Origin: a virus
Length of the DNA: 44,420 nucleotides
Strand: one strand, 5' to 3'
Virus record (IMG/VR): IMGVR_UViG_3300035670_000416
Coordinates: 1 to 44,420 of that record
In this document: positions 1 to 44,420 of the stretch, one piece after another
How positions within the stretch are numbered: the first letter of the stretch is position 1
How the letters are laid out: each line of letters starts with the position of its first letter
Notes under the pieces: model-generated
What the model was told of the DNA's origin: nothing
What the model saw: the letters and a program-made list of their open reading frames with translations, nothing else
The model's database searches: none
Translations under genes and position numbers: made by a program

Positions 1-573
1 AATTACTTTGTCAGTAATAAAGGTAGAGTGTATGTAGTAAGTATGCGTAGATTTGCTACAATATTTGACAACGGAGCAGGGTATAAGAATTGCTGTGTTT
101 ATGTAAAAGGGCGCAGAGGTTTAAATTCATGCCGATACATTCACAGGCTTGTTGCAGAGCATTTTATACCTAATCCAGACAATAAAAAGTTTGTTAACCA
201 CATCGATCACGACAAGTCTAACAACTGTGTAGAGAATTTAGAGTGGGTGACGGCAAAAGAGAATACAGCACATGGTATTATCAATGGCAGGATCAATGCT
301 AAGAAAAGAGGAAGGACTAATCAGCTTACAGATACGCAAAGATGTAGGTCTGTTGTAATGAGGAAGACTGGCTACGGGGTTAATGAGATAGCTCAAAGTT
401 TCAAGCTACCAAGAACTACAATATCTTCTGTATTTAATGGTAGAAGTAATGCAGAACTGGTTGACTTCATGCAAGAGTTGTGCGAGGATGTTACTGCTGG
501 ACAGTTAGAAATGTCTTTAAGGCTCGACAAAATTAAAAATTCTTCACAAGAAGATGTTGACACAACAGAATAA
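1..573 (+). CDS. HNH homing endonuclease with NUMOD4 remnant (5' end outside window)
   Basis: The frame is open to the first base, and the leading residues YFVSNKGRVY match the end of a NUMOD4 DNA-binding motif. The gene therefore starts upstream, and the GTG at 28 is only an internal codon. An HNH_3-type nuclease core follows: HRLVAEHFIPNP, then NHIDHDKSNN and NLEWVTAKEN. A C-terminal helix-turn-helix segment (GVNEIAQSFKLPRTTISSVF) probably contributes target recognition. NUMOD4-HNH-HTH is the usual order in phage homing endonucleases, which cut a DNA site lacking the element and spread by repair. Its end overlaps a sigma70-like promoter for the next gene. Whether it is free-standing or sits in an intron cannot be told from this window. 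Confidence 0.85.
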   Translation, partial: NYFVSNKGRVYVVSMRRFATIFDNGAGYKNCCVYVKGRRGLNSCRYIHRLVAEHFIPNPDNKKFVNHIDHDKSNNCVENLEWVTAKENTAHGIINGRINAKKRGRTNQLTDTQRCRSVVMRKTGYGVNEIAQSFKLPRTTISSVFNGRSNAELVDFMQELCEDVTAGQLEMSLRLDKIKNSSQEDVDTTE

Positions 574-584
574 CGTGCTATAAT
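557..584 (+). promoter_or_regulatory. Sigma70-like promoter
   Basis: A perfect TTGACA (557-562) and a perfect TATAAT (579-584) are separated by 16 bp. A TG dinucleotide one base before the -10 adds an extended -10 element. It overlaps the last codons of the HNH gene and would drive the small-gene operon from 614. Confidence 0.85.
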
Positions 585-613
585 TTCTGCACGTTTAACA
601 AAGGAGAGAAACG

Positions 614-823
614 ATGATTAAGTCATACAAGCGCGGGGACATCTTGTTTTGCCCTTTCTGTGGAAAACATCCAGCAGGTGAGCCTTTACCGGTGGAAGAT
701 TTTGTAGTACCGAATTCCGACGTTGGTGAAGTACATGAAGAAGAATGTTATGAGTGTTATGGTTGGTTTAGTGTCGAAGTTGGTAAAGATGACAACTTTG
801 GTGTTTATGATGAAATTGCTTAG
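614..823 (+). CDS. Small zinc-ribbon protein
   Basis: This 69-residue protein has two CxxC pairs, C13-P-F-C16 and C45-Y-E-C48, spaced as in a zinc ribbon. The rest is acidic. The start follows AAAGGAGAG at good spacing and is the first gene after the promoter at 557-584. Such small zinc-binding proteins are common in early regions of phages and no specific function can be given. The zinc-ribbon assignment rests on cysteine spacing alone. Confidence 0.7.
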   Translation: MIKSYKRGDILFCPFCGKHPAGEPLPVEDFVVPNSDVGEVHEEECYECYGWFSVEVGKDDNFGVYDEIA

Positions 824-841
824 TTAAAGGAGAGAAATGGA

Positions 842-1060
842 ATGCGTAAGCAAAAAGGTAATGTTGAATTGGTGTTGACTTTGTTTGTATTGCTGATTAT
901 TGTGTTTGGTAGTTGGATCGTAAAAGAATATAAGTGTGCCAACTATGAAGATATGACGGGTATGCAAACCAAGTATAAAATCTTTGATGGTTGTTATGTG
1001 AAGACAGATAAGGGTTGGTTTTTACGTGAACAGCTTCGTGACATTTCAGTAGGTAATTAA
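842..1060 (+). CDS. Small membrane protein
   Basis: Of 72 residues, about 9-27 form one hydrophobic segment (LVLTLFVLLIIVFGSWIV) after a basic start (MRKQK). A bitopic inner-membrane protein with the C-terminus outside or a signal-anchor is likely. The soluble part has three cysteines or charged clusters but no motif I recognise. It lies in the same operon as its neighbours, with the ATG after AAGGAGAGAAATGGA. Confidence 0.6.
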   Translation: MRKQKGNVELVLTLFVLLIIVFGSWIVKEYKCANYEDMTGMQTKYKIFDGCYVKTDKGWFLREQLRDISVGN

Positions 1061-1070
1061 GGAGAAAACA

Positions 1071-1265
1071 ATGCAAGATTTACAACAATTTGAATTAACA
1101 CAACAGCTTATCTATATCGAGAATTTTTATGATGATTTGAGTAATAATCGCTTTGCGAATGCTCCAGATTATCAGAAGAAACGTAAAAATATTGAAAAGA
1201 CAATCAGTGGTCGTAGTAAGATTTATGCTCTGCTGAGTCGCTACGATGTAGCTGGTAAGAATTAA
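1071..1265 (+). CDS. Hypothetical small protein
   Basis: This 64-residue, mostly helical and charged protein is not recognised. It follows the previous gene by 10 bp with a clear AAGGAGAA Shine-Dalgarno, so translation is well supported. It has no cysteine pair and no membrane segment. Confidence 0.55.
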   Translation: MQDLQQFELTQQLIYIENFYDDLSNNRFANAPDYQKKRKNIEKTISGRSKIYALLSRYDVAGKN

Positions 1266-1297
1266 CGCAGAACATTATCAAATACGAGAGTATTTTA

Positions 1298-1777
1298 GTG
1301 AAAGAAACAGAGTATACACTAGGCTTAGCTTTAAACACTTTTACCTACGACTCAGACGAAGGTTTCTTATATCGTGACGGTAAGTTATGCGGTGGTAATT
1401 GTAAAGAAGGTAAGACGGTTGGATTAGGTGGTAAAAGGTATGAGTATCACAGGGTGTGTTTTGCGCTGTATTACAAAAGATGGCCTTTACCTGATTGTGT
1501 GATTGACCACATAAATAGAAACCCTAGAGACAACATGATTTCAAATCTCAGGGAAGTTACTAAATCTATGAATGGTCGAAACACAAAACCTTATTCTAAC
1601 AATAAAAACATCGGCATTGCCGGAATAACTTTTGACAAAAGCTGTGGTTACTTTAGAGTGCGTTGCGGTAAACACTATATAGGTATAACTAAAGATTTTT
1701 TCGAAGCTTGCTGTATGCGAAAATCTTTTGAAGTAAGATCTGGAGATTTTACCAACAACCATTTCAAAGCTACGTAG
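1298..1777 (+). CDS. HNH/AP2 homing endonuclease
   Basis: An HNH_3-type core is visible around residues 65-98: the motif IDHINRNPRDN, then NLREVTKSMNGRN. It is preceded by the YEYHRVCFALYY segment usual in this family. The C-terminal part (GIAGITFDKSCGYFRVRCG, then a helix) resembles the AP2 DNA-binding fold found behind HNH domains in phage homing endonucleases. The start is GTG at 1298 with a weak GAGAG site upstream. It sits between small early genes and the SSB-like gene, and neither neighbour looks disrupted, so it is probably a free-standing mobile gene. Catalysis is inferred from the motif only. Confidence 0.85.
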   Translation: MKETEYTLGLALNTFTYDSDEGFLYRDGKLCGGNCKEGKTVGLGGKRYEYHRVCFALYYKRWPLPDCVIDHINRNPRDNMISNLREVTKSMNGRNTKPYSNNKNIGIAGITFDKSCGYFRVRCGKHYIGITKDFFEACCMRKSFEVRSGDFTNNHFKAT

Positions 1778-1787
1778 CCTTACACGA

Positions 1788-1823
1788 ATTCTACGAAAGT
1801 AGAATCACGCTTCAATATGAAGC
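1788..1823 (+). other. Two tandem RNA hairpins in the leader of the SSB-like gene
   Basis: The 96-bp gap between the HNH gene and the SSB-like gene holds two hairpins in a row. The first is ATTCTAC / GTAGAAT (1788-1794 and 1799-1805) closed by a GAAA tetraloop. The second is GCTTCA / TGAAGC (1809-1814 and 1818-1823). Neither is followed by a T-tract, so they are not terminators. They may be an mRNA processing, stability or translational control element. Confidence 0.5.
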
Positions 1824-1873
1824 ATTAAACATAACGCGAATACTCGAATTTAATATGAAAGAGGAAATTAAAT

Positions 1874-2836
1874 ATGGCTTTTAAACCAGCAAATAGTAAT
1901 CAACAAGCAACACCAATGAATCCTAACATTCCCAAAGTGAATTGGAATGAACTGAACAAAGGTGTTAAAGGTGGTAGTCGTCCAGCACGAGTGTCATTGA
2001 TTGTTGACTTAGGTACACAAGAACGTGAACCGTCCACTAAGGATTACAATCCTAATGATCCTAAGCAAGTGGAATCACTTGGTAAAGGTAGTTGGGTGGA
2101 GAACGTAGGCGGTAAAGATATTCTACATACACCACGTAAACCTGTTCAACAAGTAGCGGTCTTAGCTGACCTGCTGAATGATGTGGTAGATTATGGCGGT
2201 GCTATTGGTAAACAACCATATCGTCTGCTGTTAAATCCATCATTCAAAGGTGATGTAAAAGGTGTTGACTTAGCTGGTTGTTACAGCTATGATGAAAGTG
2301 GTAAGCGTTTGGAAGATAAACCATTTACATTCCATGCTCAATCTCTGTTGACTAAGCTGTCAAAAGCTACGCAGACATTGGCTGTAATTGACGGTGGTCC
2401 TGATAACATGGATGTGTCGTTGTTAGCCGGTAAAGCATTCATGGCTCAGGTTGCTGTGAATACGTCTGGTGAGAACACATACGTTAATTACAAAGGTTGT
2501 TCTGAAGTACCTCTGATTGAAGATGAAGAAGGTAATGAAGCTCCTTTAAAAGTAAAACCACTGTCCAATGAAGCACGTATCATTACATTTGATACTGTTA
2601 CAGAAGAAGATGTGAAGTGGTTACGTGGTGATTTAGTGAAGAAGATTAAGCAAGCATTAAACTACCAAGGTAGCAAGATGCAAGCTGTTCTGGAGAATGC
2701 TTCGCCAAACGCAACAGGAAGCTCTGCGAGCGCTTCTGGAGGTGAAGCTAAGCCATCGCAAGGCTCAGGTAAGAAAGCCGCTCAGAATGTTCCTGTTAGC
2801 GGCAATGATGACTTCGACTCAGACATCCCGTTCTGA
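1874..2836 (+). CDS. Single-stranded DNA-binding protein with SSB-type C-terminal tip
   Basis: This 320-residue protein has a long N-terminal body (about 1-270) and a low-complexity Ser/Gly/Ala/Lys linker (about 275-310). It ends in DDFDSDIPF, almost identical to the DFDDDIPF tip with which bacterial SSB recruits repair and replication enzymes. Body, flexible linker and acidic Phe-ended tip are the architecture of ssDNA-binding proteins, though I do not see an obvious OB-fold signature. ATG follows GAGGAAATTAAAT. It is near the exonuclease and DsbA-like genes, consistent with replication. A host SSB-partner decoy is an alternative role. Confidence 0.6.
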   Translation: MAFKPANSNQQATPMNPNIPKVNWNELNKGVKGGSRPARVSLIVDLGTQEREPSTKDYNPNDPKQVESLGKGSWVENVGGKDILHTPRKPVQQVAVLADLLNDVVDYGGAIGKQPYRLLLNPSFKGDVKGVDLAGCYSYDESGKRLEDKPFTFHAQSLLTKLSKATQTLAVIDGGPDNMDVSLLAGKAFMAQVAVNTSGENTYVNYKGCSEVPLIEDEEGNEAPLKVKPLSNEARIITFDTVTEEDVKWLRGDLVKKIKQALNYQGSKMQAVLENASPNATGSSASASGGEAKPSQGSGKKAAQNVPVSGNDDFDSDIPF

Positions 2837-2850
2837 TGTAAATGTTGTAC

Positions 2851-2877
2851 GGGCTGTGTAACAGCAGCCCTTGTTTT
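2851..2877 (+). terminator. Rho-independent terminator
   Basis: GGGCTG (2851-2856) pairs with CAGCCC (2865-2870) over an 8-nt loop, followed by TTGTTTT. It lies just behind the SSB-like gene and before the Shine-Dalgarno of the next gene, so it probably attenuates read-through. Confidence 0.65.
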
Positions 2878-2889
2878 AAAGGAGAGAAT

Positions 2890-3048
2890 ATGATTCACGT
2901 ATTTTTATTCTTGTTGAGTATTGTTGGTGCTTTCTTGTTGTGGCATTTCGGCCCTGTTGTATGGAAAGCATTTAACTCGACAATGAAAGACGCCGACAAA
3001 ATTGAAGACATTTTAGATAACAAACAAGAGGGGAATAATAATGAGTAG
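2890..3048 (+). CDS. Small membrane protein upstream of SPFH gene
   Basis: The ATG at 2890 follows AAAGGAGAGAAT and gives a 52-residue protein; the in-frame codon at 2842 lies upstream of the terminator hairpin and lacks a ribosome site. Residues about 2-19 are strongly hydrophobic (FLFLLSIVGAFLLWHF), and the rest is charged and acidic. It overlaps the SPFH-domain gene by 8 bp, suggesting translational coupling and perhaps a joint membrane complex. Function unknown. Confidence 0.6.
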   Translation: MIHVFLFLLSIVGAFLLWHFGPVVWKAFNSTMKDADKIEDILDNKQEGNNNE

Positions 3049-4261
3049 TTTAGCGCAACAAATTAAATACGGTTTAACGGCAATTGGTGTTGTAGCTGTT
3101 CTGACAATCGGTAGTTGTTCTGTTTCAGTGAATGACGGTGGCTACCGTACAGTGGTTCAATACCCTAACGGTACGATGTCTGTGAAGTTTGAAGAAGGTT
3201 GGTATATGGCTCCTTTCGCTAAGGAAACCAAATATCCTAACGTTATTTCAAATGATTTAGAGAATGGTATTAACGTTCGTTATCAGGATGGCGGCAAAGG
3301 CACCGTTGACGGTACAGTTCGTGCTCAGCTTCCTAATGACGAAGCTTCTATGTTAAAATTACATCGGGAGTTTTTATCACCAGAAGGTTTGGAAGCTAAG
3401 TTATTTGTACCAGAGATCAAGCAAGCACTTAACCAAACGGCGGGGTTATTGACTTCGGAAGAAGCATATGCTGAGAAGCGCAGCAATATCGCTGAATGGG
3501 CAGAAGCAATCATGGAGAATGGTCGTTTTGTAACTAAAGTGACCCCTCGTGAAATTGTGATGACTGATGGCACAAAACAACGTAAAAATGTACCTGAGAT
3601 TGTCATTGGCAAAGATGGTCAACCAATTCATCAAGGCAGTCCTTTCCGTGAATATGGTCTGAAAGTAAGTGGTTTCCAAGTAACAAATATCGACTTTGAA
3701 GCTGCTACACAGAAACAAATTGATGCTAAACGTGATGCAGAGATGGGTTCTATTACTGCTCGTGCCAACGCTGACCGCGCTTTGTGGGAAAAGAAAGAAG
3801 TTGAAGCTAAAGGTGAGAAAGAAGTAGCTGCTCGTCGTTATGAGGAACTTCAAATTAAAGAGCGCGCATTGATTGTCGCTGCTCGTGAAAAAGAAGTAGC
3901 AGTTATTGCAGCAGAGAAACAGAAGGAAGTTAACCAGCAGGCCCTGTTAGCAGCAGAGATTGACGTTAAAACTGCTCAGCAACAAGCACAAGCTACTCGT
4001 ACTCGCGCCGAAGCAGAAGCGAAGGCTAAAGAACTGATTATGAATGCTGATGGTGCGTTGGATAAGAAATTGGCTACTGTTGAGAAAGTTAACGCTTTAT
4101 GGGCTGATGCTTATCAACGTCGTCAAGTACAGGATGTTCCTAGTATTATGTTAGGTGGTTCTAACGGCGCAACATCTGGGTCAGCAGCGGCTTCTAATTT
4201 CATGCAAATGATGGAAGCAAAAGTGGCTAAAGATTTAGCTGTAGATTTAAAAGTTAAATAA
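3041..4261 (+). CDS. SPFH/band-7 (prohibitin-like) membrane protein
   Basis: A hydrophobic N-terminal segment (about residues 10-28) ends in LTIGSC, which could act as a lipobox or simply as a signal anchor. A domain with SPFH/prohibitin character follows (YRTVVQYPNGT, GWYMAPFAKE, VDGTVRAQLP). Then comes a long Ala/Glu/Lys-rich coiled coil (about 230-350) typical of the flotillin/prohibitin superfamily, and a Ser/Ala/Gly-rich tail. Family members form ring or cage assemblies on membranes and often modulate proteases. Phage versions are known, but their role is unclear. It overlaps the 52-residue membrane protein upstream. The family assignment is good; the function is open. Confidence 0.75.
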   Translation: MSSLAQQIKYGLTAIGVVAVLTIGSCSVSVNDGGYRTVVQYPNGTMSVKFEEGWYMAPFAKETKYPNVISNDLENGINVRYQDGGKGTVDGTVRAQLPNDEASMLKLHREFLSPEGLEAKLFVPEIKQALNQTAGLLTSEEAYAEKRSNIAEWAEAIMENGRFVTKVTPREIVMTDGTKQRKNVPEIVIGKDGQPIHQGSPFREYGLKVSGFQVTNIDFEAATQKQIDAKRDAEMGSITARANADRALWEKKEVEAKGEKEVAARRYEELQIKERALIVAAREKEVAVIAAEKQKEVNQQALLAAEIDVKTAQQQAQATRTRAEAEAKAKELIMNADGALDKKLATVEKVNALWADAYQRRQVQDVPSIMLGGSNGATSGSAAASNFMQMMEAKVAKDLAVDLKVK

Positions 4262-4275
4262 TAGGAGAATAAACA

Positions 4276-4530
4276 ATGTCATTACCAAGTTCAAAAGAAG
4301 CCCGTGAAATCGTTCTGAAACGTATCAATGAATCTGTTCAACTGAAACGTGAGCAGGATGGAATCAAGGAAGACTTAAAAGCATTAGCTGAAGCATGTAA
4401 AGAACAATATGATATGAAGCCAGCAGAGTTTAATGCTCTTGTAAAAGCTGCATATGACAAAGCAAAGGTGGAAGAACAGATTGAAAGCTTACAGACCAGC
4501 CTGTCTGAGCTTGAAATCTTAACGAAGTAA
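4276..4530 (+). CDS. T4 DsbA-like double-stranded DNA-binding protein (probable)
   Basis: This 84-residue, highly charged helical protein has a central stretch, IKEDLKALAEACKEQYDMKPAEFNALVKAAY cut here at its ends, that resembles the small DsbA-type dsDNA-binding regulators of T4-like phages: a helix, then a short acidic/polar turn, FN, and a second helix. The remainder looks like coiled coil. It follows the SPFH gene with AGGAGAATAAACA before the ATG and is followed by a terminator. The assignment rests on pattern similarity over a short region; a structural coiled-coil protein is the alternative. Confidence 0.45.
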   Translation: MSLPSSKEAREIVLKRINESVQLKREQDGIKEDLKALAEACKEQYDMKPAEFNALVKAAYDKAKVEEQIESLQTSLSELEILTK

Positions 4531-4548
4531 CAATCAAATTAATACATG

Positions 4549-4583
4549 GGCTGGGAGCAGAGATGTTCGCCAGCCTTTTGTTT
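4549..4583 (+). terminator. Rho-independent terminator
   Basis: GGCTGG (4549-4554) pairs with CCAGCC (4570-4575) over a 15-nt loop, followed by TTTTGTTT. It ends the transcript of the SPFH and DsbA-like genes. Confidence 0.6.
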
Positions 4584-4604
4584 ATGTGTAAGAGGAGAGA
4601 ATTT

Positions 4605-4937
4605 ATGGGTATTGATATTGAAAGTAAGTTAATGTTAGTTCCACGAAGTCAAGGAGCTTTACATGAAGCAGTTAGAGCTAAAGCTGATGAAGAATTCGAT
4701 GGAGACTTCCATACAGCTTTAGAAGAACTTGGTCTGGATTACGCCAGTCCTTGGTTTGATGCAGACATTGAAGATTTGCATATTGGTGTTGAGTTACCTG
4801 TGGCGATATATCCTGATTTAATTGATTTAGAATCTAATTGGTGGGGTACGTTTTTCGCAGCACAAACATTAATTGGGAACATTCTCGGAGAAGAAATTCC
4901 AGACACTAAATTAGATAGCTTTCAACACGTTTGGTAA
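4605..4937 (+). CDS. Hypothetical acidic protein
   Basis: The ATG at 4605 lies 5 bp after AGAGGAGAGA. The in-frame ATG at 4563 is inside the terminator hairpin loop and is rejected. The 110-residue protein is acidic, with Trp-rich segments (SPWFDADIED, LESNWWGTFF). No family recognised. It is the first of a run of tightly packed small genes up to the exonuclease gene. Confidence 0.5.
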   Translation: MGIDIESKLMLVPRSQGALHEAVRAKADEEFDGDFHTALEELGLDYASPWFDADIEDLHIGVELPVAIYPDLIDLESNWWGTFFAAQTLIGNILGEEIPDTKLDSFQHVW

Positions 4938-4949
4938 TGGGAGGAGAAG

Positions 4950-5249
4950 ATGAGTAATAAAAAGACAATCGGTGTAATAGTGAGTGGTGGTTACGGTGCA
5001 GGCTGGTCTACTTGGGGTTGTCCAGAAATGGCTTTAGACCAAGAACTTGCTCAAGCAATTCATAATGAACTCCCTTACGAAGAAATAGAACAAATAGCTA
5101 AACGTAATTGGCCTAATGAGTACATGGGTGGGCTACATCAATGTCATGTAGAATGGTTAGACGAAGGCACTTTGTTTCGTATTGAAGAATATGATGGTTC
5201 TGAATCACTTCATTTTCCAGATCATTATCAGTGGCAGGTAGCTAAATGA
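4950..5249 (+). CDS. Conserved phage hypothetical protein
   Basis: The 99-residue protein begins with a basic patch and IGVIVSGGYGAGWSTW, a glycine-rich pattern seen in a widespread family of uncharacterised phage proteins. The C-terminal FRIEEYDGSESL segment is also typical. ATG follows GGGAGGAGAAG. It overlaps the next gene by ATGA (4 bp), so the two are probably translated together. No biochemical role is known to me. Confidence 0.55.
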   Translation: MSNKKTIGVIVSGGYGAGWSTWGCPEMALDQELAQAIHNELPYEEIEQIAKRNWPNEYMGGLHQCHVEWLDEGTLFRIEEYDGSESLHFPDHYQWQVAK

Positions 5250-5407
5250 GTAAAGAACAATTAGACCTACTGCACTATATGAACAAAGTGCATCAATTAG
5301 AACAATTGTTAGAACAATCAGAGAAAGAGAATAAGCGACTCAAACGTATTCTTGCTGAATTGAGTTTTACAGCTAAAGGGTTTCTTAGTAAATTGGAGAG
5401 GATTTAG
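5246..5407 (+). CDS. Short coiled-coil protein
   Basis: This 53-residue gene starts at an ATGA overlap with the stop of the gene before it and ends directly before the ATG of the gene after it (TAGATG), so it fills the gap exactly. The sequence is a leucine/glutamate heptad-like helix (LLHYMNKVHQLEQLLEQ, then EKENKRLKRILAEL). No function can be given. Tight packing and codon content support it as real. Confidence 0.6.
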   Translation: MSKEQLDLLHYMNKVHQLEQLLEQSEKENKRLKRILAELSFTAKGFLSKLERI

Positions 5408-5701
5408 ATGTCAATAGTTTTTATTGTAGAATTAACATCAGTGCATGGATCACCTTTTAATTTTGTAGATGAGATCTGGTTACGTAGGTTGAATTTCGAA
5501 GGTTATGAAGTTACTGTACTATTGAACTACTTAGATTATAAGTTACTCGGTACTCACCCTAAAAACCCTAACCAGACGGACTATTGGAAGAACTCACCTT
5601 ATGTTGGTTTCTGTGTACAAGGCATTAGATTCAAGTTTGAAAATAATGTGGGTTATCCAGAAATTGAAAATGGTAATTTTAAGTTAGAGGTGAAATATTA
5701 A
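5408..5701 (+). CDS. Hypothetical protein
   Basis: This 97-residue protein with predicted beta character (MSIVFIVELTS, YEVTVLLNYLDYKLLG) is not recognised. It starts after GGAGAGGATTTAG and its stop overlaps the ATG of the exonuclease gene by one base (TAATG), so it is translationally coupled to DNA metabolism genes. Confidence 0.5.
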   Translation: MSIVFIVELTSVHGSPFNFVDEIWLRRLNFEGYEVTVLLNYLDYKLLGTHPKNPNQTDYWKNSPYVGFCVQGIRFKFENNVGYPEIENGNFKLEVKY

Positions 5702-6699
5702 TGGATAGACAGTTTCAACACAATGAAGTTTTGCTGATCCTAGACTCAGATGAAATAGCATACCAAGTGGCGGCTGCGTGTGAGCAACGGGGTGTAGTAG
5801 CAACGAATACTACGAATGAGGCACAAGCAAACTTCAAACACAAAACAGCATTCAAGGATTTTACAGCAGGTTTGGAAATTCCAGAAGGTCATTTTGTTCT
5901 GGAAGAAACACAGATTGCTGAAGACCCTAAGAATGCTTTCGCTACGGTGAAGGCTAAGATTAATAATTTGAAATCTAAGTTTAATACAGAGCGAGTGGAA
6001 TTATATTTTAGCGGGAAAGACAACTTCCGTTTAAATATTCCATTACCTGAACAATACAAGGCAACAAGACAATCACAACTTCGCCCATTGTTACTTAATG
6101 ATATAAAAGATTACCTATTGAAGTATCACAATGCTAAGGTTGTGGAAGGTGATGAAGCTGACCAAATGGTTGCACAGCGTATGTGGGATGGTTACAAATC
6201 AGGTGAAATGATTGTTGGGTGTAGCCTAGACAAAGATGCGAGAGGCAATATGGGATGGCTCTATAATCCAGATAAAGATGATTTGATATACATCGACGGT
6301 TTGGGTGAACTCACCAAGGATGGCACTAAAGTTCGTGGTCACGGGCGCTTGTGGCTCTACCATCAACTTTGCATAGGCGATTGGAGTACTGATCACTTCT
6401 GCCCTAGACAGATTGTAAAAGCCGCTACCGGCGCTATGCCAAAGTTTGGTGAAACAGCTTCTTATAATTTACTGAAAGATTGTAAATCGGATAAAGAAGC
6501 TTGGGTTGCTGTACATGATTTGTATTTGAAATGGTTTGGTTCAGAGAAGTTCAGTTACACTGCTTGGAATGGCGAGACTGTTACAACAGATTATCTTGGT
6601 GCTTTACAGATTATTTGGGATTGTGCTTTTATGAAACGCTTTGATGGTGACAACGTTGATGTTCGCGCAGTGCTGAAGAAATTGGGAGTGATTAAATGA
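5701..6699 (+). CDS. 5'-3' exonuclease, FEN-1/T7 gp6-like
   Basis: The order of acidic motifs matches the FEN-1 family as found in T7 gp6: LILDSDEIAYQ near the N-terminus, VEGDEADQMVA (about 147-157), GCSLDKDAR (about 169-178), then QLCIGDWSTDHF followed by a Gly-rich helical clamp region (about 220-250). These aspartates bind the two metal ions that hydrolyse DNA from 5' ends. In phages this enzyme removes RNA primers and degrades host DNA. The length, 332 residues, is close to T7 gp6. ATG follows GAGGTGAAATATTA. Confidence 0.75.
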   Translation: MDRQFQHNEVLLILDSDEIAYQVAAACEQRGVVATNTTNEAQANFKHKTAFKDFTAGLEIPEGHFVLEETQIAEDPKNAFATVKAKINNLKSKFNTERVELYFSGKDNFRLNIPLPEQYKATRQSQLRPLLLNDIKDYLLKYHNAKVVEGDEADQMVAQRMWDGYKSGEMIVGCSLDKDARGNMGWLYNPDKDDLIYIDGLGELTKDGTKVRGHGRLWLYHQLCIGDWSTDHFCPRQIVKAATGAMPKFGETASYNLLKDCKSDKEAWVAVHDLYLKWFGSEKFSYTAWNGETVTTDYLGALQIIWDCAFMKRFDGDNVDVRAVLKKLGVIK

Positions 6700-7034
6700 G
6701 TAGAACAGAAGTACATAAAGGTAAAGCAACTCCTACAGGCAAAACGTCTGTAGAGTTTCTGAGAGAAAACACACATTTAGTTTATGATACTTATTTGGGT
6801 AACATTGAAGATGAACCAGACGATGTTCTATATAATGGGTTAAAATGTGGTTATGAGAAGTATGTTTTAATTGGTGGTATGGTATGGGAGTTAGATAATA
6901 CGGAATTAGATGAATATGATTTTTCTTTTGCTGAAAAAAATCCAGACGGCAGTTTTAATTACTTTGTGAGTTTCTACAATGGTGGTTGTGGTCTTAATGA
7001 AGCTATTGAGTATGCTATGGAGAAAGCAGAATAA
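6696..7034 (+). CDS. Hypothetical protein
   Basis: This 112-residue acidic protein overlaps the exonuclease stop by ATGA and its own stop overlaps the next ATG (TAATG). It has aromatic-rich beta-like segments (YEKYVLIGGMVWEL, FNYFVSFYNGG). No family recognised. Its position inside the exonuclease operon is the only hint of role. Confidence 0.5.
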   Translation: MSRTEVHKGKATPTGKTSVEFLRENTHLVYDTYLGNIEDEPDDVLYNGLKCGYEKYVLIGGMVWELDNTELDEYDFSFAEKNPDGSFNYFVSFYNGGCGLNEAIEYAMEKAE

Positions 7035-7573
7035 TGTCACAGGATAACGATTTTACACCTTGGATTTGGTATCCTGAATTATGGCCCACAAAGAGCAGTT
7101 TCTATACCTACTTACGTGGCTCATTACGCAAGGCTGTTTGGAATACATCTCCGATTAAGATAACGTTTAAGAATCTGAATTGCTCACCACCGCCTGAAGA
7201 TTACATAGGTAGAGCTAAGTCTGGTGCTTATTGTGCGTTATCTGGAGATTGGGAAGGAAAAAGTAAGTTACAGGTCGATCATAAAATCGGTAACGTATCT
7301 CTGAACGATGAGTCAGACATTCTTGATTTTATCAAGCACTTAATTCCACCACCAAACAGTTTGCAATTAGTCACTCCAGAGGCACACAAAATCAAGAGCT
7401 ACGCAGAGAAGCAGGGCATATCTTATGATGAGGCAGTAATTGAAAAACAAATACTTGAAATCTGCGAGACAAAAAAGGATCGTGAATTTCTTCTTGAAAA
7501 GGGAATCCATCCAGCTTCAAATGCAGCAAAACGTAAAGAACAAATCAGAGAATATCTGAAGGAGAATAAATGA
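7034..7573 (+). CDS. HNH nuclease-like protein
   Basis: The core YCALSGDWEGKSKLQVDHKIG followed by SLQLVTPEAHKIKSYAEKQG has the layout of a small HNH nuclease: a Cys-containing beta hairpin, DH as the catalytic pair (about 83-84), an Asn-containing loop and a final His-Lys. The N-terminal part is Trp/Tyr-rich and the C-terminal part is helical and basic. Unlike the mobile HNH genes here it has no NUMOD or AP2 domain and is tightly embedded in an operon. It may be a resident DNA-processing nuclease rather than a homing enzyme. Confidence 0.6.
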   Translation: MSQDNDFTPWIWYPELWPTKSSFYTYLRGSLRKAVWNTSPIKITFKNLNCSPPPEDYIGRAKSGAYCALSGDWEGKSKLQVDHKIGNVSLNDESDILDFIKHLIPPPNSLQLVTPEAHKIKSYAEKQGISYDEAVIEKQILEICETKKDREFLLEKGIHPASNAAKRKEQIREYLKENK

Positions 7574-7878
7574 GTATTTACCAACTAACAACACATGAGT
7601 TTACAGAACTCTTAGAGAATGGAACTCTATACAAACTGTTCCCTGAGCTACAAGGACGTTTATTCAACGTACAGCAATTCAATACATTGAAAGCTGAATA
7701 TGAACTGAATGATGCTTTATATAATTTCCTATTTGACATCGTAGAATACACAGGCTGTGACCCTGCTGAGTTCTATGATTTGTTTATTGAACACAAAGAA
7801 GACATTCTAAATATTCTACAACATTCAGATGAATTAAATGTTGAAGGTGTATTAGCTAAATTACGGGAGGATGTATAA
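7570..7878 (+). CDS. Hypothetical acidic helical protein
   Basis: This 102-residue protein, rich in Leu, Glu and Asp and predicted all-helical, is unrecognised. It starts within an ATGA overlap after GAAGGAGAATAA, and the next gene's GTG follows its stop immediately. Confidence 0.5.
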   Translation: MSIYQLTTHEFTELLENGTLYKLFPELQGRLFNVQQFNTLKAEYELNDALYNFLFDIVEYTGCDPAEFYDLFIEHKEDILNILQHSDELNVEGVLAKLREDV

Positions 7879-8091
7879 GTGTATATTCCAATCCGACACG
7901 TTGAAGATATTGAGCTTGCTGTAAAGATTCTCATTGAAGAAGCTGTTGAGAAGGCTGAAGCGGATTTAGAAGATGAGTACGAAGAAAGGCTTACAGAGAA
8001 AGATGAAGAAATCTTAGAGCTTCGACAGACAGTATTAACATTAGAGAATGAGATTCGTTCTCTACATAAAGAGTTGATGGAAAATGACTAA
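7879..8091 (+). CDS. Small coiled-coil protein
   Basis: This 70-residue protein starts with GTG after GGGAGGATGTATAA. Residues about 15-68 form a near-continuous acidic coiled coil (KAEADLEDEYEERLTEKDEE and onward). It is unrecognised. It overlaps the annotated start region of the phosphoesterase gene. Confidence 0.5.
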   Translation: MYIPIRHVEDIELAVKILIEEAVEKAEADLEDEYEERLTEKDEEILELRQTVLTLENEIRSLHKELMEND

Positions 8092-8101
8092 GGAGAATAG
8101 T

Positions 8102-9310
8102 TTGAATAGTTGGAAAGAGAAAGCATTAGAATTGGCACAGACTGGTGTTAGCTGGAGAAAGATTGCCAAACAATTAGATGTGCCTCGCAGCACTGTGTCA
8201 GATTGGTTACGGGCACAATCTGCCAAGACTACATCTATAGTCGCGCCAGAGAAAGAGTATGATGCCGATTTAGATGTGTTAGTAAATAATCCTGACTTCA
8301 GTGTATCAAACTTGGCTAAACGTTTACGCGCTGCTCAGAAAGCGAATACACAACTACGTAAAGTGCATCGTGAAGTGTTTGACGAGGAACAATCCAATAA
8401 TGCCCTTTTAAACGCTCTAGAATTGGCTGTGGGACGTTTAAACTTGAAACCAGTGGCAGTGGCTACCCCAATACCTACAGGCCGTCAGAAGGCCACTGTG
8501 GAGCTTCTATTTAGCGATCTACAGATTGGTAAAGTTGGTGAACATTACAATACACCAAAAGCTAAACAAGCGTTAGCTCTTTACGGTGATGAAGTGTTGA
8601 GGTACATTGACCGTCAATCAAATGATTATGATATTGAGCGAATCATTTTTGCTTCATTAGGAGACATCGTAGAAGATCACATGAAGCATGGTGTTCAGTC
8701 TGCTATGGCTACTGATACGGGTTTAGCTGAACAAATGTCAGACGCTATCACAGGCATTTGGCAAAATGTGCTGAATCCGCTGTTCAAGCTGGGGGTTAAG
8801 GTCGATGTTATGTGCATTGCTGGTAACCACGGTAGCAGTCAGCACAAGGGTATGGATATGTTCAAAGCTGGGTTGTTCAGCTACGACTATACTATCTACA
8901 AAACCTTTGAACTGTTAGCTAAGAACAGTGGTTACAGTCATGTGAGCTTCATTATCCCAGAAGGTGTGTTTGGTTATCTGAATATCTATGGAAACTACGC
9001 CGTATATGAACATGGTTATTTCAACAGCTCTACGGAGAAGTCGATGTCTGACCAGATGAAAAAGCGTGGGCAACAGATTAAGAAGCACGTAGAATACTTC
9101 CGTTGTGGTGACATGCACCACACATGCAGTTATGACAGTCATCGGATTATTCTGAATGGTGCTTTCTTTGGTGTAGACGAAGGTGGTACGGAGTATTCTG
9201 GCATCCTTGGTTACAACTCTATTCCGAGTCAAGTAGCCATTACTCACGTAGCAGAGGAAAGGTTAGGTAGAACAACAGCTAAGGACTTTTACCTAATCCA
9301 AGTAGCCTAG
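8102..9310 (+). CDS. Calcineurin-like metallophosphoesterase with N-terminal helix-turn-helix
   Basis: The TTG at 8102 has an ideal AAGGAG seven bases upstream; the ATG at 8084 would place that site inside the gene. Residues about 5-38 form a helix-turn-helix (WRKIAKQLDVPRSTVSDWL). The phosphoesterase motifs follow in order: SDLQIG (about 138), LGDIVEDH (about 186), AGNHG (about 240), EHGY (about 303) and GDMHH (about 336). They bind two metals for phosphodiester or monoester hydrolysis. Motif I has Gln where the family normally has His (DxH). The fusion with a DNA-binding module suggests a nucleic acid substrate, which is inference. Confidence 0.75.
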   Translation: MNSWKEKALELAQTGVSWRKIAKQLDVPRSTVSDWLRAQSAKTTSIVAPEKEYDADLDVLVNNPDFSVSNLAKRLRAAQKANTQLRKVHREVFDEEQSNNALLNALELAVGRLNLKPVAVATPIPTGRQKATVELLFSDLQIGKVGEHYNTPKAKQALALYGDEVLRYIDRQSNDYDIERIIFASLGDIVEDHMKHGVQSAMATDTGLAEQMSDAITGIWQNVLNPLFKLGVKVDVMCIAGNHGSSQHKGMDMFKAGLFSYDYTIYKTFELLAKNSGYSHVSFIIPEGVFGYLNIYGNYAVYEHGYFNSSTEKSMSDQMKKRGQQIKKHVEYFRCGDMHHTCSYDSHRIILNGAFFGVDEGGTEYSGILGYNSIPSQVAITHVAEERLGRTTAKDFYLIQVA

Positions 9311-9326
9311 TTCATTATTAATGAAC
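9310..9326 (+). other. AT-rich hairpin behind phosphoesterase gene
   Basis: GTTCAT (9310-9315) and ATGAAC (9321-9326) are exact complements over a 5-nt loop, directly behind the stop. Without a U-tract it is a weak terminator candidate at best and may protect the 3' end of the mRNA. Confidence 0.35.
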
Positions 9327-9349
9327 ATCCAATAAAAATGAACAAACGC

Positions 9350-9407
9350 TTGACACAGGAATTGAAGTTGTGTAGAATTATAGTCCGACAACACGTTCCT
9401 GTGTCAA
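9350..9407. promoter_or_regulatory. Promoter inside a perfect 12-bp dyad; face-to-face promoters
   Basis: On the plus strand TTGACA (9350-9355), a 17-bp spacer and TAGAAT (9373-9378) form a strong promoter for the gene at 9425. The same TTGACA begins a 12-bp arm, TTGACACAGGAA (9350-9361), whose exact inverse TTCCTGTGTCAA lies at 9396-9407. The right arm therefore supplies a TTGACA on the minus strand, 19 bp from a perfect TATAAT (9377-9382 read on the minus strand). The dyad is centred on the overlapping -10 boxes and could be an operator. Confidence 0.7.
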
Positions 9408-9424
9408 TTGAGAGGAGAGAAATT

Positions 9425-10165
9425 ATGAGTTATAGATTAGCTGATGGTAGTTTGTCTACAGACTATACAGAAGGAGATTTGTTCGTTGGTGGGTTTGTTG
9501 GTGCTGAGGGAGAAACACCGCAATTTTTAAGTGGAAGTATTGTTCGATTAGATCGAGATGATACAACGCACTGTCCTTATTTTGAATTAATAGAGGGTTT
9601 TTTTGAACCAAATACATGCGCTGTAGGGGATTACATTTACGAAGATTGGGCTTGCCTTAAAAAACATACCGTCAAAGAACAAGACCCAGAAGTAACAATT
9701 CGTCAGTCAGAAGTAGACGCTTATATTGATGAAATCAACATGCTTCGTGAGCTTGTCGCTGAGATTACATTACAATCTGATTTCAATTCATTAGAACAGC
9801 AAGCAGAGGCTTTCCGTGTCCTTAATGATAAGATGCTTAGTCATCAATCTTACAAACAAGGTGATGGTGGCTCTACACGAATCGGTGAATTGTCGAAGCA
9901 ACTGGATGTATTGTTTGCAGCCTACGATAGCTTGGCAGGTAAACAGAAAGAACAAACCTTCAAACCTGTCTCAGAAATGACTCTTGAAGATTGGCAACAG
10001 GCTTTGGAAGAAGGTTGGGAGTTCTTAGATAATTACGGGGATATTAACACGGTTACTGAGATTACGGACCTAGTGTTCTTTAGTGAATATTGTTACGGTT
10101 TCAGCATTGATGGGAAGCATTCAATTGATTCAGAAAATAACTTTATTGTCAAACGTATTAAATGA
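9425..10165 (+). CDS. Hypothetical protein
   Basis: The ATG at 9425 follows GAGAGGAGAGAAATT and lies downstream of the promoter; the in-frame ATG at 9338 precedes the -35 box and is rejected. This gives 246 residues: a beta-rich N-terminal part (about 1-85), a helical middle (about 95-175) and a mixed C-terminal part (KPVSEMTLEDWQQALEEGWE and on). No family recognised. It leads the transcript into the nucleotide-metabolism block and is the best candidate to be controlled by the dyad. Confidence 0.5.
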   Translation: MSYRLADGSLSTDYTEGDLFVGGFVGAEGETPQFLSGSIVRLDRDDTTHCPYFELIEGFFEPNTCAVGDYIYEDWACLKKHTVKEQDPEVTIRQSEVDAYIDEINMLRELVAEITLQSDFNSLEQQAEAFRVLNDKMLSHQSYKQGDGGSTRIGELSKQLDVLFAAYDSLAGKQKEQTFKPVSEMTLEDWQQALEEGWEFLDNYGDINTVTEITDLVFFSEYCYGFSIDGKHSIDSENNFIVKRIK

Positions 10166-10176
10166 GGAGAGAATTA

Positions 10177-10713
10177 GTGAAAGATACATTGAAATTCTTT
10201 GAAATTGCCAAGCCAAACCCAACCATTGCTGATGCACAAACGCAGCTCGGAGTTCACATTGAAGAATTCCAAGAAATGTTCGTAGAAGGTCTAGCGTTTG
10301 GTGCAGAATCAGATATTGCCTTAGCAACTGCTGAAGTTTCAGATTACTATAAAGATAAACAAGACTATAATTTTCTTGTTGACTTAGACCGTATTGCTAT
10401 GGCTGATTCATTAGCAGACCAGTACGTGACTTTGATTGGTACAGCACGAGCTTTGGGTATTGATATTGAAGGTGCTGTCAAAGAAGTGGAAGCTTCTAAC
10501 TTGAGTAAGTTTATTTATGTTGGTGATCGTGAACTCACTCACGAGGACTTGGGAAGCTTTGCTCAGCAATGTAATGACATTGAATTACAAGGGAGATACC
10601 AAGGAGTTCATTGGAAACGTGTTGGTGAATACATCGTGTTCTATGACCAGAACGGAAAAATATTAAAGTCACCATCAACCTACTTTGAACCTAAATTAGA
10701 GGCGTACATCTAA
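10177..10713 (+). CDS. All-alpha NTP pyrophosphohydrolase (MazG/PRA-PH-like)
   Basis: The start is GTG at 10177 after AGGAGAGAATTA; the ATG at 10162 overlaps that site. The helical core has the metal-binding pattern HIEEFQEMF, then ADSLADQYVTLIGTARALGI and AVKEVEASNLSKF, as in the phage branch of phosphoribosyl-ATP pyrophosphohydrolase/MazG-like proteins. The tail ending in KSPSTYFEPKL is typical too. These enzymes convert NTPs to NMPs and pyrophosphate, cleaning or tuning nucleotide pools or lowering alarmone levels. It stands two genes ahead of thyX and near nrdA/nrdB, which fits nucleotide metabolism. Confidence 0.75.
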   Translation: MKDTLKFFEIAKPNPTIADAQTQLGVHIEEFQEMFVEGLAFGAESDIALATAEVSDYYKDKQDYNFLVDLDRIAMADSLADQYVTLIGTARALGIDIEGAVKEVEASNLSKFIYVGDRELTHEDLGSFAQQCNDIELQGRYQGVHWKRVGEYIVFYDQNGKILKSPSTYFEPKLEAYI

Positions 10714-10901
10714 TGATTGAACCAAGTATCACTGAATGGAAATTTGAATATGTATCAACAAATCACAGTGTATTTCGTGGAGTGATTAAGGCTGTTAGTG
10801 TTGACAACAGAAATACACAAGCACTGAGCTTGCTTTTTAATAGGTATCGGCGTAAGATTGGTTTAGAGAATGTGAAGTTTGTTGAATTGAATAAGGAGTA
10901 G
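10713..10901 (+). CDS. Hypothetical small protein
   Basis: This 62-residue protein begins in a TAATG overlap with the pyrophosphohydrolase stop. It has a basic C-terminal half (NRYRRKIGLENVKF). No family recognised. It is kept because of the coupling and because it fills the gap to thyX. Confidence 0.5.
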   Translation: MIEPSITEWKFEYVSTNHSVFRGVIKAVSVDNRNTQALSLLFNRYRRKIGLENVKFVELNKE

Positions 10902-10905
10902 TAAT

Positions 10906-11598
10906 TTGAAGGTACAACATTTTAAAGATAAGTACGAAGTAAACGCAATCGGTATTACGGTTCCTTTGGTTGATTATATTCCAGATAGCGAAGGTCTGAT
11001 CAGCTACCAAGCTCGTGTGAGCAATCCAAACAATCAGTTAGATTTTGATACAGCAGACAAACTGTTAGCTTACTGCGCTCGTAATGGTCATTGGTCTGTA
11101 TTTGATATGGCTAATCTTGTATTAGAGATTAAAGCTCCTCGCGACATTAGCCGTCAAGCGTTACGACACAGCTCAGCAAAGTTTCAAGAGTTTAGTCAAC
11201 GGTATGCTGACGTAACAGATGATATGTTCTGCCTGCGAGAGCTACGTAAGCAAGACACGAAGAATCGTCAGAACTCAATCGCTGGAGCATTTACGTCAGA
11301 GGAAGAAGCTGAGTGGTATGCTGACCAAGAAGAAGTCATTCAGTTGGTTCAATCTAAAGTGAAGAAGTGGCGCAGTCGTGATGCTGCAAAAGAATGCACT
11401 CGTGTATTTATGCCGGAAGGTCTTACTATGTCAGCTATGTATATGAATGGTACAGTTCGCACTTGGATTCACTACACCGGATTACGGACGGAGCGTGGGG
11501 TAACACAAGATGAACATTGTGATGTGGCTGATGCTGCTAAGGAATTCTTACTGAAGTATTTCCCTTCGCTGAGTAAAGTATTAACGGAGCAACAATGA
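10906..11598 (+). CDS. thyX: Flavin-dependent thymidylate synthase
   Basis: The segment RHSSAKFQEFSQRY (residues 87-100) is the ThyX signature (RHRxxSxNExSxRY) in the phage-like FQEFSQRY form; the third position is Ser instead of Arg. The preceding SRQALRH and the later TWIHYTGLRTERGVTQDEH are also family hallmarks. ThyX makes dTMP from dUMP using methylene-tetrahydrofolate and FAD/NADPH. The length of 230 residues is normal. The start is TTG after AAGGAGTAGTAA. It is in one operon with glutaredoxin and ribonucleotide reductase, supplying dNTPs for phage replication. Confidence 0.92.
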   Translation: MKVQHFKDKYEVNAIGITVPLVDYIPDSEGLISYQARVSNPNNQLDFDTADKLLAYCARNGHWSVFDMANLVLEIKAPRDISRQALRHSSAKFQEFSQRYADVTDDMFCLRELRKQDTKNRQNSIAGAFTSEEEAEWYADQEEVIQLVQSKVKKWRSRDAAKECTRVFMPEGLTMSAMYMNGTVRTWIHYTGLRTERGVTQDEHCDVADAAKEFLLKYFPSLSKVLTEQQ

Positions 11599-11966
11599 TG
11601 CAGTTGAAAGACCTCCCTAAAATTGATGACAAGTATTTTGACTTCAATTACAATGTACCTTTAGTGGATTTAGCCAACACCACTGCATGTCGTGAAGGTT
11701 ACTGTAATGCAGAGAATGACCGCTTGATTAAGTCAATGCTTCATATTTTCGGCATGGACGTCAACCGTCCTTATGAGCGCTTAGAGTTAGCTGATGGGCA
11801 AACGTTTCGTTCTCCTATTACTAACCTTGAACAGACAGGTGGATACATTTACAGCGGTTATGAACGTTCAGATGAAGCATGGAAGAAACGTGGCAAAGAC
11901 AATATGGTGAAGTATCTGTTTGGGTACAATGAAGAATTTTTTAAAGCATTAGGATTGAAGGAGTGA
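11595..11966 (+). CDS. Hypothetical protein in dNTP operon
   Basis: This 123-residue protein overlaps the thyX stop by ATGA; a second ATG directly follows the first, so either may be used. It contains ACREGYCN and aromatic-rich segments but no motif I recognise. Its position between thyX and glutaredoxin suggests, but does not prove, a role in nucleotide metabolism. Confidence 0.5.
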   Translation: MMQLKDLPKIDDKYFDFNYNVPLVDLANTTACREGYCNAENDRLIKSMLHIFGMDVNRPYERLELADGQTFRSPITNLEQTGGYIYSGYERSDEAWKKRGKDNMVKYLFGYNEEFFKALGLKE

Positions 11967-11968
11967 AG

Positions 11969-12169
11969 ATGTATTCTGAAGGGCTGGTGGTATTTAGTAA
12001 AAACGTATGTCCTAATTGTGTTACTGTGAAGAATAAGCTTAAAGCTCAGGGGAAAGAGTTCACAGAGATTAAGTTAGAAGAAAACCCAGAAGCATTGGTA
12101 TTTTTGAAAGAACAAGGTTTTCGTTCTGTTCCTGTAGTGATGCAGGATGGTGTAGTGGTGGCAGTATGA
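11969..12169 (+). CDS. Glutaredoxin (NrdH/Grx-like)
   Basis: This 66-residue thioredoxin-fold protein has the redox motif CPNC near the N-terminus (after VVFSKNV), the cis-proline segment RSVPVVM and a final VVV strand. It is short, as in phage glutaredoxins. The ATG at 11969 is chosen because AAGGAG ends 5 bp upstream; the GTG at 11963 overlaps that site. The stop overlaps the nrdA ATG, so the reductant for ribonucleotide reductase is made together with the enzyme. Confidence 0.85.
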   Translation: MYSEGLVVFSKNVCPNCVTVKNKLKAQGKEFTEIKLEENPEALVFLKEQGFRSVPVVMQDGVVVAV

Positions 12170-14337
12170 TTAGTTCAGTAACTAAGCGTAATGGTGAAGT
12201 GGTTCCATTCGACACAGACAAATTTAATCGTTGGGCTGAGTATGCAACGGAAGTTGGCGGTAATTGGTCAGACATTGCATTTGAGACATACAAAAAACTA
12301 ACAGATAAAATCTCTACAGTGGATATTCACCAAACGATGATTGACGTTTGTATTGATAAAGAGAATCTTGAATATAGTCGTGTAGCAAGTCGTTTAGAGT
12401 TTGCTACGATTCGTAAGAACATGAAGTATGTCTTTGGTGTCGATGATCGAGATAGCTTGAAAGATATTCTGCAAGCGTATGAAGATTTCGGTGTATGGGA
12501 TAGTGACTATATACCTCCATACAATCCAGTCTGGGAGGATTGGTATAATGAGATTAAGCAGACACGTTTGGAGTATTGGCAGGTAAAGCAGTTCACAGAT
12601 AAGTATGCTTGTAAGATTAACGATGTAGTGATTGAAACACCTCACTTAGCGTACTTCGGTATCTCTGTTGCTTTGTTCGGTGACACACAGAAAGCTTTTG
12701 ATTTCATGAAAGCTTTAGTGAAAGGTAAGATTAATCTGCCAACACCAGCACTTAACGGTTTACGTAATGGTGATTGGGACACGATTAGTTGCTGTGTAAT
12801 TAGTGCTGAGGACTCTACCGAGTCTATTGGCGTAGCTAATCACATCGCTTATCGGATGACAGCGAAGAAAGCAGGTATCGGCATTGAGTACACATTACGC
12901 ACTAAACACTCTCCAGTGAAAGGTGGTCGTGTAGCCCACTTAGGATTGAGTCCTATTTACAAAGCATTAAATGGTGAAGTGAAGGCGTTGACACAAATCA
13001 CTCGCGGTGGTAACGCTACAGTGACAGTGCAGTGTATCAATCCAGAAGTGATGGATGTGTTCAACTGGAAATCTCAGTTGACTGACTTCGAAACACGTAT
13101 TGACAAGCTGGATTATTCGTTCGCTTTCAATGACGCATTCTTCAATGCTGTAGTGACTGATACAGACTGGTATATGTTTAGTCTGTCTGATGCGCCAAAA
13201 CTGTATGATTTGTTCTATACGGCAGATGCGGATACCTACAACAAAGCTGTAGAGAAGTTGCTGAAGGTTGCTACGAAGCACAAGAAAGTTAAAGCTCGTG
13301 AGATGTTAAAAGCTTTCCTTACAATCAGACAAGAGACAGGGCGTTTCTATGCAATCAATGTGAGCAGAGCAAATAAACATACTCCGTTCTTAGACACAAT
13401 TAGACAGTCAAACTTGTGTATGGAGATCCAGCTTCCGACAAAAGGTTACAAAGGGATGAAAGAGCTTTATTCGTCCAAAGCTACAGGTGAAACAGCTTTC
13501 TGTTCTTTATCTGGAATCAATGTAGCTGCTGTGACGGATGATGAATACGAGCACATAGCCGATTTGACACTGGAAGCTATTGACATTATGATCGAGAACG
13601 CACCAATGATGACAGACTCAATGAAAGCCGATATTATGTCTCGTCGTTCTGTTGGCGTAGGCATGTTGGGATTAGCTGTTGACTTATACAATAATAACCT
13701 TGATTATGACGGGTCTATAGAGTCTTTAGAGCGTGTTAGATATTTAGCCGAGCGACACCACTACTATTTACTGAAAGCCTCCCAAAAGCTCTCTGAGGCT
13801 TCAGGCTTCGCTGTGGAAGGTATTGATGTGAACTGGCTACCTATTGACACAGCAATGAAGAAAGACTGTAAGTTCGATTGGGAAGCATTGCGAGGTAAAC
13901 CACGGAAACATTCGGTACTTGTTGCTCACATGCCTACCGAGAGCAGCAGTCTTTTGAGTGGTGTACCTAACTCCGTGTACAGTCCTAGAGGGAAGATTGT
14001 GTATAAGAAGTGTCGTAAAGGTGTGGTTCAGTCTATCTGCAAAGAGTTTGTTGAAGGTAAACATTTAACCGCATGGGATATTGACAATAATGTGATGTCG
14101 AAGTATTATTCTGAAATACAAGATTTTACTGACCAAGCCACAAGTTGTGATGTGTTCCGCGCCCCTGAGAACTATCCTGATGGTAAGGTTCCGATGTCTG
14201 TTCTGATGAAGGAGTTTGTCACTCACTTCAAGCTAGGCAACAAGACTTGGTATTACGTCAATACTAAACCCAAACGAGCCACTACGTTACACAATACAGT
14301 AGAAGCTGAAGATGGTTGCGAATCTTGTAAGTTGTAA
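12166..14337 (+). CDS. nrdA: Class Ia ribonucleotide reductase, large (alpha) subunit
   Basis: An ATP-cone occupies about residues 1-90 (VTKRNGEVVPFDTDKF). The catalytic core has Cys near 209-210 (TISCCVIS), the NLCME motif at 416-420 with the thiyl-radical Cys418, and the partner Cys446 (AFCSLSGINV). The C-terminal YYVNTKPKR carries radical-transfer tyrosines, and the tail ends in CESCKL, the CxxC reduced by glutaredoxin. With NrdB it reduces NDPs to dNDPs. The length of 723 residues is close to E. coli NrdA. No insertion is seen, although reductase genes are favourite homing targets. Confidence 0.95.
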   Translation: MISSVTKRNGEVVPFDTDKFNRWAEYATEVGGNWSDIAFETYKKLTDKISTVDIHQTMIDVCIDKENLEYSRVASRLEFATIRKNMKYVFGVDDRDSLKDILQAYEDFGVWDSDYIPPYNPVWEDWYNEIKQTRLEYWQVKQFTDKYACKINDVVIETPHLAYFGISVALFGDTQKAFDFMKALVKGKINLPTPALNGLRNGDWDTISCCVISAEDSTESIGVANHIAYRMTAKKAGIGIEYTLRTKHSPVKGGRVAHLGLSPIYKALNGEVKALTQITRGGNATVTVQCINPEVMDVFNWKSQLTDFETRIDKLDYSFAFNDAFFNAVVTDTDWYMFSLSDAPKLYDLFYTADADTYNKAVEKLLKVATKHKKVKAREMLKAFLTIRQETGRFYAINVSRANKHTPFLDTIRQSNLCMEIQLPTKGYKGMKELYSSKATGETAFCSLSGINVAAVTDDEYEHIADLTLEAIDIMIENAPMMTDSMKADIMSRRSVGVGMLGLAVDLYNNNLDYDGSIESLERVRYLAERHHYYLLKASQKLSEASGFAVEGIDVNWLPIDTAMKKDCKFDWEALRGKPRKHSVLVAHMPTESSSLLSGVPNSVYSPRGKIVYKKCRKGVVQSICKEFVEGKHLTAWDIDNNVMSKYYSEIQDFTDQATSCDVFRAPENYPDGKVPMSVLMKEFVTHFKLGNKTWYYVNTKPKRATTLHNTVEAEDGCESCKL

Positions 14338-14341
14338 TTTT

Positions 14342-14365
14342 AAGGGAGCGTAATGCTCCCTTTTT
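14342..14365 (+). terminator. Rho-independent terminator between nrdA and nrdB
   Basis: AAGGGAGC (14342-14349), a 5-nt loop and GCTCCCTT (14355-14362) are followed by further T residues. It would reduce transcription of nrdB relative to nrdA, unless an internal promoter exists, which I do not see. Confidence 0.8.
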
Positions 14366-14381
14366 CATTTCTGGAGGAAAC

Positions 14382-15458
14382 ATGTTAGAAGTATTCAACG
14401 TAAATAATAAAGGCTATGTCACAGGTAAATATCCATTATTCTTGGGTGAGAAGTTAGGTTTGTATGATTCTGTGAACGTAGCTTATCCTGACATTGAAGA
14501 ACTTTACCAGCAACAGTTTGGTCAACGCTGGAGTGAGTTTGAGTATGACCTCACACAAGACAAAATGGATATGCTCACTCTACCTAAAGAAACTACAGAC
14601 TTGATGGTAGAGACAATCATGTGGCAATATACAGCAGATAGTATTGCAGCTAAGTCGTTGGCTGAACTACTACTACCCTATGTCACAAACAGTGAGCTTG
14701 AAGCTATGGTGACTATCCAAAGTTTCTTTGAGATTATTCACAGTAGAACATACGCTCATATTGTTAAGCAGACAATCCCTAACGCTAAGGATTTGTTGGA
14801 GAAGACCTACGGTAATGTAGAAGTGATTAAACGCTCTAAAGTGATCGGAGAAGCTTTTGGTGCGTTGTACAGATTGAAAGAAGACAGTCCACGTAAAGAA
14901 AAGATTCGCGCATTACTTCGTGTTATGTTTGCTTTGATGGCTTTCGAAGGTGTAAGCTTCATGTCATCGTTTGCTGTGACATTCGCTATTGCTGAGACAG
15001 GTGTGTTTCAAGGTATTGCTGGTTTGGTAGGATTGATATGTTTTGATGAGCTACTTCACGCCAAGATGGACTATACTGTGCTGAAGAATTTGTTGAAAGA
15101 CCCTGAATGGTATGCTGAGTTCTTAGCTATTAAACCTGAGATTAACGCAATCATCAACGCCGTAGTTGAGCAGGAATATAAGTGGACAGAACATCTATTT
15201 AGTGAAGGTCGTAGAGTGGTTGGCTTGAGTCCTGTATTACTTCGAGAGTTTGTAATGTATATGGCAACTCCGTTGTATAAGAGCTTTGATCTCGTAGCGG
15301 AACAACCGTTTATTGAGAAGAACCCACTACCGTACATGAACAAGTATTTAAAGTCTGGTGTGATTCAAGTGGCTGCTCAAGAAGTACAGTTAAGTGATTA
15401 CAATGTGGGTAACATTGTTGATGATACAGATAATTTAGATTTGAACTTTGAGGTGTAA
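14382..15458 (+). CDS. nrdB: Class Ia ribonucleotide reductase, small (beta) subunit
   Basis: The iron ligands and radical tyrosine are in register with E. coli NrdB: D86 (WQYTAD), E117 and H120 (FFEIIH), Y124 (SRTYAH), and the second pair in CFDELLHAK. All key residues are present, so it is predicted to be an active diiron-tyrosyl radical subunit. The length of 358 residues and the acidic tail (DTDNLDLNFEV), which docks on NrdA, are normal. ATG follows TGGAGGAAAC. A homing endonuclease gene begins right behind it. Confidence 0.95.
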   Translation: MLEVFNVNNKGYVTGKYPLFLGEKLGLYDSVNVAYPDIEELYQQQFGQRWSEFEYDLTQDKMDMLTLPKETTDLMVETIMWQYTADSIAAKSLAELLLPYVTNSELEAMVTIQSFFEIIHSRTYAHIVKQTIPNAKDLLEKTYGNVEVIKRSKVIGEAFGALYRLKEDSPRKEKIRALLRVMFALMAFEGVSFMSSFAVTFAIAETGVFQGIAGLVGLICFDELLHAKMDYTVLKNLLKDPEWYAEFLAIKPEINAIINAVVEQEYKWTEHLFSEGRRVVGLSPVLLREFVMYMATPLYKSFDLVAEQPFIEKNPLPYMNKYLKSGVIQVAAQEVQLSDYNVGNIVDDTDNLDLNFEV

Positions 15459-15459
15459 C

Positions 15460-16110
15460 TTGGGAAAATTAATTGATAGAGTAGGTGAGCGCTTCGGGAA
15501 ACTTGTTGTTTTGGAGAAGGACTCGCCTCATGTATCACCGAAAGGTCGCTATACGGTAATGTGGAAGTGTCTTTGTGATTGCGGGAATACATGCACGGTA
15601 AGTGTAAATAACCTACGTAAAGGTGATACCAAGTCTTGCGGTTGTTTGAATTTGGAAAGATTGACGACACACGGAATGTCTGATACACCGACTTATACTG
15701 TCTGGGAGTCAATGAAACGAAGGTGTGATGATCCAAATCATCCGAGTTATGTGACGTATTCTAAAATTGGTTATGACCCTGCTTGGAAGCACTTTGAAAA
15801 CTTTCTTGAAGATATGGGAATAAGACCAGAAGGTTTATCTCTGGATCGTATAGACAATAACAAAGGGTATAGTAAGAGTAATTGCCGATGGGCTACTAAA
15901 ACAGTGCAGGCGCACAACAAAACGGTGGAACATTCTACAGAGTTTACAGGAGTGCATCACTATAAAGCGAACGGCAAATACCAAGCATACGTAGCTAAAG
16001 ATGGTGTTATGTACCACCTAGGTTACTTTGACACAGCAGAGTCTGCTGCTGTTGCTAGGGATGCAAAAGCTTTAGAGTTGTACGGCGCTGAAGCCTCTTT
16101 GAACTTCTGA
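15460..16110 (+). CDS. HNH/AP2 homing endonuclease
   Basis: TTG at 15460 is chosen: GAGGTG lies just upstream, inside the last nrdB codons. The N-terminal part has CLCDCG and SCGC cysteine pairs of a zinc-ribbon-like module (about 30-62). The central part is the HNH variant YTVWESMKRRCDD, YDPAWKHFENFLEDMG, LSLDRIDNNKGYSKSNCRWA. The C-terminal part is AP2 (EFTGVHHYKANGKYQAYVAK). This architecture is common in mobile genes next to phage ribonucleotide reductase genes. nrdB appears intact, so the element is free-standing. It probably uses nrdB translation for its expression. Confidence 0.88.
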   Translation: MGKLIDRVGERFGKLVVLEKDSPHVSPKGRYTVMWKCLCDCGNTCTVSVNNLRKGDTKSCGCLNLERLTTHGMSDTPTYTVWESMKRRCDDPNHPSYVTYSKIGYDPAWKHFENFLEDMGIRPEGLSLDRIDNNKGYSKSNCRWATKTVQAHNKTVEHSTEFTGVHHYKANGKYQAYVAKDGVMYHLGYFDTAESAAVARDAKALELYGAEASLNF

Positions 16111-16115
16111 ACATT

Positions 16116-16140
16116 AGCCCCGCTCATGCGGGGCTTTTTA
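16116..16140 (+). terminator. Strong rho-independent terminator
   Basis: AGCCCCGC (16116-16123), a TCAT loop and GCGGGGCT (16128-16135) are followed by TTTTTA. It ends the long nucleotide-metabolism transcript right after the homing endonuclease gene. Confidence 0.9.
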
Positions 16141-16156
16141 TTGTCTAAAATAAATG

Positions 16157-16185
16157 TTGACATTAGATGCGCTTGTGTGTATTCT
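16157..16185 (+). promoter_or_regulatory. Sigma70-like promoter
   Basis: TTGACA (16157-16162), a 17-bp spacer ending in GTG, and TATTCT (16180-16185). It drives the three small genes from 16215 to 16825 as a separate operon bounded by terminators on both sides. Confidence 0.8.
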
Positions 16186-16214
16186 TATCTCAACAAACAA
16201 ACAGGGGGAGAATT

Positions 16215-16406
16215 ATGAACTTAAAAACTTTTCGAGTACATTACACTAAACATCAACTGAATCTGGATGGTAGTAAAGTCTACACCACTTCCGGTGTACA
16301 TGAAATTGGCGCTATTGATATGTTAAATGCTGCAATGACTTTCGGGCAACAGTTCAGTGATTATCTAAATTATGAGATTTACATTAAATATATTGAACAA
16401 GTTTAA
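16215..16406 (+). CDS. Hypothetical small protein
   Basis: The ATG at 16215 follows GGGGGAGAATT, downstream of the promoter; the in-frame codon at 16167 lies inside the promoter spacer. This gives 63 residues with no recognised family. It is the first gene of a self-contained three-gene operon at the end of the plus-strand arm. Confidence 0.5.
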   Translation: MNLKTFRVHYTKHQLNLDGSKVYTTSGVHEIGAIDMLNAAMTFGQQFSDYLNYEIYIKYIEQV

Positions 16407-16419
16407 GGAGAACTTCAGC

Positions 16420-16635
16420 ATGACTAAACAACAAATTCTAGCACAAGCTTGGGACTTATACCACGAACATAGTCAGCTTATTACATTAGGTGCTTGTATT
16501 CGTACTGTGTGCAGTCAGATGGCTACAAAAGAACATAAATGTTTAAGCACTCTTGACGGTAATCCAGCTTTGTGTTATTTTAATGAACATTATGATGATA
16601 AGTTTGAACAACAATATTTATTGGAGGGAATTTAA
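16420..16635 (+). CDS. Hypothetical small Cys-containing protein
   Basis: The ATG at 16420 follows AAGGAGAACTTCAGC; the longer frame from 16372 overlaps the previous gene and lacks a site. The 71-residue protein contains four cysteines (GACIRTVCSQ, HKCLS, ALCYF). No family recognised. Confidence 0.5.
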   Translation: MTKQQILAQAWDLYHEHSQLITLGACIRTVCSQMATKEHKCLSTLDGNPALCYFNEHYDDKFEQQYLLEGI

Positions 16636-16636
16636 T

Positions 16637-16825
16637 ATGTTTATCCCTATTGTAATCTTAGCTCTGATGTTATACACTGTACCATCTGAAGCATCACAGA
16701 AAGATGTTACTGTGAAAGGTAAACCTGTTAAGACCGTTGTAATGAAGGATAAAGCTGGAAGGAAGAAAGTGTGTCAGATTATTATTGACAAGAAGACTAA
16801 ACAAAAAGTTACTATTTGTAAATAA
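16637..16825 (+). CDS. Small exported protein
   Basis: The ATG at 16637 follows GGAGGGAATTTAAT. The first about 18 residues (MFIPIVILALMLYTVPSEAS) look like a signal peptide with a possible cleavage after SEA. The remaining about 43 residues are strongly basic (many Lys) with two cysteines (KKVCQIII and the C-terminal ICK). A small periplasmic or surface-acting protein is likely, for example in superinfection control or envelope modification, but nothing in the sequence decides this. Confidence 0.55.
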   Translation: MFIPIVILALMLYTVPSEASQKDVTVKGKPVKTVVMKDKAGRKKVCQIIIDKKTKQKVTICK

Positions 16826-16835
16826 CACAAAGGAA

Positions 16836-16858
16836 AAAGCCCGCTTATAGCGGGCTTT
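16836..16858. terminator. Bidirectional terminator between convergent gene arms
   Basis: AAAGCCCGC (16836-16844) and GCGGGCTTT (16850-16858) pair over a 5-nt loop. There is TGTTTT on the plus side and a T-rich run on the minus side, so it can stop transcription from both directions where the two arms meet. Confidence 0.88.
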
Positions 16859-16861
16859 GTT

Positions 16862-17092
16862 TTATCTATAGATTGTACGTAAGAACCCGTGTCTATAATA
16901 CTGAACTTGGTCGATGTCTTTCGACATCAAGTATTCAGTAAGTTCTCTCCAACATTTGATAGTGAATGTGCCAGAGAGTCCTTGGATGAATGCTGTTCTT
17001 CCGAAATATGAGATTGTTACCGCTGAGACAAAGAAGTGTTCATCACGACGTTCTTGTGTCCTATAAATCTCTACAATAACTTCTGCTGACAT
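16862..17092 (-). CDS. Hypothetical protein, last gene of minus-strand arm
   Basis: ATG at 17092 is chosen because CAGGAT lies at normal distance upstream; the in-frame TTG at 17116 has no good site. The 76-residue protein is not recognised. It follows a fibre-adaptor-like gene and ends at the bidirectional terminator. Confidence 0.5.
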   Translation of the reverse strand: MSAEVIVEIYRTQERRDEHFFVSAVTISYFGRTAFIQGLSGTFTIKCWRELTEYLMSKDIDQVQYYRHGFLRTIYR

Positions 17093-17109
17093 AACAATAT
17101 CCTGTTGGG

Positions 17110-17418
17110 TTAACAACCGTTGTTAATTCTAAACTGAATATCTTCTTCCAGAATACGTCCAGCTACAGTTGTATATTGTAATGTCAGTGTCTCCGTAGTA
17201 CCTACAGAGCCACCTTGTACCCACAATACAACAGCCCTACCTGCTGGATACTCATTACCATCAGAGTCAGTCACTACGTTTGTATTGGTAGCACAACTAA
17301 CAACTGTTATAGTGCTACCAACAGATTGAGTGTATGTTACAGCAGAGATATTATCTTCTACAGCACGAATGAATACGTAGTCTAACTTTTCACTCGCGTC
17401 TTTCGTAATGTAGATCAT
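17110..17418 (-). CDS. Fibre/tail adaptor-like structural protein
   Basis: The 102-residue protein has an all-beta pattern. Its C-terminal half, AVVLWVQGGSVGTTETLTLQ followed by TTVAGRILEEDIQFRI, resembles the Ig-like repeat (WLsGGtaGttYtvt, then ttsaGRtdE) of phage fibre-tail adaptor proteins. A virion surface role near the tail fibres is inferred from this and the neighbouring fibre-like genes. The start follows GGAAC. Confidence 0.45.
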   Translation of the reverse strand: MIYITKDASEKLDYVFIRAVEDNISAVTYTQSVGSTITVVSCATNTNVVTDSDGNEYPAGRAVVLWVQGGSVGTTETLTLQYTTVAGRILEEDIQFRINNGC

Positions 17419-17430
17419 TATAAAAGTTCC

Positions 17431-17458
17431 TTGACAAATTTAAATTTTAAGATAGAAT
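17431..17458 (+). promoter_or_regulatory. Promoter for plus-strand homing endonuclease
   Basis: TTGACA (17431-17436), a 16-bp AT-rich spacer and TAGAAT (17453-17458). It points against the surrounding virion genes and towards the endonuclease gene at 17490, so this mobile gene carries its own promoter. Confidence 0.75.
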
Positions 17459-17489
17459 ACATGTTTAATCACAATAAAGGTAATCATTT

Positions 17490-18065
17490 ATGAAAAAGTT
17501 GGTTTTTGGTGCTGGAATTAACGATGCTCTATATCACACTCAAGGGGTCGTGAACGGAGTAAAGGTAACTTGCCCGTTTTACGCTAAGTGGTATGAAATG
17601 ATCAGGCGTTGTTATTCTGAAAGATACCAAGCCAAACAGCCTAGTTATATTACAGCTTCTGTATGTGACGACTGGCTACTATTTTCCAATTTCAGGGTTT
17701 GGATGGAAACTCAAGACTGGGAAGGTAAACAATTAGACAAGGATTTGCTTGTAGAGGGTAACAGAGTATATTCACCAGAAACCTGTTGTTTTATTTCTCA
17801 AAAACTTAACTGTTTCATAAAAGATACTTACCACAACCTAGAAGGGCGTTACAGAGGAGTCACTTTCCATCAGAGGATATGTAAGTACCATGCTCAGTGT
17901 AGTAACCCCTTCACCGGTAAACGTGGTAGTTGCGGATATTTCGATGATCCTTTTCTGGCACATCTGGCTTGGAAGGAGAGGAAACAACAACATGCAAGAG
18001 AATTAGCAGAGTTAGAAACTGATGAAAGGATTATCCAAGCTCTGCTAACTAAGTTCGATAATTAA
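17490..18065 (+). CDS. Homing endonuclease-like protein (degenerate HNH with AP2), antisense to neighbours
   Basis: The layout parallels the endonuclease at 15460: FYAKWYEMIRRCYSERYQ, then VCDDWLLFSNFRVWMETQDW, then LDKDLLVEGNRVYSPETCCFIS in the place of the HNH core, and a C-terminal AP2-like LEGRYRGVTFHQ segment. The canonical catalytic histidine pair is not evident, so activity may be altered or lost. It has its own promoter and runs opposite to all nearby genes. Its stop overlaps the stop of the minus-strand gene at 18062 by 4 bp, so insertion was precise and non-disruptive. ATG follows AAAGGTAATCATTT. Confidence 0.7.
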   Translation: MKKLVFGAGINDALYHTQGVVNGVKVTCPFYAKWYEMIRRCYSERYQAKQPSYITASVCDDWLLFSNFRVWMETQDWEGKQLDKDLLVEGNRVYSPETCCFISQKLNCFIKDTYHNLEGRYRGVTFHQRICKYHAQCSNPFTGKRGSCGYFDDPFLAHLAWKERKQQHARELAELETDERIIQALLTKFDN

Positions 18066-18508
18066 ATATCGAATAAACCCGAAGTGGTATTCACTTGGAA
18101 TGTAGAGTTAGTAGAACTAACGGTAGCTGAGGTGTTGGTATCATTCAAGTCACCATAGCCGATGTATTGGTCAGTACCAGTCAATGAACCACCAGCACGT
18201 TTGAAGAAAGCTACGTACTTGGCAGTGAGCGATACGTTAGTACCGAAACTAATGTCAGCACAATCCCACAGAATCTTACCTGCTGACAATACTGAAGTCT
18301 TACCTGTCAGGACAACAGGAGCATAACCAGCATCAGCAATGACGTTAGCTGATACATCAGAATATTGCGTATGTGCTAAAGAAGGGGTGTAACCAGCGCC
18401 GAGCAATACAGCAACAATTGTGTCTGAAGCCCAGTTGATTTGGTTAGCGTTATCTGTCAACAGAGCTTCTTTACCTGTGTTGACTAAAGTGAAATTGCCT
18501 ACGGCCAT
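18062..18508 (-). CDS. Probable virion structural protein
   Basis: This 148-residue, beta-rich protein low in charged residues (NFTLVNTGKEALLTDNANQI, then TIVAVLLGAGYTPSLAHTQY) resembles a family of small phage structural proteins found next to tail fibres. The ATG follows AAGGAATTAAC. It lies behind the repeat-containing tail protein and is probably co-transcribed with it. Confidence 0.5.
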   Translation of the reverse strand: MAVGNFTLVNTGKEALLTDNANQINWASDTIVAVLLGAGYTPSLAHTQYSDVSANVIADAGYAPVVLTGKTSVLSAGKILWDCADISFGTNVSLTAKYVAFFKRAGGSLTGTDQYIGYGDLNDTNTSATVSSTNSTFQVNTTSGLFDI

Positions 18509-18517
18509 GTTAATTCC

Positions 18518-20002
18518 TTAATTGTTCATTACATAAATGTTGGTTGTTTGTTTGAACACGTATGTTCTGTTATTTTTATCTGTAAAAGTGAATACTCGCT
18601 CAACCGGAACTACAGGATATATGGTATCACCCATACTAAGCTGCTTAGAAACGATTTGCAACGCTTGTTTCTGCAGAGTTAATACAGTACCAGCTACGTT
18701 ACTTAAAGTCTTTCCAGATAAGTTGTAGCTCGTTTTAGCGAGTGTCCCACTAAATGCTTGAGAGGTTCCTGTTATAATTCCTAGCTGCTTAGGTGTAAGA
18801 ATCAGAGAAGATTTATTTAAGGTAACTTCTAGAGGTACTGCTGTCCCAGCTAACACCCCAAGCTGTTTAGGTGATACATTCAGAGCGGTTTTGTTAAGCT
18901 CACCTAAAAACGATACAGAAGTTCCTGTAACAAGTTGCAATTGCTTACTCTGTATGGTAAGATGCTGTTCATTGATTGACAACAAGTGACCAATAGAAAT
19001 ACCTTCTTGTTTGCCTGTCAAGGTAAGCGACTGTTTCTGAACACCGGCATTCCAACCGGCACTAACAGTAAGTGGTTTAGGTAATAAACCTAGGCTCTGT
19101 TTTCCTGTGGAAATAGAAGCTCCAGCGTTTACAGATAAAGCTTTGCTTGATACGGTGTATGCGTTTTTACCAAGTAATCCGGTAAACGAGACATTTGCTC
19201 CAACCGTAACCGACAGTTGTTTCCGTGTAGTATCGTAGGCATTTTTAGATAGGGTGTTTACATAGCCTAAAGTTAGCGCTAATTGTTTCAAAGAAACCAC
19301 ATAATTAGACTTAACAATGTCACTCTGCCAACCCGCAGAAACAGCCAATGCTTTTGCTGTAGATGTTAAACTTGTTTTACCTAATGTGCCTTCAAAAGCG
19401 ATGCCAGTGGAGTCGAATATCCAACAATCGGGCACCGTGAAATTAGTCAATGTGCCTTGATTATTACCACTGACTGTTGGCAGTGTTGAGCCAGTACCGC
19501 CTGATAGGTTGGCGTCCCACTTTTCAGAGTTGGCAAGCCCTGTTACTTCGATGAACTCGATATCACCTTGCAGGTATGTAGTTAGATTGCTGGAACCTCT
19601 CCCGAATTGATTTAGCGTGGCGAAAGCCGTGTTAGTTGAAAAGGTGCCGCTGCTAACAGTTGTGCTAGTTAAATTGTCGAAAATATCCCAAGTGCCATCC
19701 GCGTTATGCGTCAGTGTAAAATCAAAGGGAACGCCTGACACAATTTGGCCATTCGCGCCACCATATCGAAGCGTTGACCCTGTATAAATCATTACCCTGC
19801 CGGCATTATTTATTACAAGGCCACTAATATTGGTATTGGCGTTAGTCCCTATAAACGCTGCAAGTCCTGAAGCTGGCCTTGTAACGCCAGCAGGGCCTGA
19901 CTTTACCCGCATTGTATATAGCGACGTTCCGGCATTGCCGGTCATGCCGCTGGCAATGCTCACAATGTCGTTTACACCATCAAATCTTAAAGTGTATGGC
20001 AT
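18518..20002 (-). CDS. Tail fibre-like protein: LamG-like domain plus tandem repeats
   Basis: Residues about 1-195 (MPYTLRFDGVNDIV, FDFTLTHNADGTWDIF, QGDIEFIEVTG) look like a concanavalin/laminin-G fold, common in phage carbohydrate-binding fibres. Residues about 203-460 are about 11 degenerate repeats of 22-26 residues with the pattern LxK..L....KqLxv.aG. A short beta-rich tail (VFTFTDKNNRTYVFKQ) closes the 494-residue protein. A repetitive beta stalk carrying a binding domain is a reasonable inference. It lies downstream of the lysis genes rather than in the main tail block, so it may be an accessory receptor-binding or surface protein. Confidence 0.6.
   Translation of the reverse strand: MPYTLRFDGVNDIVSIASGMTGNAGTSLYTMRVKSGPAGVTRPASGLAAFIGTNANTNISGLVINNAGRVMIYTGSTLRYGGANGQIVSGVPFDFTLTHNADGTWDIFDNLTSTTVSSGTFSTNTAFATLNQFGRGSSNLTTYLQGDIEFIEVTGLANSEKWDANLSGGTGSTLPTVSGNNQGTLTNFTVPDCWIFDSTGIAFEGTLGKTSLTSTAKALAVSAGWQSDIVKSNYVVSLKQLALTLGYVNTLSKNAYDTTRKQLSVTVGANVSFTGLLGKNAYTVSSKALSVNAGASISTGKQSLGLLPKPLTVSAGWNAGVQKQSLTLTGKQEGISIGHLLSINEQHLTIQSKQLQLVTGTSVSFLGELNKTALNVSPKQLGVLAGTAVPLEVTLNKSSLILTPKQLGIITGTSQAFSGTLAKTSYNLSGKTLSNVAGTVLTLQKQALQIVSKQLSMGDTIYPVVPVERVFTFTDKNNRTYVFKQTTNIYVMNN
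18623..19396 (-). repeat. About 11 degenerate tandem repeats within the tail protein
   Basis: Repeats are visible at protein level: GTLGKTSLTSTAKALAVSAG, TLSKNAYDTTRKQLSVTVGA, GLLGKNAYTVSSKALSVNAG, GELNKTALNVSPKQLGVLAG, TLNKSSLILTPKQLGIITG, GTLAKTSYNLSGKTLSNVAG and four or five more diverged copies. Each has a Lys near position 4, a central Lys, and a Gly at the end. DNA identity between copies is modest, so they are old. Confidence 0.75.
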
Positions 20003-20003
20003 G

Positions 20004-20693
20004 TCACACCGCCTGAGCGGTAGCGCTCATGTTAAATGTTTCGTTCTTCATTCTCATTTCAACATAAGGTAAGTACGACCCTTGCCATTGGCAATGATAC
20101 AACCCTACATCTTTTACGTTGTAGATATGATTTACACGTTGCCAGTTAGTCCATAATACGCCATCATAAGATTCTCTTACTTCTATACGTACTGAAGATT
20201 CGGTAGGTAGTGGTTGTGTTACATTAACTAACACCGTCCTACCTTTACCTGCAATCGGAGTATATGATCCATCAGAAAGTAATTCAGGATTGCGAATTTT
20301 AATCACATCAATTAGCGTTACATCAGGGAACGTGTAATACTCTTTTGTGGCAAGCTGAATAATAAAGTCATACTCGGCTTGAGTACAAATATTATTAGCT
20401 TTACCTTGATCTAACATATATTTAATTTCAGGTAGAGAAACATTGATCGAATACGATGGTGAAGAAAGATATTCCGGTCTCAAAGCCTCAACCCAAGCAG
20501 CTTTAAGTGTTGGTATCAGACAAGCGTTAATTCTATCACGTAATCCACGAGCAAGCATTGAAACTAAGTGTAAAGTTTCACCATAGGCAATTTTGGTAAG
20601 TTGTGTGTATTTTTTATTCTTTACAATCTCAAATACTTGCTCATTAGTGAGACCATTATAATCTGACTTAGAAAGTTCTTCAGTTAACGTCAT
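20004..20693 (-). CDS. Probable structural protein of unknown type
   Basis: This 229-residue protein has a helical N-terminal half (LTEELSKSDYNGLTNEQVFE and on) and a beta-rich C-terminal half containing VRIEVRESYDGVLWTNWQRV and YLPYVEMRMKNETFN, suggestive of a fibre or carbohydrate-binding fold. It begins in a TAATG overlap with the holin stop and ends 1 bp before the repeat tail protein. No family recognised. Confidence 0.45.
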   Translation of the reverse strand: MTLTEELSKSDYNGLTNEQVFEIVKNKKYTQLTKIAYGETLHLVSMLARGLRDRINACLIPTLKAAWVEALRPEYLSSPSYSINVSLPEIKYMLDQGKANNICTQAEYDFIIQLATKEYYTFPDVTLIDVIKIRNPELLSDGSYTPIAGKGRTVLVNVTQPLPTESSVRIEVRESYDGVLWTNWQRVNHIYNVKDVGLYHCQWQGSYLPYVEMRMKNETFNMSATAQAV

Positions 20694-20908
20694 TACTTGT
20701 CCTCAATAGAATCTGTTGTTATCATCCTTAACCAAGCTCCAATCGTCGCAATCACAACAAATACAATCCCATAATGCTCTCCAAGAACGTCATAAAATAA
20801 GTGTAAGTTGTATTCCAAGATACCCATGAAGGCTAAAAGCATGTTGAATAAAATCGTCTTACTCTTTTTAAGCTTAGTAAGGAAGCTTTTAGTGAATATT
20901 TTTCCCAT
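20693..20908 (-). CDS. Putative holin
   Basis: The 71-residue protein has a basic N-terminus (KIFTKSFLTKLKKSKT) and two hydrophobic segments (about 18-32 ILFNMLLAFMGIL; about 45-62 YGIVFVVIATIGAWLRM). It ends in TTDSIEDK, a pattern like small class II phage holins of the DUF7940 type, which end in a similar ..lRmiTt.. stretch. Holins form the membrane lesion that releases endolysin. It lies directly downstream of the lysozyme gene in the same transcript, which supports the call. ATG follows AGGAACATTCCT. Confidence 0.6.
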   Translation of the reverse strand: MGKIFTKSFLTKLKKSKTILFNMLLAFMGILEYNLHLFYDVLGEHYGIVFVVIATIGAWLRMITTDSIEDK

Positions 20909-21034
20909 AGGAATGTTCCTATTTCAAATAGCGGATATAACGCTCTAGGAAGCGCTACAATGAATTATCTTGTAGAGGGAATATGAATGTATAGGCAGGT
21001 TATTAAGATGGCTTAGGATGCGTTATAGAGCGTT

Positions 21035-21505
21035 TTACGGAATCTCTCCGTTAGTGAGATAATAGCGAATTACATCACCACGTTCCATTTGTTCGGCATG
21101 ACGCTTAGCACGATTAGGGGTTTGCCTAGCCCACTTACTATTTAACATCTCTTTAGCCGCCAAGCTGAAGTCTCCATTACTCAGAGCCATCCACATCTTT
21201 TGAAATTGTGATACGCCAGATAAACCAAGCTGATATGCCATAGAAATAAGAATTGCTTGTCTGGCTTGATTGCATTTAGACCAAGCACTTGGATAACGTG
21301 ACATAAGGGCGTAGGATAGCTCACGGATCTTTTCTTTGACGAAGATAATTTCTTTTTCTTTTGTTGTAACTTCGTTTGTTAAAGGACCACCCTTCTTACC
21401 GATAGCTCTACCATAGCCGATGGTAGGGACGCCTTCAGTACATCGGTAAACGTGTTGGTGAAACCCTTCTTCGATAGTAATTACATTCTCTGCTGTCTTA
21501 GACAT
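21035..21505 (-). CDS. Endolysin, T4-type lysozyme (GH24)
   Basis: The 156-residue protein contains the GH24 catalytic core EEGFHQHVYRCTEGVPTIGYG. Glu13, Cys22 and Thr28 have the same spacing as T4 lysozyme E11, D20 and T26, so the triad is E-C-T. Downstream motifs ILISMAYQLG and SKWARQTPNRAKRHAEQM are typical. It cuts the N-acetylmuramic acid-N-acetylglucosamine bond of peptidoglycan. ATG at 21505 follows GTGGAAATTACC; an upstream in-frame GTG adds four residues. It overlaps the membrane protein upstream, and no signal peptide is seen, so holin-dependent export is expected. Confidence 0.9.
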   Translation of the reverse strand: MSKTAENVITIEEGFHQHVYRCTEGVPTIGYGRAIGKKGGPLTNEVTTKEKEIIFVKEKIRELSYALMSRYPSAWSKCNQARQAILISMAYQLGLSGVSQFQKMWMALSNGDFSLAAKEMLNSKWARQTPNRAKRHAEQMERGDVIRYYLTNGEIP

Positions 21506-21873
21506 GGTAATTTCCACTCACTTTTGTATGTGAGAGCAAGTAAATATAATTGCATCATCACGATTTGTATTGTTGGGATATAATGATATATTGGAGATTT
21601 GTATTCATGAAAGAATTCAAAAAGAAAAACAGAAGAATACATCAAACAAATAATACCCGCCCACCTAAAATCTGTACGATTAAATTTAAAACAAACAATA
21701 GCCAGTAATACATTCAGTACAATATGTCTAAAATAATAAAACTGGCTACCGGATAACCAAAACAAATATTCAGAGAAGAACATGCAACCACTAATCAGCA
21801 TCATTAGCTTAACATCATCGTCTTTAGTCAACAAAAAGATGACGCAAATAAACAATAAAGTAATTAGTGACAT
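21481..21873 (-). CDS. Polytopic membrane protein of the lysis cassette
   Basis: The 130-residue protein has about four hydrophobic segments (MSLITLLFICVIFLL, LMMLISGCMFFSEYLFWL, IVLNVLLAIVCF, and WAGIICLMYSSVFLFEFF with IVMMQLYLLALT). It is the first gene after a strong minus-strand promoter and overlaps the lysozyme start by about 25 bp. A holin, antiholin or inhibitor role is possible, as is an unrelated inner membrane role. The start has GGAG seven bases upstream. Confidence 0.6.
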   Translation of the reverse strand: MSLITLLFICVIFLLTKDDDVKLMMLISGCMFFSEYLFWLSGSQFYYFRHIVLNVLLAIVCFKFNRTDFRWAGIICLMYSSVFLFEFFHEYKSPIYHYIPTIQIVMMQLYLLALTYKSEWKLPCLRQQRM

Positions 21874-21882
21874 ACTATCTCC

Positions 21883-21939
21883 TTAAGTTTCTTGTTTTGG
21901 TGGATCTTCTTTTTCTGGCGGTTCTTCTTCACCGGGCAT
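21883..21939 (-). other. Possible 18-codon leader peptide
   Basis: Between the lysis promoter and the membrane protein lies an open frame ATG to TAA encoding MPGEEEPPEKEDPPKQET. Its ATG sits about 13 nt from the expected transcription start and has no Shine-Dalgarno, so translation is uncertain. The Glu/Pro-rich composition is unusual. Confidence 0.25.
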
Positions 21940-21958
21940 AAAACAATATTTATCTTTG

Positions 21959-21987
21959 AGTATACACACTTCCTTTTTCGTTGTCAA
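21959..21987 (-). promoter_or_regulatory. Lysis cassette promoter
   Basis: On the minus strand TTGACA (21982-21987), a 17-bp spacer ending in GTGTG and TATACT (21959-21964). It starts 5 bp behind the stop of the coiled-coil membrane protein and drives the membrane protein, lysozyme and holin genes. Confidence 0.85.
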
Positions 21988-21991
21988 CAAA

Positions 21992-22291
21992 TTATTTAGA
22001 TTGAGTTCTTTCTTTCTGTAGAGCTGTCTGTACCGCCATCTCTTTTTGGATCTCTAAGACGGCGGCAAGAACGTGTTTTAAGTCTACTTTCAACTCCTTC
22101 TGTTCAGCTCTAATTGGTTCAATAATTTCTTGTACCATTTTCTTAGCCTCCTCAGAAGTAATAAACTCTTTGTGAGCTGTCTCTAGATCTTTAATCTTGC
22201 TATCTTGTTTGTTCCAGATGTAGCCAACTAAAGCAACAGCTCCATACCACCCCCACTGTCCAAACTTCACCATAAATACTTCAAAACTCAC
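21992..22291 (-). CDS. Membrane-anchored coiled-coil protein
   Basis: An N-terminal hydrophobic segment (about 10-26, WGWYGAVALVGYIW) is followed by a long charged helix (about 28-95) with coiled-coil character. The single anchor plus periplasmic or cytoplasmic coil resembles i-spanins or small holin-like proteins, but there is no partner lipoprotein nearby. It overlaps the NlpC/P60-like gene by 11 bp. A lysis role is a guess from position. Confidence 0.45.
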   Translation of the reverse strand: MSFEVFMVKFGQWGWYGAVALVGYIWNKQDSKIKDLETAHKEFITSEEAKKMVQEIIEPIRAEQKELKVDLKHVLAAVLEIQKEMAVQTALQKERTQSK

Positions 22292-22730
22292 CCTTAGCTC
22301 CTTTAATTACTGTTTTACCGAGATATAACCAAATCCCTTCTGGGGTGGCTTTGTAACATTTATCTAATCTGATACCCAAACATTCTGCAATGTATTCCGC
22401 ACACTGATAACGCTTATCTACTGAAAGATTGAGTCGGAAAGCTAAACCAAAAACACCAAAGTAGTCATATCCACAACCAAGCAATGATTTAGCTGTTGTG
22501 TACACTCTATCAGCATCAACAACAGTTACTTCGATAATTTCCCAATCACTTCTGTAACGCTTTTTGAATTCAGCAATAGGGGTTTTAACAACCCCTTTGA
22601 ACGCAGCAGACTCATACACATAATCGCCAGCAACTAATCCAATGTGACTCCAGCGACTGTCAGTAACTGCTTTGATTGCATAACTGAATGGGTTCTTTCC
22701 TTTACCGACAATCAATCTAACAGTTTGCAT
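22281..22730 (-). CDS. NlpC/P60-like (YiiX/permuted papain-fold) cysteine hydrolase
   Basis: The 149-residue protein has His29 in SRWSHIGLVAGDYVYES and Cys110 in RYQCAEYIAECLGI, in the order His then Cys that marks the permuted NlpC/P60 (YiiX-like) family. GCGYDYFGVFGLAF is another hallmark segment. Members cleave peptide or ester bonds in the cell wall or on membranes. In phages they can be tail-associated. Here it sits between tail fibre genes and lysis genes, so it may help with entry or with lysis. ATG follows AAGGATAAAAT. Confidence 0.7.
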   Translation of the reverse strand: MQTVRLIVGKGKNPFSYAIKAVTDSRWSHIGLVAGDYVYESAAFKGVVKTPIAEFKKRYRSDWEIIEVTVVDADRVYTTAKSLLGCGYDYFGVFGLAFRLNLSVDKRYQCAEYIAECLGIRLDKCYKATPEGIWLYLGKTVIKGAKGEF

Positions 22731-22733
22731 ATT

Positions 22734-23120
22734 TTATCCTTGATGAAACACTTCAAACGTATCAGGACGAAAAGCCAGCTTGTAGCGAACATGCCAGTAC
22801 AGCTTGCCGATAACATCTGTTGGAATTTCTGGTAGAGTGCCGCCTGTCATTTTCTTTAATGTTGGTGCTGCTTCTTTACCGAAGGCATCAAACATTGCTT
22901 TAAAGTCACCTTTGTATTTTTCAACAATCAAGCGTTGTGCATCAGACCAAACGTAAACTAACTCCCAGTCTTGATAAGTTTCTGTAGCTCCGCCTGCCGA
23001 CTTTTGCTTGGTCATGTAGATATGCCATTCGTCATCTGTATCTGCGTTGATACCGACGGCGCATTTAAAGCCGCCACTTATAAAGTTAAAGTCTGCACCA
23101 TCTGGTTTATAGCCTTTCAT
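22734..23120 (-). CDS. Hypothetical protein, tail region
   Basis: This 128-residue protein begins MKGYKPDGADFNFISGGFKC and contains several Trp residues (DEWHIYMTKQKS, DWELVYVWSD). No family recognised. It begins in a 4-bp overlap with the gene before it (23117-23120) and is likely a tail or fibre accessory protein by position. Confidence 0.45.
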   Translation of the reverse strand: MKGYKPDGADFNFISGGFKCAVGINADTDDEWHIYMTKQKSAGGATETYQDWELVYVWSDAQRLIVEKYKGDFKAMFDAFGKEAAPTLKKMTGGTLPEIPTDVIGKLYWHVRYKLAFRPDTFEVFHQG

Positions 23121-23419
23121 AAAGCACCTCTATAAATTTCTGTTTCTAATATCGGAGAATTTAGTATTTGGTTTACGCGGTCTTCTGTTAGAATTCCGGC
23201 ACCACGTAGGAAAAATAAACCATTCTTAAAATCATCACGATTCAAGTCAACATGATAACCGGTATTAAGTAGGTCTATAAAGTCTTCAGCATAACGATTA
23301 GTTTCCGCCAGAATTCTTATGGCTATACGTTCTTCTGCTGTAAATCTTAACTTTGCAGCTAAAGGGGTTATTTTACGTTCTAGGGTGTTTAACACCAGTT
23401 GTGAAGTATTCAAAATCAT
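23117..23419 (-). CDS. Hypothetical helical protein, tail region
   Basis: This 100-residue, mostly helical protein (LERKITPLAAKLRFTAEERI and on) overlaps the propeller fibre gene before it by 4 bp. It may be a fibre chaperone or accessory, judging by position only. No motif recognised. Confidence 0.45.
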   Translation of the reverse strand: MILNTSQLVLNTLERKITPLAAKLRFTAEERIAIRILAETNRYAEDFIDLLNTGYHVDLNRDDFKNGLFFLRGAGILTEDRVNQILNSPILETEIYRGAL

Positions 23420-24585
23420 ACTTTCACCTTACTGTAATATACAAAAGTTGCAGGAGAACTACCGTTAGTTAGTGCTATTGGTGTACCAGCAAATAAGTAA
23501 TTATTTCCTTCTTGAACCAACGCTTGATTACCAACATTAGAACCATATAGCCAATATTTTGACCCAATCTTAGTTAGTGTAATTGCGCCAACTGCATTAC
23601 CTGCACCAGTATACACGGGATGTGCCTGCCATTTCTGCCCATCTACTGATCTAGTTGTACCACCAAAGAAATACACACCATCAAAATATTCAACGAACCC
23701 TGATGGGTTTATGTTAGTTAAATTTAACGCATCTAACCTTGTCCAAGTAGACCCGCCAGTAGACTCAAAAAGTTGTCCGCTTGTAGGATTAGAATAAAAT
23801 TTCCCGTTGGCAAAAGAAACAATATTATTGAGTGGAATATTGCTGGTTACTGTTGCAGGGGTAAAAGTTGTAAAGTCCGTAGTTGTTAATACATGATTAG
23901 TTGAAGGGTTGTTATTGCTAACACCTAGTACGTACACTGTGCCGTTAGACGCTACAGAACGTATTCCTATATTTGGTGACAATGTTCTTGCTGTGTAAGA
24001 AGTGCCGTTTGTGGAGGTAGTGCAAATACCACCACTGGAAGCTAAACCAACGGCTACGACAATTGACCCAAAAGCTTTTATTTGGAGATACCTTGTTTGT
24101 GTAATATCGTAGTTAGGGTGTTGGTATCTTTGTGTCCAACTGGTTAAGTCAGTAGAAGAATATATTCTACCACCAGTTGTTGCCGCTACCCAAATAGAGC
24201 CAGACGAGAAGTATTCAATACCTGCAATTCGGTCTCCTGCTTCACAAGGAAATAATTGCTCCGCCGACCAAGATGTGCCAGCATTAGTGGACACTCGATA
24301 TTTTACTGCGGGTGTTCCATAAACACCTATCAGGGTGTTTCCGTTACCGTAAAGGGCTGAAGCCAAATCAGAACCGCCAAAATTGATATTCAATTCAAAA
24401 ATAGTAGCTCTAGTATTTGAGTAAAAATTGTTATCGAATTTGGCTGTATCGGTTTCAATGTAACCAGTTCTTAAGTATCTAACACCTTCTACGGTAATGT
24501 CTGCTTGTGTAGTAAATGGGAATGGTACTAATGAGCCACCTACGACACTACCACCACCAGAAGCTGCTTTTAAACTAATAGGCAT
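23416..24585 (-). CDS. Tail fibre/spike with beta-propeller (Asp-box) repeats
   Basis: The 389-residue protein shows six Asp-box-like turns at about 99 (STNAGTSW), 143 (SSTDLTSW), 190 (TSTNGTSY), 234 (TTTDFTTF), 275 (STGGSTW) and 313 (SVDGQKW). They are spaced 38-47 residues, each after a strand such as IWVAATTGGRIY or FYSNPTSGQLFE. This is the signature of a six-bladed sialidase-type propeller; no catalytic residues can be assigned, so binding is as likely as glycan cleavage. The N-terminal about 90 residues probably attach it to the tail. ATG follows GTGGGAGGTATAA. Probably a receptor-binding protein. Confidence 0.65.
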   Translation of the reverse strand: MPISLKAASGGGSVVGGSLVPFPFTTQADITVEGVRYLRTGYIETDTAKFDNNFYSNTRATIFELNINFGGSDLASALYGNGNTLIGVYGTPAVKYRVSTNAGTSWSAEQLFPCEAGDRIAGIEYFSSGSIWVAATTGGRIYSSTDLTSWTQRYQHPNYDITQTRYLQIKAFGSIVVAVGLASSGGICTTSTNGTSYTARTLSPNIGIRSVASNGTVYVLGVSNNNPSTNHVLTTTDFTTFTPATVTSNIPLNNIVSFANGKFYSNPTSGQLFESTGGSTWTRLDALNLTNINPSGFVEYFDGVYFFGGTTRSVDGQKWQAHPVYTGAGNAVGAITLTKIGSKYWLYGSNVGNQALVQEGNNYLFAGTPIALTNGSSPATFVYYSKVKV

Positions 24586-24891
24586 TTATACCTCCCACTC
24601 CGTACCATTCCATACAAAAATAATTTCAGCCTCAATGTCAAATAAAACACTAGAGTCTGTCCCCAGACTTGTTTTAATTACCACGGTACTACCGAAACGT
24701 TGAATCGTAGGAACAACACCTAATTTCTTTGTGAATGTTACTTTGTCACCAACAGACAATGTTGCTGTGTCTGGTAACGTAATTGTTGAAGCTGTTGTGA
24801 TATGATATGTCCAACCAGCAACAGTATTTGAGTTAGCGGATAATACTTTATATTTATCTCTAACTAATGAAGCCTTACCTTGACCAGCCAT
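24586..24891 (-). CDS. Small fibre protein paralogous to C-terminus of upstream tail fibre
   Basis: The 101-residue protein matches the last about 95 residues of the neighbouring tail-collar fibre: TLP..., a G-x-K-V strand pair, and an ending FVWNGTEWEV against FTWTGTVWECNF. It begins one base inside the stop of that fibre. A stand-alone copy of the fibre tip domain, either part of the tip complex or a trimerisation/chaperone module, is likely. Confidence 0.55.
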   Translation of the reverse strand: MAGQGKASLVRDKYKVLSANSNTVAGWTYHITTASTITLPDTATLSVGDKVTFTKKLGVVPTIQRFGSTVVIKTSLGTDSSVLFDIEAEIIFVWNGTEWEV

Positions 24892-25703
24892 TAGAAATTA
24901 CACTCCCATACAGTCCCTGTCCATGTAAATACAAAACGGGAATTTGTGTCTAATACAAATGAATCATAATCCGCCACATCAGCGGCATTATTGCCCACTC
25001 TAATTTGTTCCGTAGAAATGTTATTACACTGAACTGTTACCACATTACCGGATGCTTTGTATACTTCTACTTTACTGCCAGCAGCTAAGCCAGAAGTGGA
25101 AGGCAATGTCTGAGTAGTGTTACCGGTAACAATATTGTTCTCACCAACAATCAATGTGCCTGAGGTAGACAGTACTTTAGCTAGACTAAACATCTGCTGA
25201 ACTGTTCTACCACCAGTAGTGTCGATAGACGACGCTGGGTGAGCATTAGCTGCTGTACGGAAGGTCAAACCTCTGTGGTCAAATGCAGCAGCATCTGAGT
25301 TAATCACAGTGACCATTGTTGTGTTGTCTAACTTCACACGGAAGGTAGCTGTGTAGGTATAACCATATTCTGTTACAGGAGCAGGCAATACTTCATTGTT
25401 AATACTTCCGTATGCAATCAAAGCGCCTGTGTTATCAAACAAACCTACTTCACGTAATGTAGCACCACCAAATGTACGTGGGATTGAACCGCTCACCATA
25501 ATTACTGTTGGGTCTGCTGTGTCAACAACAGGGAAACTACATCCAACTCTCAATACTTCATTTACTAATGCAGTGCGTGTAGCAATAACACTAGGAATGC
25601 TACCACCACCATCACCAAACGCAATATGAGAAAGCGTTACAGGAACCATCGGCGTAGCCGCTAGTAACTTAGTTCTCCCTGTATTGGTTAAAATTGTTGC
25701 CAT
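24891..25703 (-). CDS. Tail-collar fibre protein (DUF3751-like, P2 gpH-type N-terminus)
   Basis: Residues about 1-160 match the N-terminal baseplate-attachment domain of P2 gpH-like fibres: TNTGRTKLLAATPMVPVTLS, HIAFGDGGG, LREVGLFDNTGALIAYG. The C-terminal about 95 residues form a beta domain shared with the next gene. The 270-residue length is short for a fibre, so receptor binding may be delegated to the following genes. It follows the DUF2612-like baseplate gene as gpH follows gpI in P2. Confidence 0.75.
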   Translation of the reverse strand: MATILTNTGRTKLLAATPMVPVTLSHIAFGDGGGSIPSVIATRTALVNEVLRVGCSFPVVDTADPTVIMVSGSIPRTFGGATLREVGLFDNTGALIAYGSINNEVLPAPVTEYGYTYTATFRVKLDNTTMVTVINSDAAAFDHRGLTFRTAANAHPASSIDTTGGRTVQQMFSLAKVLSTSGTLIVGENNIVTGNTTQTLPSTSGLAAGSKVEVYKASGNVVTVQCNNISTEQIRVGNNAADVADYDSFVLDTNSRFVFTWTGTVWECNF

Positions 25704-25714
25704 CTATATTTCCT

Positions 25715-26260
25715 TTACACAGGGTTAGATTCAATATTCTTTATGAATGAGTAAGCCACGCCAGCATAACCCATTGTATCGTTACCTAAGTCGAGTTTCT
25801 TTTCAAATACTAAGTCAACAGCAGCAGGGACAGTCTTGCGAATTGTAGGAGCTTTTGATACATACTCGGCACCAAGGATTTCTAATACAACTGCGGCTGG
25901 ATATTGTTCTGAATACTTGATTGTAGTAGCACCAGTAATTTGTTTAGCTGCTGCTAACACTTCTTCCGGCGTACCTGATGAGTTATTGATGAAGATTTTA
26001 GTAATGATAGCACTACGATAATCTTCATCATTTCTACCTTGACGAAACTCTTGAACTTCTTTACCAATTACATCCAGAGCATAGCCAAAAGCAGTATCAA
26101 TCCCCAATGATTCAAGCAGAGTGAAATATTCATTCTCCACTTCCTGAATCTGTGTATGGAATATCTCAACTACTTTCTGAATGTTTGGGCTATTTCTGAA
26201 TTGATATAAGAGTAAGTTTTTGGCTTGTTCTACATGATTTGTTATTTTTACTGGGTACAT
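25715..26260 (-). CDS. Baseplate wedge protein, DUF2612/gpI-like
   Basis: The 181-residue protein contains GYALDVIGKEVQEFRQGRND, EDYRSAIITKIFINNSSGTP and LAAAKQITGATTI, the hallmark blocks of DUF2612 baseplate proteins. It sits between a gpJ-like protein and the fibre, as gpI does in P2, and is expected to connect baseplate wedges to fibres. Confidence 0.75.
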   Translation of the reverse strand: MYPVKITNHVEQAKNLLLYQFRNSPNIQKVVEIFHTQIQEVENEYFTLLESLGIDTAFGYALDVIGKEVQEFRQGRNDEDYRSAIITKIFINNSSGTPEEVLAAAKQITGATTIKYSEQYPAAVVLEILGAEYVSKAPTIRKTVPAAVDLVFEKKLDLGNDTMGYAGVAYSFIKNIESNPV

Positions 26261-26265
26261 AATAT

Positions 26266-27681
26266 TTACCCTGCAATTACTGTGATGCGACTAACATCAA
26301 ATACCGCTTCATCTTTTCTACCGATAGTTGTAATACCGCTAGATAATACTGGAGTATCAGTAGGTGCTGATGTTTTACCAGCAGTGACAATCAAATTACC
26401 GATACCACTTACTTTAGCGTAGATAGCACCCATGATACGCTGAGGGATAACATCTTCATTAAGTCCGAGAGCATCACCATATTCTTTAACTGCAAGAGCG
26501 ATTTGTGCTGCACCATCAGCAGGGAATAATTCTTCACTGTATAACTGATACTCTACTCGAACATGAATATATTGATCTACAGGTCGAGAATAGAATATAG
26601 TTTGTGTTTGATTCTGTGAGTCAGTAATAGCTGTTGAGGTATTACCAAACAACTGAATACCTGCGGGCTTTGTATTCCATACAGTGTTAGCAACAGCTAA
26701 GTCGCTGCCACCTTTAACAGTGCATTCAATACTCTTAGCTGGTAATCCATTAGCGTTTGTGGTATTAGTCCAGTTTTCTTCTACTACTGCGCTTACAACA
26801 CCTTCGGTAGATGTTAGTGCTGCGAAAATAGCGTTGACTGTAGCCTTACCTTGACCACCCACAGAACCATAGAATCTAGTACGCAACTCTGCGTCGGTCT
26901 CTTGCGCCCTACCTGTTACCCATTTTTGATTGTTTGTAACTGTAATAGACGGTAGCGTGGTAACTAAATAATTCAGTGTGTTCGCTTCATAATCTTCTGT
27001 ATTAGCAACTAAAGCTTCAGCAGCAACAGAGCCTGTAACATTGAAGATTGAGAGATTGGTAGAAACAGCAATAGAAAAATCTGATTGACTTGTTAACTGT
27101 AGTCGGTTAGAATTATTACTAACGACAATGTTGGTCAGCGAAGATAACGCTGTTTGAAACAATGTAATAATTTCAGCAGCAGTAGCCGTACCATCAGATA
27201 CAACTGAATACACTACACCATTTACAGATAAGGAATATGTAAAGTTATTGGCAACAGTAATGTTGATATTAACATTTTTTACAGCAGAGCTTGTCAAGGT
27301 TAATGCAGATAAAGTTTGAACAACATTGCCTGCTAAATCTTTTACTTGTGTGCCGGAATTGATATTAGCACCTAATGCACCGGTGAATTCTAATGTTCCG
27401 TAAGCCTTCACAGCTTGTAGTCGAGTGAGTCTTGCTCTGCGTACAATACGTTCTAACGCTACGCCAGTTGCCGTATCTGGATCACCAGCACTCCATTGCG
27501 CTGCTGCCAGTTCATAAAGTTCCGATACTTTCAAGCACCAGATTCTATTTAAAATACCAATGAGTGAGTCATCACTCATATCAAAATTAGGATTACCTGT
27601 TGCTGTAATGAAATCACTTTGAACATCAGCTATGATGTCTTGATAACGCTTCAGGTCATACCCAGTTGTTGTAATTGACAA
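26266..27681 (-). CDS. Baseplate J-like protein
   Basis: The N-terminal block (LIGILNRIWCLKVSELYELA, GVALERIVRRARLTRLQA, AYGTLEFTG), the central RAQETDAELRTRF and the C-terminal YQLYSEELFPADGAAQ with VIPQRIMGAIYAKVSGIGN match gpJ/Mu gp47-type baseplate wedge proteins. The 471-residue length is larger than P2 gpJ because of an inserted beta domain (about 115-230), which contains Thr/Val/Asn-rich strands. It forms the wedge ring that triggers sheath contraction. Confidence 0.85.
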   Translation of the reverse strand: MSITTTGYDLKRYQDIIADVQSDFITATGNPNFDMSDDSLIGILNRIWCLKVSELYELAAAQWSAGDPDTATGVALERIVRRARLTRLQAVKAYGTLEFTGALGANINSGTQVKDLAGNVVQTLSALTLTSSAVKNVNINITVANNFTYSLSVNGVVYSVVSDGTATAAEIITLFQTALSSLTNIVVSNNSNRLQLTSQSDFSIAVSTNLSIFNVTGSVAAEALVANTEDYEANTLNYLVTTLPSITVTNNQKWVTGRAQETDAELRTRFYGSVGGQGKATVNAIFAALTSTEGVVSAVVEENWTNTTNANGLPAKSIECTVKGGSDLAVANTVWNTKPAGIQLFGNTSTAITDSQNQTQTIFYSRPVDQYIHVRVEYQLYSEELFPADGAAQIALAVKEYGDALGLNEDVIPQRIMGAIYAKVSGIGNLIVTAGKTSAPTDTPVLSSGITTIGRKDEAVFDVSRITVIAG

Positions 27682-27691
27682 TCTCTTATCC

Positions 27692-28051
27692 TCACAGTAA
27701 TTCTATTGGCTGGATATTGAATTGGAATGTAACACCCTCGGTAGTGGTTGCTACAAAAGAAGCCGTATATACACCGGTGCTATCCAGAATAGATTCATAA
27801 GCATCTAGTGTTGACACACCAACGGTGTCTGTGATTTCATCAATGAATACTGTATCAACCACTTCTTTCTGTGTCTTACCTAGAACAGTGCCGAAGTAAT
27901 CAATACCTAATGTTGTATCTTTGAAGTATTCACCACGATAACGCAACAACCGGATCTTAATCTTCTGGGCGACGCTCATAGCATTGTCTGTTGTCAATAC
28001 AAAATCATTGAAATCTATATCGTGCGCTGATGTTAGTTTGATGTCTGCCAT
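27692..28051 (-). CDS. Baseplate wedge protein, gp25/gpW-like
   Basis: The 119-residue protein contains LTTDNAMSVAQKIKIRLLRY, GEYFKDTTLGIDYFGTVLG and the C-terminal QFNIQPIELL, matching the gp25-like lysozyme-related fold of baseplate wedge proteins (DUF2634-like variant). It stands directly ahead of the gpJ-like gene, as in most contractile tails, and connects the sheath base to the wedge. Confidence 0.75.
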   Translation of the reverse strand: MADIKLTSAHDIDFNDFVLTTDNAMSVAQKIKIRLLRYRGEYFKDTTLGIDYFGTVLGKTQKEVVDTVFIDEITDTVGVSTLDAYESILDSTGVYTASFVATTTEGVTFQFNIQPIELL

Positions 28052-28060
28052 TATAGACCC

Positions 28061-28252
28061 TTAGATGATGGGCCATTGCCCTGCTGAGCTACCAGAACCA
28101 ACGTTTGCTTTGGCGTTATCTTTGATGTGATTGACAATAGCTTGTGCTATTGCATCAATTGCTGCGTTATTTGTTATTTCTCCATTGTCTACGTCAATAG
28201 CGTCAACGGCGGATTTAATTGCAGCGGCAAGAGAGGAAGCATTCATTGCCAT
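28061..28252 (-). CDS. Small baseplate-region protein
   Basis: This 63-residue, alanine-rich helical protein (AMNASSLAAAIKSAVDAIDV, AIAQAIVNHIKDNA) has a Gly/Ser-rich tail. It lies between the Gp138-like spike and gp25-like genes and has GGAG before its ATG plus a promoter just upstream. Function unknown; a small baseplate component is suggested by context. Confidence 0.55.
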   Translation of the reverse strand: MAMNASSLAAAIKSAVDAIDVDNGEITNNAAIDAIAQAIVNHIKDNAKANVGSGSSAGQWPII

Positions 28253-28267
28253 TCTAAGTCTCCTAAT

Positions 28268-28296
28268 ATATTAAAGCCATTGGCTTATTTTGTCAA
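28268..28296 (-). promoter_or_regulatory. Minus-strand promoter inside baseplate block
   Basis: TTGACA (28291-28296), a 17-bp spacer and TAATAT (28268-28273) read on the minus strand, in the 47-bp gap behind the spike gene. It would boost the distal baseplate and fibre genes. The -10 matches the consensus at four of six positions. Confidence 0.65.
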
Positions 28297-28299
28297 CAG

Positions 28300-28944
28300 C
28301 TATTTTTTGAATGAGTCAAGCTTAGCTTTTAAAGCTAAAATGTCTGGTTTTGCGTTGAGTGGTGATAACCCATAATATGTATTGACTGTGGTATTTGCTA
28401 TCGTATTGACAATATCACTCAACAAAGCAATCAGTTCTTCTTGGTCATTGTACACTGAATACTTAGACTTCGTATGTATCTCTACATTACCGTCTTCTTT
28501 CAGTACCAATTTATTGTCTTTGAACTTCAGAACAACATCTTTTGGGTCTGGTTGTAAATGACTATTTTTTGTGTACAATCCAACAACAGCAACAGCATCG
28601 CTCATGTCGTGCATACGTTGCGTTGGTTCTGTTACTGAACTACCATCACCCTCTAACCATTCTTCAATGTTACGCATCGAGAATTCAAGCCAAACTGTAT
28701 CACCAACTTGAATTGGGAATGATAACAACCCTCCACCAGCAGAAGGGTTAATCACAGGAACATTGAATATCTCAGGACACTCACTCACTTGTCCATCAGA
28801 ATGCTGCATATCAATTGTAGGACGAACAGAAATAATATTCTTACTTTCGTATTCAGAATTGTCAGTTACAATAGCTGGAAGTCCAGTGAAGATTTGTGAC
28901 TGCAATGATTCCAAATGACTTTTCATAAAAGCTTTTAAGCTCAT
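28300..28944 (-). CDS. Baseplate spike protein, Gp138 family
   Basis: Residues about 1-110 fit the Gp138 N-terminal OB-type domain (LPAIVTDNSEYESKNIISVR, PTIDMQ, FPIQVGDTVWLEFSMRNIEEW). The middle KDNKLVLKEDGNVEIHTKSK is the beta-helical spike region and the C-terminus is helical. Such trimeric spikes sit under the hub and pierce the outer membrane. ATG follows GGAGATCGC and overlaps the hub gene stop. Confidence 0.75.
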   Translation of the reverse strand: MSLKAFMKSHLESLQSQIFTGLPAIVTDNSEYESKNIISVRPTIDMQHSDGQVSECPEIFNVPVINPSAGGGLLSFPIQVGDTVWLEFSMRNIEEWLEGDGSSVTEPTQRMHDMSDAVAVVGLYTKNSHLQPDPKDVVLKFKDNKLVLKEDGNVEIHTKSKYSVYNDQEELIALLSDIVNTIANTTVNTYYGLSPLNAKPDILALKAKLDSFKK

Positions 28945-30023
28945 GCGATCTCCAATACTATTTCACTGTCCCATCCACCACCGTCTAAATAAGACAATCG
29001 TGTATCAACTGAAATTACTTTATACAAACCTTTGTATTGACCTTGTGTGATTCTGATAAGCTGACCTATCTTAATACGATGGTCTAAGAATGTTACCAAC
29101 TTGAATCTTGCAGGAGTTTCAACTGAAGGAACTTCTTGCTTTGATTCTTGTTCTGGTTCCATTGACTTCATCAGGTCAGCATTAATGTCATACTGCACAG
29201 TGAATTTATTGAATGTACGAGGATGAATGTATAACTCGTTTAATGTGATGTACCAAGAATAATTAAATTGCTCACATACTTTATCTAACAACTGAGAAGA
29301 CAATCCTTGGAAACTATAACCACCCTTAGCCACAGTTTCTGCTGGAGATGGTAACGAATCTAAGTTCTTAGCTTTTGTTTCCAGAAAGCCAGTGGCAATC
29401 CCTTGCTCTTTCATTGCGCCAGCAATATCCGTAAGGATTTGAGAATACTTTGTATTTGGGGGCCAAGCAAAAGATACTCTCGAAGTCTTTAATTGAACGT
29501 TACTATCTACACACTGTATCTCTGTAACAATATCCGTACCTTGTTTTCTACTAAAAGCTTTCTGAGATGTTCCAGTGAATACTATACCAACATCATTACC
29601 ATACCCAGCTTCAAGGATTACGTAAGCATTCTTTCTTTCAAGTTTAGCTCTTGTTTCTTTTGAAGCGTTGAACACTCTGATGACTGATGTAGCTACATCA
29701 CCTTCTTTAGCTGCGCTGTTAATCTCAGCAGTCATGTGTAAGTTGGTGATCATTACGCTATCACCACCGGAGGTGGTTTTGGTCTGATTGGCAGTGTCTG
29801 TAGAAACGCCTACAAGGTTCCCTGTTGCATTATCTTGTTGTAGGAATACGGTAGGGTGGTATGTCTGCTGTAAAGCGCTCAGGGGGCTTCCTGAAGCGTT
29901 TGGTGAGGCTTTCCATGCCGTAGAATAGCCTTGTTTAATATTCGCTGGTGCAGACCCACCCGTATACGTGACTTTCTGTTCAATTACACTCAATCGGTAA
30001 CTGCGGTCAAACACCAGTGACAT
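28941..30023 (-). CDS. Baseplate hub protein (gpD-like)
   Basis: The 360-residue protein has features of contractile-tail hub proteins. The middle, TEIQCVDSNVQLKTSRVSFA followed by TKYSQILTDIAGAMKEQGIA and a TLNELYIHPR strand, corresponds to the LysM/gpD-like hub region. The C-terminus KIGQLIRITQGQYKGLYKVI is an OB-like strand set. It lies between the plug and spike genes, the expected place. It forms the trimeric hub linking tail tube and spike. Confidence 0.7.
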   Translation of the reverse strand: MSLVFDRSYRLSVIEQKVTYTGGSAPANIKQGYSTAWKASPNASGSPLSALQQTYHPTVFLQQDNATGNLVGVSTDTANQTKTTSGGDSVMITNLHMTAEINSAAKEGDVATSVIRVFNASKETRAKLERKNAYVILEAGYGNDVGIVFTGTSQKAFSRKQGTDIVTEIQCVDSNVQLKTSRVSFAWPPNTKYSQILTDIAGAMKEQGIATGFLETKAKNLDSLPSPAETVAKGGYSFQGLSSQLLDKVCEQFNYSWYITLNELYIHPRTFNKFTVQYDINADLMKSMEPEQESKQEVPSVETPARFKLVTFLDHRIKIGQLIRITQGQYKGLYKVISVDTRLSYLDGGGWDSEIVLEIA

Positions 30024-30358
30024 TAGAACACTCCCGCTTCTTCTGTGTTAGTGAGATAAACAAACTCATACTTCAAACCCTGTCCAAAGTTATTACGTCC
30101 AAGGTCTTCAACACTATCTGTACTATTCACAATATAGATATTACCACCCAGAGGGTTATTAGATAATTGCTTTGTTGCGCATACACCGAAGCAAAGCTTA
30201 ACACCATCCATCAACGTATTCTTGTTTACATCAAGTAAACTGAAATACCAAGAGGATTCTCTTGTGTTCCATTTCATTACGGAGTAGAATATCTGATTGT
30301 TTAAGCTGATACGTGTTTCAGAATAAGCATCTGTCGGAACAAATATAGATAAAGCCAT
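30023..30358 (-). CDS. Baseplate plug protein (DUF6983-like)
   Basis: The 111-residue protein has the YSVMKWNTRESSWYFSLLDV and MDGVKLCFGV pattern of the small plug-type baseplate proteins described from the minimal contractile tail of cyanophage Pam3. Its position between the Dit-like and hub genes is the same. It is thought to seal the tube end before infection. Confidence 0.6.
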   Translation of the reverse strand: MALSIFVPTDAYSETRISLNNQIFYSVMKWNTRESSWYFSLLDVNKNTLMDGVKLCFGVCATKQLSNNPLGGNIYIVNSTDSVEDLGRNNFGQGLKYEFVYLTNTEEAGVF

Positions 30359-31011
30359 TACGTTGCTCCTGCTACAGCGTCAGGAGGTGTTGCACCACCA
30401 AGTAACTCAGCAGCTTTCTTCTTTGCAGCATCTACATCACCTACTTGTTCACCGATTGCGCGCCACATACTATCATCTCTAGTTTTAGTGCTGGACTTGC
30501 TCCCACTATCTTTCTTTTCAGCAAGTCCATCAGCTTTCGCTTTTTCTGCATTCACGGTATCATCAGAAGATTCACCAGCCACCTCAACTAGAGATGCTTT
30601 AGCTTTATCAACAATCCTGACTTGTTCAATTGATATATTAATGCGCCAAGAACCTAGTCCTTCAACAACACCCTTAGTGCCACTAAAGTCTGTAAACAAA
30701 CAGTTCTTGTATGGAGATAAACGATTGTCTAAGAATACAGTGAATAGTTCACGAGATTTACGTAAAGCATCTAAGCCTTGGATATAGTCTTTAATACCTT
30801 TTTGTGGAGAGTTCTTAGTGAGATTGACAACCTCGGTGATTACACCAGATAATGTAAAAGTAGAATTTTCAACAACGGAATGATCTGTAATAGAAGCCCC
30901 CGATTCAACGGGGAACTTCGTATTAGTGTTTCTATGTTGAAATCCTACATCAGTAGTAGCGGTTAGCTCAAAGACATCACCAGCTTTTGTTTTGATGTAG
31001 AATACAGCCAT
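30358..31011 (-). CDS. Dit-like baseplate/tail protein
   Basis: Residues about 1-135 form the beta-rich N-terminal domain of Dit-like tail proteins (ESGASITDHSVVENSTFTLS, IQGLDALRKSRELFTVFLDN, INISIEQVRIV). The C-terminal about 75 residues are Ala/Lys/Ser-rich, low complexity, and probably flexible. It follows the tape measure gene, the usual Dit position, and should join the tube to the hub. Confidence 0.65.
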   Translation of the reverse strand: MAVFYIKTKAGDVFELTATTDVGFQHRNTNTKFPVESGASITDHSVVENSTFTLSGVITEVVNLTKNSPQKGIKDYIQGLDALRKSRELFTVFLDNRLSPYKNCLFTDFSGTKGVVEGLGSWRINISIEQVRIVDKAKASLVEVAGESSDDTVNAEKAKADGLAEKKDSGSKSSTKTRDDSMWRAIGEQVGDVDAAKKKAAELLGGATPPDAVAGAT

Positions 31012-33548
31012 TATCTAGCTCCCACTGCTTGTAAATCAGTCATTCGCTCTAATTCCTTCTTCACACTCTCTCCGGCTTTCTCTGGGTCAGGTGAATTGAT
31101 CGTAATACTAATTTGACCACCAATAGTATTTTTAGAATACCAAGAAGTATAGTCTTTCAAAGCCGATATAGATAAGTCCCACGAAGTCTTAGCGAAACCT
31201 TCGAGGACAGCCAACACTGTTGAACCATGTTCTGTTTGAGAGGCATGTGGTGTGTTTACACCGAGCTGTTCACCGAAACGGTAGAATGGGTTGTTCGTCA
31301 GAATACTGTCGCCTGTGGCAAGTTTAGCATCTTCAGCACTACCCATACCAAACATTAACCTACGTTGTGCGTGTTTCTTTTTACTCTGTTCATCTGTCCA
31401 ACCTTTATCGTCAAACAAACCAACAACGTCATCATCAAAGTATGCCCTGATTTCATCTAAAGCACCAATGATTAAAGTAAGAATCATTAGCGGAGTCTTG
31501 AATGCAGCACCCATTACTTTAGCTAACAGACTCATGTTTTTAGCAATCAATGGAATACCAACCAGAAGACCAGCAAGAGGGTTGTCAACAAACCATCCGA
31601 TAGTTTGACCTACTGACTCTACCGCTCTTAGGAATGTAGCAAACCACTGTGTAGCTACTTTAACAACAACGGATAAACCATCAAACACTTTCTTGTATAT
31701 TCTACCAAGACGTTCTAGTGTGGCTGTGTTATCTTCTACAAGTTTAGTGATAGTCTTGTAGAAGTTCTTCAGACCTTCAGTGAAACCACCTTTGTCTAAG
31801 TTCTCAGCAGTAATTACTGAGAAAGCGGCTTTCATACTGTCTTCGACGTTACCTAGTTTATCTAATGATTTAATGTAAGCACCGTTAACGTCTAACAGGT
31901 CTTCCATAGCCTTAGTAAATGGTAGTATGTATTTCATACCCACTTTACCTTGAGCCATCATTTCAAACAATTCTTTAGATGTTTTACCTGTAGCTTTTTG
32001 TAATGCTTGCATAGCTATCGGCAGGTGATCACCTAACTGGCCAGTAAGTTCCTCTGCTCGAATGCCTTCTTTACCGAACATTTGAGTTATTGCTTTAGTT
32101 GTTAAAGCTAATTCACTCTGAGACATTTGTAAAATCTTGCCTGATTTGGTGATTGACTCAAACGCTTGTCTGGTTTGATCTAAATTGAATTCACCTTTCA
32201 TCGCAGCACGTAACTTAACAAAGTCTTTGGTAGTATCTTTAAGAGACAAGCCGTTCTTAATAATAATACCTTTCAAGTATTCAATGTTTGATGCTGTTTC
32301 TTCTGAGCTGGATGATACAGCAGATAAGCCTGCACCCATAGCATCTAACGCCTTCACTTGCTCTTTGAAATACGTAGTGCCAGCAAACAAAGCATACAGA
32401 CTAGCATACTCTCGCACCATGTTGCGTGTAGAGTCCTGTAAGCTACTCATTGCAGCAGCAGCACCTATGCTATGTCTACGCTGTTTCTCAAGCTCATGGT
32501 TCATCCTAGACAGTTCTTTTGTCACTGTTCTAAGCTGATCAATATTGCCCGATGCAATAGCTGCGTCAATCTTAGCACCACCAAGAGGACGATAACGTTC
32601 TACATCTCTTGCAGCACGAATGAATGCATCAGCACCTTTCTGTGTAGTTTGTTTCTGAGCGCCTTGAAGTAATGAAGCTTGTTGCTGAGAGGTGTAATTC
32701 TGAAAACCACCACCCTTCTTGATTGCATTGAATGTATTGTTTGTGGCAGAACCTGTTGGGCCAGTCATCAGCGTAGCTACACGGACATTAGATTCTTTTA
32801 AATCCCTGTTCAGTTTAATTACACTGGCACGAATAGCTTTAATCTTTTCTAATGAACCACCACGAGCCGCTTGTCTTGCTGACAATAAAGCTTGTAATGC
32901 TTGTTGTCTACCTTCTGGGCCGCTAGACTTCAAATCACGAAAAGCTTGCAGGTTAGTAAGAGTACCTAACGACCTACGTTTACGTAAGCGCTCATTGGCA
33001 ATACCAAGAGCAGACTGGTCGGACTGCATCTTACGATAGTAATTCCCCATCGCTTTGAGCTGCGGGTTTTGTTCATTGTTTAGTAAAGCTCTTACCGCTT
33101 GTTGCCGCTTAGCGGATTCAATAAAAGACTGTGAAGGATTTTGTGAAGGCGCAGATTTATTGTTTAAGCGATATAAAGCTTCTTGTCGTTCAAGAGCTTT
33201 CTTTTGTGTTTTCTGTAAAGCTTTCTCAACAAGGTTGAAGTCTTTAGCTTTTTGCTTAGCGAGCTTCTCTTGAAGTTTAATTTGTGCTTTAACATGACCA
33301 TCCTGTAATGCAATAGATTGTTTTACAGTTTTCTTCTCAATGTCTTCTTTCTTCTTAGCTGTTGTTTCAGCAACCTTCACAGCGTTATCGGATATTTGCT
33401 TCTCAGCCTTCAATCCGTTCTTAACACGTTTAGCGTCTACTCCAACAGCCAGCTTTTCTAACGATTTATGTAAATCTTGAATTTGAGATTTAATCTTTGT
33501 TGTATCAAATCCCAAGCTGACAATAAAATCTTCAATTGGGCTGGACAT
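31011..33548 (-). CDS. Tail tape measure protein
   Basis: At 845 residues this is the longest minus-strand gene. It has Lys/Ala/Glu/Gln-rich coiled coils (about 20-300), a helical core (TRNMVREYASLYALFAGTTY), and a hydrophobic stretch near 650-700 (PLAGLLVGIPLIAKNMSLLA, LMILTLIIGAL) for membrane passage. These are hallmarks of tape measure proteins, which set tail length and are ejected first. It follows the chaperone pair directly (TAATG overlap), the conserved gene order. Confidence 0.9.
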   Translation of the reverse strand: MSSPIEDFIVSLGFDTTKIKSQIQDLHKSLEKLAVGVDAKRVKNGLKAEKQISDNAVKVAETTAKKKEDIEKKTVKQSIALQDGHVKAQIKLQEKLAKQKAKDFNLVEKALQKTQKKALERQEALYRLNNKSAPSQNPSQSFIESAKRQQAVRALLNNEQNPQLKAMGNYYRKMQSDQSALGIANERLRKRRSLGTLTNLQAFRDLKSSGPEGRQQALQALLSARQAARGGSLEKIKAIRASVIKLNRDLKESNVRVATLMTGPTGSATNNTFNAIKKGGGFQNYTSQQQASLLQGAQKQTTQKGADAFIRAARDVERYRPLGGAKIDAAIASGNIDQLRTVTKELSRMNHELEKQRRHSIGAAAAMSSLQDSTRNMVREYASLYALFAGTTYFKEQVKALDAMGAGLSAVSSSSEETASNIEYLKGIIIKNGLSLKDTTKDFVKLRAAMKGEFNLDQTRQAFESITKSGKILQMSQSELALTTKAITQMFGKEGIRAEELTGQLGDHLPIAMQALQKATGKTSKELFEMMAQGKVGMKYILPFTKAMEDLLDVNGAYIKSLDKLGNVEDSMKAAFSVITAENLDKGGFTEGLKNFYKTITKLVEDNTATLERLGRIYKKVFDGLSVVVKVATQWFATFLRAVESVGQTIGWFVDNPLAGLLVGIPLIAKNMSLLAKVMGAAFKTPLMILTLIIGALDEIRAYFDDDVVGLFDDKGWTDEQSKKKHAQRRLMFGMGSAEDAKLATGDSILTNNPFYRFGEQLGVNTPHASQTEHGSTVLAVLEGFAKTSWDLSISALKDYTSWYSKNTIGGQISITINSPDPEKAGESVKKELERMTDLQAVGAR

Positions 33549-33817
33549 TATTTCTCCCGCAATTTAGCATCCTTACGATATGCTTCTTCTTTTGTATATT
33601 TGATTGTCAGATATTCTCGTAGTTTCAAGCATTCAATATAAGTGTATGTGTGCATTAAATCCCACGCACTCACTTTGAATTCAGTCATTTCAGATATTTG
33701 ATAAAAGAACCAATCTTCATCATCAAGAAGGGTTCCTTTATTTATTTCAGCCAATACTTTGTTTAAGTAGGGCTGGTCATGCTCTGAAACTTCTCTTGAA
33801 AACGAGAAATTAAACCC
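33548..33817 (-). CDS. Tail assembly chaperone extension (T part, made by -1 frameshift)
   Basis: This frame is open from 33817 to the stop at 33548 and continues the upstream chaperone after a -1 shift at GGGAAAG. The part usually called as a separate gene starts at TTG 33754, but that TTG has no Shine-Dalgarno (ACAAAGTA precedes it). The codons between the slip site and the TTG encode ordinary protein sequence (GFNFSFSREVSEHDQPYLNK). The fused G-T product would be 219 residues, 130 from the upstream frame plus 89. By analogy with lambda gpGT, it links the tape measure to tube subunits during assembly. Confidence 0.78.
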   Translation of the reverse strand, partial: GFNFSFSREVSEHDQPYLNKVLAEINKGTLLDDEDWFFYQISEMTEFKVSAWDLMHTYTYIECLKLREYLTIKYTKEEAYRKDAKLREK

Positions 33818-34206
33818 TTTCCCTTGAATAGACTCCCGTAGTTCTGTTCAATAGCAAAGGCTACTAATTCAATCAAGATTTCGTATTGACCTACAATAAT
33901 GTCAGCCAGTTTAACTTGAACACCATCTTTCAATAACTCACCTAATAGGCGATTGAAGATCATATCTTCTAAATTAATCTGGTCAATTTGTTGTAGTAAC
34001 AACAAAGCCATTTCACGGAACGTTTTAGGTGCTCCGTGAAATACATCATCATGTCGTGAAGCATCAAATGATTCACCCACTAATGGTAACAACACTTTAG
34101 TTAATTCCATCTGAGTTCTGAAACCACTCAGACCGTCTAACATTTTAATGTGATACTTACTTCCGTTAATATCAATACTACGTAAATTACTTGCTGGCAT
34201 TTGCAT
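33763..34206 (-). CDS. Tail assembly chaperone (G part)
   Basis: The 147-residue, largely helical protein carries the FKGKGLISRFQ segment that codes for the slippery site near codons 129-130. It sits between the tail tube genes and the tape measure, the fixed position of tail assembly chaperones. Most ribosomes stop at 33763; a fraction shift to make the longer G-T form. Start: AAAGGAGAACTTTCAA ATG. Functional inference is from lambda-like systems, since the sequence itself is unlike lambda gpG. Confidence 0.75.
   Translation of the reverse strand: MQMPASNLRSIDINGSKYHIKMLDGLSGFRTQMELTKVLLPLVGESFDASRHDDVFHGAPKTFREMALLLLQQIDQINLEDMIFNRLLGELLKDGVQVKLADIIVGQYEILIELVAFAIEQNYGSLFKGKGLISRFQEKFQSMTSPT
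33789..33823 (-). promoter_or_regulatory. Programmed -1 frameshift signal (slippery site plus hairpin)
   Basis: The heptamer GGGAAAG (33817-33823, minus strand) is read G GGA AAG in the chaperone frame, the X XXY YYZ type and identical to the lambda G-T site. After a 6-nt spacer comes a 7-bp hairpin (ATTTCTC at 33804-33810 with GAGAAGT at 33789-33795, 8-nt loop). Confidence 0.8.
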
Positions 34207-34227
34207 TTGAAAGTTCTCCTTTGTTCA

Positions 34228-34797
34228 TTACGAGAATACTGATGTAATCTGTTTTCCAACAGACTTCACAGCTTCACCTACTTTACGGAATAGGATTTGC
34301 TCATTCGTCAGTAATGAATCATCTAGTTTAATGTTCTGGTTAGGTTGCATATCTATACAATAGATAGACCATGTTGTAGCACCAGCCATGTTCGTATAGG
34401 ATTGGTCTGGGTGCTTTTGAATGAATGATGATGTTGACTTCCAACTCACCATTAAGTTATAATCTGTGAACACTAATTGAGGAAGCTCAATAGGTTTTCT
34501 AGGGTCTTGCATATTACGCTGAATATCTAACAACCATTTGTTGTTCTGACTCATTTGAAGCAGAGTGAATGTTACAACAGCATCTTTGTTTGTTTGTCTC
34601 TGTAACGCGGTGTTACCATCAATACCTTTAACCACACCAATGTTATCAGCAGCGTAAGAGATGTTCACCATTTGGTCTGGAGCAAATTCAGTTATCGGCT
34701 GATTACCTAAAACTAAAGAAACTAATTGAGGGTTGTAGGTAGTTACAGATCTGTCTTTGAATAGTGACCATCCACTACCGCCAAAATTAAACATCAT
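34228..34797 (-). CDS. Second tail tube-like protein (DUF3277-like paralogue)
   Basis: The 189-residue protein aligns with the tail tube gene upstream: TYNPQLVSLVLGNQPITEFA against TYSPQAVRIAWGGVPFYGFA, and VVTFTLLQMSQNN against MVTITLLQNAETN. It has an extra N-terminal piece and a C-terminal helix (VGEAVKSVGKQIT). It probably arose by duplication and may form a tube terminator, initiator ring or a minor tube protein. A terminator precedes it, so it should be made in smaller amount. Two adjacent ATGs (34797, 34794) are possible starts. Confidence 0.65.
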   Translation of the reverse strand: MMFNFGGSGWSLFKDRSVTTYNPQLVSLVLGNQPITEFAPDQMVNISYAADNIGVVKGIDGNTALQRQTNKDAVVTFTLLQMSQNNKWLLDIQRNMQDPRKPIELPQLVFTDYNLMVSWKSTSSFIQKHPDQSYTNMAGATTWSIYCIDMQPNQNIKLDDSLLTNEQILFRKVGEAVKSVGKQITSVFS

Positions 34798-34810
34798 TTA
34801 CCTCTTAAAC

Positions 34811-34834
34811 AAGAAAGCCCCGACAAGCGGGGCT
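34811..34834 (-). terminator. Attenuator/terminator after tail tube gene
   Basis: On the minus strand AGCCCCG (34834-34828), a 5-nt loop and CGGGGCT (34822-34816) are followed by TTCTTGTTT. It lies between the major tube gene and its paralogue and should lower transcription downstream. Confidence 0.78.
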
Positions 34835-34842
34835 AATTATTC

Positions 34843-35337
34843 TTAGCCTACACCGAGTAAATCAGCAGCGGCAGCTACTTGTGAAGCAATGCCCAAGGCT
34901 TGAGTGATTTCACTGTTAGAAGATACAGGAATCATGTTAGACACGAAGAATGTCCATGTTTTAGCGTTCTGACCATCTGACAAGGTTACAGGTGCGGCAG
35001 TTTTTAAATGTGCATCTCGACATTCGTACAATGTGGAACCTGAAGGATCAACAATTGTCATATTCTCACGAACAATATCATCGTCGCGTTGCTGTGCAGA
35101 GTAAATGTTTGATAAGTACAGATTAGTTTCTGCATTCTGCAACAAAGTGATCGTGACCATTGCGGTATAGTTAGCAATCTTGGTCAGAGCCACATCACCT
35201 TGTGCGCCTACAACTTCATCAGTTAAATCAGAATTAGGTGTGATTGTTACAAACTCACCATCTGCAAAACCGTAGAAAGGTACACCACCCCAAGCAATAC
35301 GTACAGCCTGTGGGCTGTAAGTTTTAATATAAGCCAT
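34843..35337 (-). CDS. Tail tube protein (DUF3277-like)
   Basis: The 164-residue protein fits the DUF3277 tail tube family: TYSPQAVRIAWGGVPFYGFA, DEVVGAQGDVALTKIANYTA and MVTITLLQNAETNLYLS. It follows the sheath gene directly and precedes a strong terminator, so it is likely the major tube subunit made in high copy. It stacks in hexameric rings inside the sheath. Confidence 0.8.
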   Translation of the reverse strand: MAYIKTYSPQAVRIAWGGVPFYGFADGEFVTITPNSDLTDEVVGAQGDVALTKIANYTAMVTITLLQNAETNLYLSNIYSAQQRDDDIVRENMTIVDPSGSTLYECRDAHLKTAAPVTLSDGQNAKTWTFFVSNMIPVSSNSEITQALGIASQVAAAADLLGVG

Positions 35338-35350
35338 TATTTACTCCAAA

Positions 35351-36697
35351 TTAAGCGTTAAAAGAAATTGCCAGTGTGCCTGTAATGTCAATCAATTCGA
35401 TTGAACCAGACAGCTCAGCTTTGAAGTAACCTTCATCCAACAGACCTAGGCCTTTCTTAGCAGCGGATACGTCACGCTCATCTGGTAAAGTGATTAAGTA
35501 GTTGTCATTGATGAAGCCACGGCGAACAAACAGGTCTAATGTTTTAGCAATAGTAGAACGAACAGCGTTGATGCCGTTGTTGTTGTATGGCAGCTTACCA
35601 CCTTTCTGAGACAGCAACAGAGCAGTCAGGTTAGCTTTCATTTCGTTCTCTAAAGCATCACGACCACGGATGTTGTCAATGCGCTCACCACCAGCAACCA
35701 GACCACCACGAGTAGCATTCTGACCACCTTCTAAACGAATGAATGTGGCATTACGAGCAGACAGGTTATTCTGTTGTGTTTGTGTCAGGACATTACCATC
35801 TACGTTTTGTGATGGAGACAAAGCTACTACGTTGTTAGTCCAAATTACTGAACCAGCATCGAATGGAGCGTTGTGACCCACGTAGTTTAATTCCACGAAG
35901 TCTTCATCAGCACGTTGATGATATAAACCGAATGTACGGAAGTAACCAGCATCTGACAGCTTACCTAAGATGTCACCTGATACAGCAGCACCTTTAACGT
36001 AAGTACCGTAGTTAGCAGCACCTTCAACTGCAACAGCATATAACTTAGCACGGGCTTCCACATCAGCAGCCATAGCCAATACCCAAGCTTCCGAGTGGTC
36101 TTCTGAAGCAATGAAGTAGCAATCTGAGTCTGCGTCCAGAACACGTTGTAACGCAGCAGAAGCTGTTGCTGTAGATGTGTAAGAGTCAGTCAGATTTAAC
36201 AGCGCTGTTACGGCAAATTTGTTAGTGCCAGTAGGGGCGATTGTCACAACACTTGTTGCTGAAGTAGCAGCAACTAATGCACCTACAGCAGATGCTTCAA
36301 CGGCAGCGGCGATTGCAGTGGCAATTGTAGTTGTTGTATCTGAACCGGTAGCAGTAACAGAAATATTAGCTGATACCGCACCTGATGCGATTGTGAAACT
36401 AAATACTTTGCCGTTTGCTACAGAATCAACTGTAAGTTTTAAATCAGCTTCAATCTGACCAACTTTGAATGACTTACCAACTGGAGTGTTAGCGAAGAAC
36501 TGTGTTGCTGCTTTGTATACACTGTGAGTGGTAGGGAATACTTGACCAACAGATAAAAGATTAGAATAAGCGGTAACTACTTCTTGTGTGAAGCGGTGTT
36601 TCGCTAAGAATACCGGAGTACCATAACCCTGACGGCTAACAGTAACACCTTGTAAAGAGATGGTGACATTTGCAATGTCGTTAATAGCACCAGCCAT
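35351..36697 (-). CDS. Tail sheath protein (DUF3383-like)
   Basis: The 448-residue protein has the DUF3383 layout: a short N-terminal strand (NVTISLQGVTVSRQGYGTPV), a large variable beta-domain (about 90-180, Ala/Thr/Val rich), the central AAQ/ALQRVLDADSDCYFIASED region, and a C-terminal SRNAT..GERIDNIRGRDALENE with a final strand LIDITGTLAISFNA that would link neighbouring subunits. The sheath contracts to drive the tube into the cell. ATG follows CGAGGTTTAATA. Confidence 0.85.
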   Translation of the reverse strand: MAGAINDIANVTISLQGVTVSRQGYGTPVFLAKHRFTQEVVTAYSNLLSVGQVFPTTHSVYKAATQFFANTPVGKSFKVGQIEADLKLTVDSVANGKVFSFTIASGAVSANISVTATGSDTTTTIATAIAAAVEASAVGALVAATSATSVVTIAPTGTNKFAVTALLNLTDSYTSTATASAALQRVLDADSDCYFIASEDHSEAWVLAMAADVEARAKLYAVAVEGAANYGTYVKGAAVSGDILGKLSDAGYFRTFGLYHQRADEDFVELNYVGHNAPFDAGSVIWTNNVVALSPSQNVDGNVLTQTQQNNLSARNATFIRLEGGQNATRGGLVAGGERIDNIRGRDALENEMKANLTALLLSQKGGKLPYNNNGINAVRSTIAKTLDLFVRRGFINDNYLITLPDERDVSAAKKGLGLLDEGYFKAELSGSIELIDITGTLAISFNA

Positions 36698-36699
36698 TA

Positions 36700-37341
36700 T
36701 TAAACCTCGTTAGTGTTTATGTTTATTAAAATAGGATCAGGGTCAATGAAGTGATCATGTAGTTCCCCGTTGAGAATGATTTGTACGATATTACCTTCAG
36801 AATCAATTTCGAGAACATCTCTGAATGTAATGTCAATAACTATTGTGGATAAATCAACCCACTCTGTTTGACGCTGTATCATCCCTCGTTTTACTTCATT
36901 AGAAATCTTGAACAATCTACCTCCTGTGAGGTCAGATACTTTATTTCTGAAGTAAGATGTTGTGAGGGCTTTATGAAGACTTAACGCTATACTGTGAACA
37001 TCGTCTGTCTGTCTTCCGACAAAATCTATTACGAACTTGACAATGTAATCAGTCTCGTATAATCTGTTACCATTGTCTGCGTACTTTTCATTGACCAGCT
37101 CAGCACCACCCCAGAAGGAAGCATTGAGGAAATCAACTAAGCAATAAGGGTAAGGTAAATCAACGGCTGGTTGATTTGTAGATGCTCTATCTGTAGAACG
37201 TTTCTTTATTACGGCTGGAACTAATTGTCCAACATTAGAAGATGATTTGATTTGAGCTAATCGTGGACCAACAACTTGTTTTACTAAGTTGATAATACCG
37301 TTTTGTTGTGTGTTGATATTAAGACTGTTGGTATAACTCAT
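36700..37341 (-). CDS. Neck/tail terminator protein (gp12-like)
   Basis: The 213-residue protein has a helical N-terminus and beta-rich C-terminal half with YPYCLVDFLNASFWGGAELV, ETDYIVKFVIDFVGRQTDDV and LFKISNEVKRGMIQRQTEWV, a pattern like phage neck gp12-like/tail terminator proteins. Its place just before the sheath gene agrees. It probably caps the tube and sheath and joins the tail to the neck. Confidence 0.6.
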   Translation of the reverse strand: MSYTNSLNINTQQNGIINLVKQVVGPRLAQIKSSSNVGQLVPAVIKKRSTDRASTNQPAVDLPYPYCLVDFLNASFWGGAELVNEKYADNGNRLYETDYIVKFVIDFVGRQTDDVHSIALSLHKALTTSYFRNKVSDLTGGRLFKISNEVKRGMIQRQTEWVDLSTIVIDITFRDVLEIDSEGNIVQIILNGELHDHFIDPDPILININTNEV

Positions 37342-37703
37342 AACTTAGTCTTCCTTACCAACAAGAATTCTCTGTGGCGAATACGTGGAAGTTGCACTGA
37401 CCAATTACGCTCTTGAATTACTTTGTATCGCCAACCATCTAACTCCACTTCATCACCAGTAAAACCAGTCTTTTCATTATCGGGTTTTAGTTCTGACTTA
37501 GTGAAGAATACTAAGACATCTTCAATCTTAACACCTTCTGGTAATACTTTAGCTACTTCACCTTTTTGTACGTTAGGTATTGGTTGCCAGTTACCTGTAA
37601 CACTGAATACTTGTTTCTGTGTCACTACAACGTTACCATTGTCATCAAGAGCTTGTTCGCCATACCGTGTAACTCTAACAGAGCTTGTATTAAGTAGTCT
37701 CAT
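37338..37703 (-). CDS. Head closure/neck protein
   Basis: The ATG at 37703 overlaps the stop of the preceding gene (ATGA); the in-frame TTG at 37727 lies inside that gene and is less likely. The 121-residue beta-barrel-like protein (VRVTRYGEQALDDNGNVVVT, FTGDEVELDGWRYKVIQERN) looks like a head-completion (HK97 gp7-like) or neck protein. Position supports a head-closure role. It is assigned by context and shape, not by a firm signature. Confidence 0.55.
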   Translation of the reverse strand: MRLLNTSSVRVTRYGEQALDDNGNVVVTQKQVFSVTGNWQPIPNVQKGEVAKVLPEGVKIEDVLVFFTKSELKPDNEKTGFTGDEVELDGWRYKVIQERNWSVQLPRIRHREFLLVRKTKL

Positions 37704-38188
37704 AGTGTATTCACCGTCCCTCTCCAACTAACTTTCCAAGCGAAGTTATCAGCTAACTCAGATGTATCAATCAATGGTGTTTCATTAGTAGTTACCCAGA
37801 GGACATCTGGATTACCGAAGATTTCATTAGCGGAATGAACAGCCCACATACCGAACTTGTCAGCTAGGTGGTCATTAGTGAAATTAGGATTATTCACATA
37901 ATCACACAACCAGCTATTTAATAATTTCTTGAAGCTTCCTGCTTCCATTTGACCTACGATTGTGTCTGAGTAGTTATATGATTTCTCAGCACCAAGCACA
38001 GGTCGAACATACACACCAACGCCATGTTCGTGTATACGCATTAATTCAGTGTAATGTAATTTGGATGAAGTGTGTATTCCTTGTGACTGGAAATAACCTA
38101 CTTCAATCTTCTGCCTGTTCAGTTTCTGGAGTTTTGCTACCAGCTTTGCGAGGTTTCCGTTTCTCTTGAACGTTACTTTGCTCGTCAT
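37700..38188 (-). CDS. Neck/tail completion protein (HK97 gp10-like)
   Basis: The 162-residue protein starts with a basic helical stretch (SKVTFKRNGNLAKLVAKLQK) and has a KIEVGYFQSQG segment, seen in gp10-like tail completion proteins, then a C-terminal SELADNFAWKVSW. It overlaps the 47-residue gene by 86 bp at its start, and GGAG lies 5 bp before its ATG. Position between connector and tail genes fits a neck component. Moderately confident. Confidence 0.55.
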   Translation of the reverse strand: MTSKVTFKRNGNLAKLVAKLQKLNRQKIEVGYFQSQGIHTSSKLHYTELMRIHEHGVGVYVRPVLGAEKSYNYSDTIVGQMEAGSFKKLLNSWLCDYVNNPNFTNDHLADKFGMWAVHSANEIFGNPDVLWVTTNETPLIDTSELADNFAWKVSWRGTVNTL

Positions 38189-38246
38189 CGGTACTCCATT
38201 CTTTCACTTCACCAGTAGTGTTATCCACCACTTTAATAATAGCCAT
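38103..38246 (-). CDS. Small overlapping gene between connector and neck protein
   Basis: A 47-codon frame starts in a TAATG overlap with the connector gene stop, with GGAG eight bases upstream (GGAGATTAAGTAATG), and runs 86 bp into the next gene in another frame. Product: MAIIKVVDNTTGEVKEWSTD, then a very basic/acidic, Lys-rich tail. The ribosome site and junctions support translation. No family recognised. Confidence 0.55.
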   Translation of the reverse strand: MAIIKVVDNTTGEVKEWSTDDEQSNVQEKRKPRKAGSKTPETEQAED

Positions 38247-38671
38247 TACTTAATCTCCACCAGACCTCTGCGGGATTGCATAATGTCTGTCCAATCTTGT
38301 TGGTCATATCCTGTGAATACATCTTCATCTTCAATAACACGATTACGCTCACTGAGAGACACGCCACCGATATAAATACCGGCACTGTATCGTGAGGTAT
38401 TAGCTTTAACGAAATCGTCTAGTAATTGCTTGTAGCGCTCATACAGACGTTTGTATTCGATTTCAACTTCACCAACTTTCTCTCTATCGGCTCGTGTACT
38501 GAATTCTGATTTAAGTGCTTCCATACAAAGAATAGATGCTTTAACAACATCATTATTGTATTTAACCAAAGCTGAAGAAATTGCATTGTCGGTGATATAC
38601 TCACCGGAAGGGTCGCCTATGTTAACCCTGACTTGAGCTAACTCACAGTTAAAGTCTAAATCAATTGCCAT
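38246..38671 (-). CDS. Head-tail connector/adaptor protein
   Basis: The 141-residue protein is mostly helical (LAQVRVNIGDPSGEYITDNA, VEIEYKRLYERYKQLLDDFV) and matches the helix-rich fold of gp6/gp15-like head-tail adaptors, with the early IGDPSGEYITDNAI block being characteristic. It lies after the capsid genes and before neck proteins. It binds under the portal to extend the channel. Confidence 0.65.
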   Translation of the reverse strand: MAIDLDFNCELAQVRVNIGDPSGEYITDNAISSALVKYNNDVVKASILCMEALKSEFSTRADREKVGEVEIEYKRLYERYKQLLDDFVKANTSRYSAGIYIGGVSLSERNRVIEDEDVFTGYDQQDWTDIMQSRRGLVEIK

Positions 38672-38689
38672 CTAATATTGTTCCTGTGA

Positions 38690-38715
38690 GAAAGAAGGGA
38701 GGGACAAGCCCTCCC
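38690..38715 (-). terminator. Terminator after major capsid gene
   Basis: On the minus strand GGGAGGG (38715-38709), a 5-nt loop and CCCTCCC (38703-38697) are followed by a TTCTTTCTC run. It ends most transcripts of the capsid gene before the connector genes. Confidence 0.75.
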
Positions 38716-38722
38716 GCCCCAA

Positions 38723-39799
38723 TTAAGACTTGGTAGCCTTGATGATTGTCAATGGAGACAACAGGTAATCACCGAAGTTACTTTCGTACATGATGTGAGT
38801 ACCGTTGAATTCGTTGTCTGAACGCCATGCGTATTCTGGCAGAGCTACGGTATTTACATACTGCATAGTTTCTGCTGGAGCGTAACGACGAGCGAACATA
38901 CCGTCAACGTTAGCTGGCATGATGTATGCTACATCTGGATCGATCAGAGAAGTACCACCAATCTTAGCATCGTATTGGATATAAACGATGTCATCAGCAC
39001 CAACGTACATGCGGTACTGTTGTTGGAAGTTAGCCAGACGTTTCAGCAGAGGGTCTTGACCCCACATGTCTGTACGGTCTACACGAGCTTGTTCTTCTTT
39101 CGGGTGATGGATACGTTCTTTGAAGAAGTTACGACCACACAGAGCAACATAACCAGAAACGGTTTGACCATCTAACAGGTTTTCGTTGATTAATGCACGA
39201 GCATCTTCACCAACTTCTGCTGGGTACTTAGTAGCATCAGACAGAACGAAGTTAACAGTTGGGCGAGAAGCAGCAGAAGTACCTGCGTATTCAGTATAGA
39301 AGTCATACACAGGAGCTGAACCGTTAGGAACGTATGAAGTACCGGTGGTGATCAGGTGGGCTAAAGCCTTCTCTTGTAACAGAGCGAATGAGCGGCGAAT
39401 GTCACGAATGTCATTTGCTACCAGACGGTCCATTGAGTCCAGAGTGTCTTTGGTGCCCGGCACACGGCTACGCAGAGCGTCTTGTGGACGAATGTGCGTT
39501 TGAATACCAAATGAAGGGATTTTGAACAGGTGAGTTTTTGAGGTCTCACGAGCGTCATAGTTGTCACCACGTTCTGAGTATGATTTGTCAGAAGGCAGAG
39601 TAACACGCATTACTTTAGAATCATGTTCCCAAGTAGAGGTGTTCATATACTCAACATCTAAGTTAATCAGTTGGGTTAACAGATTAGGGATGTTTGGGCT
39701 GTTCTCTAACAGAGTGCTTGAGAAGTCGTGCAGACTGTTCAAGTTACCCAGATCACGAGTTACAGATTTTTGAATTTGGAAACGACCGAATTGAGCCAT
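38723..39799 (-). CDS. Major capsid protein (gpE-like, HK97 fold)
   Basis: The 358-residue protein has the traits of the phage capsid gpE family: an N-terminal arm, the KTHLFKIPSFGIQTHIRPQD block, ANDIRDIRRSFALLQEKALA, and the C-terminal VDGMFARRYAPAETM with YAWRSDNEFNGTHIMYESNF. It is flanked by the decoration gene upstream and a strong terminator downstream, as expected for the most abundant protein. It builds the icosahedral head. Confidence 0.88.
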   Translation of the reverse strand: MAQFGRFQIQKSVTRDLGNLNSLHDFSSTLLENSPNIPNLLTQLINLDVEYMNTSTWEHDSKVMRVTLPSDKSYSERGDNYDARETSKTHLFKIPSFGIQTHIRPQDALRSRVPGTKDTLDSMDRLVANDIRDIRRSFALLQEKALAHLITTGTSYVPNGSAPVYDFYTEYAGTSAASRPTVNFVLSDATKYPAEVGEDARALINENLLDGQTVSGYVALCGRNFFKERIHHPKEEQARVDRTDMWGQDPLLKRLANFQQQYRMYVGADDIVYIQYDAKIGGTSLIDPDVAYIMPANVDGMFARRYAPAETMQYVNTVALPEYAWRSDNEFNGTHIMYESNFGDYLLSPLTIIKATKS

Positions 39800-39827
39800 T
39801 ATTTAGAATCCTTATTGAGAAATAATA

Positions 39828-39845
39828 ACGGCTATTAAACGCCGT
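39828..39845 (-). terminator. Weak terminator-like hairpin before capsid gene
   Basis: On the minus strand ACGGC and GCCGT (39845-39841, 39832-39828) pair over an 8-nt loop that contains the stop of the decoration gene, followed by TATTATTT. Possibly a partial attenuator. Confidence 0.35.
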
Positions 39846-40329
39846 AGTAAGTAGAGGTAACAGCGCCAGCAACGTTCTTAACGGCTACGCCTTGTTTTTC
39901 TAATTGTGTAGATACTGAAGCGATTTTAGCTGCGTTTAAACCGGCATCCCAACGCAGACCAGATTTCTTAACAGAAGCGGGGCCACGGAACAACAGAACT
40001 ACTTTGTCACCAGCAGTAGTAACAGATACGTCGCCTTTAACATCACCCAGAGCATCAAAGCCAACTACAACGCCGAATTTAGCGCCGTTAGCTACAGCAC
40101 CGTCTTGTGCTGGAACGTTGATGGCATCGCCAGTGAAATCGCCAGCAACGATTTGACGATAAGCAGCTAGTGAGTTATCCCACATGACCACTTGACCAAC
40201 GCGGTAGGTTTTGGTAGAAGCTTCATCAACAGTGACGTTGTGTTGGTAGTTAAAGTTTTCTACAACAGGGAAGTTGTCCTGCATCAGAACATCTGACAGA
40301 ACTGGACTAGAAGTTGCAATAACAGTCAT
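39835..40329 (-). CDS. Head decoration/stabilisation protein
   Basis: The 164-residue beta-rich protein has DFTGDAINVPAQDGAVANGA and KVVLLFRGPASVKKSGLRWD, similar to the small head decoration proteins that stabilise capsids (lambda gpD or DUF2190-like). It lies between scaffold and capsid genes, the usual place. ATG follows AAGGATAAACAATA. Confidence 0.65.
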   Translation of the reverse strand: MTVIATSSPVLSDVLMQDNFPVVENFNYQHNVTVDEASTKTYRVGQVVMWDNSLAAYRQIVAGDFTGDAINVPAQDGAVANGAKFGVVVGFDALGDVKGDVSVTTAGDKVVLLFRGPASVKKSGLRWDAGLNAAKIASVSTQLEKQGVAVKNVAGAVTSTYYGV

Positions 40330-40348
40330 TATTGTTTATCCTTTATAA

Positions 40349-41299
40349 TTAGTAAGGTTTGTTTAATTCTGCTGCGAATGCAGCTTTCTTGATTTGTTCT
40401 GGAGATACTTCATCGCCAGTGGTGGTTTCTTGGAACAGGTCAGATTTTTCTACCAGTTCTTTTTTAGCTTGCAGAGATTTAATCACTACTTCGGCAGCTT
40501 CTGGGCTAGTGGCTTTCATTACGAATAATGATTTAGCAACAGCAGTCAGTTCTTCAGCAGATACTAAGTCTTTCAGAGTTTCTTGGAATGCTTCAAATTC
40601 AGCAGCTTCTTTTTCTTCTTTAGCTTTCTGTACTTGAGTACGCAGTTCAGCAACTTCCGCTTCCAGAGCAGATTTCTCAACTTTGAGTTGAGTAGCTTCT
40701 GCTACGGCAGCTTCGTGAGCTTGCTCGACTTGTTCTAATTGCTCGTAGCGAGCTTTTTCTACTTGGATTTTCAAGGGGTCTTCCTCGTTTTGTTGTTGTA
40801 AAGATTTCTCGATTTGAGACTGGATAGTAGTGATAGCAATAAAATCTTCATCACTGATTGTTTGGTTTGGGTTCTCGTTAAGAGATTTCATAATGGTGAA
40901 CTGAGCTACACGCTCTGTGATCCACTTCTCGTGTTCTTTCTCCCAATCGTACTCACCATCAGAAGATTCACGTTCAGCCTTGGCTGCTTCAAACTCTGTT
41001 TCAAAACCTAATAGCTTTGTAAGGGTTTCTGCATCAGAACTCCACATATCAAAGAACTTACGTAAGAATTCTTCCATTGACATTGTTACAGTAATCTGTT
41101 CTAATGCTTTCTGTACTTTCACTACGTTAGTTGGTTGGATGCCAATGTTGGTTTGCTTAATCGCTTGTTTGAGAACTAAGACTTTAGACTGATTTGCACC
41201 AGAACCTACTTCAGGGCCGACCAGACTCACGTTACTCGTCGGAGAGGTGAAGGATAAGTTCCTCAATAGTCGGGTCGCCTTCTTTTTTGTTTTGTTCAT
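40349..41299 (-). CDS. Scaffold part of a split protease-scaffold gene
   Basis: Residues about 8-45 (ATRLLRNLSFTSP, SNVSLVGPEVGSGANQSKVL) look like the end of an XkdF-type prohead protease domain: the final strand SLV..P and a GAN loop. The rest is a long acidic coiled coil (about 170-245) and C-terminal helices typical of capsid scaffolds. The gene therefore appears to begin in the middle of a protease domain. Its ATG overlaps the GIY-YIG gene by 68 bp and has only a weak site (GGAT). In related phages, protease and scaffold form one gene or adjacent ones, which should be checked. Confidence 0.7.
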   Translation of the reverse strand: MNKTKKKATRLLRNLSFTSPTSNVSLVGPEVGSGANQSKVLVLKQAIKQTNIGIQPTNVVKVQKALEQITVTMSMEEFLRKFFDMWSSDAETLTKLLGFETEFEAAKAERESSDGEYDWEKEHEKWITERVAQFTIMKSLNENPNQTISDEDFIAITTIQSQIEKSLQQQNEEDPLKIQVEKARYEQLEQVEQAHEAAVAEATQLKVEKSALEAEVAELRTQVQKAKEEKEAAEFEAFQETLKDLVSAEELTAVAKSLFVMKATSPEAAEVVIKSLQAKKELVEKSDLFQETTTGDEVSPEQIKKAAFAAELNKPY

Positions 41300-42092
41300 A
41301 ATAGTTTATCCATCTTTCGTCTTTGAGTGGTTCCCACCCAGAAGTAAATTTACTCACAACGTTAGCTATTGACGCAGGTTTTTCACCAATTATTTCTGAG
41401 ATTAGCGTTTTAGACAGCGCCACTTTAGCTCTTAATATAAATATTCTTCCAGCGTTCAACCAAAGATTATGATTAGTTTGAGAATTAGCCCACCACCCGT
41501 GTTTTTCAAAGAATCTCTTGTGACTTTCAGCAGCAAGTAACACAGACTCCTTTTTCGGTTTTGGCCATTGCCAACCACTTTCAAATTTGCGCTTAAGTGT
41601 GGCTTGTCTTTTGGCTACAACTTCTTCTATTGGGACAGGCCCAGATAGCTTTCTCAGGTAAGAAGTACAACCACCTTTCCAGTTATGATGGTCTGGGCCA
41701 CGTCGATTTAAACCAAGACGTTCTCTTGTTTCAGCGGCTTTCTTTGCATAAACCAGTCTGAGTTCTTTAGGGATGTCGGCAGGTAAAGCACCGCCTCTAC
41801 GCATATTCCAACCAATGAAGTCTTCAGGTCTCAACTGTAGTTCAGTCCACTTAGCATGTTCTCTAGAGGTTACGCAGATAGTGTCTACAACTAGATTCTC
41901 TGCACCATACTTGTTTATGGCTTGATGGATTAGGAAAGTAGGTTGTTTTCTAGCTTTACGACAATGGTCTGAGAATCTTTTACTAACGGGCTTGGTGGTT
42001 ATTCCAACATAACCTTGCGTTTTAATGTCTGTATGTTCAGCTAAATGAATCCAGTACACGTATGTAGGTTTTTCATTCAATGACATAACCAT
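41232..42092 (-). CDS. GIY-YIG homing endonuclease
   Basis: The N-terminal part has the GIY-YIG nuclease motifs: VYWIHL (about 12-17), GYVGIT (27-32), KRFSDH with the catalytic Arg (38-43), and TELQLR with the catalytic Glu region. NUMOD3-like and C-terminal helix-turn-helix segments follow (SKTLISEIIGEKPASIANVV, TSGWEPL). It starts inside the last protease codons (20-bp overlap) and ends 68 bp inside the scaffold frame, so there is no room for an intron core around it. It is inserted between the two halves of a capsid maturation gene. ATGs at 42092 or 42086 are possible starts. Confidence 0.88.
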   Translation of the reverse strand: MVMSLNEKPTYVYWIHLAEHTDIKTQGYVGITTKPVSKRFSDHCRKARKQPTFLIHQAINKYGAENLVVDTICVTSREHAKWTELQLRPEDFIGWNMRRGGALPADIPKELRLVYAKKAAETRERLGLNRRGPDHHNWKGGCTSYLRKLSGPVPIEEVVAKRQATLKRKFESGWQWPKPKKESVLLAAESHKRFFEKHGWWANSQTNHNLWLNAGRIFILRAKVALSKTLISEIIGEKPASIANVVSKFTSGWEPLKDERWINYYEQNKKEGDPTIEELILHLSDE

Positions 42093-42549
42093 CTGCCATA
42101 CAATCTATACTGACTGAATCGTAAGTGCCGTCTAGTAACTTACCCCAAAGGTCATCACTCTTAAACTGAAGCCACATAAGCCAGCTACCTTTCTTCACGA
42201 AATCGCCGTATTCTGTAGTGAAATCGCAAGGGGCAATATAAGACTCTTGGACTTCCACTTCATCTTCAGATGCTACATCTTTGTGAAGAATACCGACTTG
42301 TTCACAATGCTTATTGTAATCATGACAAGCTTTTCGGATAGTTTCTTCGTCGTACCAATCACCATGTAAGTCAGCAGTCATGCCGTCTTCATCTTGAGGC
42401 TCAAGAACAACAAATAATGCACGTTTTTGCATTTGGTCTACAGACTTAACCACAGCTACTTCAGCTTCTGGTTTGTTTGGTTGTTCTGATTCACCGATAC
42501 ATGAATCTAGAAACTGTACAAGTTTCTCTAATAGTTTTTCTTTGTTCAT
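42073..42549 (-). CDS. Prohead protease N-terminal part (XkdF-like)
   Basis: The 158-residue protein has the XkdF-type protease elements: KRALFVVLEPQDEDGMTADL, VGILHK with catalytic His89, VQESYIAPCDF, FVKKGSWLMWLQF and LLDGTYDSVSIDCMADG with the likely catalytic Ser147. The usual downstream strand SLV..P and the scaffold region are missing here and appear instead in the gene at 40349. The piece ends at a stop created next to the GIY-YIG gene. It follows the portal gene with TAGATG. It would mature the capsid by cleaving the scaffold. Confidence 0.72.
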   Translation of the reverse strand: MNKEKLLEKLVQFLDSCIGESEQPNKPEAEVAVVKSVDQMQKRALFVVLEPQDEDGMTADLHGDWYDEETIRKACHDYNKHCEQVGILHKDVASEDEVEVQESYIAPCDFTTEYGDFVKKGSWLMWLQFKSDDLWGKLLDGTYDSVSIDCMADGYVIE

Positions 42550-43305
42550 CTACGCAGCATTCTCACTATTTGTCGCACTGTTGTTCTTACCAGCAGCACC
42601 AACGCCGTTGTTCATGCCTTCTGCCATTCCGTCACCACTACGGGTAGTCATGTCACTAAGCTTCGCAATGATTTCATCTTCGCTAAGTTTCTCAACTTCG
42701 GTAGTATCGTAACCACACTTACGCCACAGTTGGACAAGCATAGCTTTGTCTCGTGGGAATAATCCTGTAGCACCTAAGCGTTGACCAGCTTTGGAAGCTT
42801 CTTCAGCGTCGGCTTCATCCAGTTCACCAAACGTCATCACTGGCATATCATCTTCTTCAAGCTTCAGCTCATTAATGTCTGCAAGAGACTTAACAAACTC
42901 ACGCTCAAATACTGTTTTGATATACATCAGCATACGTTCCATGTAGAAAGCATGGACACTGCGACTACTATCTGATAGGCTATGTGAACCTGTGTCACCC
43001 TGACCAACCAGAAGGAAGGAAGCGCCTAGTACATTAAGAATATCTTTCTTACGAGCTTCAATCAGTTCAGATGTTTTATAGGCTTTACTACCACCATCGA
43101 CACCCTTCAGTTCAACATCGTAAACGTATTTACCGTTACCTGTTTCACCGTGTGTGTCTGAACCTAAGAGGATATATGTTTGATCGCCAGCATGAATAGC
43201 GGCGGCATTCTTTTGTAATGCTTTTAATGTGGCGGCTTCTAGACTATCAGGATCTTCAGCAGCTTTGTTGATGTGATCATTCGGAACACGTAATACAAGG
43301 ACACC
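42550..43305 (-). CDS. Portal protein, exon 2 (DUF935-like)
   Basis: After splicing at 43305 the reading frame continues from exon 1 as GVSKDLG then GVLVLRVPNDHINKA, the expected DUF935/Mu gp29-like portal sequence. Exon 2 contributes 251 residues including the DILNVLGASFLLVGQGDTGS and YMERMLMYIKTVFEREFVKS regions and an Asn/Gly-rich tail. An ATG at 43308 would allow separate translation but has no good ribosome site. The full portal is 506 residues, normal for the family. It is the 12-fold entrance of the capsid. Confidence 0.8.
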   Translation of the reverse strand, partial: GVLVLRVPNDHINKAAEDPDSLEAATLKALQKNAAAIHAGDQTYILLGSDTHGETGNGKYVYDVELKGVDGGSKAYKTSELIEARKKDILNVLGASFLLVGQGDTGSHSLSDSSRSVHAFYMERMLMYIKTVFEREFVKSLADINELKLEEDDMPVMTFGELDEADAEEASKAGQRLGATGLFPRDKAMLVQLWRKCGYDTTEVEKLSEDEIIAKLSDMTTRSGDGMAEGMNNGVGAAGKNNSATNSENAA

Positions 43306-43561
43306 CATTTGTTCAAAGTGAGTCGTTAGTTCACTCCAGCGACATTATTCGCTTCTCTATGTTTCCATAAAGTTCAGACTATATCTTCATCCTCTAAGGA
43401 TGCTTTCCATTTCGAGCTACTTAGCCCTACGCTTTTCAGCTAGTCGTTACACGTTCTCATTACTGAGCTTCGCTCGGTATTGTCTCCAACATTACTTGGT
43501 AAGAGTTTCACCGAATTAGAAAAGTTATTCAATGCGTATTACTACACAAGGGGGCAGTTCT
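43306..43561 (-). ncRNA. Group I intron without ORF, in the portal gene
   Basis: The minus strand holds typical group IA-like core blocks in order: GGTGAAACTCTTACC, then CCAAGTAATGTTGGAGAC, then AACGACTAGC and finally AAGATATAGTCTG. GACTA (43441-43445) and TAGTC (43377-43381) form P7; CATCC and GGATG form P8. The 5' exon ends GGGT, pairing with GCCC in the intron (P1, with the usual U-G at the splice site). The intron ends in G, followed by exon GGT, which pairs with ACU (short P10). The length of 256 nt is normal for an ORF-less intron. Confidence 0.88.
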
Positions 43562-44326
43562 ACCCAAGTCCTTACTAACACCAACAACCTCATAGCTTGT
43601 AATCATTTCAAGCTCTTTCCAAGATTTATAACAATCGTATAAATCTGATTTACCTTGAGGATTATTACCTGTACTATTCCAACTGAACAACATAAACTTT
43701 TCTCTAGGAACTTTTTTATCTGTTAAGTTTTGTACAGTGAAAGGGTTGATATTACTTTGTCCGATTATTGTTGCTGGCATCCATTGATACAAGCCATACA
43801 ATTCACGTTTCAATATTGGATCATCAAACCACCACTCACGAACACTCTTTTGTGAACGTGGGGCTAGTTTTTTATATTTATATTTGTATTTACCAGACCA
43901 CTTAATACTATCATTCTTTGCGAAGACTTTCTCAAGCCAAGCAAATCCGTATTTACGGAATGTGATAATATTTGTGATGGCATCATACCAACTATTACCG
44001 ACGAAGTTTTTGATGTTCCAGTTGAGGAAGGCAGCGAAGTCTTTTGACTCTTGACTTCCTGATACACCTGCGATAAACTTTGTGGCAAGTAATGATTTAG
44101 TAAGGAATACTTCACCAGCAGTTAATCCTTGACTAACAGCAGAGGTAGAAGCCATCTTATCGTATGTGACTAAACTATGAGGGAACTGCAACTCTTTCTT
44201 TGCAGATTCCTCAATGTAACCGCCGATGGCTTTTAGATATGGATTGCCGATCTCCCCTAAGCGCAGTCTTGTATCTGAGCTTGAGGGATTAGATTCAGCT
44301 TTCTCAATTTGAATTGTTTCTGACAT
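43562..44326 (-). CDS. Portal protein, exon 1 (DUF935-like)
   Basis: The unspliced frame runs on to a stop at 43529 giving 265 residues, but the last ten (RTAPLCSNTH) are intron. Exon 1 codes 255 residues with DUF935 features: NPYLKAIGGYIEESAKKELQ, FAAFLNWNIKNFVGNSWYDA, WLEKVFAKND, and DLYDCYKSWKELEMITSYEV before GVSKDLG. ATG follows GAGGGGATA. It is located before the protease gene, as in most head modules. Confidence 0.82.
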
Positions 44327-44338
44327 TATCCCCTCAGA

Positions 44339-44420
44339 TTATGAATTAAGGTCATATTGCACTTTGATTGTGGGATCGTTGAGAGCGGTTAGTTTTGGGA
44401 CTGTGTAGGTTTTGATTGTA
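44339..44420 (-). CDS. C-terminal end of an unidentified gene (truncated by window)
   Basis: The minus strand codes for TIKTYTVPKLTALNDPTIKV and ends in DLNS before TAA at 44339. It lies 12 bp ahead of the portal ATG. Its position suggests terminase or another head gene, but the short piece is not diagnostic. Confidence 0.55.
   Translation of the reverse strand, partial: TIKTYTVPKLTALNDPTIKVQYDLNS

Follow-up and report, generated by a model that had tools for sequence, protein, structure and literature searches.

An S78_2 phage protease with a probable terminal segment encoded by the scaffold gene and a homing endonuclease in the old gene joint

The window, meaning the whole 44.4-kb virus record analyzed here, carries a variant of the phage capsid protease in which the scaffold gene seems to code for the terminal segment of an S78_2 protease, and a homing endonuclease gene occupies the joint of the two genes. 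The two-gene protease is best explained by old descent, with the N-terminal strand of the scaffold most likely packing on the protease core, tethering the protease and maybe completing its fold (probability about 0.7). The endonuclease did not create the split between protease and scaffold; it invaded an old joint. The cassette of protease, endonuclease, and scaffold N-terminus is foreign and lies in an otherwise resident head module. The features concerned are as follows.

42550-44326, minus strand: portal gene with a 256-nt group I intron at 43306-43561 (Rfam 85.5 bits and the exon junction)
42073-42549, minus strand: protease core gene, Peptidase_S78_2, 158 aa (open reading frame, Pfam 2.7e-20, and alignment of 21 relatives)
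41232-42092, minus strand: free-standing putative GIY-YIG homing endonuclease gene, 286 aa (open reading frame and PHROG homing endonuclease match, 2.4e-14)
40349-41299, minus strand: scaffold gene, 316 aa, chimeric, with codons 1 to ~50 foreign and the rest resident (open reading frame, phrog_4103, and identities)
41156-41299, minus strand: scaffold codons 1-48, the protease-associated segment (ATRLLRNLSF...SNVSLVGPEVGSGANQSKVLVLK; alignment, HMMs, and hhalign to the XkdF N-terminus, E 2e-4)
41144-42549: foreign cassette of ~1.4 kb (blastn blocks, border alignments, identity matrix, and tree)
39835-40329, minus strand: head decoration protein, lambda gpD-like (weak Pfam HDPD match of 7.3e-4, below cut-off)
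38723-39799, minus strand: major capsid protein (Phage_cap_E), the likely substrate shell (Pfam 8.1e-26)

The 158-residue protease ends with SVSIDCMADGYVIE directly before its stop codon, and the 316-residue scaffold begins with MNKTKKKATRLLRNLSF...SNVSLVGPEVGSGANQ. The endonuclease gene between them overlaps the protease gene by exactly 20 bp and the scaffold gene by exactly 68 bp. An earlier note on this DNA, made from the sequence, gave this three-gene order and these overlaps, and the reading frame coordinates agree with it exactly. Its statement that no intron separates the halves also stands, as Rfam finds none between the protease and scaffold genes and detects just one in the window, in the portal gene. 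The presence of the endonuclease removes the direct overlap of protease and scaffold, so that translation of the scaffold now starts inside the endonuclease gene. On its downstream side, the scaffold gene is adjoined by the head decoration gene.

The protease matches the Pfam model Peptidase_S78_2 (PF14550) with an E-value of 2.7e-20 and 73.1 bits (cut-off 24), covering profile positions 2-124 of 126. Asp60, His89, and Ser147 are invariant in an alignment of 21 protease sequences and are the putative catalytic residues. Because all three reside in the 158-residue piece, the scaffold probably contributes structure or docking rather than chemistry. Whether that piece is a complete domain, which the earlier note had doubted, has a divided answer: the Pfam model and the invariant residues fall inside it, but the model omits the segment now found in the scaffold, and does so even in single-chain members of the family. 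The position before the VSLV motif was weighed as a possible third catalytic residue contributed by the scaffold. It varies among relatives (N, H, F, T, Y, or I), and a catalytic role for it is unlikely.

Two observations concern the protease gene in other phages. The split gene (L003 2983-3453, and many public records) is widely annotated as 'DNA methyltransferase', apparently an error copied from record to record; in Pakpunavirus, Nankokuvirus, CR3, and ICP1 the protease and scaffold are often labeled 'DNA methyltransferase' and 'hypothetical protein'. The proteases of ICP1 (L025 2959-3795) and 2L372X (L029 2455-3378) have in common an extra domain, DKGNLVYRG.KF.GYNKP...KGKGxKEF, that follows the core in ICP1 and precedes it in 2L372X, and is thus another part that has switched sides.

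The first ~48 residues of the scaffold (phrog_4103, 1.6e-23) carry a segment conserved in the alignment as KAKRxLxxxxF...HVALVxKxQGxAANGxxxLITKS. In an HMM scan, split loci present the core and then the segment at the opening of the next gene, and XkdF loci present the segment and then the core within one reading frame; the training set of this segment HMM included three XkdF rows, and retrieval of the XkdF loci had relied in part on the same segment. A segment HMM made from split phages only gives weak matches among 1,091 reading frames of XkdF loci (best full-sequence E 0.04), all of them on the XkdF N-terminus bar one negligible second match in L074. Profile-profile alignment with hhalign pairs the core with XkdF at E 3.5e-28 and the segment at E 2e-4, in swapped order. 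The similarity of the segment to the XkdF N-terminus, at 0.04 and 2e-4, is modest. In psiM2 ORF12, the core, the segment, and the scaffold form one chain in the order of the split genes, and the psiM2 core is the sister of the split loci L079/L080 in the core tree (100/98). The scaffold start had been read in the earlier note as the continuation of an XkdF-type protease. The segment is there, but in true XkdF it comes before the core and not after it, and the XkdF architecture (a single chain with a VSxVDKAAN segment on the N-terminal side of the core) is not that of the window. The view that the scaffold start behaves as part of the protease module is upheld by the segment in single-chain relatives, by co-variation, and by joint exchange with the protease.

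Among 20 loci, segment distances correlate with those of the protease core (r 0.80) and with those of the rest of the scaffold (r 0.46), while the partial correlation is 0.74 with the core (p 0.0002) and -0.13 with the rest of the scaffold (p 0.91); the rows are related and not independent, so this statistic rests largely on a few discrete exchange events. As judged from these distances, the segment evolves with the protease and not with the remainder of its own gene. On at least two occasions core and segment were exchanged together, and each time the right border fell near scaffold codon 50, at the end of the segment instead of a gene boundary. The first exchange is seen between L013/L014 and L016/L018. 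L013 and L018 are 98-100% identical at the portal end and over most of the initial ~90 nt of the protease gene. Identity then drops to ~45-65% along most of the stretch that ends at scaffold nt ~140, in which 310-370 is better conserved, and beyond it is again 96-100%. L013 and L014 have 99% identity in the protease, 100% in the segment, and 71% in the rest of the scaffold.

The window is itself chimeric. Its flanks are 90-97% identical to L006-L012, and about 41144-42549 is foreign, with the left border of the cassette placed only to within about 50 bp. The protease is 59% identical to L013/L014 and 40% to the near relatives, and the segment is 70% and 33-40% identical, respectively. The protease tree likewise groups the window with L013/L014 (99/98). 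Recombination with an L013/L014-like phage swapped the resident protease and its matching scaffold N-terminus as one unit.

In more than 25 other loci, protease and scaffold are likewise encoded by two neighboring genes, and no endonuclease separates them. The nearest are L006-L012 from IMG/VR, with capsid proteins 93-99% identical to those of the window and nothing between the two genes, which overlap as ATGA or abut as TAA-ATG, as they do in L022. The same endonuclease-free arrangement is found in L013-L021, L023, L024, Alteromonas phage PT11-V22, PAK_P1, Amme-3, Kremar, P3_CHA, CR3, 2L372X, ICP1, 11895-B1, JP1, RHph_Y1_11, Vibrio phages 1.121 and 1.215, and the halovirus-like L079/L080. The two genes lie in different reading frames in most of these loci, and in all other split loci examined the endonuclease is absent from the joint. 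Relatives without the endonuclease, near and far, thus carry the two genes with matching ends, which is the first of the observations that the earlier note had named as refuting its reading. Given that both near and distant relatives are split without it, the endonuclease is not the cause of the split.

The GIY-YIG protein matches homing-endonuclease PHROGs at 2.4e-14 and the GIY-YIG family phrog_5123 at 4e-5, and reaches 20.0 bits with Pfam GIY-YIG, under the cut-off of 22.6. Its arrival in the joint probably took place in an L013-like phage. The likely vehicle that brought the cassette into the window would be homing with co-conversion of the flanks, a process documented in T-even phages (PMC2988022). 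Searches of IMG/VR returned no further copies of the protease or endonuclease of the window. The best full-length match to the endonuclease is the enzyme of vB_PsaM_M1 (L081 3992-4690), which precedes an unrelated S49-type protease.

Other mobile elements are found nearby. The portal exons join to 506 aa, as in the intronless L007, and the intron between them (43306-43561, minus strand) holds no reading frame. Since the GIY-YIG gene is about 1.2 kb from this intron, collaborative homing of the two is possible. The portal intron is present in L006, L008, and L012 and absent in L007, L011, and L022, and L020 has an HNH reading frame inside an intron at the same portal site. More group I introns are located upstream of the portal in L011 (556-788), L012 (273-521), and L013 (578-863), those of L011 and L013 being between reading frames that resemble terminase pieces. 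Free-standing endonuclease genes occur between portal and protease in L007 (2574-3476), L014 (1621-2349), L029 (1298-2290), and L081 (3992-4690). Elsewhere in the window, the translations of reading frames 1-573, 1298-1777, 15448-16110, and 17490-18065 resemble, by eye, HNH or similar homing endonucleases; of these, 15448-16110 overlaps the 3' end of a frame that resembles, also by eye, the small subunit of ribonucleotide reductase.

AlphaFold2 models the single-chain XkdF of L062 with a pTM of 0.81. The segment forms a strand at residues 7-22 with a pLDDT of about 87 in the central block, and the AANKK tail is weak. In L019, protease and scaffold are in frame across a single TAA, which was read as Gln so that the pieces are covalently joined in the model; this read-through has a pTM of 0.73, with the segment strands in blocks of pLDDT 79-87 and the GAN tail below 60. 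The GAN half of the segment is of low confidence in both models. In these covalently joined models the segment is predicted to form a strand with moderate to good confidence, and this strand may pair with the protease. Foldseek against BFVD retrieves the ICP1 protease, XkdF, and prohead proteases. Against the PDB, Foldseek of the XkdF model gave nothing significant, and a sequence search of solved structures gave nothing useful.

In this phage group, the head-maturation protease would be shared between two adjacent genes. The first encodes the S78_2 core, including the putative active site, and the first ~48 codons of the second, the scaffold gene, encode the segment that single-chain relatives keep in the same protein. 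The N-terminal strand of the scaffold most likely packs onto the protease core; this would anchor the protease to the scaffold within the procapsid and might also complete the protease fold. Such a non-covalent link would do the job of the protease-scaffold fusions present elsewhere. The homing endonuclease of the window sits in the joint of this exchanged unit of core and segment. Expression experiments with the ICP1 scaffold yielded assembled particles (PMC10945586), so its protease partner may be dispensable for the scaffold itself.

The origin of the arrangement could be read in two other ways. The earlier note proposed that the GIY-YIG gene was inserted into a single protease-scaffold gene and divided it, with the splitting of Aeh1 nrdA by mobE as the precedent. 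The endonuclease is located exactly in the joint, and endonuclease-made splits are documented (PMC2988022), but relatives free of the endonuclease, both near and distant, already have two genes, often in different frames. Such an insertion survives only if all of these relatives lost an endonuclease without trace, and it can practically be discarded. That the cassette is a metagenome misassembly joining two phages is very improbable. A single contig with this cassette was found, which would suit an artifact; yet the right border lies inside the scaffold gene with the 316-codon frame kept, all genes are intact and abutting, and an equivalent exchange is seen in the independent contigs L013, L014, L016, and L018.

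The function of the segment also has two competing accounts, as co-exchange with the core would equally fit a docking or a cleavage site. The scaffold N-terminus could be a docking tag that binds the outside of an already complete protease to recruit it and takes no part in the fold. The Pfam S78_2 model and the invariant Asp, His, and Ser lie wholly in the 158-residue piece, and co-variation fits such a tag just as well. However, psiM2 and XkdF keep the segment in one chain, where recruiting a separate chain is needless, and the segment is predicted as a strand, making a tag rather unlikely. Still less likely is a cleavage site that co-evolves with protease specificity. Prohead proteases do cut scaffolds, and the psiM2 segment has protease on one side and scaffold on the other, the expected place of a release site; in XkdF, however, it precedes the core, where a cut frees just a short tail, and a conserved segment of ~35 residues is long for such a site. 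Packing of the scaffold strand on the core is the preferred reading, and we infer that the scaffold may complete the protease in trans. The wider proposal is that in many bacterial and archaeal tailed phages the N-terminal scaffold strand completes the protease in trans and so brings it into the procapsid, with full activity only when scaffold-bound, in a mobile two-gene module sometimes borne by an endonuclease; the odds for this are about even.

To our knowledge, the means by which the protease enters the procapsid and is kept quiet beforehand are not settled for most tailed phages that lack a protease-scaffold fusion. A strand supplied by the scaffold, if true, would explain both the delivery of the protease and its prior quiescence, in Pakpunavirus, which is studied for phage therapy, and in ICP1. 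The window also shows clearly how a homing endonuclease has settled in a long-standing joint of two genes and moves along with a functional module that spans a gene boundary. No paper describing the split of protease and scaffold was found in open-access text.

Several known systems resemble parts of this arrangement. The XkdF proteases (Lactococcus phage 56701) and psiM2 ORF12 have a homologous core (hhalign 3.5e-28) with matching invariant Asp, His, and Ser, and have the short VSLVDxxAN...K segment in common with the window. They differ in its placement: both are single chains, with the segment ahead of the core in XkdF and behind it in psiM2, and in the window the segment opens the next gene. 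HK97 gp4 (Peptidase_S78) has a core (EGMSVGF) followed by RIFKNIQALREISVCTFPANEQAGIAAMKS, by eye in the order of gene 1 and then gene 2, and is a single chain, unlike the window; the similarity of its profile to the segment is not significant, the HK97 profile being too narrow (Neff 1.2) for the comparison to have power. Pakpunavirus, Nankokuvirus, Vequintavirinae (CR3), and ICP1 have the same two-gene arrangement and scaffold N-terminal segment as the window, but with no endonuclease in the joint. Split genes associated with endonucleases are known from Aeh1 nrdA/mobE, T4 gene 60/mobA, and phage 25 gene 43/seg, where, as in the window, a free-standing homing endonuclease lies between two pieces that must cooperate (PMC2988022). 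For gene 43 of phage 25, too, the endonuclease may have invaded a gene that was already split (PMC2988022). In the window the split is demonstrably older than the endonuclease, and it affects a structural protease together with its scaffold.

Follow-up and report, generated by a model that had tools for sequence, protein, structure and literature searches.

The td intron of phage T4, a group I intron of subgroup IA2, contains the hairpins P7.1 and P7.2, located between P7 and P3, and also P9.1 and P9.2. IA2 introns account for over half of the viral group I introns in a published database (PMC11835236). Phage genes for terminase, capsid, tail, and tape-measure proteins are well documented as hosts of introns, and splicing of these has been shown (PMC3706429, PMC10448857, PMC7344957). 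Those of phage ICP1 (terminase and tape-measure genes) and Certrevirus CB7 (terminase gene) were found by RT-PCR to be self-splicing (PMC10448857, PMC7344957), and splicing has been shown for Cluster J mycobacteriophages, whose introns lie in virion structural genes such as the capsid gene of LittleE and a tail gene of BAKA, the latter intron being 265 bp long and free of any endonuclease (PMC3706429). Fragmented portal genes have been described for the Jug phages, which carry around 18 introns per genome (PMC12363816). Our search of open-access text turned up no description of a portal gene with a group I intron, which is no proof that none has been published.

An initial annotation had proposed that an intron of this kind splits the portal gene of a viral sequence from IMG/VR, a fragment of 44,420 bases that we refer to as the window and that was analyzed as a whole. 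Covariance-model searching bears this out to the exact base: Minus-strand positions 43561-43306 (256 nt) are a complete group I intron that matches Rfam family RF00028 at 43575-43355(-) with 85.5 bits (E 1.6e-20; gathering score 50 bits). RF00028 is the sole Rfam match within 456 bases around the intron site, and no other match anywhere in the 44.4-kb record passes the threshold of any Rfam family. A search for ORFs within 43306-43561 found none, and the intron thus encodes no homing endonuclease of its own. Judging from the sequence comparisons below, we consider it very probable that the element is a complete and almost certainly self-splicing IA2-like group I intron between codons 255 and 256 of the portal gene of a V22-like myovirus. 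The features of the interrupted gene are as follows (designations such as L003 denote related contigs):

43306-43561, minus strand: group I intron without an ORF (RF00028, 85.5 bits), with 96% identical introns at the same site in L005, L006, and L008/L009/L011
43306, minus strand: terminal G of the intron, 3' splice site
43562-44326, minus strand: portal exon 1, 255 codons, ending in VSKDLG, with the 5' splice site after CTTGGGT (PF06074, 19.9 bits alone)
42550-43305, minus strand: portal exon 2, 251 codons and stop, beginning with GVLVLRVP (PF06074, 23.6 bits alone)

The two minus-strand ORFs flanking the intron (43529-44326 and 42550-43308) had been read as halves of one portal gene. Joining GGT (43562) to GGT (43305), the splice sites already proposed, gives a 506-aa portal protein of the Mu gp29/Felix O1 gp53 type (PF06074, Portal_Mu) that scores 41.0 bits, close to the 41.2 bits of the uninterrupted L003 protein, whereas the separate halves with 19.9 and 23.6 bits both stay under the cut-off of 23.9 bits. 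The junction SKDLG-GVLVLRVP aligns without gaps to intronless portals of 95% (L003), 95% (L004), 88% (L007), and 71% (L010) identity and also to portals of around 50% identity, including that of the isolated Alteromonas phage V22 (52%). Exon joining therefore restores the gene as found in intronless relatives, and these carry one continuous portal gene rather than two genes; like the strong covariance-model match, this outcome favors the initial annotation. Synonymous and nonsynonymous codon differences of the window to L003 and L004 stand at 57:13 and 38:12 in exon 1 and at 29:2 and 32:2 in exon 2; since they are mostly synonymous in both exons, both halves of the portal are under purifying selection.

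The best match among isolates is Alteromonas phage vB_AmeM_PT11-V22, which its authors related to Ounavirinae and Vequintavirinae (PMC7289586). By sequence, the phage is a V22-like myovirus and not T4-like, so that the T4-like framing of the initial annotation holds for the anatomy of the intron, which resembles T4 td, but not for the phage. The portal gene is followed by genes for an XkdF-like protease, a GIY-YIG ORF, a gene of unknown function, a decoration-like protein, a capsid E-family major head protein, the sheath, and the tape measure, and in relatives it is preceded by the terminase gene. In the window, the ribonucleotide reductase genes (large and small subunit) and the thyX-type gene each consist of one open frame. 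A scan of genome contigs found no relatives of the portal, and therefore no host is suggested.

All sequence hallmarks initially listed for the intron are present, namely, the P7 helix (GACTA/TAGTC), the AAGATATAGTC block, the U-G pairing of U43562 with G43555 at the 5' splice site, and the terminal G (43306). The core comprises P3, P4, P6, P7, and P8 with a guanosine-binding P7; P7 and P4 are invariant, and P3 and P8 covary. The structural elements are as follows:

43552-43565, minus strand: P1, exon GGGU (43565-43562) paired with internal guide GCCC (43555-43552), including the U-G pair of the 5' splice site; present in the minimum-energy fold
43403-43524, minus strand: P3, CUUUUC (43524-43519) paired with GGAAAG (43408-43403); one compensatory pair (UA/UG/CG)
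43456-43467, minus strand: P6a stub hairpin CUCA-GUAA-UGAG (four base pairs), the site of the HNH endonuclease ORF in L012
43377-43445, minus strand: P7, guanosine-binding helix, GACUA (43445-43441) paired with UAGUC (43381-43377); invariant in five same-site introns
43431-43440, minus strand: P7.1 hairpin, with compensatory GCU/AGC (window), GCC/GGC (L005 and L006), and GGC/GCC (L008)
43414-43427, minus strand: P7.2 hairpin; in L012, both bases differ in four of its five pairs
43388-43402, minus strand: P8 hairpin, from the covariation alignment
43355-43372, minus strand: P9 with a GGAAAC loop; two compensatory pairs
43316-43353, minus strand: P9.1 (43353-43338) and P9.2 (43336-43316) hairpins, beyond the Rfam match; compensatory pairs in both

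The Rfam model stops at P9, and the last 49 nt of the intron consist of the P9.1 and P9.2 hairpins followed by the terminal G. The guide sequence GCCCC of P1 is retained by the introns of L012 and L046, and P10, assigned by hand, is short with three pairs including one G-U. The RNA folds more stably than shuffled sequences with z -2.49 (2 of 200 shuffles were equally good), and the decisive structural evidence is the covariance-model score together with covariation. The latter was counted in an alignment of five distinct same-site introns, most of the signal coming from L012, with P3/P7 written as a pseudoknot, the L012 ORF taken out by hand beforehand, and L046 left aside from the pair counts because a six-row alignment including it was misaligned in P4-P6. 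Across the named structure from P3 to P9.2, 97% of cells are paired and 13 pairs are changed on both sides, a number reached by none of 500 shuffles, while structures slid by 1-3 columns give 0-3.

We call the intron IA2-like solely by its anatomy and by comparison with td, because P7.1/P7.2 between P7 and P3 and the P9.1/P9.2 hairpins match td, with sequence blocks in common. Both introns contain the blocks AACGACTA and GATATAGTCTG (td read from AF158101), a P7.1/P7.2-type insertion, P9 with peripheral hairpins, a 3' end of the form TGAACA..ATG, and a 5' exon ending in U; they differ in that td encodes the GIY-YIG endonuclease I-TevI whereas the portal intron has no ORF, and in host gene and phage family. 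The closest DNA match in an isolate (70% over 93%) is the intron of Aeromonas phage phiA009, which sits in the terminase gene and not in the portal gene. Like the portal intron, those of ICP1 and CB7 interrupt myovirus head or tail genes, but other ones, and have an endonuclease inside or adjoining the intron (PMC10448857, PMC7344957); the Cluster J introns share the location in virion structural genes but belong to an unrelated phage family and gene (PMC3706429). The location had been described as less usual, which is fair for the portal but not for head and tail genes at large, given the documented terminase, capsid, tail, and tape-measure introns. The element is of a known kind, and what is new is its location in a portal gene.

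We infer that splicing takes place in infected cells and would begin with folding of P3-P9 in the transcript. Exogenous guanosine bound at P7 would then attack after the U of the P1 U-G pair, and the released exon 1 would attack behind the terminal G, so that GGU is ligated to GGU and the 506-aa portal is encoded. In unspliced message, the first frame enters the intron for around 10 codons before a stop, which would yield a truncated 265-aa protein. It is very unlikely that the intron is instead a dead remnant and the portal is made of two associating polypeptides as has been reported for NrdA of Aeromonas phage Aeh1, a precedent for a split gene without splicing (PMC7344957). Both halves are indeed open, and the second has an ATG (43308-43306), but this codon is made of intron sequence and has no evident ribosome-binding site ahead of it, and the split interrupts the conserved stretch VSKDLG-GVLVLR. 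Moreover, every core helix is intact and covarying, and at least four distinct intron variants have kept length and splice sites.

These variants also bear on the origin of the insertion, since the window is a metagenomic fragment with the portal gene near its end and an assembly artefact or chimera might be suspected. Five other contigs (L005, L006, and L008/L009/L011, the last three with one identical intron) carry a 256-nt intron at the identical base, each 96.1% identical to that of the window; they come from different metagenomes and have different exon sequences, and these independent contigs already refute an artefact, whose probability we regard as negligible. A genuine group I intron at this site is further seen in 2 more distant forms. 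L012, whose portal is only 60% identical in its C-terminal half, has a 1,013-nt intron at the same base with a homologous core (85% identity in the first 61-nt block) and, unlike the window, a 240-aa HNH_3 ORF (42.6 bits) in the P6a loop. L046 has a 332-nt intron at this base and a second portal intron of 366 nt after the residues IDGS. As an observation beyond the portal, adjoining terminase genes also hold group I introns, and records of this phage group contain up to five RF00028 matches apiece:

L046, 4251-4582 and 4799-5164: two group I introns in the portal gene
L003 850-1069, L004 837-1069, L005 553-801, L016 850-1141, and L017 825-1072: group I introns within the terminase gene or next to it, immediately 5' of the portal gene

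Among isolates, no intron-interrupted portal was found, with the gene uninterrupted in 60 of 60 sampled records. A split portal in Salmonella phage 19 (KR296684, flagged UNVERIFIED) has overlapping frames and no inserted sequence, making frameshifts likelier than introns.

Close relatives hold both alleles, with L003, L004, and L007 empty and L005, L006, and L008 filled, as is the case for mobile introns. On a maximum-likelihood portal tree, intron presence requires six changes, and its clustering is no better than that of shuffled labels. This scatter and the covariation would be expected if the intron is a functional mobile ribozyme that has lost its endonuclease or does without one, and we infer that it spread by homing. 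Positions -6 to +19 around the site do not vary among the filled alleles of the close group, and the empty L003 and L004 have the same sequence there. The empty state of L003 and L004 may reflect either precise intron loss or sites that were never invaded. In L007, also empty, 13 positions within -6 to +20 differ from L008, compared to around 2.5% elsewhere (binomial P ~1e-14). Around its site (3001 +/- 20, codon boundary 255/256), these 13 changes fall in around 26 bases, while upstream exon 1 is around 99% identical to L008. L007 looks derived because L010 retains the common site sequence better, and the cluster of changes fits a changed homing target or local recombination. We consider the case evenly balanced that the boundary is a recurrent homing site, with at least three intron forms (ORF-less of 256 nt, HNH-encoding of 1,013 nt, and 332 nt), a second portal intron in one lineage, and L007 as a possible escape allele.

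Most likely, the window intron represents an element in its ORF-less form, with the L012 relative still keeping an HNH endonuclease in P6a, and any present mobility would depend on passive recombination or on an endonuclease gene outside the intron. Two ORFs for HNH_3 endonucleases lie elsewhere in the window (28-573 and 1298-1777, both plus strand). The region downstream of the portal gene contains the following:

42073-42549, minus strand: protease gene, only around 36% identical to the closest relatives (portals 95%) and 54-60% to distant contigs
41232-42092, minus strand: freestanding GIY-YIG/homing-endonuclease-like ORF inserted between the protease gene and the next head gene; not present there in close relatives

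As an addition to the preferred explanation, this GIY-YIG ORF, which matches GIY-YIG/homing endonucleases and lies around 1.2 kb downstream of the intron, could drive mobility in trans by collaborative homing, a mechanism that has been described in T7-like phages and in one cyanophage and considered for the terminase of ICP1 (PMC10448857). We view this as doubtful, since across relatives such an ORF downstream of the portal does not track with the intron: The other contigs with the same intron lack it at this position, and a GIY-YIG-like ORF directly follows the portal gene in L003, where the portal is intronless. Next to the GIY-YIG ORF of the window, the protease gene has been replaced locally, suggesting that the ORF acts on its own site.

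The ORF-less intron described here is thus well supported; as a mobile intron it is fairly ordinary, and what is unusual is the essential gene that it interrupts. With it, the portal joins the phage head genes that contain self-splicing introns, here a predicted one. As a common marker gene, the portal will be split into two fragments by annotation pipelines in such genomes. The alleles at this very site include ORF-less introns, one with an endonuclease, empty sites, and a possibly resistant one, a small series from nature that can be used to test how intron endonucleases are lost and how introns persist.
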